A stretch of DNA of 64,000 bases, from contig OZ036007.1 in NCBI GenBank assembly GCA_964035015.1, positions 4,694,997-4,758,996 of the forward strand, given 5' to 3'. Position numbers and translations under genes: made by a program. Under the pieces are notes generated by a model. The model was not told the origin of the DNA. It made no database searches and was given only the letters and a program-made list of their open reading frames with translations. Positions 1-64,000 of this stretch are shown piece after piece; position 1 is the stretch's first letter, and each line of letters starts with the position of its first letter. This DNA is from Corallium rubrum. Taxonomy: Eukaryota > Cnidaria > Anthozoa > Scleralcyonacea > Coralliidae.

Positions 1-249
1 TAAAATTGGTGTAACTATACCTATAGCTAATTGCTGCATGCATGTATATAGATAGGAAACAGTTCAAGCATTCAAGACTCAAATGAATAGGCTCGGGCAG
101 TAAATGAAAGCTAATGCTAAACAAGTCGTATGCAACTCGTCGGAAATATCACTATTTCTTACTATTCTGTTAATTTAAAAATAATTTTCTCAGTGACTTG
201 CGCCAAACATCCTAGCTGTCATATACTGTGTGTCAATTAACTCCGCTTT

Positions 250-690
250 TCAGTCTCCTCTGCAGGCAACTCTGTGTGGCTTCCCAGAACTGACGTTTTG
301 ATCAAGATCTTGACTTTATTTCAACTGTTACGGGCAATATTTTCTGTGACGTTTTGATCAAGATCCTGACTTTATTTGGTCGAGATATTCAATTTGGCCA
401 AGCACGAAAGGGACATAAAAGTAGCGTGCTGCGTAGGCAGTGTAGAAACAACAATCGAAATATAGTAAGGTTAGATATACTGCCGAAACAGAGAACGTAG
501 GAGTCTAACGTTTCGAACGAAGGCCATTCGTCAGGGACAGGAAGTTTCCAGCTCCCAATCCCTTCCTGTCTCTTTCGTGCTCGGCCAAATTGAATATCTC
601 GACCAAATAAAGTCAAGATCTTGATCAAAACGTCACAGTTCTGGGAAGCCATACAGAGTTTCCTTCGGAGGAGGCTAAAACGACACCACA
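250..690. mobile_element. Imperfect foldback element
   Basis: The arm GACGTTTTGATCAAGATC (direct copies near 291 and 349) returns inverted at about 612-637, together with GGTCGAGATATTCAATTTGG and its inverse at 578-606. The middle holds GTTTCGAACGAAGGCC and TTCGTCAG, a motif shared with 62430. Confidence 0.55.
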
Positions 691-694
691 TTAG

Positions 695-2290
695 ACGCGA
701 AATTTAAAAAAAATATACCCAAACAAAACAAAAGCACCACGGGAGCTGGTCAGGAGTGGTCAGGAGTAAATGTGATTTATGGCATGGTGTTTCTATAGCC
801 AGCTACTCAGTCATTTAAAAATACATGCATATGAAGCCGTCACAACGGTGACCAGAGATGAGATAAAAAAATAAATAGCTCATTTGCAAACCTTGCTCTG
901 TTACACCTAAATATAGTTATACGCTTTACAATAATTTTCACGCACATTTGTTTGCATGGGCAGAATTAAAGAACATAGTCAGAATACTTTTCTTCGTAAC
1001 TCCAAGCGAAACGTTCCAAAATATCAGCTTTCGATTAAACAAGTTTCAGAGTCAATTAGCTCACTCAGGTGGTTGGTTCTATAATAGCATGGAAACGCGG
1101 GTTTCAAATTTAACTCACCCGTCGATACCTCCGCAAATGCGCGGTAGCGATTGTGATTCACTTTAAATTATTTAGTATAATCGTATTCGTTTTACTATTG
1201 ATGTTGATAATACTTCTGATTGTAAAACCCACACCGTGGAAGCCTTGAACTTTGACAATATTTAATATTATCGATTACTCTTGACAATGCAATCATTCAA
1301 TTTATTCAACTTCAATAATACATTTATTTCATTCTATAATTTATTCACAATTTTTGGGAAAAATCAAGACCCACGACATTTTACCCACGACCCACGACCC
1401 ACGACCATTAGCTACTCCCGAGATTCAAGGTGGACAATAACAAAGACGATAAAAATGGGCGGCGAATAAATAGTCAATGTGTGAAAACAACAAGCACCAA
1501 ATAAACGGTATGCATGGTTTCAAACGACTGAGAACTAAAAAGCTTGGAACGCTGCCTTTTTGCGTGCCCATGCAGCGTCTGTGACGCAGGCTAGGAATTA
1601 AGGGCTAAATTTGAAATAAACTGCTCACGCTCATATTGAGAAATTTAGGACAAAAACTGCAGGTGAGCATTTATTGGCCCCAAAAAATTCTGTGTGAAGT
1701 TAGCAGTCTGCACTAGCCTCAGTTTTCTCCCCAAAGGAACCGGGAAGGTTGTGGGTTCGAGTGCCAGCCGTCTATACGGAGCTCAGTAGTTTTCTGAGTA
1801 TATTATTAGCATATATATACGTCATCTTGTCGAAGCTATGGCTGCTTTTTAAAGGTCTTACAAAATACATAAAGCAGAATGTCTCATTCTGAGGACAACT
1901 TGTATAGCAAGAACAAACAAACAAAAGTTTATACAAGCTTAACGTACGCTTGAAAGTACTACAATACTATAATTGCATAAATGTATGGTATTATGTCTCA
2001 CACCATATGCAACCATTTTTGATGGGTCACGTTTTGCCTGAAGCACGAGTTTCAGTGTTGCGTCGCTATTTATGAATAGGTAATCACCAAAACTTAATTA
2101 ACTCCCTTTTGCAATTATATATCTATTAAAAAAGTTCCGCTACCAATTGATCAGCACTTTTAGGATTACAGCAAGAATAAATTTGGATAAGATAAAAACA
2201 TGCGTCATACATAGACGAAATTAAATAGCCGACACAGGAGAGCAAATTGCGCGCTGTCATCAGCAGGCGACTAGAAGTTTAAACATTTTG
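695..2290. other. No supported gene
   Basis: Apart from the SINE fragment at 1738-1915 I see only AT-rich unique sequence and a short ACCCACGACCC repeat near 1368-1404. Confidence 0.5.
1738..1915 (+). mobile_element. tRNA-derived SINE fragment
   Basis: A B box-like GGTTGTGGGTTCGAGTGCCA is followed by GAGCTCAGTAGTTTTCTGAG, the same tail type as the 26.4 kb pair, and an AT-rich body. The tRNA head is mostly missing. Confidence 0.45.
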
Positions 2291-2314
2291 ACATTTTAAC
2301 CCTTTTTCATGCAG

Positions 2315-2413
2315 ACATCAGACATGCACTCGCACCACGGCTCGCACTATTGTTTTCAATCTGGGACGATTTTACTCGTCAACTCCAAGGAGAGCGTCTC
2401 GAACAGCCCGCAT
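2315..2413 (+). CDS. Orphan exon, possibly CTR/SLC31 copper-transporter N-terminus
   Basis: A good acceptor (CCCTTTTTCATGCAG) and donor (CAT|GTAAGTG) bound 33 codons in phase 0-0. One frame reads TSDMHSHHGSHYCF then QSGTILLVNSKESVSNSPH. The His/Met-rich start followed by F-x-x-x-TILL resembles the N-terminus of low-affinity copper transporters just before helix 1. A second frame is also open. No following transmembrane exon was found nearby, so this may be a relic or a spurious splice pair. Confidence 0.25.
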
Positions 2414-2978
2414 GTAAGTGTCGTTTGTATAATGGATCGCCTATGAACTTTTGACATGCTGAGAAAGTTGTTTTTTATCTGATGTTAAAAAAAATCCAAA
2501 CTGATCTATTTTACTCGTTTATGTGATAAAAGGTCTTGACCAATATTTATATTGCAACAAAAAAAAAAAATTACCCAACATTTTATTGCCAAACATTTGA
2601 CTAACCTATTTCTCTTCGGTATGCTAACTGTAACTCCTGTGATAAATGATGAGCGCTTTAATATTTAGAAGAGGAAAAAAGTGATTTCTGGCAATCGAGG
2701 TTAAGTAATTGCTGCATATCATGCAGTTGATAGCCTGCGCATTCAGGTGAACGCATATGTACATTCAATTATAGGGAAAGTACTTAACCACAACCATGTT
2801 AGCTCGTGGGATTAGAGTTATAGTGTTTTGTTTATAATTAAGAGAGAAATTTCTTAGTTGGTTTCGGTAGATGTGATCCACATACAAACTTCAATTTTAC
2901 TATTTTCATGAAGTCAAAAGACTGAATCCAATCTTGGATCCCTGGAATTTCCTGCCGTTGGTTGGTAAACCGCTTTTT

Positions 2979-3082
<104 letters not shown>

Positions 3083-3159
3083 GTATATATTATATAACAT
3101 CACTCCTGTATATATTATATAACATCTCTCTCTATATATACTGTATATATTATATTACA

Positions 3160-5620
3160 TGTGATTATGTACAATGTGCCTGAGTTGAGTGTTATGTTCA
3201 GTTGTTGTTTTGCAAAGATGCATCCTTTTTTGGCGCTGTCTGATTCCTAGCTAGCAAAACATTCACAATTTACTATCCATGTATGCAATTAATTTTATAT
3301 TTTTTAATCATATTTAGTTAAGATATTTTGTCATATATATATATTATATATACCACAGTGAAATATGAGCGTGAATATATATTTGAATTTTCCAAATATA
3401 AAACGCTTTCCATGCACTTTGTCAAAAATGAGGGAACTCAGGGAAGTCAGTAAACCGCCAAACTAGTGAACCCTTTCGACGCAGATCGGGTATTTTAAGG
3501 CTTCTTCCAGTCATGGCAGAAAAAAGCTAACTTGAACCTATATATTGAAGTCACAGCCAAAAAATAAGTAATGCACGTTCTTTTTAATTTAACCTGAATG
3601 TCAGGCCTTTATTTGTGCAACGAGTCGCAGCTCCGATGACTGGAAAAAAGGCTTTAGGCAGGGGTATATTTACCGCGAGAATTAATTCCAGCTATGTTGT
3701 TGATGTCCTGCTGTCTTCACTATTTAAATGCACGTCGGGGGTTTCTGGATGATAGATAATTAACTAATGAGTTAATTGCGGAATGCGCGTCGTATTTTGC
3801 GTTTTGATATATAGAGACACTGCTAAGTATTTTCGAGACGTAAATTAATAACCACTTGAAAAACACACTTTCACAAAGAATTTCAAGTACAAAGGCTTTA
3901 GGATTAGCTGTAGGGTACAATTCTAGATACAATGTAAGCACCGGAATTCTAGTAAACCATTTTCGAAGGATGTAATGCAATGTAATGAAGGATGTCACAG
4001 GCCAGGCTCTTGCAGAACGGATCAGTATGAGGTGTAAGAATGAGACCACGAGGATTTTCTGAACTCTTCGTTGGGGAGATCTACTTGAGATGCAATAAAA
4101 GATCATGAGCTGTCATCTGATGTCATATTTTTCGCCTTGTCTCAAGTTGGTGCAAAATATGTTACAACACTCTGCGCCCGCTGAGGGATATCCAGCTAAA
4201 TGCTGCTCAGTATGATAGGGCTACGTGATTAGTCTGGCATGCTTTTTACCTACAGCTTTACTCTGGTATAAGCTAAAAAGCTAAATGTGGCGCAAATATC
4301 GGATTAGAAGAATGCCTCTTTTTAATACAGTGCGCTGTCAGTCTGAATCAGTCTGAATATTGATTGGTCTCTGATTATTTAAACCCCATCAGAAAGCTAC
4401 TTTTTCTTTTTTATTAACGTAACAGAAAAGAGCTATTCGGTATATTGGTATATATTTATTTACCTTTACTGCTTCTCCTACGTTCCTTCTTCATCATGTC
4501 TTTGAGTTAGTGCTTATCGAGTGGACTTCAACTATGATATATATAGCCTAGCGTCTGTGCGCATCGTTTTATTGATACCAACGACACACCACTAGCATGA
4601 CGTATGATTGGGTTATCCACGGCCGAAGACAAAAACAAGTCTTAATTTACGCGCGCAGTGACGTATAGCCACAAAGAGAATAAGCAGATGGCAATCGCAG
4701 GGACGAACAAACATCACTTAATACGCAATGATCTGTGTTTTCAAATAGAAGAACACGTTGCTCTCTGAAGAATGGTTTCATTCTATACCGTCTACAGCAA
4801 CAAGAACACTGATTTTACCATCTAAACAGTCTTTGTTCTCAACGTTGGATCTTTAAATTGCGAACAAAAAAAAACCGGATGCCGGAGCTCATTATGTAAC
4901 GTAATAACGTGCTCTTTAAGAGGGTTTATAGACTGATACATCCGATTAATTCGGAACTTAATGATAGATGAATACTGAAGAGGTTGATTGGTGTCACTGG
5001 TTATAGTCGTGGTAATTTGTTTTGATCGTATAGTAGTACTTTTAAAGGAAAAAATCATTAGTCAATTCAATTACGGATGCATTCCGCGTGACTTTCAACT
5101 TGTTTACTCTATTTTTCTTGAAATATGTGGCCATATCACGAATATACCTGCCCTCGTTTTCTACGAGGAGATAGGCGGGTTTTGAAGCTAGAATTGGCGC
5201 AGTTATCAGTTGCCATCCGCCATTCCGATGCATGATCCATTTGCGGTTTTGGCCAAGCAGATAAAACAACCATTGCAATTGGGATATCTTTGATTGCAAA
5301 TTGCAATTTGGCCACTGTGACTTATAATTGCCATACTCATGTGTACAAATTGGGTGTTGAAACAGGTGAAACTTCATTACTGGTATACACATCTTGTTTG
5401 AATGACTTTGAAAATAGTTCTGTCTTGTCTTCCCTGAATAGCCGTGCACGATTGTTTGACAATTTTTTGGTCAATTTTTTTCTTCTTTTTTTTCGTCTGT
5501 TCGATCGCTCGTTTACCCGTTTTGTTCTTTCATTAATTCGTCACTATCTCATTGTTTGTTCGTCCATTCTTTTATATGTGCTCGTTCACCCCTCCTTTCC
5601 TTCCTCCTCCCTTCTAATTC
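3160..5620. other. No supported gene
   Basis: AT-rich sequence with a few 60-130-codon open frames (for example 3720-4106 minus, 5042-5449 minus) that show no recognisable domain or splice context. Confidence 0.45.
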
Positions 5621-5627
5621 CTTTCCT

Positions 5628-6263
<636 letters not shown>

Positions 6264-6339
6264 TTCGTCCGATGAGATCCTTCCCTTATTTCTCCCATCT
6301 CGCCTTCTTTTATTTCTCCTTTCCTTCCTTTCTTCCTAG

Positions 6340-7610
6340 CAAATTATGGGTCGTTTCTTTCCAATTTAGTCCTTTTTCTATTTTCTGATATTCATATAAA
6401 GAGTTGCAATATTTCTTGGACAGGAAGCTATGAATGGACTATAAATACATAATTTTAAGTTTATTTCCATCCTTTTTTCTATTTCTTAAATTGAATTAAT
6501 CATCTGGAACTGAGTTTGACAAGTCAGTTTAACGTAAACACATATTTTTATCCAACAAGACAACACCTCACAATAACCCAAGCGGGAAATTTGGGGAGTC
6601 TTCACAGCTGCATGACAGCTAGATTTTCAGAGAGTGCCAAGGAAAATTAACTATACCTACAGGTCACTATATATATATATATATATATATATAATAGTTC
6701 AATCTACAGACACGAGTTTTGCTGTACTTACAGCTATCAGTGTATAGCTTGGAACAATCTAGATGTGAGAACTTCGCTAATCATATATACAACGGCTTGT
6801 GGGATTGTATATAAGTAGTGTGCACATCTAGAGAGCGTACTACGATGAGCGACTCGCGCGTGACCATTCTCTATAACCCTTAATATCTACATATAATTCG
6901 TGACTAAAGCTCTCATGGTAACATATATTACATGCATTAGACTAGATACTATCTTTGCCATCTTAGATGGCAGACTGAACGCTGGGAAACGAAGGAAATG
7001 AAGTTCAAATTCATGAACTTCTGTCGTCTGCATGAACAAATTTCAATAATCGTTATTTTATCTGACAACATTGCTAACTGCATTTTTAACTACTCGTTTG
7101 CGTCGGGTGTGAAAGACAAATGAGACAATGAGCTAGACGATCGTTATCCACAGAGATATCTCGGAATGGAACCGAGACTTCTGGAAGTTTCGCTGTTTAA
7201 ATCGCAATCAATAAAAAAATGCCAAATTGTCATGTAACAGGCCGTCCGCGTCAAAACTGACGGCCGGATTCGCGTCACTACAGCCATCGTTTAGTTTAAT
7301 ACGACAACACTTTTTCCATAAAAAGTCGATATGGATTTTGATTTGGGTCCTAGGATGATGCTTGCCAGTTTGTAATCTCGACTGTGCATGAATCAAAATG
7401 ACGCGTTCTGCGTGAGCGTAATGACATATTTCAATCCATAACAGCAGGTTAAGGCCGTAGGATTCATTTTTATTTACACTCAGTACCGTCTTCCGAAATC
7501 GATATAGAGAATTTCTCAGCTTGACGTTATGAATTGAAATAAGTCTTATCCCGACGCAGAACACGCGCCATTTTGATTGGCAGTCGAAATTATGAACTGG
7601 CTTATGAATA
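6340..7610. other. No supported gene
   Basis: AT-rich sequence with a 26-bp TA run. The minus frame 7208-7615 has no recognised domain and abuts the LINE tail. Confidence 0.45.
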
Positions 7611-7615
7611 TCCAA

Positions 7616-8018
7616 GAACTAATGCCATTGAAACGAAGTTTTAGCTACCATGCAGCTAAAACCTTGAACTATCTGCCAACTGAACTTAAATCACAGATAG
7701 CACTTTTAAACATCACTTACGTGATTACATTAATGTAAATGAGTCATTTTTAGCAAATTATGTTAGTTATTAGTTATTTTATAGTTTTTAGTTAGGTTAT
7801 TGTAAAGAAACGCTTTATGCATAGTATTATAATAAATTACATGTAAATATATTATTTTAGCTCTAGATTTAGTTAGATTTAATTTAGTTAACACGGCCTT
7901 ATGAAAAGCGACCTTTTATACACTCTTATACATTTTTATACATTTTTTATACATTTTTCACTAAGATGGTTGATAAGCCACCGTGTTTAAATAATATTAA
8001 ATAAATAAATAAATAAAT
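7616..8018 (+). mobile_element. LINE 3' end (C-terminus of reverse-transcriptase protein plus tail)
   Basis: Plus-strand codons 7616-7738 read PLKRSFSYHAAKTLNYLPTE then LKSQ, the common ending of CR1/L2-type non-LTR retrotransposon proteins (R-S-F-x-Y-x-A-x-x-x-N-x-L-P-x-E-L). An AT-rich 3' UTR follows with 'CACGGCCTTATGAAAA' and a terminal (TAAA)n at about 7998-8018. The rest of the element is missing: a 5'-truncated insertion. Confidence 0.75.
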
Positions 8019-8599
8019 ATATGAGCTTCGTGGATATATCCCACGTTTCTTCGACATCTCGACTGCGCTTCGACTGTCCATGAATATTATGACACGCTTT
8101 GAGGCGGGATCAGTAAAACATATAAAACGCATTACAACTTGATTCATACACAAGTATATACAAAACTCTCAAATCGTGAACTGTGTGTTTACTACGATTT
8201 CAGGTTATGTATGAAATAAGTTTTATCCCGGCTCATGCAGAACGGCACACACCTTAATTCACACCTTCAAATTCCGAACCCGCGCAGAGTCTATTGTTTC
8301 ACGATGTTCTGTTGGGAAGGGAAATTAGCTACATGCATGTAATTTACACTGCTTACGGATTTCATTGACGCAATGTTTTAGAAGTGATGTGCAATTGTTC
8401 ATGCCTGTCCTGAAGAAGTGCACACCCCTGACAAATAACTGCGCTTCTTCAGTTCAATATATTTCGACATCGTTAACTTCTTTCGTTCCCCCTTCTAAGT
8501 AGTATACACTTGCCTTTTATGAATATCAATTTCGTAGAATCACATCAAGTGATTGAATAGATTCACTGACTTATCTTTTCTTATTTTTTGGTTTAATTA

Positions 8600-8835
8600 T
8601 TTTTCTCTTGAAATTGTTGCATTTCTTGAAATTGTCGCAACATTTTTTTCCTTGAAGTTGTCGCATTTCCTAATTGTCGCATCAATTTTTTTCCTGAAAT
8701 TGTTACATTTCCTGAAATTGCGTCAATAATTTTTTTCTTGAAAATGTCGCAATATATAATTTTTCTCTTGAAATTGTTGCATTAACATTTTTCATTGCAT
8801 TGTTGATTTCTTGAAATTGTCACAAATAATGTTTT
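8600..8835. repeat. Degenerate minisatellite, TTCTTGAAATTGTCGCA type
   Basis: Around eight diverged copies of a 20-30-bp unit. Confidence 0.65.
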
Positions 8836-9197
8836 CTTTTTTGTTTTTCCTGTTGCAAATTGTTTCAATTGTTGTCATTGGATTATATTTAATCCCATTA
8901 ATAAAAGAATAAGAAGAATTTGAAATTGCTAAATAGTAGTACATCGGTATTTTGTTACACCGTTCGGTCTTGACACGGAATTCTTTTTTTACACTAGCCA
9001 TCTGTCGTCAACCGTTATCTTTCCGAAACAGTAGAAGTTAAAGAAGCGTCTCATCCCACACACGACTTCTAGAACAACTTCTCTCAATAGCAAAGTGCAC
9101 AATTGCCATTTAATTAAAAAACCTAAAATGCGGACAAACCAACCAAATTCAACTCTCAAAGAATTCAAAATGTTTTTCTATTGTTGGCAACTCAGAA

Positions 9198-9435
9198 TAG
9201 GCGAGTTTCAGGGTGTTGCGCGCGCATCGTTTTGCAAAGGAATTGGCGGGCTCTCCACAAAGTAAGCAATGGCAGACAGACTTGCTAGCGAGCCAACAAC
9301 AGCAGAATAACAGTGTTAAACATCCAGAAACCGTATCTATACTTTGTTTATTTTAAACAGTATGTTTACTTTGAGTGGAGCTTGCCAGTTTTTTTCGAAA
9401 AATGATGCGCGCGCAACACCCTGAAACTCGCCTAT
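9198..9435. mobile_element. MITE, copy 1 (TAGGCGAGTTTCAGGG ends)
   Basis: A 238-bp element with terminal inverted repeats TAGGCGAGTTTCAGGGTGTT and GCGCGCGCATC, and the reverse at the right end. Copy 2 lies at 10561-10797 in opposite orientation; a lone end is at 28731-28762. No coding capacity. Confidence 0.75.
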
Positions 9436-9720
9436 TAATGAAAATGCGGACAAACATGATGAAATTGACAACACGTGCACCGACGTCATCTGTGCGGAGC
9501 GCTATCCGTCTAGATTTGATCTCCAAATATTACCTTCTTCATATGTCCACTCCTATTGGTATACTAACACTAAACTAAAAGGTTGTTTGGAAATATTTTA
9601 ATGCCACATTGTGCCATTTTGTGGTTAACTGAGATTCTCAACTGAAATATCTTGAATATATTTAGTCCCATTTAGTCTTCTTATGTTATAAATTAGATAT
9701 ACGAAAAGGCTAAAAGTTAA

Positions 9721-10523
9721 GGCGCGGTCAAACGAGGATGAGAGTTGATGAGAGTCGATGAGAGTTGCAACTCTTGGTCGCGTTTGACCACCAACTCTCA
9801 TCGACTCATGCACTCTTATCAACTCTCATCAACTTTGAGCTGGTTCAAATTTTAATGAGAGTTGATGAGAGTTTTTGCTCGTTTGACCGGTCATGAGAGT
9901 TGGCATATGAGAGTTGATGAGAGTTTAGCGAAATTGTTTTGACTGTACTCGTGACTTTTCGTGACAAGAAAAGGCAAGAATGCAAAATATATCTGTCTAT
10001 TTATTTGTCCAGTACGAGATTGTAAAAATACGAACTTTGTTTACCTCGAAATTCGTTCCTAGGCTCCCTGCTACGTGCGGTAAATCCTACAACTCTCGTC
10101 AACTCTCATGGTCAACTCTCATCAACTCTCATGGTCAACTCTCATCAACTCTCATGGTCAACTCTCGTCAACTCTCATGGTCAACTCTCATCAACTCTCA
10201 TCCTCGTTTGACCGGGGCATGAGAGTTGAGAAAACTCTCAGACAAACTCTCGCTTGCCAACTCTCATCAACTCTCATCCTCGTTTGACCGGGGCATGAGA
10301 GTTGAGAAAACTCTCAGACAAACTCTCGCTTGCCACCTCTCATCAACTCTCATCCTCGTTTGACCGGGGCATGAGAGTTGAGAAAACTCTCAGACAAACT
10401 CTCGCTTGCCAACTCTCATCAACTCTCATCCTCGTTTGACCGGGGCATGAGAGTTGAGAAAACTCTCAGACAAACTCTCGCTTGCCAACTCTCATCAACT
10501 CTCATCCTCGTTTGACCGGGGCT
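9721..10523. mobile_element. Inverted-repeat transposon with GAGAGTT arrays, copy 1
   Basis: Ends GGCGCGGTCAAACGAGGATG and CATCCTCGTTTGACCGGGGC, flanked by TTAA on the left and TTTAAA on the right, consistent with a TTAA target site (piggyBac-like MITE, inference). The interior is built from AACTCTCATCA motifs, with about four ~76-bp subrepeats at 10200-10520 (CGTTTGACCGGGGCATGAGA). Confidence 0.7.
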
Positions 10524-10560
10524 TTAAACTCAAAAATTAGTAAACAGACTTTGACTTGAA

Positions 10561-10797
10561 TAGGCGAGTTTCAGGGTGTTGCGCGCGCATCATTTTTCAA
10601 AAAAACTGGCAAGCTCCACTCAAAGTAAACATACTGTTTAAAATAAACAAAGTGTAGATACAGTTTCTGGATAAAAAAACATTGTTATTCTGCTGTTGTT
10701 GGCTCGCTAGCAAGTCTGTTTGCCATTCCTTACTTTGTGGGGAGCCCGCCAATTTCTTTCCAAAACGATGCGCACGCAACACCTTGAAACTCGTCTA
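10561..10797. mobile_element. MITE, copy 2 (TAGGCGAGTTTCAGGG ends)
   Basis: Same family as 9198-9435 but reversed, about 90% similar by eye, with the shared inner segment TTGTTGGCTCGCTAGCAAG. Together the two copies bracket a different element (9721-10523). Confidence 0.75.
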
Positions 10798-11329
10798 TTT
10801 GAAACGTCCTATTTCGTTACTTATCTAAAATCTTTTGGGTTCACCATTTTCATTTAAGGTGAAGTAATACGAACAACAAATTGCTGCAACATTGTTGTGT
10901 TGCAAGTTGAAGAAAAATGTTGCCCGTTTTACGACACCTTTATTAAGCATTTTATACATCGTAACACAATGCCTATAGGCAGTGATCTTTGCTTTTAAAA
11001 ATTGGATAGGTTTTCTTACATATTAAGCCGTTAAAATGACAAGTCAGCTTCACCGACAACCAGACTATTTTGAAACAACAATTAACTAACCTAGACAATC
11101 ATCTTTTTAAAAAAATCACGACAGTTCAAGGTTCAAATCATTTATTAGAATACGTAATTTTCACGCTATGATGTCAATTTCTTTTCAATTTCGTTTATTG
11201 TTTCAGTTAGCTTTTGAATATTTTCAATAGAATTCAAAAGGCTGAAATTAACTTCAACGGTGGAAAATGACGCACTCTGCAAGTTGTGATCTCTTCCATA
11301 TAGAAAAAAGTAAAAAGTAAAATAATTTA

Positions 11330-12024
11330 ATTTAAGGTCTTCGTTGAGGTTTTCAGGGTCATTTCTGTAACGCGCTCTCAATTCGTCAGAATTTATGCCA
11401 CAAAAATAAATTAGATATCGTTAGAAAGCTATGAATTTGTAGAATACAATGGTGTCTTTGGTTTCGCGATAAACATAAAACGTTAATAGTTGTGAATTTT
11501 TTAATTAAAACCAGAGGGCTTCACTCGGGGCGACTTAAGAACAAAGCGTTTCATTTTGTTTAAAAACATTTTTCGCAGTTCGATTCCGAGATAAATTTCC
11601 AGCAAAACGGTGTCAGGGTTTTTTTATTTATTGCCTAGTTTCGAATTTATGATTTATTTTGTCCGAATATTGGTCGAAAACAGCATTTTTAACTTTGGTC
11701 GTCAATAAAATCGGCAAAACTCGACATATCAAAAAACGCTGACACCGTTTTGCTGGAAATTTATCTCTGAATCAAACTACAAAAAAATATTTTGAACAAA
11801 ATAAAACGCTTTTTACTCAAGTCGCTCCGAGTGAAGCCCTCTGGTTTTAAACAAAAAATTCACAAGTATTAACGGTTTGTGTTTATCGTGAAACAAAAGA
11901 CACCATTGTATTCTACAAATTCATAGCTTTCTAACGATATATATTTTATTTTTGTGGCATAAATTCTGACGAATTGAGAGCGCTTTACAGAAATGATCCT
12001 GAAAACCTTAACGAAGACCTTAAG
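11330..12024. mobile_element. Foldback element with ~285-bp arms
   Basis: The left arm (11330-11615, GAAATTTATCTC-type end near the spacer) is matched in inverse by the right arm (11738-12024) with scattered changes. The spacer is about 120 bp. The shared core ACGGTGTCAG flanks the spacer. It lies about 125 bp beyond the HIGD2A stop. Confidence 0.65.
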
Positions 12025-12150
12025 TAAATTTTCACTCCCTATACACATACTTAATTATTTTTAATACATTTTAAGAAGTTGGACAGTATCAAGTAGTTCA
12101 TGCTTCTTTTAAATGCTGTATGCACTACTGTTGTTAAACTAACAGTTTGT

Positions 12151-14201
12151 TTACTTCTTCGATTCAGTCGCTGGTGTACGCCATTGCATGATTGCTACTC
12201 CTAATACAACAGATACGACAGTAAATCCTTGTGCAACGACACGTAAACGCATCATATTTTGTTGTGTCCGTGAGTTTCCTCTTTGAAATGATATCAAACC
12301 ATATGTTAACGCAGCAACAGTTCCAACAAGACCTTTAAATGAAATAGACATTTTAAAATAAATTTTATTTTTACTTTTACTCTCAAATCATTAATAATTC
12401 ATGAACCAAAAACAAAAGAAATTAATGTTTAATCAGTACTTTGAAATCGGAGGAAAAGTACTAGTACTTTGAAATAATGCAAAGTAGGTTTTCAAAGTCT
12501 TGGGACTTTAAAATAAGGCAAATTATATTACGTTTCAGAGGTATCTTCAGAGTTTTGAGTTTGAAAAATCAGTTCAAATACTCGATGTCAGACCTTACCG
12601 GGATTACAAAGCCCTCGTGCATTAAAAAGGCTCACCTTCGGCTCGCCTTTTCAAAAAGCACTCGGACTTTGAAATCCCGGTAAAGTCCTCCGTTTCGTAT
12701 TTGAACTATTACTTAAAGATTGCAGAAACATATTTCAAAAAATGTTGAAGACAAATAACTCCGTTAAGACCGGTCCCAAGCCCGGCTGAAAAAGGAGGAG
12801 GGTTGGGTGTGAGGCTATAACCACCTCACCCTGTAAGAAAGAAATCCGAATGGAAATATGCCTGATATGGAAAATATTTAAGTCTCAAATTTCAATATTG
12901 TGCATGGACAGTTAGTTCCAGAGAATATCAGTACCTCTCCCTTCTCAAGCACTTTTGGGAAGAGGTGGATGTTTGCTTTACAAATGGGCAGAACAGCTGG
13001 TCAATGCTTGATTGCTTTTAGTGGAAGTGGGGTAATTGATGAATTCCCATCCTTGCTGGGGGGGGGGGGGGAGGGTGTATCTGGAACTACCCATTTGGCT
13101 CAAATGTTGAGTCGTTGAGTCTCACCTAATACTGGATTCTTAACTAAAATATTTTTCAATATAGGGTTAGATGAATGTAAATACTAATACAGTATATACA
13201 TATGTTTTTACAGCATTGGTGGTGTGCATCTTATTATCTTATTACATCATTGTCACCATGTTGGATGAATTTGATAAAAGTTTTTCATCATCTGCAATGT
13301 TTATAATTTCATCCAACCAGGGGTGGTGCCAGAAATTCTCCAACACAGCGGATACAGGGGCTAAAGTCCCCAACAGGGGGGCTAGTAGGGGGCTCTGGGT
13401 GGCATCCTCTCCCAGAAAATTTTCAAAATATGAACGTCTAGAATAGCTTTTTCCATCTTGTCCATGTAAAATTATCGCAATAACCAGCAAGCTACAGCAC
13501 CTATTTTCATGCTATCAATTTGTTGAAGACTAAATTGTGGTCATTAACCTTTACCATTCTCGTTCAATATTGCAGACAGAAAATGGAATTTTATGTGTTG
13601 TAATTATTAATACTGTTGACTTCTACACAATATATACCGTATCCTGTGTTTCAAAAGGAGTTTTATTTCCCTATTAAAGCATTAATTACTGACTTGTCTG
13701 GCTTAATCAGTTAAAAAGTTCTTTGCCAATTGTTAAAAATAAAATTTTTCTTCCAGATCATTCCCCCGACAAATCTGTAAATTTTCCCTGATGGGGGGGG
13801 GGGGGGGGGGGGCGAGGGTTCCCCAATAGGGGGGCTGTAGCCCCCTCTGCCCCCCTCTGGTGCCACCCCTGCATCCAACATGGTGAAAATATCTAAGGGA
13901 TTGGTTGCACACCACCTATACAATAACTGTATTGTATACAGTTATATTAAACAGCATATCATGTCATATACTCTCCCGTGTTTCTATAGAATTATAGAAT
14001 CACGGCTTTCAGCCAATCAGCACGCGTTTTCAGGAAGGTTATTTCACAAAACAGTAAATTATACATTATCAACATGATTTAGCAAACTTTACCAAAAGGC
14101 ACAAAAGGATTCTCTTTGCACTTCCTCCACATTTTCTCTTTTGACGATTCTGGCCTGTAACTTGGAAACCAGAAGTCATCGGCCTCTTTTTCTGGTTTCA
14201 T
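12151..14201 (-). CDS. HIGD2A: HIG1 domain family member 2A-like (two exons)
   Basis: A small inner mitochondrial membrane protein; the HIGD2A family helps assemble cytochrome c oxidase and supercomplexes. Exon 1 is 14201-14093 and exon 2 is 12332-12151, joined G|GT with donor GTAAAG and acceptor TTTAAAG, giving 96 residues (human about 106). Exon 1 encodes FPSYRPESSKEKMWRKC and KENPFVPFG, matching the family's pre-domain segment. Exon 2 encodes the two-helix HIG1 domain: VAALTYGLISFQRGNS, MMRLRVVAQGF and VVSVVLGVAIM. An ATG at 12351 could suggest a shorter intronless frame, but it would fall in the intron. The gene diverges from MRPL35, with 130 bp between start codons. The intron holds a G-rich inverted-repeat element. 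Confidence 0.9.
13250..13885. mobile_element. G-rich inverted-repeat element in the HIGD2A intron
   Basis: Ends TCACCATGTTGGATG and CATCCAACATGGTGA. Inner segments AGGGGTGGTGCCAG (13319) and CTGGTGCCACCCCTG (13857) are also inverted. It contains a run of about 25 G at 13793-13812. Confidence 0.5.
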
Positions 14202-14331
14202 GATGATCAATCGGGAAAGTTTTGATCATAAAAATTTATAAAATTTGTTCAAAATATAAAATTTCATGAAATTTAACCAAGGACGTCGCCCGTAATCTAC
14301 TGACCAGCGGTTTCACACTGTAATTTCCAAG
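14202..14331. promoter_or_regulatory. Probable bidirectional promoter of HIGD2A and MRPL35
   Basis: Only 130 bp separate the two start codons. The sequence CCAAGATGGCGGC (14327-14339) overlaps the MRPL35 start and matches the YY1 consensus AAGATGGCGGC, common at the first codon of ribosomal and mitochondrial protein genes. A CRE-like GACGTC lies at about 14282-14287. No TATA box is evident at the expected spacing. The shared-promoter role is inference from layout. Confidence 0.6.
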
Positions 14332-15570
14332 ATGGCGGCTGCGTGGTGCAGTTGGAGAGCGAAAAGTTTTCGTCTTTTTTCCTGGTTTTCAGCTGCCAGA
14401 GTTGGAGAAAAGAGCAGAAATAGTAAGATTTATAAATATATAGTGCTAGTTGAGTATAAATGTCAAGTAGTTATGTATAAAATCTTGAATAACTTGAAAA
14501 TAAATTAGGTTTGTGTTTGTTTATAAATCAACATGTTTGGTAAATAATTCAACATATTAAAAGTATATTTGACTACCAAATACACTTTTAATGCACTTTA
14601 CATTTAAAATACACTTTTAAGTGTTTTGACGGGTGTTGGCCGTTGGGTGATTCCTTCCAGACCTACAATTATAAACTAAGCCAGAGCCAGACCAGGGTTG
14701 TACGGGGCCTGTGGTATACTTTCAGTGCAGGGACCCTTGACCCCCCCGATCCCCAAGCCCTGGGCCCAACGCTTTCTAGAAAGGAAGTGCAGAACAAAAA
14801 TTGCAGGGCTCATGGCATATGCCGCTTTTGCCATATGGTTAATCTACTGAACTACAGTAAGCCACACTGTACAATAACAGATGAGATGATATAAGTCATT
14901 TAGCCAGTGGCCCTTTACCTTTTACAAAGGTAGAAATAATTGGGTAAACTGGAGAAAACCCCTCAAAGCCTGACTGAAATGTTTGGATATATCCATGGCA
15001 TGATTTTTCATGAGAATTTTCCACAGTCACAATTTTTGTGCAATTTTATGAAAAATTGTTACAAAAAGAAACTTGTCACTATGAAAACCTTCAAAGATTA
15101 AATTATTTTGTTTTCTAGTTTTCAAGCCATGTTTAAACCAGGGCAATGTTTTTACCAGAATGCAACCAAAAACTTTGGTTACCCAACAAAATAGTCTGTT
15201 CCATATGCAATACAGATACTTCACAATCCAGTGCTGTAAACCACCACAGAGTAGTGGCCTACTACAAAGCATACACCAGAGGGTCCAAATAACCAGTAAG
15301 TTGACACCACAAAGTATGTTTGGGTACATTGGGAGTATGGTGTTGTGTAGAAGAATCACTATGGTGAGCAAAAAAGGAAAGCGTAAAACATGTAAGGCCG
15401 TGGTGAAGAGATTTATTAGAACTGGAAAGGGAAAATTAAAAAGATGGCGCTGTGGCAAACATCACAACCAAAGCAAAAAGAGCAACAGAAGAAAGCGCTT
15501 TCTCAGGAAACCAACTTATGCTTCAAAAACACAGCTGAAAACTCTCAACAAAATGTTGAATGGTTGGTGA
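14332..15570 (+). CDS. MRPL35: Mitochondrial large-subunit ribosomal protein bL35m (two exons)
   Basis: A component of the mitochondrial ribosome large subunit. Exon 1 is 14332-14422 and exon 2 is 15119-15570, joined A|TT with donor GTAAGA and acceptor TTTTCTAG, giving 180 residues (human 188). The N-terminus MAAAWCSWRAKSFRLFSWFS is a typical amphipathic mitochondrial presequence. The C-terminal 70 residues are the L35 domain: KAVVKRFIRTGKGKLKRW, RCGKHHNQSKKSNRRKR and FLRKPTYASK. A possible poly(A) signal, AATAAA at 15570-15575, overlaps the last base of the TGA stop. The start ATG sits inside a YY1-like motif. Confidence 0.95.
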
Positions 15571-15689
15571 ATAAATGGAGGTTTGACTGTCTCTGCAGAG
15601 GTAATTGCCTGAAACGTTTGGTATAACTGCGAGAAATTTTTTTTAAATGAAATATGTATAATTAGTCGTTATTTTCCAAGACTTACTAC

Positions 15690-16525
15690 GATTTGAGCGT
15701 GGACACGCGTAATTTGACGACACACGTTTCACACGGGAAACTAACATGTTGCTAAGCGGAAACTGTAACGTTACTAAGGCCAAACGGTATTGTTTCAATT
15801 TGAAACGAGTGCCAAATTTTTAAAGCAAATGTGGGCATGTTTATAACTCATCTTTATACACAATTAAATCTTCGTCAAGTGAAGCTAAGAACACCACAGT
15901 GCTTCTCCGATCGGCCATTACGCTGACAAACCCCACAACGCAACGTTTGCCAGGAAGAAACAATTTATTTTGGCCTTAGTAAAGGCCCGGTCAAACGAAG
16001 ATGAGAGTTGCAACTCTCGGTCGCGTTTGACCACCAACTCTCATCGACTCTCTTGCACTCTTATCAACTCTCCTCAACTTTGAGCTGGTTCAAATTTTAA
16101 TGAGAGTTGATGAGAGTTTTTGCTCGTTTGACTGGTCATGAGAGTTGGCATATGAGAGTTGAATCAGTTGATGAGAGTTTAGTACTTTGTTTACCTCGAA
16201 ATTCGTTCCTAGTCTCCCTGCTACGCGCGATAAATCCTACAACTCTCGTCAACTCTCATGGTCAACTCTCATCAACTCTCATCCTCGTTTGACCGGGGCA
16301 TGAGAGTTGAGAAAACTCTCAGACAAACTCTCGCTTGCCAACTCTCATCAACTCTCATCCTCGTTTGATCGGGGCATGAGAGTTGAGAAAACTTTCAGAC
16401 AAACTCTCGCTTGCCAACTCTCATCCTCGTTTGACCGGGGCTTAACGTTAGTTTCCGCTTAGCAGCATGTAGTTTACCGTATGAAACGTGTGTCGTCAAA
16501 TTACGCGTGTCCACGCTCAAACCAG
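15690..16525. mobile_element. Nested pair of inverted-repeat elements downstream of MRPL35
   Basis: The outer element has inverted arms 15690-15785 and 16441-16525 (GAGCGTGGACACGCGTAATT). The inner element, 15984-16441, is a second copy of the GAGAGTT family (ends GGCCCGGTCAAACGAAGATG and CCTCGTTTGACCGGGGC) beside TTAA. The inner one inserted into the outer. Confidence 0.65.
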
Positions 16526-16699
16526 AACCGTAGTATTTTAATGCTTGAAAATTGTCACTGGACTGGCTAAAACCATAGCTATGGGATCCTATATAGGTTG
16601 GTTTTGTGTTCACTATCATGTAATCACATCCAGCACTCCACATGTGGGCCAGGACATACACGTTCCGCTACGCTATAAAACGTTACGGTGTAAAGCCCT

Positions 16700-17100
16700 A
16701 ATCCAACGAGAACGCAGCTAGCCGCTCTGAATAATTTCCCGAAAATATTATGTACCATGACAAAGTTAAAACTTGTTTAAAACACTCATGAAACCTTTAT
16801 TTTGTTAATTTGGGTGTTCGAACAACAGCCACAGAAATTTGTGACTGCCAACTTGCGATGAGTTGCGTTCTCATTTGATTAGGGCTTAAGATGTTCCGCT
16901 ACTCTATAAGACGTTACGTTGTAAGACGTTGCGCTACACCTTATAAGATGTTATGCTTCACTCGAGGAAGGGTTTTTTTTAACTTTTTCTCCAAAGTGGC
17001 ACGTGATATCTTGCTGTCACAACAAACGAGGCGCGTGGCAAAATGCGCATCTCGATGACGCAAGCATTTGTATGTGCGTTTCCATGTGCGCTTGCATGTG
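16700..17100. other. No gene; short GTTACG/ATAAGACGTT repeats
   Basis: CTATAAAACGTTACGGTGTA and CTATAAGACGTTACGTTGTA recur at 16672 and 16905, with an AACGAGAACGCA/TGCGTTCTC inverse pair: likely a decayed inverted-repeat element. Confidence 0.35.
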
Positions 17101-17104
17101 AGAT

Positions 17105-17215
17105 GTACAGTTCAGCAGCTCCATGGTTAGAGCGTCCAGCTGGTGGTCATTAGACAACTGATCCTTGTCTTGAGGTTAAAAATAGTTTCTGAGTAATTTG
17201 AGCTGGAAGAATGTC
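17105..17215 (+). mobile_element. Degenerate tRNA-derived SINE fragment
   Basis: An A box-like CAGCTCCATGGTTAGAGCGTCC is followed by degenerate sequence and TTTCTGAGTAATTTGAGCTG, resembling the tail near 30350. Confidence 0.35.
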
Positions 17216-17280
17216 TCCCAAATGTTATAAAAATACGCCAAGCTTGCAAACGTACCATATGCACTACACGTGCTGCTCTT

Positions 17281-17367
17281 TACTTCACTTCACTTCACTT
17301 CACTTCACTTCACTTCACTTCACTTCACTTCACTTCACTTCACTTCACTTCACTTCACTTCACTTCA
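17281..17367. repeat. (CTTCA)n microsatellite
   Basis: About 17 perfect pentanucleotide units. Confidence 0.9.
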
Positions 17368-18070
17368 TATTACAAAGAATAATAGACAACGTTTTTCCAG
17401 TCATGAAGTACAAACTACATACTGTATGTCATTACAAACCATTACCATGTTAGTTCCATTATATTTTTAGTTTCTTGTTAATATGCTATATTACATGGTC
17501 ACCATTTCTACTTTCTTTGGACGTACACTTTATGAAGACACTCTGACCTCATCAGGTCATCTGTTTACTCTTATAATATCTGTCTATATATAAAGCCAAA
17601 TTTTTCAGTCAAACTTTAAGCAATTGTTAATGTAATTTGAGGTGATGTTTTTCATGTTGCTTATCAAGCCTTGAAGCCAAATATTAACACTTCTTATTTC
17701 ACATTCTCGCCAACAACGAACTTAAGTATAGTTAATTAGGTTAATATAAGCATTTTGACTTGTTGCAGGATTGAAATTTCCTTATTTTGCGAATTTTAAA
17801 ATGACGAAACGTTATATGATATTCTTTTGTCTTGGAAAACCAGTTTAACTTCAACGTCATAAAATACGACTTGATATTACAGTCATATTCTTACAAGGCA
17901 AGTCTATCTTCTCTTGTGTTGAAGCTTTCAATGGAAACGATTTGCCAAAGCTTTAGTTCGTGACTATATAAATAGTAGAAATGAGGAGTAGAAAAAATGT
18001 TAGATGCGATTAAAACACACTACCCGATACTACACACACCACATCTCACCACATATTGTACTTTCACGCA

Positions 18071-18297
18071 TGTATTCTAAAAGCTCACACTCAATGGGTG
18101 GCCCCTCACACTCAATAAGTGCAACTCAACACCCAGTGAGTCTCCACTCACCCTCACTGAGTATGAGACTACACTCACTCTCTAAACACTATTCAATTGA
18201 ATGTTTGGAGTGTGAGTGTAGTCTCATACTTAGTGAGTGTGAGGGGCCACTCATTGAGTGTGAATGTGAGTGTAAGCGTGAGTGAGCTTTTAGAATA
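18071..18297. repeat. Palindrome with ACTCAATGAGTG-type repeats
   Basis: TATTCTAAAAGCTCACACTC at the left returns as GAGTGAGCTTTTAGAATA at the right. The interior consists of short ACTCA/TGAGT units, with CAATTG at its centre (about 18191-18199). Confidence 0.6.
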
Positions 18298-18299
18298 CA

Positions 18300-19030
18300 G
18301 GCGTTACACTACACCACAACACATTTCACTTGACCATAGCATAATAGACCACATAACATTGTCACCATTATACCACACCATACCAAATGCTACCATACAA
18401 GACCAAACCAGACCAGACCAGACCGGACTACACTACACCACATGTCCACATCATACCTGACCGCACCATACCATACCATACCAAACGCTACCATACCAGA
18501 CTCTGCTACATTACACCACATCATACCAGACCACATTATACCAGACCAGACTACACTACACCACGTCATACCAGACCACACCATACCAAACGCTACCATA
18601 CAAGACCATGACTACACCAAGCTACACTTCACCACATTATACCAGACCAGACCAGACCAGACCAGACTACACTACACCACCAGACCACAGCATACCAAAC
18701 GCTACCAGACCAGACCAGACTACGCTACACCACATCATACAGGAGCAACAGGACCACACCATACCAAACGCTACCAGACCAGACCACTACACTACACTAC
18801 ATCATACCGGAGCAGACCAGACTACACTACACCACACCATACCATACCATACCAAACGCTACCTTACAAGACCAGACCAGACTACACCAAACTACACTAC
18901 ACCACATCATACCGGACCAGACCAGACTACACCACACCATACCAAACGCTACCTTACAAGCCCAGACCGGACTACACCAAACCACACTACACCACATCAT
19001 ACTAGACCATACCAGACCAGACCACACAAG
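18300..19030. repeat. ACCAGACC/ACTACACC/ACCATACC variable array
   Basis: A 730-bp array of 5-mers and 10-mers (CATAC, CAGAC, TACAC) with longer recurring blocks such as ATACCAAACGCTACCATAC. It starts beyond the kinesin stop, so it is probably in the 3' UTR or just past it. Confidence 0.85.
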
Positions 19031-19046
19031 ACCATATACAAGACTG

Positions 19047-22000
19047 TTATGCTGACTCAGCTCTACTGCTTACTTTTCTCTCTGATCCGTTTCTGGGCTC
19101 ATCTTTATGTTCTTTGGTATGACCATACCCTGGGTTTCCCTCTTTGCCACTTTCACTCGCTGAAGACCTTGTCGCTCGACTGAGCCTCGACTCCGATCCA
19201 CTACGTCCCTTAGTACCCCCAGTTACTCCTCGTGATCCCACATCCACCTTGCTTTGGCTGTATTTCTCAGAATTGCTCTGCTTGTCCTTCACCGCATTCA
19301 AAACTTGAGTAAACGATATATTACTGCTTCTTTCCAACTCGAACTCCATGTCCAAAACACGCTCATTTAAACCATCCAGTTCGTCTCTCAATTGTTCGTT
19401 TTCGTTCTTCAATCTGATCAATTCAACCCGGTCTTGGGACGCCTCGGGATTCCCATCCGCTCCGTGTGTCGCTTCGAGTTGCGTCTTCTCCTTCTCCACC
19501 TGCATAAGACGCTTAACAATGTTTTCCATTTCGTTCAATCTGTCCTTTTCCCACCGCAGTTCGGTCACCGACTCTTCAAGTTTCGTCTTTTCTTCGAGAA
19601 GTTCCGCAATATCCGACCTCAAATGCTTCAAGTCTTCGCCATTCTTCTTAGCCGCCGTCCTCTGGCTCTGTTCTTGATTCTCGCCGAGTTCCTCGAGTTT
19701 TTCTTCCATGTCCGAAATCCGAAGTTCCAGTATGTTCTTCTCTTCCTCGACGAGACCCAGTCTCCTAATCTCGTTCGCCAGGGCGTCGATGTTATCATTA
19801 GCCTCTTCAAGCTCATCTCCTAGTTTAATCTTCTCCTTGTTACTAGCGCCCAGTTCCTCAGCAAGAATGCGACACCTCTCGCGCGTCAACGCCAGCTCTT
19901 TCCCCCGCCTTTGTTCGTCTTCGCTCAGAGACGAGTACGAGGATCGACTCTCCGTAGAGTCGCTTACCGTAGGGCTTGATTTCTCAAGCTGCGTCTTCAA
20001 CTTGGAGAGTTGCTCCTTGGCCAGATTCAGCTCGTTCTTCAAGCGATCTTTTTCTTCTTTGCCACGCTTTGGGCGAAAGGAGTGACGCGTGGGTTCCGGT
20101 GTCAACTCGCCGGAGAGTTTATTCCTAGGGTCTGTTTCCACGTCGTGTAGGGATTCCACGGTCTGTAATTTAGCTCGTACTTTATCAATTTCCTCAGACA
20201 ATTCTTTCTTTTCTTTGATGAGCTTACAGACTTCTCCTTCAAGTCGAAAGCACTTCTGTCTGCTGCTTTTCAGTTGGGATTCCAGTGAACCAGTGTGCTG
20301 AAGCAACAGGGAGGCACTCTTCAGTTTATCTCGGATACGGCTAGGCTGCCCTTCCATTTCAAGTTTGAGCATCTTCAACGAACCAAAACTCCCCCGTGAC
20401 GACTTCAACGAACTGAAACTGGTGTACAACTGTGGCTGACTGAGATCCATCATCGACTGAGACATACCCCCGTAGTTTGGCATGTAGCTTGGCGTTGAAG
20501 TCAGATTCATTGAGCTCGTTGAGAGATGTGAACTGGCTGAAAGATTTGGAAGCGAGTCTCCACTTTCATAATTTTTCCACTTGCTCAGATTGCTTTCTCC
20601 TTCAAATGATCCAAAACCACCACTGCCTTCGTCTGCCTCATTCCCGCCCTCTGCCAACTGAGACTCTAAATAAATCTTCAACCCTTGCAGCTCCTTGATT
20701 TCTTCCTCGAGCAACATATTTTCGTCTTTCAAATGTTGTCTCTCTTTGAGTTCCGTTTCTAAGGCGGTGGTCTTGATCTTAAAACTCCTTATCTCCGACT
20801 CGAGATGTTTCACTAACTTTTTGACCAGACTGTATTTCTTAACCAACTTCTGAACAACCACGCTCGCCGCCATTTCATCTTTTGCACAATCTTCAAGGCC
20901 ATCACTTTCGGAGGAGTCGTCATTGTTCAGGAGCAAGCTGACATCAGTTTGACAGTCTTTGTTAGTAAACTCACGTATAGAATCCCCAAGGTTCATCTTT
21001 TTGACGGACTCGCTTTCCCACGAGTGGACATTGACTTTGTGAGTATGTAGTTCTTTCCTTGGACTTTCCGTAGTTGTGCTACAGCGATAGACTTCTGTTG
21101 TAATTTCGTGAGCGTCATCGTCGGTATTTTCCCGCTTTTTAAAGGTAGGCAAAGTTGAATTCGGGACGTCTTTCTGAACAACCTTCTCCTGCAGGCCCGC
21201 AATGTTGCCACGTAAATCAGATAAAAGTGTTTCGAGTGTCTGTCGGTCGTTGACAAGCGACAAACATTGACGTCCCAGTGCTTCGTTGTTGACTTTCATG
21301 GCGTTGACGTCTCTCTCTAAAGCCTCGATGTCTTCTAGCGAGCTGTTCAGAATCAGTCCAGTGTTCATGCCAACACTCTGGACACTTTCGATAGCAGTAT
21401 CGAGAAGACGTCCCAGCTTTTCCTTCTCTGGTTCAGTGCTCGTCGCCGAGGAGCTGCTAGGTTTCGGAGGATCCAGGTGCTGGATTTTTTCCTGGACAAA
21501 AAAGAAAGAAAGAGAAAAAAGCCTTCCATTATAAGCTAGTGAAGCACACTGAAACAAGTCTCCAAAACAAGTTTCGAAACAGGTGTCTCGCGAAACAAGT
21601 TTCTGCTTTTAACACAATGGTCTTGTGACGAGTCCGCGACCTATATACCTTCCAGCCTAGACACTAGGCCTTCTAGATCTCCACGAGAGGGCTCGTAGGG
21701 GGTCTGGAACCCAGCGATAAATAGAAGGCCTAGCCGAATTGCCAACAACATCCCAAAAGTGCCCTAAAACGGCCCATGACAAAGATAACGAAATACAGTG
21801 GTTTCACACTGGCCCAAGTCAAAGATATAGCGACATACATGTATCACACTTTAACAGAATGGTACATAAAAGTTGCTGAATACGAATCTAACCATTTATC
21901 GACCCAGGTTTGACTTGTCAGTGTAGGAAATGTTTACGAATTACGATAATTATATCACTGTATGTCGTTATATTTAACATGGGCCGTTTTGGGGGCACTT

Positions 22001-24351
22001 TTGAGATATTGTTGGCAATTCAGCTAGGCCTTCTACTTCTTGTTAGGTCCCAGACCTCTGCGAATGCAAGCCCTCGTGAGAATAGAAGGCCTATAGTGTC
22101 TAGGCTGTATACCTTCTATATCTATTACCAGACCTCCGTAACACCGCCGCCAAACGTTTTGCGCCTGCGTGACATCCAAGCTCGTATCTCAAAAAAAGAG
22201 CGGGAAAACACTGAAATATTTAGACTGGTCCGAGAGTCCGACACAAAAGTTAATATTATAAGCATACTACCAAAAAGATAAGGTAGGTAATTTGTACATG
22301 GCTTCTTTGTCAAGACTGTAACATATTCTGAAATTACGCCTTCATAATTTTCATTACCCTTTTTTAAAACACAAATGAATAGTCGAGTCTTACTTAGTCT
22401 TCGCTGTCTGGTTGTTGTCGCCACGGCTAGTTCCCACTTCTCTTGCAATGTTTACTCTAGCGAATTCACGCATGCGCAAACGTTTGGCAGCGGTGTTCCT
22501 TCTATATATATTACCAGACCTCGAATTTTCGGCACACTGCGAGAGCCTGGGGCAAAGGCGGGAAGCTAATAGAAGTGAGAGGGTTCTCGATAAGAGAATG
22601 GGACGAATCAAATAATTACTTACATCTACCTTTATCACAATAAGTTGTTTCAGCGTCTTGTCTACCTCCACCTTACTGGTCAGCAGTTGTTCTTTGAACC
22701 CAGGATCGCCCATGAGACCAATCGACTTGTTTCCCTCTCCGATGGGCGCGGTACTAGTGGACGTTACTTTTGCGTCTTGTATTGGACTTTTTGTTTGCTT
22801 ACGTTCGACTATTGGGCTCTTTCGTTTCGTTTGCTCGCGGATCTCGCTGACAGATACAGGGCTGTCTTTCGGGGAAACGGGATGCGTTTCTCTTTTCTTT
22901 GGTTTCTCATAATCACTCTGGCTGAATCTCTCGCCCATGATTTTCATCATAAACTCGAGCTTTTCGTTTTCCCGCGTCAGTTTGGTCACCTGCTGACGCA
23001 AGTACGACAACTGTATATCTTTCCCAGGCTCCTCGACGACGCGGCCACGTTTCGACACCAGTTCTATCCGGAGCGTGTCGATCTCGAGCTGTAACTTAGT
23101 ATTGTGTTTTAACAGAATATCGACTGATTTCCGATGATCTGCCGATGGGGCAGTCACGTGAGCTTTGGCATCGTCGCTGCGACGTCTTTCCAGTTGAGAG
23201 ATCAATCGGTCGTTGTCGGTTTTTAACGACTTGTTCCGATTACGAACTCTTTCGAGTTCCTCGAGTAGTACTTTGTTCTCCGCACCAAGTTTGGAACACT
23301 TCTTCTCTGATTCGTGTCTTTCGAGAACAAGCAGACAACACAGAAGTGCTTTGTCTAGCAGAACATACGTCAGACAACGCTCAGCATCTTTTGAGCTCTC
23401 CAAAAATTCAGATTCTAAAGAGGAAAAACAATTTTCTGCAAATTTTTTGTTTATGTGCTTCCTTCCTTCCTTCCTTCCTTCCTTCCTTCCTTCCTTCCTT
23501 CCTTCCTTCCTTCCTTCCTTCCTTCCTTCCTTCCTTCCTTCCTTCCTTCCTTCCTTCCTTCCTTCCTTCCTTCCTTCCTTCCTTCCTTCCTTCCTTCCTT
23601 CCTTCCTTCCTTCCTACTCACCTGTTGATTCACTTCTTGCTGTGAGCAAATTCTGCAGGATTTGGTAAAGTTCTTTCATGTTTTCCATTGATGTACGATC
23701 TGCGAAGAAGGATGGCGGGTGTCATTAGCTTACAGGAAGGTAAATACTGTTTTCCGGTATGCAAATAACCACCCGGACCAGAACACAGAAAACCGCCAAC
23801 ACAGAAAACTAGCACATACCCTTTCTATCAATCACTGCATTTAGAAACCGTAACGTACGTACGTCCACGCTATCTTTGAGAATCTTCAGCCGTTTTCGGA
23901 TCTTTACGACAAGGGATTCTAGACCAGACAACCTGCTATCAAAGTGCTCCATCTTAGAGTAACCACTTTCTTCATCATACTCGAACTCATCGTCTTCTGC
24001 AGTCTCAGAAAATTCTCTTTCCGTCAGGTTTAAATAGCTGCCCAAAACGCCGATAAGATTATCGACATTCTCCAGGATTTCTTCTTGGGTTTCCTGGACA
24101 TCTTGGTTGGTTAGTTCTTGAGACGCTTGATCAATGATCTCGGAATTGCCTTCTTTACCAGCTGTGCTCTGGAGCGTGTAGAAGAGCTGCATAGACAAGA
24201 CTTCAGTAAGAAGTAAACATTTCGTTCTGCAATGTGTATCTGCTGAGGAGTGGCTTCTGTTGGCCAGTTCTTCTTGGAGGGCCAGTTTTGAGTCTTTCTC
24301 ACGAGATAATTCCGCTTGAAGCTTTGACATGCCGTCAGCATGAGCACTGGC
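19047..24351 (-). CDS. Kinesin exons 17-20: coiled-coil tail
   Basis: Four exons (24351-23820, 23699-23622, 23414-22624, 21491-19047) encode roughly 1,280 residues. Much is charged Leu-heptad coiled coil (for example [20 protein letters not shown]), separated by Ser-rich linkers such as [18 protein letters not shown]. The final 90 residues are basic, Ser/Gly-rich and probably disordered ([19 protein letters not shown]). No membrane segment or folded domain is recognised. The last exon, 2,445 nt, is unusually long. The stop codon lies beside an ACCAGACC-type array (18300-19030), which would form the 3' UTR. Confidence 0.88.
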
Positions 24352-27300
24352 CTGCAACGAATAAGAAATGTATTCAGTAGCGCTCCGTCGTGATGACATC
24401 ACTAGGGACCTTAAGATCTACGACGGCAACTTCGAGGACGACGTCCTTCAAACAAAAGCATTCTTCTTGCAAAACAAAGATAATGAATAATTTCTAGTCC
24501 CAAGAGTAATCTGAATACCGTCCTCGCTCTGTATACAACGCCACTCAGAGCATCTTCACGTCTTCAGGACGACGTTGACTCGTGGGGTGATGAGAACTGT
24601 TGTCTGAGATTGCCTTAACATTGACACTGCAACGGTTTCAACACTTTGAAAATTATAAAACAAGCTTCAAGTATTGAATACCGTAGTCAGTTAACCGTGA
24701 CTTCTTTTTAATGCTAAAATTTGAGTTGCTTTTTAACCGCCGTCATCGTCGTAGCTTTTTACCCATAATAGCGATGTTCAGATCACACTTCCACTACCGC
24801 TGCCGTAAATATAGTTTAATTTTAATTTAATTTACTAAATTTTCCACTTAACGTGTGGCAGGAGAGAGGAACAGAACTTTCGTCCCAATTGACACCAAAC
24901 TCCTATGTGTAGACAACTAAAGCCGGTTTTCCACTAGGCGACTTTTTTCGCGCGAAGCGACTTTTTCTTTTGTCTCATGAGCTCTGAGCTGGAACTAATC
25001 AGAAATCTATTGAATTCGAACAAAAGAAAGTCGCTTCGCGCGAAAAAAATCGCCTAGTGGAAAACCGGCTTAAGACCTAGGTGTTGATTTTACGGAGGGA
25101 GGAAAACTGGAGAACCCGGCGAAAAACCCTCGGAGCACAGGAGAGACCAACTAAACTCTACTCACATAAGTCCCAAGCTGGCGGAGGACGGGGTTATTCC
25201 CAAACGGTCACCCATCCAAATACTAACCCCGTCCAACCGGGCTTAACTATTGGTGAGAGGCAGCGCCCTAACAGCACATGCCACCCGTGCTCCCCGTTTA
25301 CACGATGCCGGTACAATTTGAAAACGGAACAAAATCATGCCGTTTAGGCCTTGCGTTTACACGATACCGGCACAAAAACAACATGAAATGTTATATGCTG
25401 TATTTCCGTTTTCAAAATGTACCGGTATCGTGTAAACGGGGTCTAAGTTTTTACGTTCAGTAATGGTCGCACGTCTCAAACCTAGTGCAAAAAGAAAGCG
25501 TTTTACGGTACTAGGATTAAAACCAACTACGACTACAGAACGAAAAAACGAACATTATATCAGTTTAACCACATTTACGGTAGCAGTAGCGGTAGTGGAA
25601 GTGTGATCTGAACCTCGCTAATATTGCAGTCCGAACAATAGCTGATGGCTCATTTGCAATCATTTGAAAGTCAATTTTGGTTTGTTTGTCCACATTTTAC
25701 GCAGCTCGACGGTACGCCATTGAATTGAACTGAATCGAGTTGAATTGAATTAATTGGCGGGAATTGAATTAATTAGCGGGAATTGAAGTAATTGGCGGGA
25801 ATTGAATTAATTGGCGGGAATTGAATTGAATAAAGATAAAAGAAGTGCCTATGAAACGAAAATTAAGTCTGTCTTATTTGAAAGAACACTTAAAATGACA
25901 AAGTAACAACTTTTGCAGCATGGTCAATCGAGATATGGTTTGGAAACTCGGCAAACTTCAAAGCGCCTATAATGAGCTGTGATTTTATGTTGAACCGTAC
26001 CTTACACCGTGCACATCCTTTGTTTTAGGTTTATTAATATTTAAATAGCACGGTTGAGTGATTGAACTGAAACGTTGCTATTCGATAATTTGTCCATTAT
26101 ACTAAAATACAATGGGTTCAGTGACCGTGCACCGTGCACAAAAATGCATAAAGGCGAACAAAAAGATAGAAAAAAGCTGAGTTGATGGCTATGTTTGCAG
26201 TTTTGTTGCTTCATTCTTGACATATTTCAGTTTGTTAGTTTCAGAAATTGCAGCTTGATGTTAGTAATAATTGTCAGTTGTTTGCTGTACAAGCTGTGTT
26301 AGTTAGTAATACTCAGAAAAACTCTGAGCTCTAAGCGGGACTCGAACCCACAGCCTTCTGAATGCTAGCCAGACGCTAATTAACCTTGCTCCGCTATCTG
26401 AGTTCTAGTGGCTCAATGGTTAGAGCGTCTGGCTAGCATTCAGAAGGTTGTGGGTTCGAGTCCCGCTTAGAGCTCAGAGTTTTTCTGAGTATTACTAACT
26501 AACACAGCTTGTACAGCAAACAATTGACAATTATATTTCAGTTTCTTCGTTATATCAACGGTGCCAATTTAAATATCTTTAGATCTCACCTCATGTTTTA
26601 CCAATAGTATATGTATACCTACCCTGCGAGTCATAGCCCCTTTCCGACCTACGCAGGCTTCGGGGGAAAGTGGGCTCTGCCAACAAACTCGATATTTCTT
26701 TTTGAGCATGCGTGAACGGTTGCCAAGATACTATTTTGGGTCCAGGCTCTAACGCGTCACTTCCTATTTTCCTGCTTACGCGTGTTCGTAAACTAGAACT
26801 TGTTTGACCAGTTTAAAACCTGACTGACTCGCCCCAAACTTGGGGCGAAGATCGAGTTTGTTGGCAGAGCCCACTTTCCCCCGAAGCTTGCGTAGGTCGG
26901 AAAGGGGCTCTGACTCGCAGGGTAATGTATATTTACTATAATTCATTTCATTCTATATATACCTGGGAGTCCATCAAATGTTTCAGGGCGACATACGCCT
27001 TTCTTGCTTCACTCAGTCCATCACCAAATTTCATTTCAGCTGCCATCTCTGCTTCCCTCTTCGACAAATCTAACTCATGTTGCTGACTAGTCTTCAACTC
27101 CTCGATTTCTTTATCTGAAACAACGACGAAAAACGTTCGTTATTAAGGACTTATTAACCGAGTGTGAGGTCTGTACGGGAAAGTATTTGCCTGAGGTTTT
27201 CGTACAGACGGAGCGACGAAGGAGCGAGGTTTGTGCGATAAAACCGAGGGAAAATACTTTCCAGTGCAGACCGAGCAAACGAGGTTAATAAGGAATTTAT

Positions 27301-30300
27301 TATATGGCTATTGGTTCTTTTTATTTTTAAGCTTCAAGTGTTGTTTTCGTCTTCGGAGTATGCTGTTTACCTTTATACCTGTTCACTTTTTCGTGTCGCT
27401 TCTTGGCCTTCTTATTTACACCAGTTCGGCTTTTATTTGTCGTGTTTTTAGATAAACAGCTTTAAAGAAAACCAGCAGTGATGTTCCAACACATTTTATT
27501 GTTCAGAATATTTGAATAAAGAGACCTATTTCTCTTTTATTTGTATTCAAATCAACTCCGAAATTTTCCCGCCAAAACTTACAGGGCCGAGAAAAAAGCG
27601 TATTGACCCAGGTCAATATCGTAAAATCCCGACCTCTCAGGAACCAATCAGCGTGCGTCGTTTTGTGTACGGACCGGAAATCAAACCTGCAGCCATATAA
27701 TAAATATAGTTATTAGTTATCTATTATATTCTCTGAAGGGCGTGGCCCTGTTTATGGCATTCTGCGAGATGCAAGACACCCACAACTTTGAAAAGCTTCC
27801 AGAGCCCCTGCATGCATGATTGGGGATTTTACATATTTAGGATATTTGCAACCTGAGAAGATTTGTAATATATCTTCCTTTCCTAAAATTTCATCTTCAT
27901 GGACTTTTTTGATGTGAAAGTTGACGGAAGTGACGTCTACACAGGAATTTGTCTGTATAAAAACCACTTCACAGATTCCTGCGTAGACGTCACTTCCGTC
28001 AACTTTCGCAGCAAAAAAGTCCATGAAGATGAAATTTTAGAAAAGGAAGATATATTACAAATTTTCTCAGAAGGTTCCAAATATCCTAAATATGTAAAAT
28101 CCCCAATCATGATAGAGGCACTTTAAATCACGATACCCCAGTGATTTAACTAGACTCAAGTTTTAGGTGACTGAGGGTTAAAGGTGCTGTCCACTCCGTT
28201 CTGCGCATGATCCGCATCTTTGTTTATCGGGACCCTCAAACATGACATTCGTAGAAAATTACATGAAGTACTCAGCTCAATGTAAACCGTTAGAAGCGAC
28301 ATGACAGAAAACCAAGTGATTCGGTGAGGACATCTCTTCGGATTTCTTCTATTTCTTCTGAAAATGTTTTGTTTTGGGTACAAGTAATGAAGAGGAAGCA
28401 AGAAAAGCTTACAATCTTCAATAAGGTATGAGTAAATATTTTTATAAAAGAAGAAGTAAACATTAGTTTCGTACATGCGCAGAACGAAGTGGACAGCACC
28501 TTTAAGACACTGGTTACCGAAGACTGGTGACCATTCTTACCTTTTGCATCCAACAGTTTTGCCAAGTCATCGCTGAGTTTCTTGTAATCCATCTGTACAG
28601 TGAAAATAAAATGAAGTCAATTCAGCCTTTCTCCTACATTTTGGAAGGTGCAACATTTGCAAGCGAATCATAATTAGACTGGTGATGAGAAAAACAAAAC
28701 AAAACAACCCAGCGTATGCCAGGATGACTATAGGCGAGTTTCAGGGTGTTGCGCGCGCATCTTATTTGCATAGTCCTGTCCTCATCGGGGGAGGGGATTA
28801 GAACAAAGAGAGACACAAAGAACTTTTGAAAAGATTGTATAATATATACTATTAATACTGACCCCTCCCCCCACAGTGATGGTCTTTTTTTAAGGAAATT
28901 TCCTTAAAAAGTGAGAACACTGGAAATGAGCTTACCTCGACATTAACATAAGCTGTGTTTCTCACTTTCATTGCTCTTGATCCAAAATTCAGCGAGCATT
29001 TTGTTTCATGAACGTGGTAGTCTGATGGGGAGCAACAAACCTGCAGATGAAAGAAACAAAAAAAATCAGCAAAGAGTAGTATGTCGTTCACTAGTTCCCC
29101 CTCCGGCCTTCCCCAGAGATAATATTTCTGTCGGAACATTTAAGACTAGCGGAAATCTGAACCAACGAAACGTTAGGTTTTTGAAAAACATTTTTTTGTC
29201 TCTTTCGATTTCAAAAACTATATTTCTGTGAGTTTCCTATTTTTCTCTTAATGATTCTGGAATCCATTATAGAGTTTCGTTGCACACACACATCCACATT
29301 CATATCGGTCAAGTCGTCGAGTCAGCAAGCTTCCCTTTTTAAGTTCCCGCGGGACTACACCCTGTGTTCAGTGTTGTTATTTCATAACTTTATAGCAAGA
29401 CATCAAATATAAAGTAGACAGATGTTTACCACTAAGCTGGTTTTGCAGTTTCCTCCTAAACTTTCTTGTAGAAGTCTTGTCAAGGTAGAGTTCCTGAAAG
29501 GAATGTGAACTGCATTACCACTTTCAGCTCCTTCTGCCAAAGCTTGGATCACGTTTCTAGAAAGAAAGGAATGTTCATAGTTAGTGGATGGGAAAAGATA
29601 ACAATCAAGCCAGTGGGCTATAGCGTTAAAGTGTCTGTGGATTGAAAATTTCAGATTTGAAGCTCTTAATCTAAAGAACCAATTAAAAAAAAAAACACGA
29701 AACAAATGTGGCCTGATTTTACAGAATAAGGAAAGGCTGGGAAGGAATATATAGGGAAGATGACGTATGCCGTTGGATTATTACAATCATTTGCAAGTTC
29801 GCAAGTTTGTTGGGAAGTTCAAAGTTCGTTTTAAACTAGGCATTTGATTACTTGATTGGTTCCTATAGGAGCCAATCAAATGCGTAGTTCAAAACGAACT
29901 TCCAAACGAACTTGCAAATTTTGGAACGAACTTCCGAAGGTTTGGGTGAAAAGTGAGTAGCAAGTGACCAGGGGCGCCGGAGCCACGGGGGCAGCGAGGG
30001 CAGCTGCCCCCCTTGCTCTCACGGTGCGGGGGCAGCACGGGGGCAACAATTGCCCTTTTCCGTACGAGGAATGTTTTCTACAGAAAGTACCATTTGTATT
30101 ATTGTATTAAATTACTGTTGTATTAACATGGAAAATGTCTTACAAGCTAGTTTATTGCTTCAGACCGCGGGGAGGCAGCAAACTAATTTTGCCTTGGGTT
30201 ACTTCTGTCTTAATTCTGCTCATGCAGGCCTTTTTAACTTGGTGGGTGTTTTGTGATTTCGTTAAGGATGTCATGTTTTACCTTGGCTGACATTTTATTA

Positions 30301-33300
30301 ACATCATTAACCGGTCATTACAAGGTTGCAGATTCGAACCCTGGCTGGGGCTCAAATCTTTTTTTGAGTAATTGAGCTTGACGAACGTCCACCGAACGTC
30401 TGTTACATGCATGTTATGTATAATACAACTTATGATGTCATGTTTTCTTAAATGTAAATAGGAATGTAGCATCAATATGTACAATTCAGTCGTTGAATTT
30501 ACTTTTTCAATACATTGCAATTTATTATATAATGGCTTTTGGTTATTTTATGCTATACAGCAAAATTCATGAATATTAATTACCACATGCAAAAATTAAT
30601 GCTGAGAAAAAGTGCCCTTTTTATATGGCTGCCCCCGCTGCCTTAACTAGCTTCCGGCGCCTCTGCAAGTGACTGTAATATTAAAACCGTTGTTCTTATG
30701 CATGGTTGTTCAACTACATAGGTCATCAAGCACTCTAACTGAGTGATTTAATTTCTTCAAAATGGATAAGCCATGGCAAACGTCGAGAGTTTATAGCTCA
30801 AAGACTATGCAGCAGATTCGCTTGAAACGAACTAGACGATATAATAGTATACTTACCCAAGTTCTAGCAATGATAAATTGATCTGTTGAGCTTCACTCAG
30901 TCTTTCACCCTCTGCCTTGGTTTTCTTAATTCGCTCACTTCCTGCCAAATCACAACTGCAAGAGATTAAATAAATCGTACAATTGAATTAGCTGGCACAG
31001 AAAACACTTGACTTGGATTAGGAAAATTGCGACAAATTGTTACATATACAAACGTGCAATACAAAAGCACATACTTACATATACAAATGGCCCTTGAGCA
31101 CAACGTCTTCGTTAAATGCCATCATTTTAGACAGAGCATCTTCTTCCTCCTGTTGGAAAAATGGACAATAATAATTAGAGACATAATAATGAAAATAAGT
31201 TTATTATGAGTGGGAACTGTTTTTGGTTTTAACGAAGGTTAAGTGGTGTTTGTTTATTTGTTTGTTTGTTTGTTTGTTTGTTTGTTTGTTTGTTTGTTTG
31301 TTTGTTTGTTTGTTTGTTTGCTTGCTTGCTTGCTTGCTTGTTTGTTTGTTTGTTTGTTTGTTTGTTTGTTTGTTTGTTTGTTTGTTTGCTTGCTTGCTTG
31401 TTTGTTTGTTTGTTTGTTTGTTGTAACGAAATTTCTTACTTCACTGTCACTCGATTCTCCATCTGACGTAAACGCCTTCTAAAAAAGAACCCAAAAGAAT
31501 AGGGTGTTGCATTATGTGTTTCACTTATTTTCCTGAAGCTCACTATTAAACTACTCACAGATAAATGCTGTGTGTCTACTCCTTCTGATACTAATGTTGC
31601 GTGAAGTTTCTTATCAAAAATCTTCTTCGTCGGAGATGTCGACTGGTCTAAACAAAATAAGGAAAAAGTATTTGAGTATGTAGTGTACTTTGCCATATTA
31701 CGGACGCCACACAAGAATTTACAGTTCAGTTCAGCTCAGCTCAGCTCAGCTCAGCTCAGCTCAGCTCAGCTCAGCTCAGCGCAGCGCAGCTCAATGCAGC
31801 TCAGCGCAGCTCAGCGCAGCGCAGCGCAGCGCAGCTCAACTCAACTCAACTCAACTCAACTCAACTCAACCCAACCCAACCCAACCCAACCCAACCCAAC
31901 CCAACCCAACCCAACCCAACCCAACTCAACTCAACTCAACTCAACTCAACTCAACTCAACTCAGCTCAGCTCAGTCCAGCTCATCACAGCTCAGCTCAGC
32001 TCAGCTCAGCTCAGCTCAGCTCAGCTCAGCTCAGCTCAGCTCAGCTCAGCTCAGCTCAGCTCAGCGCAGCTCAGCGCAGCTCAGCGCAGCTCAGCGCAGC
32101 TCAGCGCAGCTCAGCGCAGCTCCGCTCATCATCAGCTCATGTAGAGAGATTGGGAAAATCTTACCGGAATGTTTCGAGCTTCGTTCGATTGACAATATAC
32201 AAACTGAGTGTGACCTAAATAAGACAACAAAGACAACAAGAACGTCCTTTATAGAATGGTTGCCAGGCCTATTGCGCGTATGGGTCAATGGATACTTTGG
32301 ATAAGTGGATGAATAACGAAAGAAAAGCATAAAAAATGAGGACTTTATCTAAACCATTAGCTAGGCCCTGTTTAATCGGATCGAAAAACGCGAGTTACGT
32401 CAATCCGGGCACATGTTTACATGGAGAATCCGTTCTGCTTGGAACATTGTTTTCGATTGTGGAACACTATTTGCTGTGCTTCCTTCAATGTCTGCCATTT
32501 AGCACGACACGCACTAACTTCACTCATGCGTATCAAGTCATTTTCAAGTCAAACCGTGTTTAGATGAATCAGATTGGAAACATTCAAATCGAGCTTGAAC
32601 CTCAAGTGAATCCACTCCACTGCGTGGATTGACTTCAGCCATCTGTTTTGATCAGATCGAAAACTTTCAGTCTTCTTCATGTAAACACAACAAGGAGAAA
32701 CAACATGCGAGATTTGACTTGAACACTTGATCCGCTTCATGTAGATAGGGGTTTACATTCATTTCCTTACACCAACCTGCTAGATGTTCTGTTCATCTTT
32801 GTCTCAGCAAAGACCAATCTCTTTTTCCCCAACTGCATTAAGGAATGAACCTCATCAGGTCCTCTCACTACATATTCGGAAAGATTTTCAACGTAAATCC
32901 CTAAAGAAGATATAAAGTTAAATAAAAAAAGCAAATATCTTATTTTGTTAGTTTGCCTGACTTAAAAACAATGTGAAGCTGTAATAAAACAATTTTTCGG
33001 AAATTTTTTAAACTAACCTTTTTGTGGATGTTCTCGTATTGTTAAATGAATCTTGTTAGAAGCAGCATTGTTTAGCAAATCGTAAATTTTTTCTTGATAA
33101 ATTTGTAAGTATGACATTGAAACCTTAGGATACAAGATGGCAAAAAGAAAAACAAAATAAAGTTCGGTCCAGTTTTGGATCCTTTATTCTATGGCTATAG
33201 GTCTGGCATTGGGTGCTTTTAAGAGTTTTCCTGGTGCGCGCCTTGTTCTGGTGCACCCCTTCTTTTGGTGCGCGCCTTGTTCTGGCACGTGCGCTCCGTT

Positions 33301-36300
33301 TTATTCTAGTATACACGCTTTATTCTCGGATGCGCACCTTCTTTTCGGATGCGCGCCTTCTTTTCGGGTGCGCGCCTTCTTCTGATGCGGGTCTTCTTCG
33401 GGTGCGCAGTGCTTTATTCTAGTAGTGCGCGCTTTCTTCTCGGATGCGCGCCTCCTTTTTCGGATGCGCGCCTTCTTTTCGGGTGCGCACCTTCTTTTCA
33501 CGGACGCGCGCCTTCTTCTGGTGGCGCGCATTCTTCTGGTGCACCCCTTGTTCTGGTGCGCACCGCTGTATTCTAGTAGTGCGCGCTTTCTTTCCGGATG
33601 CGCGCCTTCTTTTCGGGTGCGCGCATTCTTCTGGTACGTGCCTTCTTTTGATGCGCGCTTTCTACTAGTGCGCGCCATTATTTGTGGAAAACACCGGGTG
33701 GGTCCAGGAAACTTCTAATGAAAGTATTAATTTTCTAATTCAAACCTTATACTGTAGGTTTTCTTTGGCTGCCATTTTTCTGAAACTTTTTTCAATGATT
33801 GTTGCTGCAACACCGTCAGGTGACATAAGAGTGTACGTTTTACCTAAAGAAGTATAAAAATAATTTTCATTGTTTCTGTTGTTAAAATAATAACTTAATT
33901 CTTAAAGTCTTTAATTCTTACCCGATCCAGTTTGACCATATGCCATAACAGTTCCATTAAAGCCATTTAGTGCAGCATTCACCAATGGTTTGCTTATGAA
34001 ATTTGAAATCTAAAACATCAAAAATATTTTGTTGGATATTTTCTGCATTTGGGCATAGTTGTCCATCGATTTGTTACTCAGAATTTAGTAGTACATGGAT
34101 TTTCAGGATTTTTTGCACATTCAAATATTGTAATGATTTTCCAGAATTGCATGGATTTTGAGGGATCGATTTTAAGGTGTGTTTTTTGTTCTTAATTTTT
34201 CTTTGTTTTTAATTTTTATTTGTTTTGTTTTTGGACTTTGAGAAATTTCAAGAATATGAAATTTTCAAGAATTCTTATAAAATCTTTCGGTGAAGTGTAC
34301 AAGATTTGTGAAGTGATTTGTTTTATTCAACCCAGCTGTGTGAGACTACCATACCTCAGTAACACACTTCATGTTATTTCCAGTATAAGTGTGGTATTAT
34401 ATTAATGATAGGATGTGGTTATAAATATTAAAGATGAAGTTAACAAACCTGGGGGTTGGTTGTTTCTTGAGGAAATACATGGTCGAATTGAAACTTCTTA
34501 TCCAAACCAACATGAGTGTTGTTTACAACCACCTTTCAAAAAAAAAAATCATTAAAATAAACTAGATTTTTCATTTTTAACTTGTGGCAGGTATGATATC
34601 ATTGTTCCTGAATTAGAGTAAATATAAAAAAAAATATTAGATGCTAAAATGATGTTTAAAATACTTAAAATTGCAAAAATCAGTGATTCTAGAAAATGTT
34701 CATTACCCCACCTCACCACAGAAGGCACTTGAAAATTCCTGGAGTAGGGGTTCATTGCTTTTAGCAAAATCCTGGGAGGTGGGGGGGAGCACGAGACAAA
34801 TTGCCTTCTGTGTAAGGGGGGTATGGATATTTTCTGGAACAACACACGACAGTATATTGATATACCAGAAATACCAGTAGCAAACTGTCACATACCAATT
34901 ATATCAGTGTATATTATTTTAGCCCCAGAGTTACCACATTGTTCAGACTGGGCTACCCTATACCCCTGTATTGTCTCGATCTTGTGTGAACCATTTACTT
35001 TTCAAACATGAAAATGAACTCACACAGGCCTGATGAGGGGGGGGGGGGGGGTCAGCCTGCTTATTGGCCTGGGGCCAAAGGGGGCCATTTTTAAGAAAAC
35101 AAAAGAATATATTATACGTTATCTTTACCGTGAAAGTGTGAAACGATAAAACCGATTTTATAATAGGCAATTGAAGTTTTAGCATTAATCGTTACATTGC
35201 ATTGTGTCTCTCGCTAATGGTTTTATCACTACTATAGGGGTCCTCTATGGCTTTATCACTGCTATGGGGGCCCTTTATGGCTTTATGACCTAAAGTACTA
35301 TCCATCGCCGCACTGGAATTATTTGATTCTCTATTATTAACGTACAGAGGGACTTGACTGGGATTCGATTTCGAACCCACAATTACCTTGGGGAGGGGGC
35401 CTGTAAATATTTTTTGACCAGGGCTAGGGTACATGTAACCCTACCTCTGAGATAACTCGCCGAATGGGTTAATTTGTTTCAGCTTGCTTTTGAAATTCGT
35501 TTGTCAACATTCGTTGGAATTAGGTTAGGAACTTGGTACGGAAGTTCGTTGTGAAGTTCGTCGCGAAGTTCGAATTTAATAAGCTTTGAATTGAATTCCT
35601 TTGGTAAAATCACGGCGAAGAAGATTATTATAGATGCTTGGTTAAGCAGAAACAAATTGCCGACTTAACTTTGTATTTATCATGCCTAGTTCCATTCAAA
35701 CCCCATTTTATATCATCATTGGGTGAAAAATTGAGAACTTCACTATATAAATTAAACCAATATATTTGTCAGTTCTGTGCAGGGCATGAAAAATGTGAAA
35801 GCTGATCTCATTAGCACCTAAGAATCCATAGTTTTATTGTAACAAATCTTTATTTGCCTAATTTACAGTACATCTATTAAAACCACAACAAAGCTGCAGG
35901 AAATTCAACATCAGTAAATTACTGCTTTATATATATACTATCATACAATATTATTTTTGTTTAATATGAATAAATTATCCTATGACTTAGTAGCCCACTC
36001 AAAATGCTTTATAATATGAAAAGCATTTTTCATAAATTATTTCCTTCACTGCTTGTCAAAGAATAGCCCCATCAACACATACTTTTGTACTCAAAATGCT
36101 TTATATTATGAAAAGCATTTTTCATAAATTATTTCCTTCACTGCTTGTCAAAGCTTTGTAGTCACATTCCAAGGTCAGAGTAAATTTTAAACTTGAACAC
36201 AGGTGTTTATATGGAGGTGAGCTAGCTTGCTTTGCTGAAATGATTTTTATTGTACATGTGTTTACATGAGAAGGGCTAGCTCCCCTAGCCAGGCTGGCTT

Positions 36301-39300
36301 GCTTGCTGTGCTAATTAATTTATCAGTTCTGGTAAGACAGGACGTCTGATTGTTTTAAATATGAACTGTACATGAACAAGCAAACTTGTGAATTGTTAAT
36401 ATGTTGAAAAAAGCTGATAAAAACAAATTTTGTTGCGTGTTCGAAGCTTTTGGTGCCAGCCTGGGTATGTAAACACAATTGACCAGGCCGGGTCACCTGA
36501 GGAAAAACCAGCCGGTGGGCTCTCATATAAACACAAGATGAAAATTAAAAAGAAATTTGCTGCAATGTTGACAACATCTTACAATTTATTCAGAACTAAC
36601 AAAACTGTGACATTATTTGTAACAAATTAGCTAGTACTACAATGCTGACAAGAATCTTCTAGCAGCTTCATCGAATCTCCGATAATTTAAAAGCGATAAA
36701 AGTTCAAATGTTCCAGTAGTTAGTTAACATATGTTACTATTCTCCACGATAAACCACCGTATTCGAATCCGTCTCGTGAATTTTCACTTCGTGCAGCAAA
36801 CCAATGGGCAATAAATTAGACAACTCATCCCACACGAATACGGCCAGGTTTTCTGTTGTGCTTACATTATTCTGAAAATATGGCACGTCTTTATCAAGAC
36901 ACTTGTGATCTAAGGGCTCTACGATCACTTTCTCCAGATACTTCTTCAAATCACACATATTTATCACAAATCCAGTCCGTGGATCGATGTTCCCTCGAAC
37001 AGTCACGTCGAAGATATAATTGTGGCCGTGGCCATTTGGGTTATTACATTTGCCGAATATTTCTTGGTTTTCTTCGTCTGTTAGCTCCTTGCTGTGCAGT
37101 CGGTGAGAAGCACATATCTTTATTGTTTTTGTAAGATACGCTATAGGCATTCTAGCTCATCCACACGTAATACGTTTTCCTAGCGTTTTCACTTTGTTTC
37201 AGGTGATGAGATTATGAGCTTTGGTGCTTCTGGCCTCAGGTTGAGGAAATGGGTGAATGAGGGGCCAAAGGGGATACAAGGAACTAGTCGTACCATTTAG
37301 ACAGTGTCCTGACCCCTGTGTTTGATTTAAATTTTGAAGAGGTTTTTTTTTGTAAAATCTTTTGCATTTCTCACAAGAACGTTTCCAAGGAAAGGTTATT
37401 TACTTAACCTAACTGCGTGGAGTGTAGAGTTACGATTAAACTGGCTAAACTTCGTCAAAATTTAACTGGAAGTTGGACCATTCTCATGGCATGTTGAAAG
37501 GTTGGAATGGATAATGAAGTGGGCAGCAGCATTTTTGCTATTAGGTAAGCTAAACTTTAATTTTAGTAAATGTTAGCAAGAGTTTATTATGAAGGCTGAG
37601 AACTTGAGAAAGTAAAATTGAAAGACTTTTTAATAATGTATCCAAGCGTGCCCATCCCCCCTCTCCACCTGGCTGACCCCTGGGCATTTGACAATTTTTC
37701 AAAAATTGGTGCTAATTCCCTGCCATGGGGATGAAAGGCAGGTGAAAATCACAGAGATCATATAAATACTAAAAGGGGCATCCTATCTTAATTTCAGTCA
37801 ATGGCGAGTAACCAATTGAATGCTGCCATGTTGGATTTTTTGGAGGCAAACATTAGGCGCATTGGTTGGCAAAGGACTGGTGGCTGCCATGTGGTTATCA
37901 AATTTTCCCACCAATGCCCCCTCTAGTATTTATATGATCTCTATGTTGCTTTAAACCCTTCTATAATCGAATGCAACAGGCAATTGACAGTTGAAACAGT
38001 TGATAAAAATACTAGAGGGAGAGGGACACAATTCAATTGCCTCCCTCCGCCCCAAATTACTTTTTAGTGCTGAGCAATTAAAAGAACATGGCTCAGAAAA
38101 ATAATGCCCCATCCCATGCCCCACCCCTGGGAAGGTCCAATGTGTCAAATGCCAAGAAGGGACTGGGAAAGGAATAGAAAGGAGAGGAACAGAAGGAAGG
38201 GAAAGAGAAGCTGAGTTGAGTTAAGGAGCAAGGGTGCAACTTTTTTTTTGGTTGGGAGTGGAGGGTTAGTGGTGTAACTGGTGGGGTGGGGAGGGGGGGG
38301 GGGGGCAGGGTGACTAGCCCCCTCACAGAAATGTTTGTCAGACAAATTTGATCAAAAACTGCTTCAAACGATGTAGGACATTTCAGATTAAGAAAGAATT
38401 CTGTGTAGTGTTCAGTGCAAACATACAAATGACTATATACCGGTATCAATGAAACAATAAGCAAATACTGAAAAATAACCATATATCAGTGACCATATAT
38501 ACTGAAAAATGACCATATACTGAAAAATTACCATATACCAATGACCATATATACTGGAAAATGACCATATACTGAAAAATTACCATATACTGAAAAATCA
38601 CTATATACTATATAAAAAATCACCATATACATATACTGAAAAATAACCATATACATATATGTACTGAAAATGACCATATACTGAAGAATGACCATATATA
38701 CTGAAAAATGACCATATACTGAAGAATGACCATATACTGAAAAATAACCATATACATATACTGAAAATGACCATATACTGAAAAATGACCATATACTGAA
38801 AAATAACCATATACATATACTGAAAATGACCATATACTGAAAATGACCATATACTGAAGAATGACCATATATACTGAAAAATGACCATATATATACTGAA
38901 AAATGACCATATACTGAAAAATGACCATATACTGAAAAATAACCATATTCATATACTGAAAATGACCATATACTGAAAAATGACCATATACTGAAGAATG
39001 ACCATATACTGAAAAATGACCATATACTGAAAAATAACCATATACATATACTGAAAATGACCATATACTGAAAAATGACCATATACTGAAGAATGACCAT
39101 ATATACTGAAAAATGACCATATATATACTGAAAAATGACCATATACTGAAAAATGACCATATACTGAAAAATAACCATATACATATACTGAAAATGACCA
39201 TATACTGAAAAATGACCATATACTGAAGAATGACCATATACTGAAAAATGACCATATACTGAAAAATAACCATATACATATACTGAAAAATGGCCATATA

Positions 39301-42161
39301 CTGAAGAATGACCATATATACTGAAAAATGACCATATATATACTGAAAAATGACCATATACTGAAAAATGACCATATACTGAAAAATAACCATATTCATA
39401 TACTGAAAATGACCATATACTGAAAAATGACCATATACTGAAGAATGACCATATACTGAAAAATGACCATATACTGAAAAATAACCATATACATATACTG
39501 AAAATGACCATATACTGAAAAATGACCATATACTGAAGAATGACCATATATACTGAAAAATGACCATATATATACTGAAAAATGACCATATACTGAAAAA
39601 TGACCATATACTGAAAAATAACCATATACATATACTGAAAATGACCATATACTGAAAAATGACCATATACTGAAGAATGACCATATACTGAAAAATGACC
39701 ATATACTGAAAAATAACCATATACATATACTGAAAAATGGCCATATACTGAAAAATGACCATATACTGAAGAATGACCGTATACTGAAAAATGACCATAT
39801 ACTGAAAAATGACCATATACTGGAAAAATAACCATATACATATACTGAAAAATGGCCATATACTGAAAAATGACCATATACTGAAAAATGACCATATATG
39901 CTGAAAAATGACCATATACTGAAAAATGACCATATACTGAAAAATGACCATATACTGAAAAATGACCATATACTGAAAAATGACCATAAACTACTGAAGA
40001 ATGCCCATATACCAAAACACAATAATTCTTAGTCCTACCTCTTTTTTATCATGTGAAACTTCCACTGCAAACTCATCTCCTCTTTCCACTTCATCATCAT
40101 TCAAAGGTCGAACACGAATATAACATTTGACACGACCAGAAGCTGCAATTGCACACAGATACTGTAATTTATAGATTGGAAAATTATGGCTCAGAAGACA
40201 CAACACATATGGTTAGTCACCTAAACAGGCATGGTTTGACTACAAATATTTTGTGACTTGGCATGCTATGATTTCAGCTACTTTACAAAAATGTTGTTAA
40301 CTACGACATATTTTAACACTACTCTAACTTAATTAAGTCAGGAGGTCTTCCTTTGATGGGTAAAATCATCTGGCATTAGACAGATGTGGGGTTCTAACGT
40401 ATTTAAATAGAGCAGAAAAAATAAGTTATTTTGCCGTTTTTGATTTAGTCAAATAGTTCCTGACATATTGGCTTCTGAACCTGCCAATTCTCAAAAATTT
40501 CCGTTTCATTTTAACACCTTGGGGGCCTGGGACTCAGGAACGAGTCAATCCAAAACAACTACGTTTCGGCTTATTGATTCACAAAAACACATATATTTGA
40601 CTGAAAAATCGAAATGTCGAGCTCACACCCGTTTTCCAGGACGCACGGGAGTTTCAACTAAGAAGACGGTCGGCTTAGGTTTCTGAATCCCAGGCCCTCG
40701 TACTTAAAAATGAACGACGGAAATTTTTGGCGAAGAGCCGAAATTGGCAGAAACTATTAAGTAAATCAAAAACGGCAAAATAACTTATTAACTAACTTTT
40801 TTTGCTCTATTCAAATACGTTAAAACCCCACAAGTGGTATAAGCACTTTAATGACATATCACTCAAAGTTATAATAAACCTCCTGTTGTCTTGTAGGGGA
40901 GGTAGGGGTAAGTGTACTTCTTCATCAGAATCGTAGTGTATTACCAGAAGTCTACTGTATTTGCATCTTATTAATAGATAACATTGCTATCGATTCTATT
41001 TGAGAGTAACTAGAAATATGGCTTAGAAAACCAAGCTTAGACGGCGCAGTGTTTGAAAAGGTGGTAATTAAACTCACTGCTGAAGCTTAACCAACTACTA
41101 AAACCACCATCTGATTAGACAACCTTTTTAAACAAAACCTCACCCCCATACCACCCCCCGGAAACCCTAAACCTAATCACGCCACCCGGAAATCCTAAAC
41201 CTAACCACAACCCCCCGGAAAAATGACCCACCTCTCATACCCCGACCACAACACCCCTACAGAATTTTTACCTTCATGTGTTCAAGTTTAACATCCCGTT
41301 TGTGGGATGGTTTTATTAGATGGTTAAGCTTCATAATTTGAAACCGATGATACCTCCGTGTGGGGCAAGGAGCGCCGAAGGCGCGACCAACTTTTAGGGG
41401 GATCCGGGAGCATGCTCCCCCGTAAAATTTTGAACTTTAGAGTCTCTGAAATAGCATTTCCTGCATTTTGAGGGGGGGGGGGGGGGGTTGAAAGAGTTCT
41501 GAAGGATATAAAATACCAAACAAAATATTGAAATATACTCATTTTATATAAGAATACACCATAACATGCAAGGCATACATCATGAGGACATGTCGTCATA
41601 CATGGACAAATCAACTCACATTGTGTGTACCATTAATTAGGCGACTACTTCATGTCAGGCTGTCAGCTGCGTAAAGCGTACTAAGATATTATTTAATCGT
41701 AATATACTATTATATGTACCATACTGATTAAAACGTAAAACGACTATAAATCCAAAATCCTGTTTTTGAATATAGGAATTGCACTACATATCAAATATAG
41801 TATTATACAACGGGAAAGGGGCGCAGTAACGGCATCCTAAGGGGGCGCATGTGCCATTGGCACAATGGCAAAACGTCAGTATTTCGTTATCAACACTAAT
41901 CTCAGCAGTTTACCAACTTTTCACTTTTCTCTATCCAACACGCAGCACTAATTAACTTTTTAAGCCCAAGAACAAGGTTATTGGCTTGGCGTATACACCT
42001 TTCGACTAACTAACCAACAACGTTACGTTTACTTCGAGTTCTTCAGCGTAGTGAAGTTCTACAGTATATATAAATGACACTAGACAAGGAACACAGGTCA
42101 ACGTACCTCTTCCAATCTTCACTACTCCGGACTTCGGGCGTTTCGAGCCAGCCCTCTTCAT
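19047..42161 (-). CDS. Kinesin with N-terminal motor and long coiled-coil tail (20 coding exons)
   Basis: A plus-end-type, N-terminal-motor kinesin expected to hydrolyse ATP on microtubules. Coding exons in transcript order: 42161-42107, 40142-40039, 34532-34449, 34009-33922, 33843-33746, 33123-33018, 32900-32777, 32214-32165, 31647-31559, 31478-31440, 31149-31079, 30955-30857, 29556-29430, 29040-28936, 28592-28541, 27114-26963, 24351-23820, 23699-23622, 23414-22624, 21491-19047. Every junction is GT-AG and all phases agree, giving 5,289 nt (1,762 residues plus TAA). Seen: IRVRPL near residue 30, P-loop GQTGSGKT (106-113), switch I NRTSSRSH (215-222), switch II DLAGSE (305-310), [16 protein letters not shown], then heptad-rich coiled coil from about 414 to nearly the end and a basic Ser-rich C-terminus. 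The motor's closing part mixes kinesin-1 signatures (CCSPS, VNVE) with RAMK...DYKKL as in plant ARK/KIN-UA kinesins. Family placement is unsettled; kinesin identity is certain. The start is the first ATG in the exon with A at -3. Confidence 0.93.
23460..23615. repeat. (TTCC)n microsatellite filling kinesin intron 18
   Basis: About 39 units occupy three quarters of a 207-bp intron, beginning 7 nt after the 5' splice site in transcript direction ((GGAA)n in the RNA). Confidence 0.95.
24920..25072. mobile_element. Small MITE with ~54-bp inverted arms
   Basis: Arms AAGCCGGTTTTCCACTAGGC and TCGCGCGAAGCGACTTTTTC, near-perfectly inverted around a 40-bp centre. In kinesin intron 16. Confidence 0.7.
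25292..25441. mobile_element. Small MITE with CCCCGTTTACACGAT ends
   Basis: CCCCGTTTACACGATGCCGG at the left and CCGGTATCGTGTAAACGGGG at the right, with a second inner copy of the motif. In kinesin intron 16. Confidence 0.6.
25730..25840. repeat. Minisatellite, AATTGAATTAATTGGCGGG
   Basis: About four copies of a 24-bp unit, preceded by TTGAA repeats. In kinesin intron 16. Confidence 0.75.
26269..26532. mobile_element. Pair of tRNA-like SINE fragments in a near-perfect palindrome
   Basis: Two arms of about 125 bp, inverted around 26380-26400. The right arm (26400-26475) folds as a tRNA: acceptor GAGTTCT/AGAGCTC, D arm GCTC/GAGC, anticodon stem TCTGG/TCAGA with loop CTAGCAT (AGC, Ala-type) and T arm GTGGG/CCCGC, with two extra T between T arm and acceptor. 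The left arm is its inverse. Flanking GCTCAGAGTTTTTCTGAGTA is a SINE-like tail also seen at 1780-1800. It lies in kinesin intron 16. Confidence 0.7.
26620..26933. mobile_element. MITE with ~80-bp inverted arms
   Basis: TACCCTGCGAGTCATAGCCC at the left returns inverted at the right (GGGGCTCTGACTCGCAGGGT), including GGGGGAAAGTGGGCTCTGCC. In kinesin intron 16, ending about 30 bp from exon 16. Confidence 0.65.
27812..28112. mobile_element. Foldback element in kinesin intron 15
   Basis: Arms of about 140 bp: GCATGATTGGGGATTTTACA at the left and its inverse at the right, through to GACGGAAGTGACGTCTAC and GTAGACGTCACTTCCGTC near the centre. Each arm gives a short open frame, which is an artefact. 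Confidence 0.7.
28731..28762. mobile_element. Solo MITE terminus in kinesin intron 14
   Basis: TAGGCGAGTTTCAGGGTGTT followed by GCGCGCGCATC matches the terminal repeat of the 9.2 kb MITE exactly. The rest of the element is not recognisable next to it. Confidence 0.6.
28936..30955 (-). CDS. Kinesin exons 12-14: switch II to end of motor
   Basis: Exon 12 (30955-30857) holds [16 protein letters not shown] and the relay helix. Exon 13 (29556-29430) holds [28 protein letters not shown] and KTSLV. Exon 14 (29040-28936) holds [14 protein letters not shown] and [19 protein letters not shown]. These are the conserved closing elements of a kinesin motor with all key residues present. Confidence 0.92.
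29972..30662. mobile_element. Inverted-repeat element with GGCGCCGGA ends, containing a SINE fragment
   Basis: Ends are GGGGCGCCGGAGCC (left) and GCTTCCGGCGCC (right), each next to a run of G or C from GGGGGCAGC repeats. A tRNA-like tail lies inside at 30300-30365 (GCAGATTCGAACCCTGGC). It sits within kinesin intron 12. No coding capacity seen. Confidence 0.5.
31079..31647 (-). CDS. Kinesin exons 9-11: acidic insertion in the motor
   Basis: Exons 9 (31647-31559), 10 (31478-31440) and 11 (31149-31079) encode about 66 residues, including [17 protein letters not shown], before the strand that leads into switch II (LKGHLYICDLAGSE). In kinesin-1 only about 25 residues separate SSRSH from DLAGSE; here there are 82. 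The insertion falls where loop 10, between two core strands, is normally short. Phases 0/0 around exon 10 mean it could be skipped without a frameshift. Confidence 0.85.
31250..31425. repeat. (TTTG)n/(TTGC)n microsatellite in kinesin intron 10
   Basis: TTTG runs with blocks of TTGC. It starts about 17 nt after the exon 10 donor. Confidence 0.95.
31727..32130. repeat. Pentanucleotide array (TCAGC, GCAGC, TCAAC, CCAAC)
   Basis: Blocks are ordered TCAGC, then GCAGC mixes, TCAAC, CCAAC, TCAAC, TCAGC, then TCAGCGCAGC: roughly symmetric variant zones. It starts about 35 nt after the exon 8 donor. Confidence 0.95.
32165..32900 (-). CDS. Kinesin exons 7-8: switch I
   Basis: Exon 7 (32900-32777) encodes [20 protein letters not shown] and ends in NRTSSR. 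A 50-nt exon 8 (32214-32165) completes the switch I motif as [17 protein letters not shown]. Without exon 8 the phases of exons 7 and 9 do not match; with it they do. The intervening 562-bp intron carries a transposon-like segment. Exon 8's donor is followed within 35 nt by a pentanucleotide array. Confidence 0.9.
33225..33680. repeat. GC-rich minisatellite, GTGCGCGCCTTCTTTTCGG type
   Basis: About 20 variable copies of a 17-24-bp unit in kinesin intron 5. CpG-rich in an otherwise AT-rich region. Confidence 0.85.
33746..34009 (-). CDS. Kinesin exons 4-5: P-loop region
   Basis: Exon 4 (34009-33922) encodes the helix leading to the nucleotide pocket and [16 protein letters not shown]. The donor splits the second P-loop glycine codon. 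Exon 5 (33843-33746) continues [19 protein letters not shown]. The Walker A lysine and threonine are intact, so the motor can bind ATP. Confidence 0.93.
35995..36155. repeat. Direct duplication of ~62 bp
   Basis: ACTCAAAATGCTTTATAATA through CTTCACTGCTTGTCAAAG occurs twice, 94 bp apart, nearly identical. In kinesin intron 2. Confidence 0.75.
36737..37150 (-). CDS. PTS: 6-pyruvoyl tetrahydropterin synthase, intronless
   Basis: This enzyme converts 7,8-dihydroneopterin triphosphate to 6-pyruvoyl-tetrahydropterin in tetrahydrobiopterin synthesis (cytosolic; cofactor for aromatic amino-acid hydroxylases and NO synthase). The 137-residue frame has all the family's known functional residues: zinc ligands His16 (ASHRLHS), His41 and His43 (GHGHNY), catalytic Cys35 ([10 protein letters not shown]), Asp81-His82 (PLDHK) and substrate-binding Glu126 (HETDSN). 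Length matches the family (about 145). It lies inside kinesin intron 2 on the same strand. Vertebrate PTS has several introns and this copy has none, so it could be a retained retrocopy or the native gene after intron loss. No breaks are seen; it is likely functional. Confidence 0.93.
38441..40013. repeat. ~19-bp satellite ATGACCATATACTGAAAA with higher-order repeats
   Basis: About 80 monomers in kinesin intron 2, with spacer variants (ATATACATATACTG, ATATATACTG, GAAGAATG) in repeating order, suggesting a higher-order unit of 200-300 bp. It begins about 25 nt after the exon 2 donor. The 495-residue minus frame through it is an artefact. Confidence 0.93.
40375..40835. mobile_element. Inverted-repeat element in kinesin intron 1
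   Basis: TTCTAACGTATTTAAATAGA and TTATTTTGCCGTTTTTGATT at the left are mirrored at 40752-40832. The inner inverse pair GGGCCTGGGACTCAG and CTGAATCCCAGGCCC frames the centre. Confidence 0.6.
40870..42000. other. Kinesin intron 1 remainder, no gene
   Basis: Contains C-rich AAACCCTAAACCTAA stretches (41105-41250) and G runs (41471-41487). Nothing coding seen. Confidence 0.45.
42107..42161 (-). CDS. Kinesin exon 1 (start codon)
   Basis: This exon encodes a short basic leader ([18 protein letters not shown]) before the motor and ends at donor G|GTACGT in phase 1. The frame upstream of the ATG stays open to about 42191 without another ATG, so the 5' UTR probably continues there. The context GCTAAAATG has A at -3. 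An earlier non-coding exon is possible. Confidence 0.75.
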
Positions 42162-43114
42162 TTTAGCAACTGACCTTCTAACCTCGGGCAAGTGCTAGAT
42201 GAAAGAGAGAAGAGTCTAATAAATGGCTAGATAAACGTTTAAAAGTCCAACACACGCATACTTACTTCAGTTTATTTGTTTAAACAGGTTAAAAAATGGT
42301 GACAGCTAATAACTGAACCTACGTGCTACATATAATTACACAATGCCTAACGGATGTTGGTCTGCGCGACTTTCCCTTGATATTTGCTCTAAGAAATGAG
42401 GCACATATAATTTCCTTAGTATTTTATTCTAAAGATTTTGTTAATTACAACGTATTTCCGAAACGGCAAGGTCAACTTTGGTTCGTCTAAGCATTTATAG
42501 ATAACTTTTTTTGCAGAAATACTCATGTATTTATGTACAGTGGAACTTCGATTAACCGCACTTTCAATATCCGAACATTCTGATTTTGTATTCGGACTTT
42601 TCTGGTGGTCTTAAGTTTTTTTGAGTAAATTGACTCTGATCTTTTCAACACTTGCAGCCAAATGAAAAAGATTAAATAATATTGCGCCAAGTTTCAGTTG
42701 TGGTAAAAATCTACGAGACTATAGTATACCATAGGGGAAGGATAAAATACTTGTAAAAGAAGTCACTGCATTTTTTCAGAACTGATATGCAGGTCTTATA
42801 ATGTATATACTCTACACTCGAAATTTTCCTTCACCAAAATTACTTTGTATGTCGAGTTTAATCGAGTGAAATACTAAATATTACTTGTTAGAAAGACGTT
42901 GGCTCTGCGCAACGAATGTAGCTTTTTTGTATACAACGCTTGCAGTTTGTGCCGTACGATTAGTTAACAGACAAATTTATTAAAAAATTCTTGAACAAGT
43001 AGAGTTATTAGAGAGTCAGAGTCAAAGTTAGAGTGTTAAAGAGGTAGATAGTTTAAGTTAGAGATGGAGTTAGACTTAGAGCTGGAGTGTCAGTGTTATA
43101 GCCCCCGTATACAT

Positions 43115-43815
43115 AACAAGATTCATTTAACAATACGAGAACATCCACAAAAAGGTTAGTTTAAAAAATTTCCGAAAAATTGTTTTATTACAGTTTCACA
43201 CTGTTTTTAAGTCAGGCAAACTAACAAAATAAGATATTTGCTTTTTTATTTAATTTTATATCTTCTTTAGGGATTTACGTTGAAAATCTTTCCGAATATG
43301 TAGTGAGAGGACCTGATGAGGTTCATTCGTTAATGCAGTTGTGGAAAAAGAGATTGGTCTTTGCTGAGACAAAGATGAACAGAACATCTAGCAGGTTGGT
43401 GTAAGGAAATGAATGTAAACCCCTGTCTACATGAAGCGGATTGAGTGTTCAAGTCCAATCTCGCATCTTGTTTCTCCTTGTTGTGTTTACATGAAGATTG
43501 AAAGTTTTCGATCTGATCGAAATGGATGGCTGAAGTCAATCCACGCAGTGGAGTGGATTCACTTGAGGTTCAAGCTTCAATCGGTTTGAATGTGTCCAAC
43601 CTGATTCATCTAAACATGGTTTGACTTGAAAATGACTTGATACGCATGAGTGAAGTTGGTGCGTGTCGTGCTAAATGGCGGACATTGAGGGAAGCACAGA
43701 AAATAGTGTTCCAAAACTGAAAACAATGTTCCAAGCAGATCGGATTCGCCAAGCCCGGATTGACTTCACTCGCGTGTTTTGATTCGATTGAACTGTAGAC
43801 CGCTTCATCTAAACA
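43115..43815 (+). pseudogene. Inverted partial copy of the kinesin exon 6-7 region
   Basis: Plus-strand sequence from TAACAAGATTCATTTAAC to GGCCTTAGG matches the minus strand of about 33062-32355. It includes the 3' part of exon 6 with its donor, intron 6, all of exon 7 (43271-43394) with both splice signals, and most of intron 7. Exon 7 differs by only two bases by eye (one silent, one Gly-to-Trp); introns differ more. There are no motor exons around it, so it cannot make a kinesin. It lies about 0.95 kb upstream of the kinesin start in the opposite orientation. Confidence 0.88.
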
Positions 43816-44288
43816 GGGCCTTAGGGTCATTAGTTTAAATGTAGACTAAACACTGAAAACTAATGACCTACTGGCTACTATACGAATGTGCTTATATTGT
43901 CTTCAATTTAGGTGATGAAAAACACCCACCACGCTGCATGTGAGGGCAAACAAAGGTATAAAGACTCGCCACTTGACTTCTGTGGTGTGGAAAACTTTTT
44001 TAAAAGCCTGACCTAAAAATAAACTCAACTTAAACATAAGTTTGAAGTTATCAACGATCCGTTATAAATTGGTGCGAAAGTAATGAGAATTTTCGCTGCT
44101 AGGACGGATTAGGTTGTCGTGATATGGTTGTTCTGTAGAAAGACCAATATGTTTTCACACGCGTTGCATATGAAATGTAAACATGCAGATACGCTAAATT
44201 AAACTCCCAGCATACAGTCAAGCGGTTATTGTTATTACCGTGTGTATGCTGGCATGCCTAGCCACTGTGGCCAGATCTTTATGTACTG

Positions 44289-44386
44289 TATAATAAACGA
44301 GCAGGAGTGTTTTATCAGATATAAAGACACGAGGCGAAGCCGAGTGTTTTTATATCTGATAAAACACGAACTGCGAGTTTATTATA
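44289..44386. repeat. Palindrome
   Basis: TATAATAAACGAGCAGGAG and GTGTTTTATCAGATATAAA at the left are mirrored by TTTATATCTGATAAAACAC and TTTATTATA at the right. Confidence 0.55.
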
Positions 44387-44983
44387 CGGCTTCAAAAGCG
44401 AACCACTTGGTAAGTTGATTGGCGGAGTTAGATTGAAAAATAACCTTGTCTAAGCCGAGAAAATCAAAGCTAAAGTTTATGTAAATCAGGAGAAATCTTT
44501 ATCACATATAAAGATACGATACGGTCATGATTTTCTTTTGTGCTTTCCTCATGAATTATTAATGATTTTTGAAGGTAAGTTTAGAAATATAAAGTACTAG
44601 GTAATTTTTATTATGTAGTGAAATGGACTGTAATAACAACATTAATAACATTTTAATCAACATTAATACCACTACTGAGAATCTAGATTTATTCTGTAAT
44701 TTTATGTATAATGTGATCTTAAATAGTCACAGAGCGCTTAAGATGGTATTCTGAAAGTAACCACAATCAGGAAACCAGCAAAGCGACATGGTCGTGAACT
44801 GCCAAGATTTTTATAGGAACAAAACACTGACGTTTCGATCGAGCAGAGCCCAATTACTTCAGGTTTGATATTTTACTCTGATGACTGAAGGGCTTCGCTC
44901 GAAACGGTATAAAGAATATTTTGTTGCTAAAAATCTCATCAATTCACCATCTTTTCGCTTTGCTATAACTATATATTTTTTCT

Positions 44984-45140
44984 TAAGTAATATTGGGCAT
45001 TTCTCTCGATTACATAGCATGTTCTAAGGATTTTGGGTGAAGGAAAATTCGAGTGTAGAATATATACATTTTAAGACCAAACCGGGACCAGTTGCGAAAA
45101 ATGCAACTACACAGGCCTTCCGGCAGGAATTGAACCCACG
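44984..45140 (-). mobile_element. tRNA-derived SINE-like element, copy C (truncated)
   Basis: Matches copies A and B from TAATATTGGGCATTTCTCTC through GGAATTGAACCCACG, then breaks off directly into the 24-bp satellite. It lacks most of the tRNA-like head. Satellite units lie on both sides (from 44949), so it inserted into, or was captured by, the array. Confidence 0.7.
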
Positions 45141-48100
45141 ATATATATTTTTTCGCTTTGCTGTAACTATATATTTTTTCGCTTTGCAAAACTATATATT
45201 TTTTCGCTTTGCTATAACTATAGATTTTTCCGCTTTGCTATAACTATATATTTTTTCGCTTTGCTATAACTATATATTTTTTCGCTTTGCTATAACTATA
45301 TATTTTTTCGCTTTACTATAACTATAGATTTTTCGCTTTGCTATAACTATATATTTTTTCGCTTTGCTATGTAATATATATTTTTTCGCTTTGCTATGTA
45401 ACTATATATTTTTTCGCTTTGCTGTATAACTATACATTTTTTCGCTTTGCTATGTAACTATATATTTTTTCGCTTTGCTATAACTATATATTTTTTCGCT
45501 TTGCTATAACTATATATTTTTTCGCTTTGCTATGTAACTATATATTTTTTCGCTTTGCTATAACTATATATTTTTTTCGCTTTGCTATAACTATATATTT
45601 TTTCGCTTTGCTATGTAACTATATATTTTTTCGCTTTGCTATAACTATATATTTTTTCGCTTTGCTATAACTATATATTTTTTCGCTTTGCTATGTAACT
45701 ATATATTTTTTCGCTTTGCTATAACTATATATTTTTCCCTTTGCTATAACTATATATTTTTTCGCTTTGCTATAACTATATATTTTTTCGCTTTGCTATA
45801 ACTATATATTTTTTCGCTTTGCTATGTAACTATATATTTTTTCGCTTTGCTATAACTATATATCTTTTCGCTTTGCTATAACTATATATTTTTTCGCTTT
45901 GCTATAACTATATATTTTTTCGCTTTGCTATAACTATATATTTTTTCGCTTTGCTATAACTATAAATTTTTTCGCTTTGCTTTAACTATATATTTTTTTC
46001 GCTTTGCTATGTAACTATACATTTTTTCGCTTTGCTATAACTATATATTTTTTCGCTTTGCTATAACTATATATTTTTTTCGCTTTGCTATAACTATATA
46101 TTTTTTCGCTTTGCTATAACTATATATTTTTTCGCTTTGCTATAACTATATATTTTTTCGCTTTGCTATAACTATATATTTTTTCGCTTTGCTTTAACTA
46201 TATATTTTTTTCGCTTTGCTATGTAACTATACATTTTTTCGCTTTGCTATAACTATATATTTTTTCGCTTTGCTATAACTATATATTTTTTCGCTTTGCT
46301 ATAACTGTATATTTTTTTCGCTTTGCTATAACTATATATTTTTTCGCTTTGCTATAACTATATATTTTTTCGCTTTGCTATAACTATATAATTTTTCGCT
46401 TTGCTATAACTATATAATTTTTTGCTTTGCTATAACTATATATTTTTTCGCTTTGCTATAACTATATATTTTTTCGCTTTGCTATAACTATATATTTTTT
46501 CGCTTTGCTATAACTATATATTTTTTCGCTTTGCTATGTAACTATATATTTTTTCGCTTTGCTATAACTATATATTTTTTCGCTTTGCTATAACTATAAA
46601 TTTTTTCGCTTTGCTATAACTATATATTTTTTTCGCTTTGCTATAACTATATATTTTTTTCGCTTTGCTATAACTATATATTTTTTCGCTTTGCTATAAC
46701 TATATAATTTTTTCGCTTTGCTATAACTATATATTTTTTCGCTTTGCTATAACTATATATTTTTTCGCTTTGCTATAACTATATATTTTTTCGCTTTGCT
46801 ATAACTATATATTTTTTCGCTTTGCTATAACTATATATTTTTTCGCTTTGCTATAACTATATAATTTTTTGCTTTGCTATAACTATATATTTTTTCGCTT
46901 TGCTATAACTATATAATTTTTTGCTTTGCTATAACTATATATTTTTTCGCTTTGCTATAACTATATAATTTTTTGCTTTGCTATAACTATATATTTTTTC
47001 GCTTTGCTATAACTATATATTTTTTCGCTTTGCTATAACTATATATTTTTTCGCTTTGCTATAACTATATCGCTTTGCTATAACTATATATTTTTTTCGC
47101 TTTGCTATAACTATATATTTTTTCGCTTTGCTATAACTATATATTTTTTCGCTTTGCTATAACTATATATTTTTTCGCTTTGCTATAACTATATATTTTT
47201 TCGCTTTGCTATAACTATATATTTTTTCGCTTTGCTATAACTATATATTTTTCGCTTTGCTATAACTATATAATTTTTTGCTTTGCTATGTAACTATATA
47301 ATTTTTTGCTTTGCTATAACTATATATTTTTTCGCTTTGCTATAACTATATAATTTTTTGCTTTGCTATAACTATATAATTTTTTGCTTTGCTATAACTA
47401 TATATTTTTTCGCTTTGCTATAACTATATAATTTTTTGCTTTGCTATAACTATATATTTTTTCGCTTTGCTATAACTATATAATTTTTTGCTTTGCTATA
47501 ACTATATATTTTTTCGCTTTGCTATAACTATATATTTTTTCGCTTTGCTATAACTATATATTTTTTCGCTTTGCTATAACTATATAATTTTTTTCGCTTT
47601 GCTATAACTATATATTTTTTTCGCTTTGCTATAACTATATATTTTTTCGCTTTGCTATAACTATATATTTTTTCGCTTTGCTATAACTATATATTTTTTC
47701 GCTTTGCTATAACTATAAATTTTTTCGTTTTGCTATAACTATATATTTTTCGCTTTGCTATAACTATATATTTTTCGCTTTGCTATAACTGTATATTTTT
47801 TCGCTTTGCTATAACTATATATTTTTTCGCTTTGCTATAACTATATATTTTTTCGCTTTGCTATAACTATATATTTTTCGCTTTGCTATAACTATATATT
47901 TTTTCGCTTTGCTATAACTATATATTTTTTCGCTTTGCTATAACTATATATTTTTTCGCTTTGCTATGTAACTATATATTTTTTCGCTTTGCTGTAACTA
48001 TATATTTTTTCGCTTTGCTATGTAACTATATATTTTTTCGCTTTGCTATAACTATATATTTTTTCGCATTGCTATGTAACTATGTATTTTTTCGCTTTGC

Positions 48101-48174
48101 TATAACTATAAATTTTTTCGCTTTGCTATAACTATATTTTTTCGAAGAAGAAGAATTTCAAATGAAGTCGAATC

Positions 48175-48285
48175 ACTGCTGTAGAGAAAAGTTTTCTGAC
48201 TGCCCCAACCGGGAATCGAACCCAAGGTCTCTGGTTTAACGTACCAGTGCTCTACCACTGAGCTATTGGGACCCCCGGCCGAGAC
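48175..48285 (-). mobile_element. tRNA-like SINE head inserted in satellite
   Basis: The minus strand reads GTCCCAATAGCTCAGTGG, then an anticodon stem CTGGT/ACCAG with loop ACGTTAA, GGTTCGATTCC and TTGGGGC; the acceptor arms pair over seven bases. Position 33 is C, not the invariant T, so a tRNA-derived SINE is likelier than a working tRNA gene. Satellite units resume at about 48405. Confidence 0.6.
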
Positions 48286-48924
48286 AGTCAGAAATATCCA
48301 TATAATATTAAATATCGCACATATTACCCTAGCTCATCGGGGGATATCTAATCCACCTTAACGAAGAGCTAGGTATCTATCTACAGGACGAAGTTGGCGA
48401 TTATTTATATTTTTTCGCTTTGCTATATAACTATACCTTTTGGCTTTGCTATAACTAGACTTTTTGGCTTTGCTATAACTATTTTTTCGCTTTGCAAAAA
48501 CTATATAGTTTCGCTTTGCTTCGGTTCGCTCTATTCAAAACACGGCCCACGCATCACTTTACTTCTTCACATTCACAGGAAACTAGTATTGTTGTGATAC
48601 CTATATGTAGACAATGCATACTTGTGAATTGTGATTCACACTGACCTTTTCCTAACATAATTAAAGGTACCTGTAGATTCATTTCGGCATACTCTCCGTT
48701 ATAATAAATTTTTAAAATTCTCCGCACGTCTTTTTAACTCATTCCTGTCCGAGGGCTTCCCCATAGGTGAATAAAATCGTCTGGCGTTGGTCAGAATAAA
48801 ATTCTAAAGACCGATTCAGACAGAAAAGAGTTAACATAGGGATTACTTTTTAGCAACTTATTCAAAGAACAGTGAGACATGAGAGAGAAAAATGGATACT
48901 TGTTATATTTGGGAAGTTATTAAG

Positions 48925-49062
48925 ACTATGTGCACACGGTAACGTTTCCGGCAAGCGTTTTCGTATTTCAAGCAATGTGCTGATTGTTCCCGTCTTCCTG
49001 ATTCCCTTGAGAACAGTAAACAATACGAAAACGGTCGGAAACGTTACCGTGTGCACATATTA
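48925..49062. mobile_element. Small MITE
   Basis: Ends TATGTGCACACGGTAACGTT and AACGTTACCGTGTGCACATA, with inner inverse CGTTTTCGTATT/AATACGAAAACG. No coding capacity. Confidence 0.65.
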
Positions 49063-49754
49063 AAAAATGAAACTAGTGAAAAGCGAAGTATTTAAATATC
49101 TGACTATCTTTCTTTGTGAACTTATAGAATAATCCCGTCCACTTTTGAATGTATCTTTCGGGACACAATTAAGTATAAGGCATGAATGCCTAAAAAAAAT
49201 TTTTTAATGTGAAGCCGAATATTTAAATTATATGTGCTTAATGTTTGTCATAAAGTTATAATCAGGTAATTTTAATTAAAGAACGAGGCAATTGTATATG
49301 GTGATTTTTTCACAATTTGGAACGGATCCTACATTAACATATTTGCACTATTAACATATTTGTACCTATCATAACTAAAATGTGTAATTTTACCAAAATA
49401 AGGACAGAGCTATAAGCTATTGTTCGGCAGTATATCTAACCTTACTATATTTCGATTTTTATAAGCTTATTGCTTTGATACAGAAACATGCATGGATGGA
49501 GCTATTGTTGTTGAGCATAATGAGAATGCAAATAATATATGCCAATATGCAATATTTCATTAGATTAAACCAACGTATTGATATATAGCCGAAAGGCATA
49601 TTAAATTATATATCTTTTTTGTTAATTATTTTGATTATAGATATATTACAGTGTGTTTTTCCCATCACGTAGTCCTGCTGTAGCACGTGAAGACTGAAGT
49701 GACAGTAAATTGACTATTGTGACAGTTATATTGTATACATGTCAACTCTTACTT

Positions 49755-50170
49755 TGACGATGAGGGTTTTCTCTTTGACAAGTAAACTCGTCTGGCATTA
49801 GACAGAATAAAATAATAGTAAAATGGCCATTTTGGGACCGTCTCGTGGTCGCATTCATGGTGAATAAAAGAGATAAGGCAAATATGCCTGCAATAACCTA
49901 GTATATAGCATTTGAGGGTTCTCTCGTAGACAAGTAAAATTGTCTGACATTAGACAAAGTAAAATAATCTAGCGTTAGACAGAATAAAAGAATCTGGTGT
50001 CAGACAGAGTAAAATAATCTGGCGTTAGACAGAGTGAAATAACCTGGTGTTAGACAGAGTACAATAATATAAAAAGTTTTATCTCGGCCATTAGGCGAAA
50101 AAGAGAGATTATAGGCATGTAGAATAAATTGTCTGGCTTTAGACAGTAAAATAACGAAACTGAAAGGGCC
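49755..50170. repeat. Degenerate repeat, GACAAGTAAAATCGTCTGGC type
   Basis: About eight copies of a 30-40-bp unit containing TCTGGCGTTAGACAGAGTAA. Single copies lie near 40370, 48775, 58790 and 60890, so the motif is dispersed. Confidence 0.7.
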
Positions 50171-51984
50171 GTTTTTTGGCCATGTCGTGCAGTCGTTAAC
50201 TGGGGTAACGTGCTGGCGTAATGTTGGCTGGCAATACGACAATATAACAAGAATACTGTTCACTAGTTAGTCATATAGTGCGGCTAGTCCTACATTGTAG
50301 TCTGGCCTTGAACGAAATCACGATGAAATGAAATACCTTATTACACTTACAGATTCTGATTTGAATAAGACACTCTTATTTCGATTGTTTGTATAAATGT
50401 TTCAAGTGTTAAAAGTCTGACTATAGCGTAGAGATATATTGTATCATTTGCTGAATATAGTTTGATGATTAGAAGTACAAAAAACATCAACGCTCTTTCT
50501 GAATCAGCGCTATCTTTCCGCTACATTATAAAGTCACACTCATTTGTAGACCGTTTTAAAGTGCAGCTAGCTGATTTATAAACACACATTATTTAATTTG
50601 GTAGTCCTTGCCATCTTATTAATACAACCCCAATCACTTACTTCAAAGATGAACGGAACCCGCTCAGACCCAACCGACTATGGTCGCGATCGATTGCTTT
50701 TTTGCTGGTCCTATCAAGTGACACTACACTCATTTGTAGACCTGGTTTAGTACAATTACCTGATATTTAAACACACAATATTTATTTTGCTCATTCTTGT
50801 GATCGAATGAGTATCAAGCCACCATAGTATTGAAATATTTTTAACAATAAAAAATGCTCGAGACAGCCATTTAAAAAATGGACATTACTTTGCCGAATCC
50901 GTTATACTGTAAATGAAAGTATATTGCTAAGATGTGGTTTAATACAGAACTGAGATCTCGACTTACCCGCTTCGTTCTCTGTCATCCGATGTTGATCACT
51001 TATATACAGTGAACCGTTTGGCTCTTGTTTATGAATGTAACGAAATTCACTCGCTTAGTTTCATTACACAGAACGAGTTGGGCCATTCCTATTTGGTCTC
51101 ATCTTGCGATTCTAGTTCGATGCTTGCAAGTGTCTGTGATCAAACAATTTAACGAAGTCAAGTAAACAATATAATGGTTGCCGTCATGGACCAGTAACTG
51201 CAAAGAATAATGAATAATGTATATCTAATATCCGGCAAAGCAAGGTCAAGCATGTTTATATCGACCATGGCAAAGCGAAAAGGTAAACTGCAGCGATGTT
51301 TTTTTATAGCAACGAAATACTATCTGACGCAGAGTTGGAAAAAAGCTGCGGGTATGCGGGTACCACCCGGAGGAAGGTTTACTTTAGTGAGGAAGGTTTA
51401 AAGTGAAAACACGTGAAACAACACATTCGGTAATCTGAGAAAGTTACAATTGATCAAGCAAGGTGTCGAGAAGAAAAGCGATTTGCAGCAAAACATTGGC
51501 TAACCAACAATTATCCAGCACTGGCAGTGGCAGCAGTTACATGTGTGAGACATGTACGCTGATGTCTGCTGTGATGTCTGTATCTTCCCAGCAGTTGAGG
51601 GTAGTTAGTAGGCTGTCAGTCAGCAGCGGTCAGTTATTAGTAGCTATTGTAGTATGCCAAAGCGTACCTAGGAAAACCTAGAAAACCAAGATACTGTAAA
51701 AGTCACGCCGTATTTATGAACGTTGCAAAACACAAAATTCTCGCTATATATTTTGAGGAAGGTTATCTAAACTTAAAAACCCATCCGGAGGAAGGTTGAA
51801 TACTTTTTCCAACTCTGATCTGACGTTTCGCGTAAAGTCCTTCATCAGAGTACTAAATTTTTCGCCTGATAAAGGACTCTGCTCGAAACGTCAGTTTTCC
51901 GCCACTTTTTCGTTTTGCTCCGTATTCGGAACACTGCCTACCACGGAGCACTCTATACTTTCTTTATTTAGACCACTTTGGAGT

Positions 51985-52370
51985 TCCACATTTAGGGCCT
52001 GTATATACGGAGGCACCCGGTTTGTCAAGATAAACTGTACATTTTGTTTATATGGAAGCGAGTTACCTGGTAAGTTGTAATATTTGAGAAGATTATCACC
52101 AACGAAAGTGACATGAAGTAACGAATATAGAACATTCATCCTGCTATGCCGAGTTACCCAGGGAAAAGTGTTCATATGGGGCAATGTTTATTCCGCTTGC
52201 CGAGATTCCGGCTGCCATGCAGTGCCGAGTTTTCAAGGGCGAGTTACCCACATGTCTCATATAAACACTGCGGTGGGATGCGGTGGGAAAAACAGTGTTT
52301 GCTCTACCGACCAGGAACTCGTGATGTGCCCAGTAACTCGGCTGGCCGGGAACCAGTGGCGTAACGGAGG
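51985..52370. mobile_element. Degenerate inverted-repeat element with GAGTTACC motifs
   Basis: GGGCCTGTATATACGGAGGC, GCGAGTTACCTGG and CCGAGTTACCCAGG recur, and a related end GGTAACTCGCCTCCATATAA is at 53842-53872. Probably remnants of one MITE family. Confidence 0.4.
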
Positions 52371-52407
52371 AAGACGGGGCCCTTAGGCATATTTGGTGTG
52401 CGTTTCA

Positions 52408-52722
52408 ACTGTACTGTACTGTACTGTACTGTACTGTACTGTACTGTACTGTACTGTACTGTACTGTACTGTACTGTACTGTACTGTACTGTACTGTACT
52501 GTACTGTACTGTACTGTACTGTACTGTAATGTAATGTACTGTACTGTACTGTATACTGTACTGTATACTGTACTGTAATGTAATGTACTGTACTGTACTG
52601 CACTGCACTGCACTGCACTGCACTGCACTGCACTGTAATGTACTGTACTGTACTGTACTGTACTGTACTGTACTGTACTGTGCTCTGCTGTGCTGTGCTG
52701 TGCTGTGCTGTACTGTACTGTT
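52408..52722. repeat. (GTACT)n microsatellite with GCACT and GTGCT variants
   Basis: About 60 units including blocks GTAAT, GCACT and GCTGT. Confidence 0.95.
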
Positions 52723-52831
52723 GTTGTCATGATTTGACTGATATGGTTTGAAAGCTGTATTACTTGATATATGTGCCGGTTTTTAGATGAAGAGAAGATT
52801 TATTACTTATATAGTCTTTTTACTTTATATA

Positions 52832-52837
<6 letters not shown>

Positions 52838-52902
<65 letters not shown>
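52838..52902. repeat. (TA)n microsatellite
   Basis: Uninterrupted TA run; similar runs at 6669-6694, 53595-53664 and 62273-62338. Confidence 0.9.
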
Positions 52903-52907
<5 letters not shown>

Positions 52908-53022
52908 CGCTTACCTCAAGCAGACTTTTGAGGTAAGCGAAAATCTATATTTGCTCTAACTCTATATGTTATCGAGCACTCTTTGCGTTTCGTAGACCAA
53001 AACCCACACGTATATATATATA

Positions 53023-53303
53023 TAGCATGTTCTAGGGATTTTGGGTGAAGGAAAATTCGAGTGTAGAATATATACATTTTAAGACCAAACCGGGAGCAGT
53101 TGCGAAAAATGCAACTACACAGGCCCTCCGGCAGGAATTGAACCCACGACCTTGCGATTCTAGTGCAATGCTCTGACCACTGAGCCACGGAGGCCGTTGC
53201 CGAGAGCTCGATCGCGAGTTCTGTATATATAATAAGGTGGTAATGCCAGGAGAGAATTGGGTATATTATAAATGATATTGGGCATTTCACTCGATTACAT
53301 AGC
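53023..53303 (-). mobile_element. tRNA-derived SINE-like element, copy A
   Basis: On the minus strand 53122-53194 is tRNA-like: A box GTGGCTCAGTGGTCAGAGC, B box GGTTCAATTCC, and acceptor arms GGCCTCC/GGAGGGCC. It continues with a unique body including GTTGCATTTTTCGCAAC and ends near TAGCATGTTCTAGGG. Two other copies are in the window (44984-45140 and 58058-58328). Confidence 0.75.
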
Positions 53304-53336
53304 CCAATATCATTTATATATATATACATACATATA

Positions 53337-53592
53337 AAGGCCGAAACGGTACCGTCTGTAGTTAGATATCGCTCTATGGCCTTTAGGTCATATTGAGCGC
53401 TCTACAGGATGAGCCATTGCTGCTTACGCATTGTGCGCACGCTCACTGCTTGCAGTTTGAGCGCTCTGGCATGGTTTTGATGTCCCACAATTTGTGAGGC
53501 ACCAAAGGTGACTGTAAATAGCAGTTACCTTCATCCTGCTCATCAGCACTACACTGATGAGGCCCAAAAGGCCGAAACGGTACCGTCTGTAG

Positions 53593-53594
<2 letters not shown>
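53337..53594 (+). mobile_element. Retrozyme-like dimer fragment with hammerhead ribozyme
   Basis: Two copies of the sequence ending CGAAACGGTACCGTCTGTAG lie 231 bp apart (cleavage-site C at 53356 and 53587). The second copy is a complete type I hammerhead; the first keeps only the 3' half. The 231-bp unit between cleavage sites equals one monomer. This is the arrangement known for animal retrozymes, which spread through small circular RNAs. It is flanked on both sides by TA repeats. Confidence 0.8.
53548..53593 (+). ncRNA. Type I hammerhead ribozyme, complete core
   Basis: Core CTGATGA at 53554-53560 and GAAA at 53574-53577. Stem I: ACTACA (53548-53553) pairs with TGTAGT (53588-53593). Stem II: GGCC (53561-53564) pairs with GGCC (53570-53573) across a CAAAA loop. 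Stem III: A-C-G-G (53577-53580) pairs with CCGT (53583-53586) across a TA loop. Predicted self-cleavage after C53587 (GUC). Every invariant hammerhead position is satisfied. Confidence 0.88.
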
Positions 53595-53666
<72 letters not shown>

Positions 53667-53895
53667 AGAAACCAAATTCAACTATTTCGTTTATCAATTG
53701 AAAGGTAAAGAACTTCATGTAATAAGAAGCCAACAGACTCGCACCCAGGACTTTTGTTTTTGCTGAGCTAAAGAACTCAGCGGCGGGCTGGGGGCCCCTT
53801 AGTTTTCGCCCTAACCTTACCTAATGAGCGTTACGTCACTGTGGGTAACTCGCCTCCATATAAACAGGCCCTTATGAGATTCTGGATAAAGTCCA

Positions 53896-54005
53896 GCAAC
53901 AACAACAACAACATCATCAATAACAACAACAACAACAACAACAACAGTACAACAACAACAGCAGTAGCAACAGCAACAACAACAACAACAACAACAAACA
54001 GCAGC

Positions 54006-54073
<68 letters not shown>

Positions 54074-54280
54074 ACAGCAACAACAACAACAACAACAGCA
54101 CCAACAGCAGCAACAACAACAACAGTAGCAACAACAACAGTAGCAACAACAATAGCAGCAACACCAGCAGCATCAACAACAGTACAACAGCAACAACAAC
54201 AGCAACAGCAGCAACAACAGCAGCAGCAACAACAACAGCACTAGCGGCATCAACAAAAACAACAGCAGCAGCAGCAGCAC
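53896..54280. repeat. (CAA)n/(CAG) trinucleotide array
   Basis: CAA units with scattered CAG and TAG. Frames across it (poly-Asn, poly-Leu) are artefacts. Confidence 0.93.
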
Positions 54281-54468
54281 AAATACGCGTAAAAATGGTG
54301 ATCTAACAAATACGCGTAAAAATGGTGATCTAACAAAAAAGCGTAAACATGGTGATCTAACAAATACGCGTAAAATAGTGATCTAACAAATACGCGTAAA
54401 AATGGTGATCTAACAAATACGCGTAAAAATGGTGATCTAACAAATACGCGTAAAATGGTGATTTTAAT
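54281..54468. repeat. 27-bp minisatellite, ACAAATACGCGTAAAAATGG
   Basis: Seven nearly identical tandem copies next to the CAA array and 140 bp from the GPCR stop. Confidence 0.9.
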
Positions 54469-54607
54469 CTAATGAAGGCCTCCGCTGGAAACTTCAGTAT
54501 TTCGTTATAAAAACTATCCATGGCACTGCCTATGCAGCACTCCACTTTTTTACTCTCTCCATTATTTTTACTCGAGTACAAAATAATAATTCAGTCAACG
54601 TTTCAAG

Positions 54608-55561
54608 TCAACGTTTTTGTCCAAAACAGTTCTTGACAATTTTCCAACCTTGCTTCTTAAGTTCTCTGTTGGACCAGAAAAATATCACGGAGTTTAGAGT
54701 GGAGTTCATTAAGCCTAAAGTATCCGACCAAATACTTGCATTGGCCAAAAAAATGCGTGTCTTTTTATTTGTTGATCTTTTACTCAGCACCGCAAAATTA
54801 ACAACAGATGGAAGATAAGTGACAAAACAAAAGAAAACGATTAATAAATAGATTCTCGCCATTTTGAGTCCTCGTAGAACATTCATTGACGATTCGCGAT
54901 CATTCAAATTGTCTGTTCGGTCCCCTTTTAATAAACTCTTCCTCCCAACGTAAAATATTGACACATATGTAAACAATGATGTACAACATATGAGGGCTAC
55001 TACCGCCATAATTAAAACGTGGGCAGTTGATGAAGAAAAATAACGAACTGTCGCAATTATTAGGATAAACGTCCAACCGATAATCAAACCCAAAAGACAT
55101 TTTCTTTTGGTGACTTTAACGTGATGAAAGATAGGATAAATTATGGCTAGGTATCTCTCGATGTTCATTACTGAGAGAGTTACGGCAGAAAAACCTCCCA
55201 ATGTGACAATACTTATATTAAAGGTAGCTTTAAACAGACAATTATACGGCGTTTCAAGACCTTCATTGATTGACTGAAGTACGAACAACAGATGCATAAT
55301 TGTTACGACAGCGAGGTCAACTGAAGATAGCACTATGATCATGAAACACGACATCTTTTTTCTAAGTTTTGATGTCTTTCAGAAAATCGTGATGACGAGA
55401 GAATTGAGAATGATTCCAGTTATGGCAAAAATGGTGTTCACAACACAAGCTGTAATACTGTTCACGAGGTAAAAATACGGAGGAGAGGCGACCACGTAAA
55501 TCCAATACTTTGAAAAGCATCTTTGAATTGTATCACTGCTGTTGGAAAAGTTCAAATTCAT
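54608..55561 (-). pseudogene. Class A (rhodopsin-like) GPCR with one in-frame TGA
   Basis: A single-exon seven-helix receptor. The frame runs from ATG at 55561 to a stop at 54608, interrupted once by TGA at 55381-55379, just after helix 1 (GIILNSLVITIF) and before KTSKLRKKMSC. Both sides stay in the same frame. Seen: helix 1 Asn, helix 2 LSSVDLAV, extracellular Cys before helix 3, the DRY-box variant NIERYLAI, helix 4 Trp (IIGWTF), helix 6 FVTYLP, and a degenerate helix 7 end (NSVIFFW instead of NPxxY). Without the TGA it would have about 316 residues, normal for the family. Related receptors usually have Trp there, so a TGG-to-TGA change is likely. It may be a young pseudogene, a null allele or a base error. 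Ligand unknown. Confidence 0.85.
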
Positions 55562-55599
55562 GTTCCAAAAGTCTCAAAACAATGTTTCAAAGTCTCAGG

Positions 55600-56560
55600 T
55601 TCTAGTTTTTGGTTTCCAATTAGTAGTTTTTTGTATGTGATATGACTTGGACAAAACGGCTACTGGCTTACATTTACACCTGTGGTGTTTGCTGTTGTTA
55701 TATATAACTGTAGAGTCAATCGTCAGTGAAGTAACGGTCCAAGAAGGCCTACTGTTCCAGTTTCTTTCTCCGATTTTTTGTCTTTTGCGGCTACTAGCGT
55801 AGCAGCTTCAGTATATATTCGGTGTATATATATGGCTGTCGTGTATTTGTTCTAGTATATGACTGTAGAGCAGTCAATGTTTGGTCATGTGAAGTAACGG
55901 TCCAAGAAGTCGGCTACTGTGTATGATATGCGAGCTGCTGTACTGAGCAATGACTATGTCTCTTTTTTGCGTAAACAGAGCTTTGATTAATGATTTTTAT
56001 TATGAGAAAGACTGTCTTATTAATGTTTCCGCCACTAATAAAGTCGATAATCTCACATGTGGATTATTATGAAACTGATTAGAATTTATATCCTGCTCTA
56101 TTTTTGTGGGACAATAGGACAATTGTTTTTATAAACAATATACACAGATACTTGGATATACAAAATGTATTTCTCGTATTAAACAAGATAATGTCACTCG
56201 TTCACTTTGCTCACTCGTAAGATATCCTGTAATATAAATTTTATATATTAGGCACAGCAATATATAAGTATTATTTCTTTTTTTAATAAACATTTTTTAA
56301 TGACAAAATTATGATATTAAAGTCGGGTATGGGATAGCCTTTGAATTAATGTTTGAAGTGTTACCGTGTGTTCAAACATTTTAGTATAGGGGTTAGAGAT
56401 TGCCAGATAGGGGTTAATCGTTAGAAATTAACGATTATTGTTATTTCTATAGGTGAGACGTAACAGTACATGTTGAAGGGTGTAGTCATTCAATTTATAA
56501 CGTTTTTGCTCAGACAAGAGCGTTAAACAGTTCGAATCAATATTTCTGAATGGTGAGCCT
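55600..56560. other. No supported gene
   Basis: AT-rich sequence upstream of the GPCR. GAAGTAACGGTCCAAGAAG occurs twice (55727, 55889), a partial duplication. Confidence 0.45.
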
Positions 56561-56629
56561 ATACAAGGGGAGGGGTGGGGGCCATATTGTATATTGGGGG
56601 GGGGGGGGGACTGTATAACGTGGGGGTGT

Positions 56630-57060
56630 TGGCGGCACAGTCCTGGGTTCGATACCTGCTCAGTCAGTTATCTGATTAAAATTTCGCCTTGGCCGCATGT
56701 GGGGAGAGTGCTTCCAGTTTGATTCTACCAAACACCACAGGTTTCCTCCGGGTACGCTGGTTTCCTTCTGTAGTAACACTGGACCAATGAGGGTGGGCCC
56801 TTACGGGACCTCTAGGGAGAACAGGTAGCTATAACTGATAGAGCTATCCAGTATAAATAAGATTAGTTTAGTTTAGTTTAGTTTAGGTTAGGTTAGTTTA
56901 GTTTAGTTTAGTTTAGTTTAGTTTACTCTAGTTTCCTTCTGTGGTAACACTGGACCAATGAAGGATGGCCCTTACTGGACCTCTGGGGAGAACAGTTGGC
57001 TATAACTGATAGAGCTATCCAGTATAAATAAAATTAGTTTAGTTTAGTTTATATTTAGGG
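56630..57060 (+). mobile_element. tRNA-SINE with tandemly duplicated 3' part and TTTAG tail
   Basis: A B box-like CCTGGGTTCGATACCTGC is followed by a body with ACACCACAGGTTTCCTCCGG and a tail of TTTAG repeats. The 3' ~125 bp (from GTTTCCTTCTGTAGTAACAC to AAATAAGATTAG) is repeated at about 56932-57055. Confidence 0.55.
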
Positions 57061-57519
57061 GGATCTGTATTCGGAGATTTCCTGTATTGCAGTGATGTCA
57101 TGCTACTCTCTTGACATGCAGTAGTACATCTGGTGTTATGGATTATTGCGACGTTTAGACATCAAAAACGGTGAAGCTTTGCAACATTTCAGTCATCTTT
57201 ATTAAAAATGGACACTTGCAAAAAAAGAATGTTTGAGCACTAAAACTGCGTGACATATCCAGCGCTTTGCTTCACACGGAAACTGTTTACACTTGCACCG
57301 AAAGCAGTTTGGAAAGGAACACTTAGATCCGATACAATGTAATGGTGGCATTAGCCGTTAGTCTGTAATATGGAGGACTATAGTGGATAGCTGAGCCTAA
57401 CGTGAAATATCGTAATTCAATAGTCCAGTTTTGTGAACACATGTTGACGCGGTATAACTATATAACGCATATTGTGCTGTGATTCAATTCTTGAGAAACA
57501 AATTAAAGACATACACTTC

Positions 57520-57890
57520 CGTAGTGCCCGTGCCCGGGCGCTGTATAGGACCCAGTCTGAACATCGTACCCGTGCACCCGTGTACCGAGCCCGGTTTTTC
57601 GCTGGGGCACTACCACGAGAGGTAGTACCCGGGCACGGTGCCGCGCACGAGCACCAATCTGAACAGGATTTTTACGGTGCCCAGCACTTTTAACCAAAAC
57701 AACATACATAAACTGAGCCAACAACATACATTCTTAATAGGAATAAACAGTGCAAACACATCGACAAAATATATTTTGGTGCCTGCAAGAAGCACCAAAA
57801 GCATCCAGGGTTTGGGAACGTGTGAACACCAGTGTATTTAGTGCCCGTTCCCGGACATTGGGCACGGACACTCAGTCTGAACGCCGCCTA
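57520..57890. mobile_element. Degenerate GC-rich inverted-repeat element
   Basis: Short inverse motifs such as GCCCGTGCCCGGGCGC, CCAGTCTGAAC and CTCAGTCTGAAC recur, with TAGTGCCCGTTCCCGGAC near the right end. No gene seen. Confidence 0.4.
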
Positions 57891-58057
57891 ATCGTCGAAG
57901 TTTCGATGCGCGTAATGGAAAAGTGTATATTCGTTCTTGGTAAAATATTGTTTGAACCGTTTTTGCGGCTACAGTGCATGCATGCTGACATAATAAAACT
58001 TAGTCTGTAACAACTTGATGGACTGAACAAAGTGAAAAATGGTAAACTGTTGATAAC

Positions 58058-58328
58058 GAAAGGAAAATTCGAGTGTAGAATATATACATTTTAAGACCAA
58101 ACCGGAACAGTTTCGAAAAATGCAACTACACAGGCCTTCCGGCAGGAATTGAACCCACGACCTTGCGATTCTAGTGCCATGCTCTGACCACTGAGCCACG
58201 GAGGGCGTTGCCGAGAGCTTGATCGTGAGTTCTGTATATATTAAGGTGGTAATGCCAGGAGAGAATTGGGTATATGATAAGTAATATTGGGCATTTCACT
58301 CGATTACATAGCGTGTTCTAAGGATTTT
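58058..58328 (-). mobile_element. tRNA-derived SINE-like element, copy B
   Basis: About 95% like copy A over the tRNA-like part (58130-58203) and body. Its ends are shifted about 20 bp around the unit relative to copy A: it starts at GAAAGGAAAATTCGAG and carries GCGTGTTCTAAGGATTTT at the other end, followed by CCTTCACCCAAAATCC, the inverse of that junction. Confidence 0.75.
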
Positions 58329-58437
58329 CCTTCACCCAAAATCCAGCTGCTAGCTGGAATAACCTGAAATATTCAACGCGTGTATCGAGGCAGTAAAAAT
58401 GCAAATTGTGCTGTGATTCTTTTAAAAAATTATTACG

Positions 58438-59953
58438 TCATTTTCTAGCCTTTTGTGGAGTCCATTCTTTTGTCAACGTCTCGATGCGCGCAATGGCATC
58501 CGTGTATTCGTTCTTGGTGAAATATCGTTTGAGCAATTTATTCGCTTTTGACGCGTGGGAATCAGCCATAGTGACCAATGTGAGCAAGATTCTCATGTAG
58601 CAATCTGGAGGTTTTGACTTCAACGCAATCCTTCGGATTTCTTTTTCTAGTACTCCATGAGGTCCTGAAAAAGATACCGTTTTCAAGAATATATATATAT
58701 AATCAGCACTATTAGTAATTGACCGCGTGCAGCGTGCGTTAACTCGTTCTTGACCGAGTACGCCAAAAAACGGCTCCTTTTGTTATTTTATTCTAACGCC
58801 AGATTATTTTACTTTTTCTAATGTCAGACTTTAGAGTGAATAGGTTTCTATTTCTCTTTGGGGAAAATTGGAATGTAGAAGTTATTCCACCACCACCCAC
58901 ACCACTACAACTACCATCACCAACACCATTACCACCAACATCAAGACTACCGACGATACCACCACACCAACACTACCAACACCAGGAGCATCGACACCAC
59001 CATTAACGCCATCACCATCTCTACCAAAATCAAGACTACCAACACTAGTACAACCAACCACCACTACCACCACCACTACCAAGGCTACCGACACCATCAC
59101 TCACCATCATGCACACCATCACCACCAGGACCATCGACACCACCATTAACGCCATCACCACCACCACCATCTACCAACACCAAGACTACCGGTACCACCA
59201 CAACCACCACTACCATCACCAAGACTACCAACGATACCACCACCAAGGCTACCGATTCTACCACAACCATCACTACCATCACCTACACAATCACCACCAA
59301 CACCAGGAGCACCGACACCACCATTAACGCCATCACCACCATCTCTACCAACACCAAGATTACCGGCACCACCACAACCACCACTACCATCACCATCACC
59401 CACACCAACAGCAGGACCACAGACACTACCATTAACGCCATCACCACCACCACCATCTCTACTAACATCAAGACTACCGGCACAACCACCACTACCATCA
59501 CACACACCATCACCCACACCATCACCACCACCACCATCTCTACCAACATCAAGACTACCGACACTAGCACAAGCATCACTACCATCACCCACACCATCAC
59601 CACCACTACCACCTACACCAGGACCTCCGACACCAACACAAAGACTGACACCACCACCACAAACAACAACAATTATTTTAAACATTAACCAGACACTATT
59701 GGAACTCACCAAGTTCTACAGTACGATATTGCCGTCTCAATCCAAGACATTCTCCGTCTCGTTTCAAAATTTTCATTTCTTCTAAGCTTTCCAGTGCCAC
59801 CGTCGCACAGTTTCTTCGAGCACACAACTTCCATTTTGCAGCTTTTAAGATACTCTTAGACAATGTTGCTTTTCGCCTGGAAGTTTGTTGTTGCAGAATG
59901 TCGCCAAACGTAGCTTGGGCCAAGTAGTATTTTGTAAACTTTTTTTCGACAAT
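58438..59953 (-). CDS. Two 3' exons of an unassigned gene, possibly GOLPH3/GPP34-like
   Basis: Exon 59953-59710 joins exon 58664-58438 (G|GA, donor GTGAGT, acceptor TTTTTCAG), encoding about 156 residues and a stop. The peptide is helical and basic: YYLAQATFGDILQQQ, LKAAKWKLCARRN, LESLEEMKILKRDG, then LEKEIRRIALKSKPPDCYMR, ILLTLVTMADSHASKANK, LLKRYFTKNEYTDAIARI. The order of elements recalls the C-terminal half of GPP34 proteins (Golgi PI4P-binding adaptors): a leader, 'LVEKGVL'-type helix, a linker, then an Ala-rich helix followed by 'YDLATKRV'-type sequence. Identity is low and comes from memory, so the function is tentative. Upstream exons were not found. The intron is mostly a CACCAC-type array. 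Confidence 0.5.
58888..59680. repeat. ACC/ATC-rich variable array
   Basis: CACCAC-, CATCAC-, CTACCA- and GACTACC-type units fill most of the intron between the two GPP34-like exons, starting about 30 nt after the 5' splice site. Confidence 0.9.
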
Positions 59954-60014
59954 CTCAAAAAGTAAAATAAACAGACGTATAAGGAACTTCGTTACATGCA
60001 ATACTTTCTGGGAC

Positions 60015-60475
60015 TTGATATGACTATGACTATGACAAAATGATTCATTGACTATATGACTATGACTATATGATTGACTATATGACTATGACTATATGAC
60101 TATATGACTATATGACTATATGACTATATGACTATGACTATATGATTGACTATATGACTATGACTATATGACTATATGATTGACTATATGACTATGACTA
60201 TATGACTATGACTATATGACTATGACTATATGACTATGACTATATGACTATGACTATATGACTATGACTATATGACTATGACTATATGACTATGACTATA
60301 TGACTATGACTATATGACTATGATTATATGACTATGACTATATGACTATGACTATATGACTATGACTATATGACTATGACTATATGACTATGACTATATG
60401 ACTATGACTATATGACTATGACTATATAACTATGACTATATGACTATGACTATATGACTATGACTAAATGACGAC
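60015..60475. repeat. (GACTATATGACTAT)n array
   Basis: Mixed GACTAT and GACTATAT units, with a smaller related cluster at 61655-61735. Confidence 0.93.
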
Positions 60476-60774
60476 TATATACATACGGGAATTGGTTCAT
60501 TTCGTTGAGGTTCTCGTACCCAGGCCCCCTGTAATCTCGCATCCATTCCCGTATCCACACCGCCACCCCCTGGGTATCAGATACGGTTTTTAATAACATG
60601 AACGACAAATGCAAATCCCGATTGTTTGATGTCTGCGAAGAACAATTTAAATTAAGTTTATTACTGAACGACGTCGAGTACTTATTGTTTTTCTGGTCCA
60701 AGTCTCCAATAAACAATAACATTACTGTTTTCAATATCTCGCGACGGAAATCAATAAATGCATGACAATAATCA

Positions 60775-60880
60775 GTACATAGCTTCTTGCATATTTTTCT
60801 AAACTGCGTTTGGTTCGAGTAACCAAATGCAGTTTAAAAAAATATGCAAGAAACTATCTACTGATTATTGTTTCCAGTTG
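60775..60880. repeat. Palindrome
   Basis: ACAATAATCAGTACATAGCT and TCTTGCATATTTTTCTAAACTG at the left are mirrored at 60823-60872 around GGTTCGAGTAACC. Confidence 0.55.
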
Positions 60881-61079
60881 ACAAGTAAAATCGTCTGGCG
60901 TTAGCCAGAGTAAAATACTAAAGGTGGCCAATGGGCTATAAAGGGACCTTTGTATGGTTAACATGGTATTCAATTCGGGACTTTGGGAACTGTCCGCTTA
61001 ATACAGGGTGTCCGCTTAATGGAGGGCCGCTTAATACAGGTTTGACTGTATGACTATACTATGATATAACTATGACAAC

Positions 61080-61300
61080 AACAATAATAATTTATTGTAC
61101 CCCATTAAAAAAGCAATTACAAATTTTGCAGTGTGTTTTACATAGTTTAGGTACTGACTGCCTGTAATGACTACGAGGGCTAAAAATATCAGGCAGTCAA
61201 ATAGTCACAACATTAATTAATTTTAGAAATTTCACTGAGATGGCGGTATTCACACATATACAAAACACAAACACAGACAGAGAAAATAACTACTACACAC
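61080..61300 (-). mobile_element. Probable LINE 3' tail, reversed
   Basis: The segment begins with ACAACAATAATAATTTATT, on the minus strand an AT-rich simple tail, preceded by non-repetitive sequence. This is how a 3' end of a non-LTR element inserted on the minus strand looks. No coding remnant recognised. Confidence 0.3.
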
Positions 61301-61757
61301 CACCAGGAGATTTATTTACTTTCAGTTCATATAAAAAATACTAAAAACAAAAAAAAAATAAAAAGAATAAATATTAAAAACAAAACAAAAAAAATACGAG
61401 ATATAAATTTTTAGCAAGTATTTGAAAAGGAAATTTGAGACTTAAAAATATTTTCCATATCGGGCGAATATCAATCCAATAGGTGTTTTATTATATCGAA
61501 CGAATAATCGTACAATTGACAAGTAAGTATACCTTGTGCACCTGTCCAAAAGTTGCTGCCCAATATGTAGTTGTCATACATCGTGAAATATTGGGCTGGC
61601 ACGTGACGCTAACGTAGACATTTGATTGGACGATTAATTGCGAGGGTATAATAAGACTATATGACTATACATATAAGAGTATGATGACTACATATACGAC
61701 TATAAGACTATATGCATGACGACTATATACATGTATATATATATATATATAGTATAA

Positions 61758-61864
61758 GTAGGCTTACCTCAAAATGTTGAGTGTTGCAACTGTCAGTTTC
61801 ACGCGGAAACTCGCCCCGCGTGAAACTGACAGTTGCAACACTCAACATTTTGAGGTAAGCCTAC
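61758..61864. repeat. Near-perfect palindrome, ~49-bp arms
   Basis: GTAGGCTTACCTCAAAATGT through TTTCACGCGG is exactly mirrored on the right around AAACTCGCC. The outer motif CTTACCTCA also forms a small hairpin at 52903-52940. Confidence 0.7.
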
Positions 61865-61877
61865 ATTCCGTGAACAA

Positions 61878-61894
61878 AATCACACGTGCTCGTT

Positions 61895-61974
<80 letters not shown>

Positions 61975-61993
61975 AACGAGCACGTGTGATTTA
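61878..61993. repeat. (TA)n inside an inverted repeat
   Basis: AAATCACACGTGCTCGTTTG and its inverse flank about 70 bp of (TA)n. Confidence 0.65.
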
Positions 61994-62019
61994 TATATAT
62001 ATTTAAAAAATGGTTCATG

Positions 62020-62205
62020 GTTTTCATGGTTTAGCGTGCTCCATCGAGTTACGGATGCACGCGGGAAATTGGGAGAGAACGAAAAAATCGTAAGAGTTGG
62101 TCGAAGCGTAGCCGAGACCAACTCTAGATTTTTGAGTGCTCTCCAAATTTCCCAAGTGCATCCATATAACGGATGGAGCACGCTAAACCGTGAGCCATTT
62201 CTTTT
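62020..62205. repeat. Imperfect palindrome
   Basis: GGTTTAGCGTGCTCCATC and GCACGCGGGAAATTGGGAGA at the left return inverted as TCTCCAAATTTCCCAAGTGC and GATGGAGCACGCTAAACC. The centre is GGTCGAAGCGTAGCCGAGACC. Confidence 0.6.
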
Positions 62206-62266
62206 ATAACATAGCATTAAATCCTTTCACCAGCCGGCGAATCGTTTTGGTTGTTATGTTTTTCTG

Positions 62267-62339
<73 letters not shown>

Positions 62340-62877
62340 CTATTTATGTCTCTATGACAATACTGAGAGTTGAAAAGAGTTACTTTGAGTTACGAACAGT
62401 AACTTTTTAAGAGTAGTGTTCAACTATGAAGTCTAACGTTTCGAGCAAAGGCCCTTCGTCAGAGAGCAAACGTTTTCTCTCTGTCGAAGGGGCTTCGCCC
62501 CAAACGTTCCCTGTTACGACAGTATATCAAACCTTGCTATATTTCGATTTGTGTTTCAACACTGCCTACGCAGCACGCTAGTTTAATTTCACTGTTATTG
62601 TTAAAATACAGTTTAATACGTTTTCAAAGTATAATTTTGGAAGATTTATCGCTCTCCTCAAAGACCAACTTTTTACGATTAATAAAAAAGGAGAACGCAT
62701 GAAAAAAGAAGTCATTGAAGGTATTATCATAAGAGCAGGTGTTTTCATGAAATGATATGCTAATCTCGATGTTCAGTGCAATATTTGTTCATTATTTGTA
62801 TTCACGCATCGTTTTGGAAAAGCTTGGACTTTGTATGATTTGGTAAGGTGAAAAGTGATATATTATTGGAATCATGA

Positions 62878-63452
62878 CTCGTATATTTATATATAGAACC
62901 AAGAATATACTGTAATCTATATTCTGAAGCTTATAGACGCGGTTCTTCGTCTGCTTTCTTGAATCAAAATAATATTGCATGGGAACAATATCGCTTGCAT
63001 CTTCAACTTTTTAAATGCAAATTAGATATAGTCATTGCGGAAGGAAGTTTTAAATTAAGCTGCATAGATGTAAAATGTCGCGCTCTACTTTCCTATATTG
63101 TACAAATTGAATCGTTTTCTACTTTGTTCCATATGAAATCAGAAAACTCGCGAAGAAAAGTCGAGCGTTCGACATTTTATGCCCATAATGGCAATCCAAT
63201 CCAGTTTTACGCGCGGGAAATGCGACTTCATTGGATTGTAATATGACATTGTTCACTCGCATAGCCGACGAACATCCTCCCACTTACAAAATAGATATTG
63301 CGTTTGGCAACTTAATTAATAGATGGCAACGTTTCAAGGACATAGCTGGAGTAAATGTAACGATTATTACCGAAACAAAGTCACGGTACAACATTAAGTT
63401 TTCTAAGGAACTATACAAGCTTAAAAAAGAACAATGCTGCTATGCCTTATGA
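62878..63452 (+). other. Overlapping open frames, unrecognised; possible frameshifted gene relic
   Basis: One frame is open for about 120 codons to a stop at 63246 (NNIAWEQYRLHLQLFKCKLD, SENSRRKVERSTFYAHNG). A second, overlapping from 63231, continues to 63452 (RIADEHPPTYKIDIAFGNLI, VNVTIITETKSRYNIKFSKE). Composition looks protein-like with no repeats. A single frameshift would join them to roughly 190 codons. I do not recognise a family. Confidence 0.25.
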
Positions 63453-63929
63453 ACTTCAATCGTAAAAAACCTTGAATGCTGTTATTGGTTTCATGTGTTA
63501 TATATAGCCAGTTTCTAATTATACAAAGTTAACGTAATTGCTATGGATAATACATGCAAGTGTAAAAAGCAATTACTGTAAGAAGCTACAGCCAATATAG
63601 TCTATAGCAAGAATTAAACTTCTAAAACCACAAGTATTAGTTTTATTCGAGAACAAATGGTTGTGGGTCATTAGCAAACACTAGTATACTATAACTTGTG
63701 TAACCCCCAACCGCAAACGTAACCTAAATGCTTTCTCCGACAGTCGTCAGCAAGAGAGTCCGTTAGGCGTCAAATGCGGCGCTCTAGTTCAAGAAGTTCT
63801 GACTGGTTGACATTGTCTATGAATATAAAGGTTAGTCAGAATCGGTAACAAACAGTATACCAAAAACCTTGCCCCGATCCTTCAAGGCCCTCAAAGATAT
63901 CAGCGTATATAATATAGAACAATATTTAC

Positions 63930-63989
63930 CTTAATAATAATGGAAGGCTCTTCGAATACTTGTTTTGTCTCGAACGTTATTTTGCCCAT
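63930..63989 (-). CDS. Possible first coding exon of a gene leaving the window
   Basis: An ATG at 63989 opens 20 codons (MGKITFETKQVFEEPSIIIK) ending at a donor AAG|GTAAAT in phase 0. The frame is also open upstream to the window edge. No acceptor partner was identified. Weak evidence; it could be chance. Confidence 0.22.
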
Positions 63990-64000
63990 AGCGAGCAGTT

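Follow-up and report, generated by a model that had tools for sequence, protein, structure and literature searches.

A hammerhead retrozyme family of Corallium rubrum ending in (TA)n repeats, with a possible link to Penelope-like elements

Background

The DNA analysed here, a 64,000 nt stretch of a Corallium rubrum contig (the window), raises the question of how a short non-coding sequence that specifies a self-cleaving RNA comes to be written into a chromosome, and by whose machinery. An earlier note, made from the letters of the window, had described the locus as a hammerhead retrozyme captured as a dimer fragment, originating from a circular or multimeric RNA copied back into TA-rich DNA. 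Penelope-like elements (PLEs) have been named as strong candidates for the mobilization of animal retrozymes, on the basis of their occurrence in the same genomes, their tandem arrangement and their type I hammerheads (PMC7229834), and retrozyme repeats are stated in a review to show no conserved motif pointing to a partner (PMC7761336).

The insertion and its unit

On its sequence, the locus holds 1.12 units of a metazoan retrozyme that is non-coding and non-autonomous (Table 1). The copy overlaps itself by an exact 29 nt repeat, 53336-53364 being identical to 53567-53595 at a spacing of 231, which widens to 34 nt on admitting a single G-to-T difference in the window's 3' copy. Hence the 3' half-copy that the earlier note placed exactly 231 bp upstream is real, as is the one full monomer from cut site to cut site, although the element's start moves from 53337 to 53336, where the repeat begins, and the 'dimer fragment' becomes a fragment of 1.12 units. 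Within the window, no repeats of the element beyond the 29-34 nt overlap were found, and no LTR was seen. The 231 nt unit has a GC content of 49.4% and stops in all six frames, so that the retrozyme contains no open reading frame for a PLE reverse transcriptase or GIY-YIG domain, and its predicted folding is better than that of 200 out of 200 shuffles (z -4.36).

From 53588, just past the cut site, the unit RNA reads UGUAGUUAGAUAU and the DNA at the end of the insertion reads TGTAGTTATATAT. As the insertion reaches beyond the cut site, the RNA template would have been uncut there, and hence a circle or multimer rather than a cut linear monomer, which supports the suggested origin from such RNA.

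Table 1. Positions in the window of the retrozyme insertion, its component parts and a decayed copy of a second family
Feature	Position	Strand	Remarks
Decayed copy of second retrozyme family (275 bp unit)	6671-6760	-	3' end also in (TA)n
TA-rich 5' flank	53313-53335	.	...ATATATATATACATACATAT
Retrozyme insertion, 1.12 units	53336-53594	+	29 nt exact repeat, 231 apart; other copies with same 3' end
Upstream half-copy	53336-53364	+	Stem II 3' strand, GAA, stem III, cut site, stem I 3' strand
One full unit between successive cut sites (predicted circle)	53357-53587	+	231 nt, non-coding
Predicted blocking hairpin, 8 bp	53539-53561	+	CUCAUCAG (53539-53546) / CUGAUGAG (53554-53561)
Stem I	53548-53553/53588-53593	+	6 bp
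Core CTGATGA	53554-53560	+	
Stem II	53561-53564/53570-53573	+	4 bp
GAA	53574-53576	+	
Stem III	53577-53586	+	A-U, C-G and G-C pairs around loop GUAC; entire 10-mer palindromic
Predicted cut site	after C53587	+	Base pairs of hammerhead verified
Element 3' terminus	53588-53594	+	Shared, to within a few nt, by 45 of 55 loci
(TA)n tract (putative target and primer)	53594-53664	.	

The hammerhead ribozyme

The type I hammerhead at 53548-53593 (+) is complete, with three stems and every core base, as had been claimed. It is the single hammerhead found by a motif scan of both strands of the window, and 60 dinucleotide shuffles yielded none of equal stem strength and two weaker ones across the whole set. 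The covariance-model check proposed in the earlier note returned a match when Rfam Hammerhead_1 (RF00163) was run on a short stretch (31.0 bits, all pairs standard, E 9.3e-6 over 551 nt), although this lies just under the curated gathering score of 34; the match appeared in the short-stretch scan only, being absent from the lists of two whole-window Rfam scans. Duplex prediction for helix I gave an internal loop and a 3 bp extension when the circle's 3' strand was used, and not with the genomic 3' flank.

A dispersed family with a common 3' end

The assembly to which the window belongs, comprising 474 Mb in 312 contigs, contains 452 exact matches to the hammerhead pattern and 321 to the pattern of the 3' junction when up to one mismatch is allowed, with none for either reversed-pattern control; the unit is thus far from unique, and tandems of up to 4.8 units occur among the loci read, in keeping with the multi-unit copies that the earlier note had anticipated. 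A DNA search of the assembly gave at least 111 matches from the best 40 of 503 candidates. Among the matches listed, a stretch of contig C203 (1394708-1400933) holds 28 neighbouring forward matches, 92-99% identical, and two short reverse pieces.

The ends of the family were studied in a sample from contig C1 (1.48-76.3 Mb) of 55 arrays, picked by their hammerhead and not by their junction and together containing 77 of the 452 ribozymes; several share flanking repeats, so that not every array is an independent case. In 45 of them the array gives way directly to (TA)n a few nucleotides past the cut site, compared with 1.1% of random points in the window, and 33 of these 45 standard ends read TGTAGT(TA)n. 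The ten ends failing this strict test include three with imperfect TA (L070, L071 and L086), two in which TA is joined 4-5 nt before the cut site (L045 and L053) and five with a 3' end elsewhere (L044, L052, L073, L084 and L087). TA is also present in the 5' flank of 33 out of 55 arrays, against 2.0% of random window points, although it is missing from that flank at 20 of the 45 standard loci. The TA-rich setting that had been remarked on is more than a backdrop, being where members of the family usually attach.

The 5' boundaries behave differently from this nearly fixed 3' end. Array lengths range from 0.24 to 4.81 units (28 of the 55 exceeding 1.05, and 22 falling short of 0.95), consecutive exact ribozymes within arrays lie 228-237 bp apart (230 or 231 bp in 14 cases out of 22), and the 5' ends are scattered over much of the unit. 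Their densest 5 nt window contains six ends, a density that random sets reached 757 times in 5000, and 486 times in 5000 once five TA-sited ends were set aside; neither gives a clear signal of clustering. Similarly, no signal of target site duplication (TSD) was detected in the 17 C1 loci with a 5' flank that a stricter TA rule counted as non-TA, where the longest shared word averaged 5.0, against 4.8 in 272 mismatched pairs; flanks made of TA would, however, mask a TSD. Arrays of this kind, their 3' end nearly fixed, their 5' ends ragged and some of them longer than a full turn of the unit, are as expected if a circular or multimeric RNA were copied by target-primed reverse transcription.

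Other hammerheads and repeats

A second retrozyme family, with a 275 bp unit, carries a hammerhead of its own (CTACA CTGATGA GCTGTAGTACAGC GAAACACGTGTC TGTAG). At eight sites its ATTGAAC passes into a TA-rich repeat, and three internal copies continue through ACTATGTACG.

Further hammerheads were seen in the assembly. One of a third type (CTGCA...TGCAG; L083:2046-2111, +) leads into (TA)n. Five other loci were read among 47 matches listed: L090, L091, L092 and the variant L094 constitute another dispersed family, ccctg CTGATGAGACC...GGTCGAAACGTGCGTC caggg, with no (TA)n within the 361 nt read, and L093 has a hammerhead-like motif approximately 100 nt upstream of a simple repeat of the TATG/TA type. 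The L090-type family has 19 matches of equal score (38.0 bits) among those listed, three of which were read. In viral and bacterial sequence collections, the forms of the hammerhead motif searched for went unmatched; one viral contig with a hairpin and a hammerhead match (L001) was dropped, since its stem II pairs poorly by eye and a few chance matches are to be expected, on a hand estimate, from a collection that large.

The window itself includes several other structured or repeated sequences. A Type-P1 twister ribozyme lies at 12752-12806 (+), with a conserved core and a score of 47.3 bits (gathering score 67.2; E 1.3e-9 in 351 nt), its core string occurring once in the window and the loci read; twisters in RTE retrotransposons are mentioned in a review (PMC7761336). 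A tRNA-derived SINE-like repeat is found at 53000-53230, 58060-58241 and 45011-45141, the latter two being 95.6 and 96.9% identical to the first, with tRNA-like parts at 53123-53194 and 58134-58205 on the minus strand. Two head-to-head tRNA-Ala (AGC) sequences overlap by two bases at 26326-26475, a 5S rRNA-like sequence at 25176-25288 (-) scores 33 bits, below its cut-off of 38, and a satellite at 45142-48142 comprises around 114 copies of a 26 bp unit.

Penelope-like elements of the genome

A search of the assembly for GIY-YIG domains gave at least 143 matches from the best 150 of 1845 candidates. Stretches of 841 nt downstream of ten GIY-YIG matches in plus-strand long open frames, representing six families, were compared with the retrozyme ends. 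Tracts of (TA)5 or longer were present in eight of these PLE-like stretches and missing from two; the corresponding figures were 10.8% for stretches taken at random from the window and 23 of 90 for flanks. A minimal hammerhead with a palindromic stem III was found in six, belonging to three families, and not in the other four, compared with 0 of 2000 shuffles, in a scan written after the candidates had been seen and allowing a one-nucleotide bulge that three family D matches need. The check for a reverse transcriptase covered one of the six families, D, whose tandem copy L105 matches RVT_1 (3.3e-10) in an open reading frame 741 aa or more in length.

Where individual PLE-like copies end varies. 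For instance, L098 and L103 of family D end at the same base in (TA)n and L102 ends further on, while a tandem-internal copy continues through TATAGTA. Likewise, L095 of family E ends in TTTATG(TA)n, and its sister L096 continues through TATGTATA to end later in (TA)n. L097 (C20:8833220-8834060) ends in (TGTTG)n/(TGCTG)n, not (TA)n, so that the use of further kinds of simple repeat is possible, and L101 has no TA tract in the stretch read. PLE ends thus appear to vary within a family and to be less fixed than those of the retrozyme, but alike in kind. PLEs are proposed as the partner of the non-autonomous retrozyme, which is not itself a member of that group.

A predicted hairpin over the catalytic core

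Immediately upstream of the ribozyme, an arm complementary to the catalytic core is predicted to form an 8 bp hairpin in which the whole core is paired and the stem I strand sits in the loop. Folding in several contexts gave the hairpin a probability of 0.86-0.99 and ribozyme stem I one of at most 0.014, and the predicted circle has an energy of -83.5 kcal/mol, compared with -75.8 when the ribozyme is forced, in calculations that ignore tertiary contacts. When the hairpin arm was scrambled, stem I reached a mean probability of 0.46-0.48, up from about 0, and exceeded 0.5 in 18 of 40 permutations in the local context and 23 of 40 in the circle; as these are only part of the permutations, the arm is not the sole competitor of stem I. 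An 8 bp complement to the core just upstream of it arose in 14 of 20000 shuffles, and one of at least 7 bp in 105 of 20000, in a test made after the hairpin had been seen.

Truncation removed the arm from six C1 ribozymes; of the 71 that retain it, 67 have it intact, and the copies are too alike for covariation to be informative. Genome-wide, 471 sites combine the hairpin with a looser hammerhead pattern. When one unit of the second family was folded, its core was also predicted to be paired, with a different partner. Most metazoan circles are described as leaving the ribozyme free (Cervera and de la Pena, PMC7229834), and a hairpin-hidden core would, if the prediction holds, be an exception among metazoan retrozymes. 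It would also hinder the very cleavage that the model set out below needs.

Proposed mechanism of mobilization

We propose that the retrozyme is copied by (TA)n-primed reverse transcription, most likely by a PLE enzyme, from a circle or an uncut multimer, with the hairpin predicted to keep the circle closed, and give this reading as a whole a probability of roughly 0.7. The hammerhead would cut tandem or read-through transcripts, and the resulting 231 nt RNA would be ligated into a circle, which the 8 bp hairpin, by pairing the catalytic core, may keep closed until helix I displaces it. Genomic (TA)n DNA would anneal to UAGAUAU just past the cut site and act as the primer, and a reverse transcriptase, its likeliest source being the PLEs of the same genome, would then copy the circle or an uncut multimer. 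Synthesis may pass around the template more than once and stop at variable points, leaving 5'-truncated partial tandems. The single G-to-T difference at the 3' end of the window's insertion is exactly the change that a (TA)n primer on UAGAUAU would write.

One rival concerns the identity of the template, namely that a linear, uncut multimeric transcript was copied rather than a circle. Retrozymes of coral, mussel and axolotl occur as abundant circles (PMC7229834), which tells against it, and we consider it unlikely, if still to be reckoned with: the DNA left by a linear uncut multimer and by a circle would be indistinguishable, tandem source loci extend to 4.8 units, and the hammerhead is predicted to be blocked, so that uncut multimers may abound.

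A second alternative concerns the (TA)n, which would be a tail made by the element and not a pre-existing target. Some LINEs carry microsatellite tails, and the 20 standard loci lacking TA in the 5' flank are what such a tail would leave. However, the 33 of 55 loci with TA on the 5' side too favour a target, as does the observation that some 3' flank repeats, such as that of L042 where it recurs in L038 and L052, adjoin (TA)n at places lacking a retrozyme (in a noisy screen, among the matches listed). We therefore judge a self-made tail to be improbable, and return to (TA)n as the site at which copying would be primed.

The proposed enzyme source could likewise be mistaken, the mover being a LINE and not a PLE. 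Retrozymes of Nematostella are reported with 15 bp LINE-like TSDs (PMC4918200), whereas the 17 loci examined here gave no TSD signal, and it is with PLE-like copies that hammerheads and (TA)n ends are shared in this genome, in a comparison that covers PLE-like 3' ends. On balance a LINE is as improbable as the self-made tail, and PLEs remain the preferred source.

Spread as satellite DNA through unequal crossing-over, with no RNA involved, suits the head-to-tail units and the 28 neighbouring forward matches listed on C203, but is disfavoured and highly improbable in view of one 3' junction common to 321 copies, 5' ends that vary and 22 of 55 loci shorter than 0.95 unit. That the hammerhead is a chance resemblance, as its score below the Rfam gathering cut-off might suggest, is refuted as far as the sequence goes by its 452 exact copies and by the 60 shuffles, which give none equally strong.

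A more tentative extension, which we hold to be possible though doubtful, joins three elements: retrozymes may parasitise PLE machinery by a rule common to both, the TA-like primer site past the cut annealing to (TA)n much as is proposed for Terminons at telomeric repeats; the core-hiding hairpin may keep the template uncut and circular; and a 1.12-unit copy might release a full unit. In such a copy the one 5' ribozyme half reaches two 3' halves, in type II and type I arrangements, and might thereby release the 231 nt unit by a double cut. This last step is an argument from topology; at equilibrium, the upstream 3' half is predicted to pair only negligibly with the downstream 5' half in the type II arrangement, with stem I at 0.02 or less.

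Significance

The (TA)n terminus common to the retrozyme and PLE-like copies, and the predicted core-hiding hairpin, would be additions to the known picture. The terminus could be a partner-indicating motif, testable in any genome with retrozymes, and the predicted hairpin would explain in a simple way why circles carrying a ribozyme remain closed in animals, which has been stated to be a puzzle. In a literature search of accessible article text, with the supplement and figures of PMC7229834 outside its scope, neither feature was found described for animal retrozymes.

Comparison with known systems

In the features looked at, the window retrozyme belongs to the known metazoan non-LTR retrozymes: it has a type I hammerhead with a full catalytic core, its non-coding unit of 231 nt lies within about 170-400 bp, its GC content of 49.4% is under 50% (a figure legend in PMC7229834 gives under 45%), and it has multiple dispersed copies, dimers to multimers among them. 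It is near in size to the 220-245 bp coral retrozymes, and those of Acropora millepora, as described in the available text, are similar in possessing type I hammerheads, non-coding units of approximately 220-245 bp, tandem copies, GC under 50% and strongly self-paired RNA (PMC7229834). By description rather than by sequence, the nearly fixed (TA)n 3' terminus and the predicted core-covering 8 bp hairpin set the Corallium family apart from them.

Plant LTR retrozymes likewise carry a hammerhead, produce circular RNA and have a ribozyme blocked by self-pairing in the predicted circle, the circle itself being a prediction in the present case, but theirs is a type III hammerhead accompanied by LTRs, a primer-binding site and 4 bp TSDs (PMC4918200), whereas here the hammerhead is of type I and no LTR was seen. 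A core-hiding switch is reported for viroids and plant retrozymes, and said to be absent from most animal ones.

PLEs bearing minimal hammerheads differ in that the retrozyme lacks an open reading frame and has a longer hammerhead, with a three-pair stem III and a four-pair stem II. There are nevertheless likenesses to PLEs, Terminons and Athena (PMC3846280, PMC12477314), in which a full and a 5'-truncated copy form a partial tandem and targets are simple and AT-rich; Penelope elements in particular are described as preferring simple AT-rich targets and forming partial tandems (PMC3846280). Similarly, Terminons are proposed to attach through telomere-complementary repeats beside their hammerhead (PMC12477314), a target-complementary repeat in the same position, right next to the ribozyme, as the TA-like site of the retrozyme described here.
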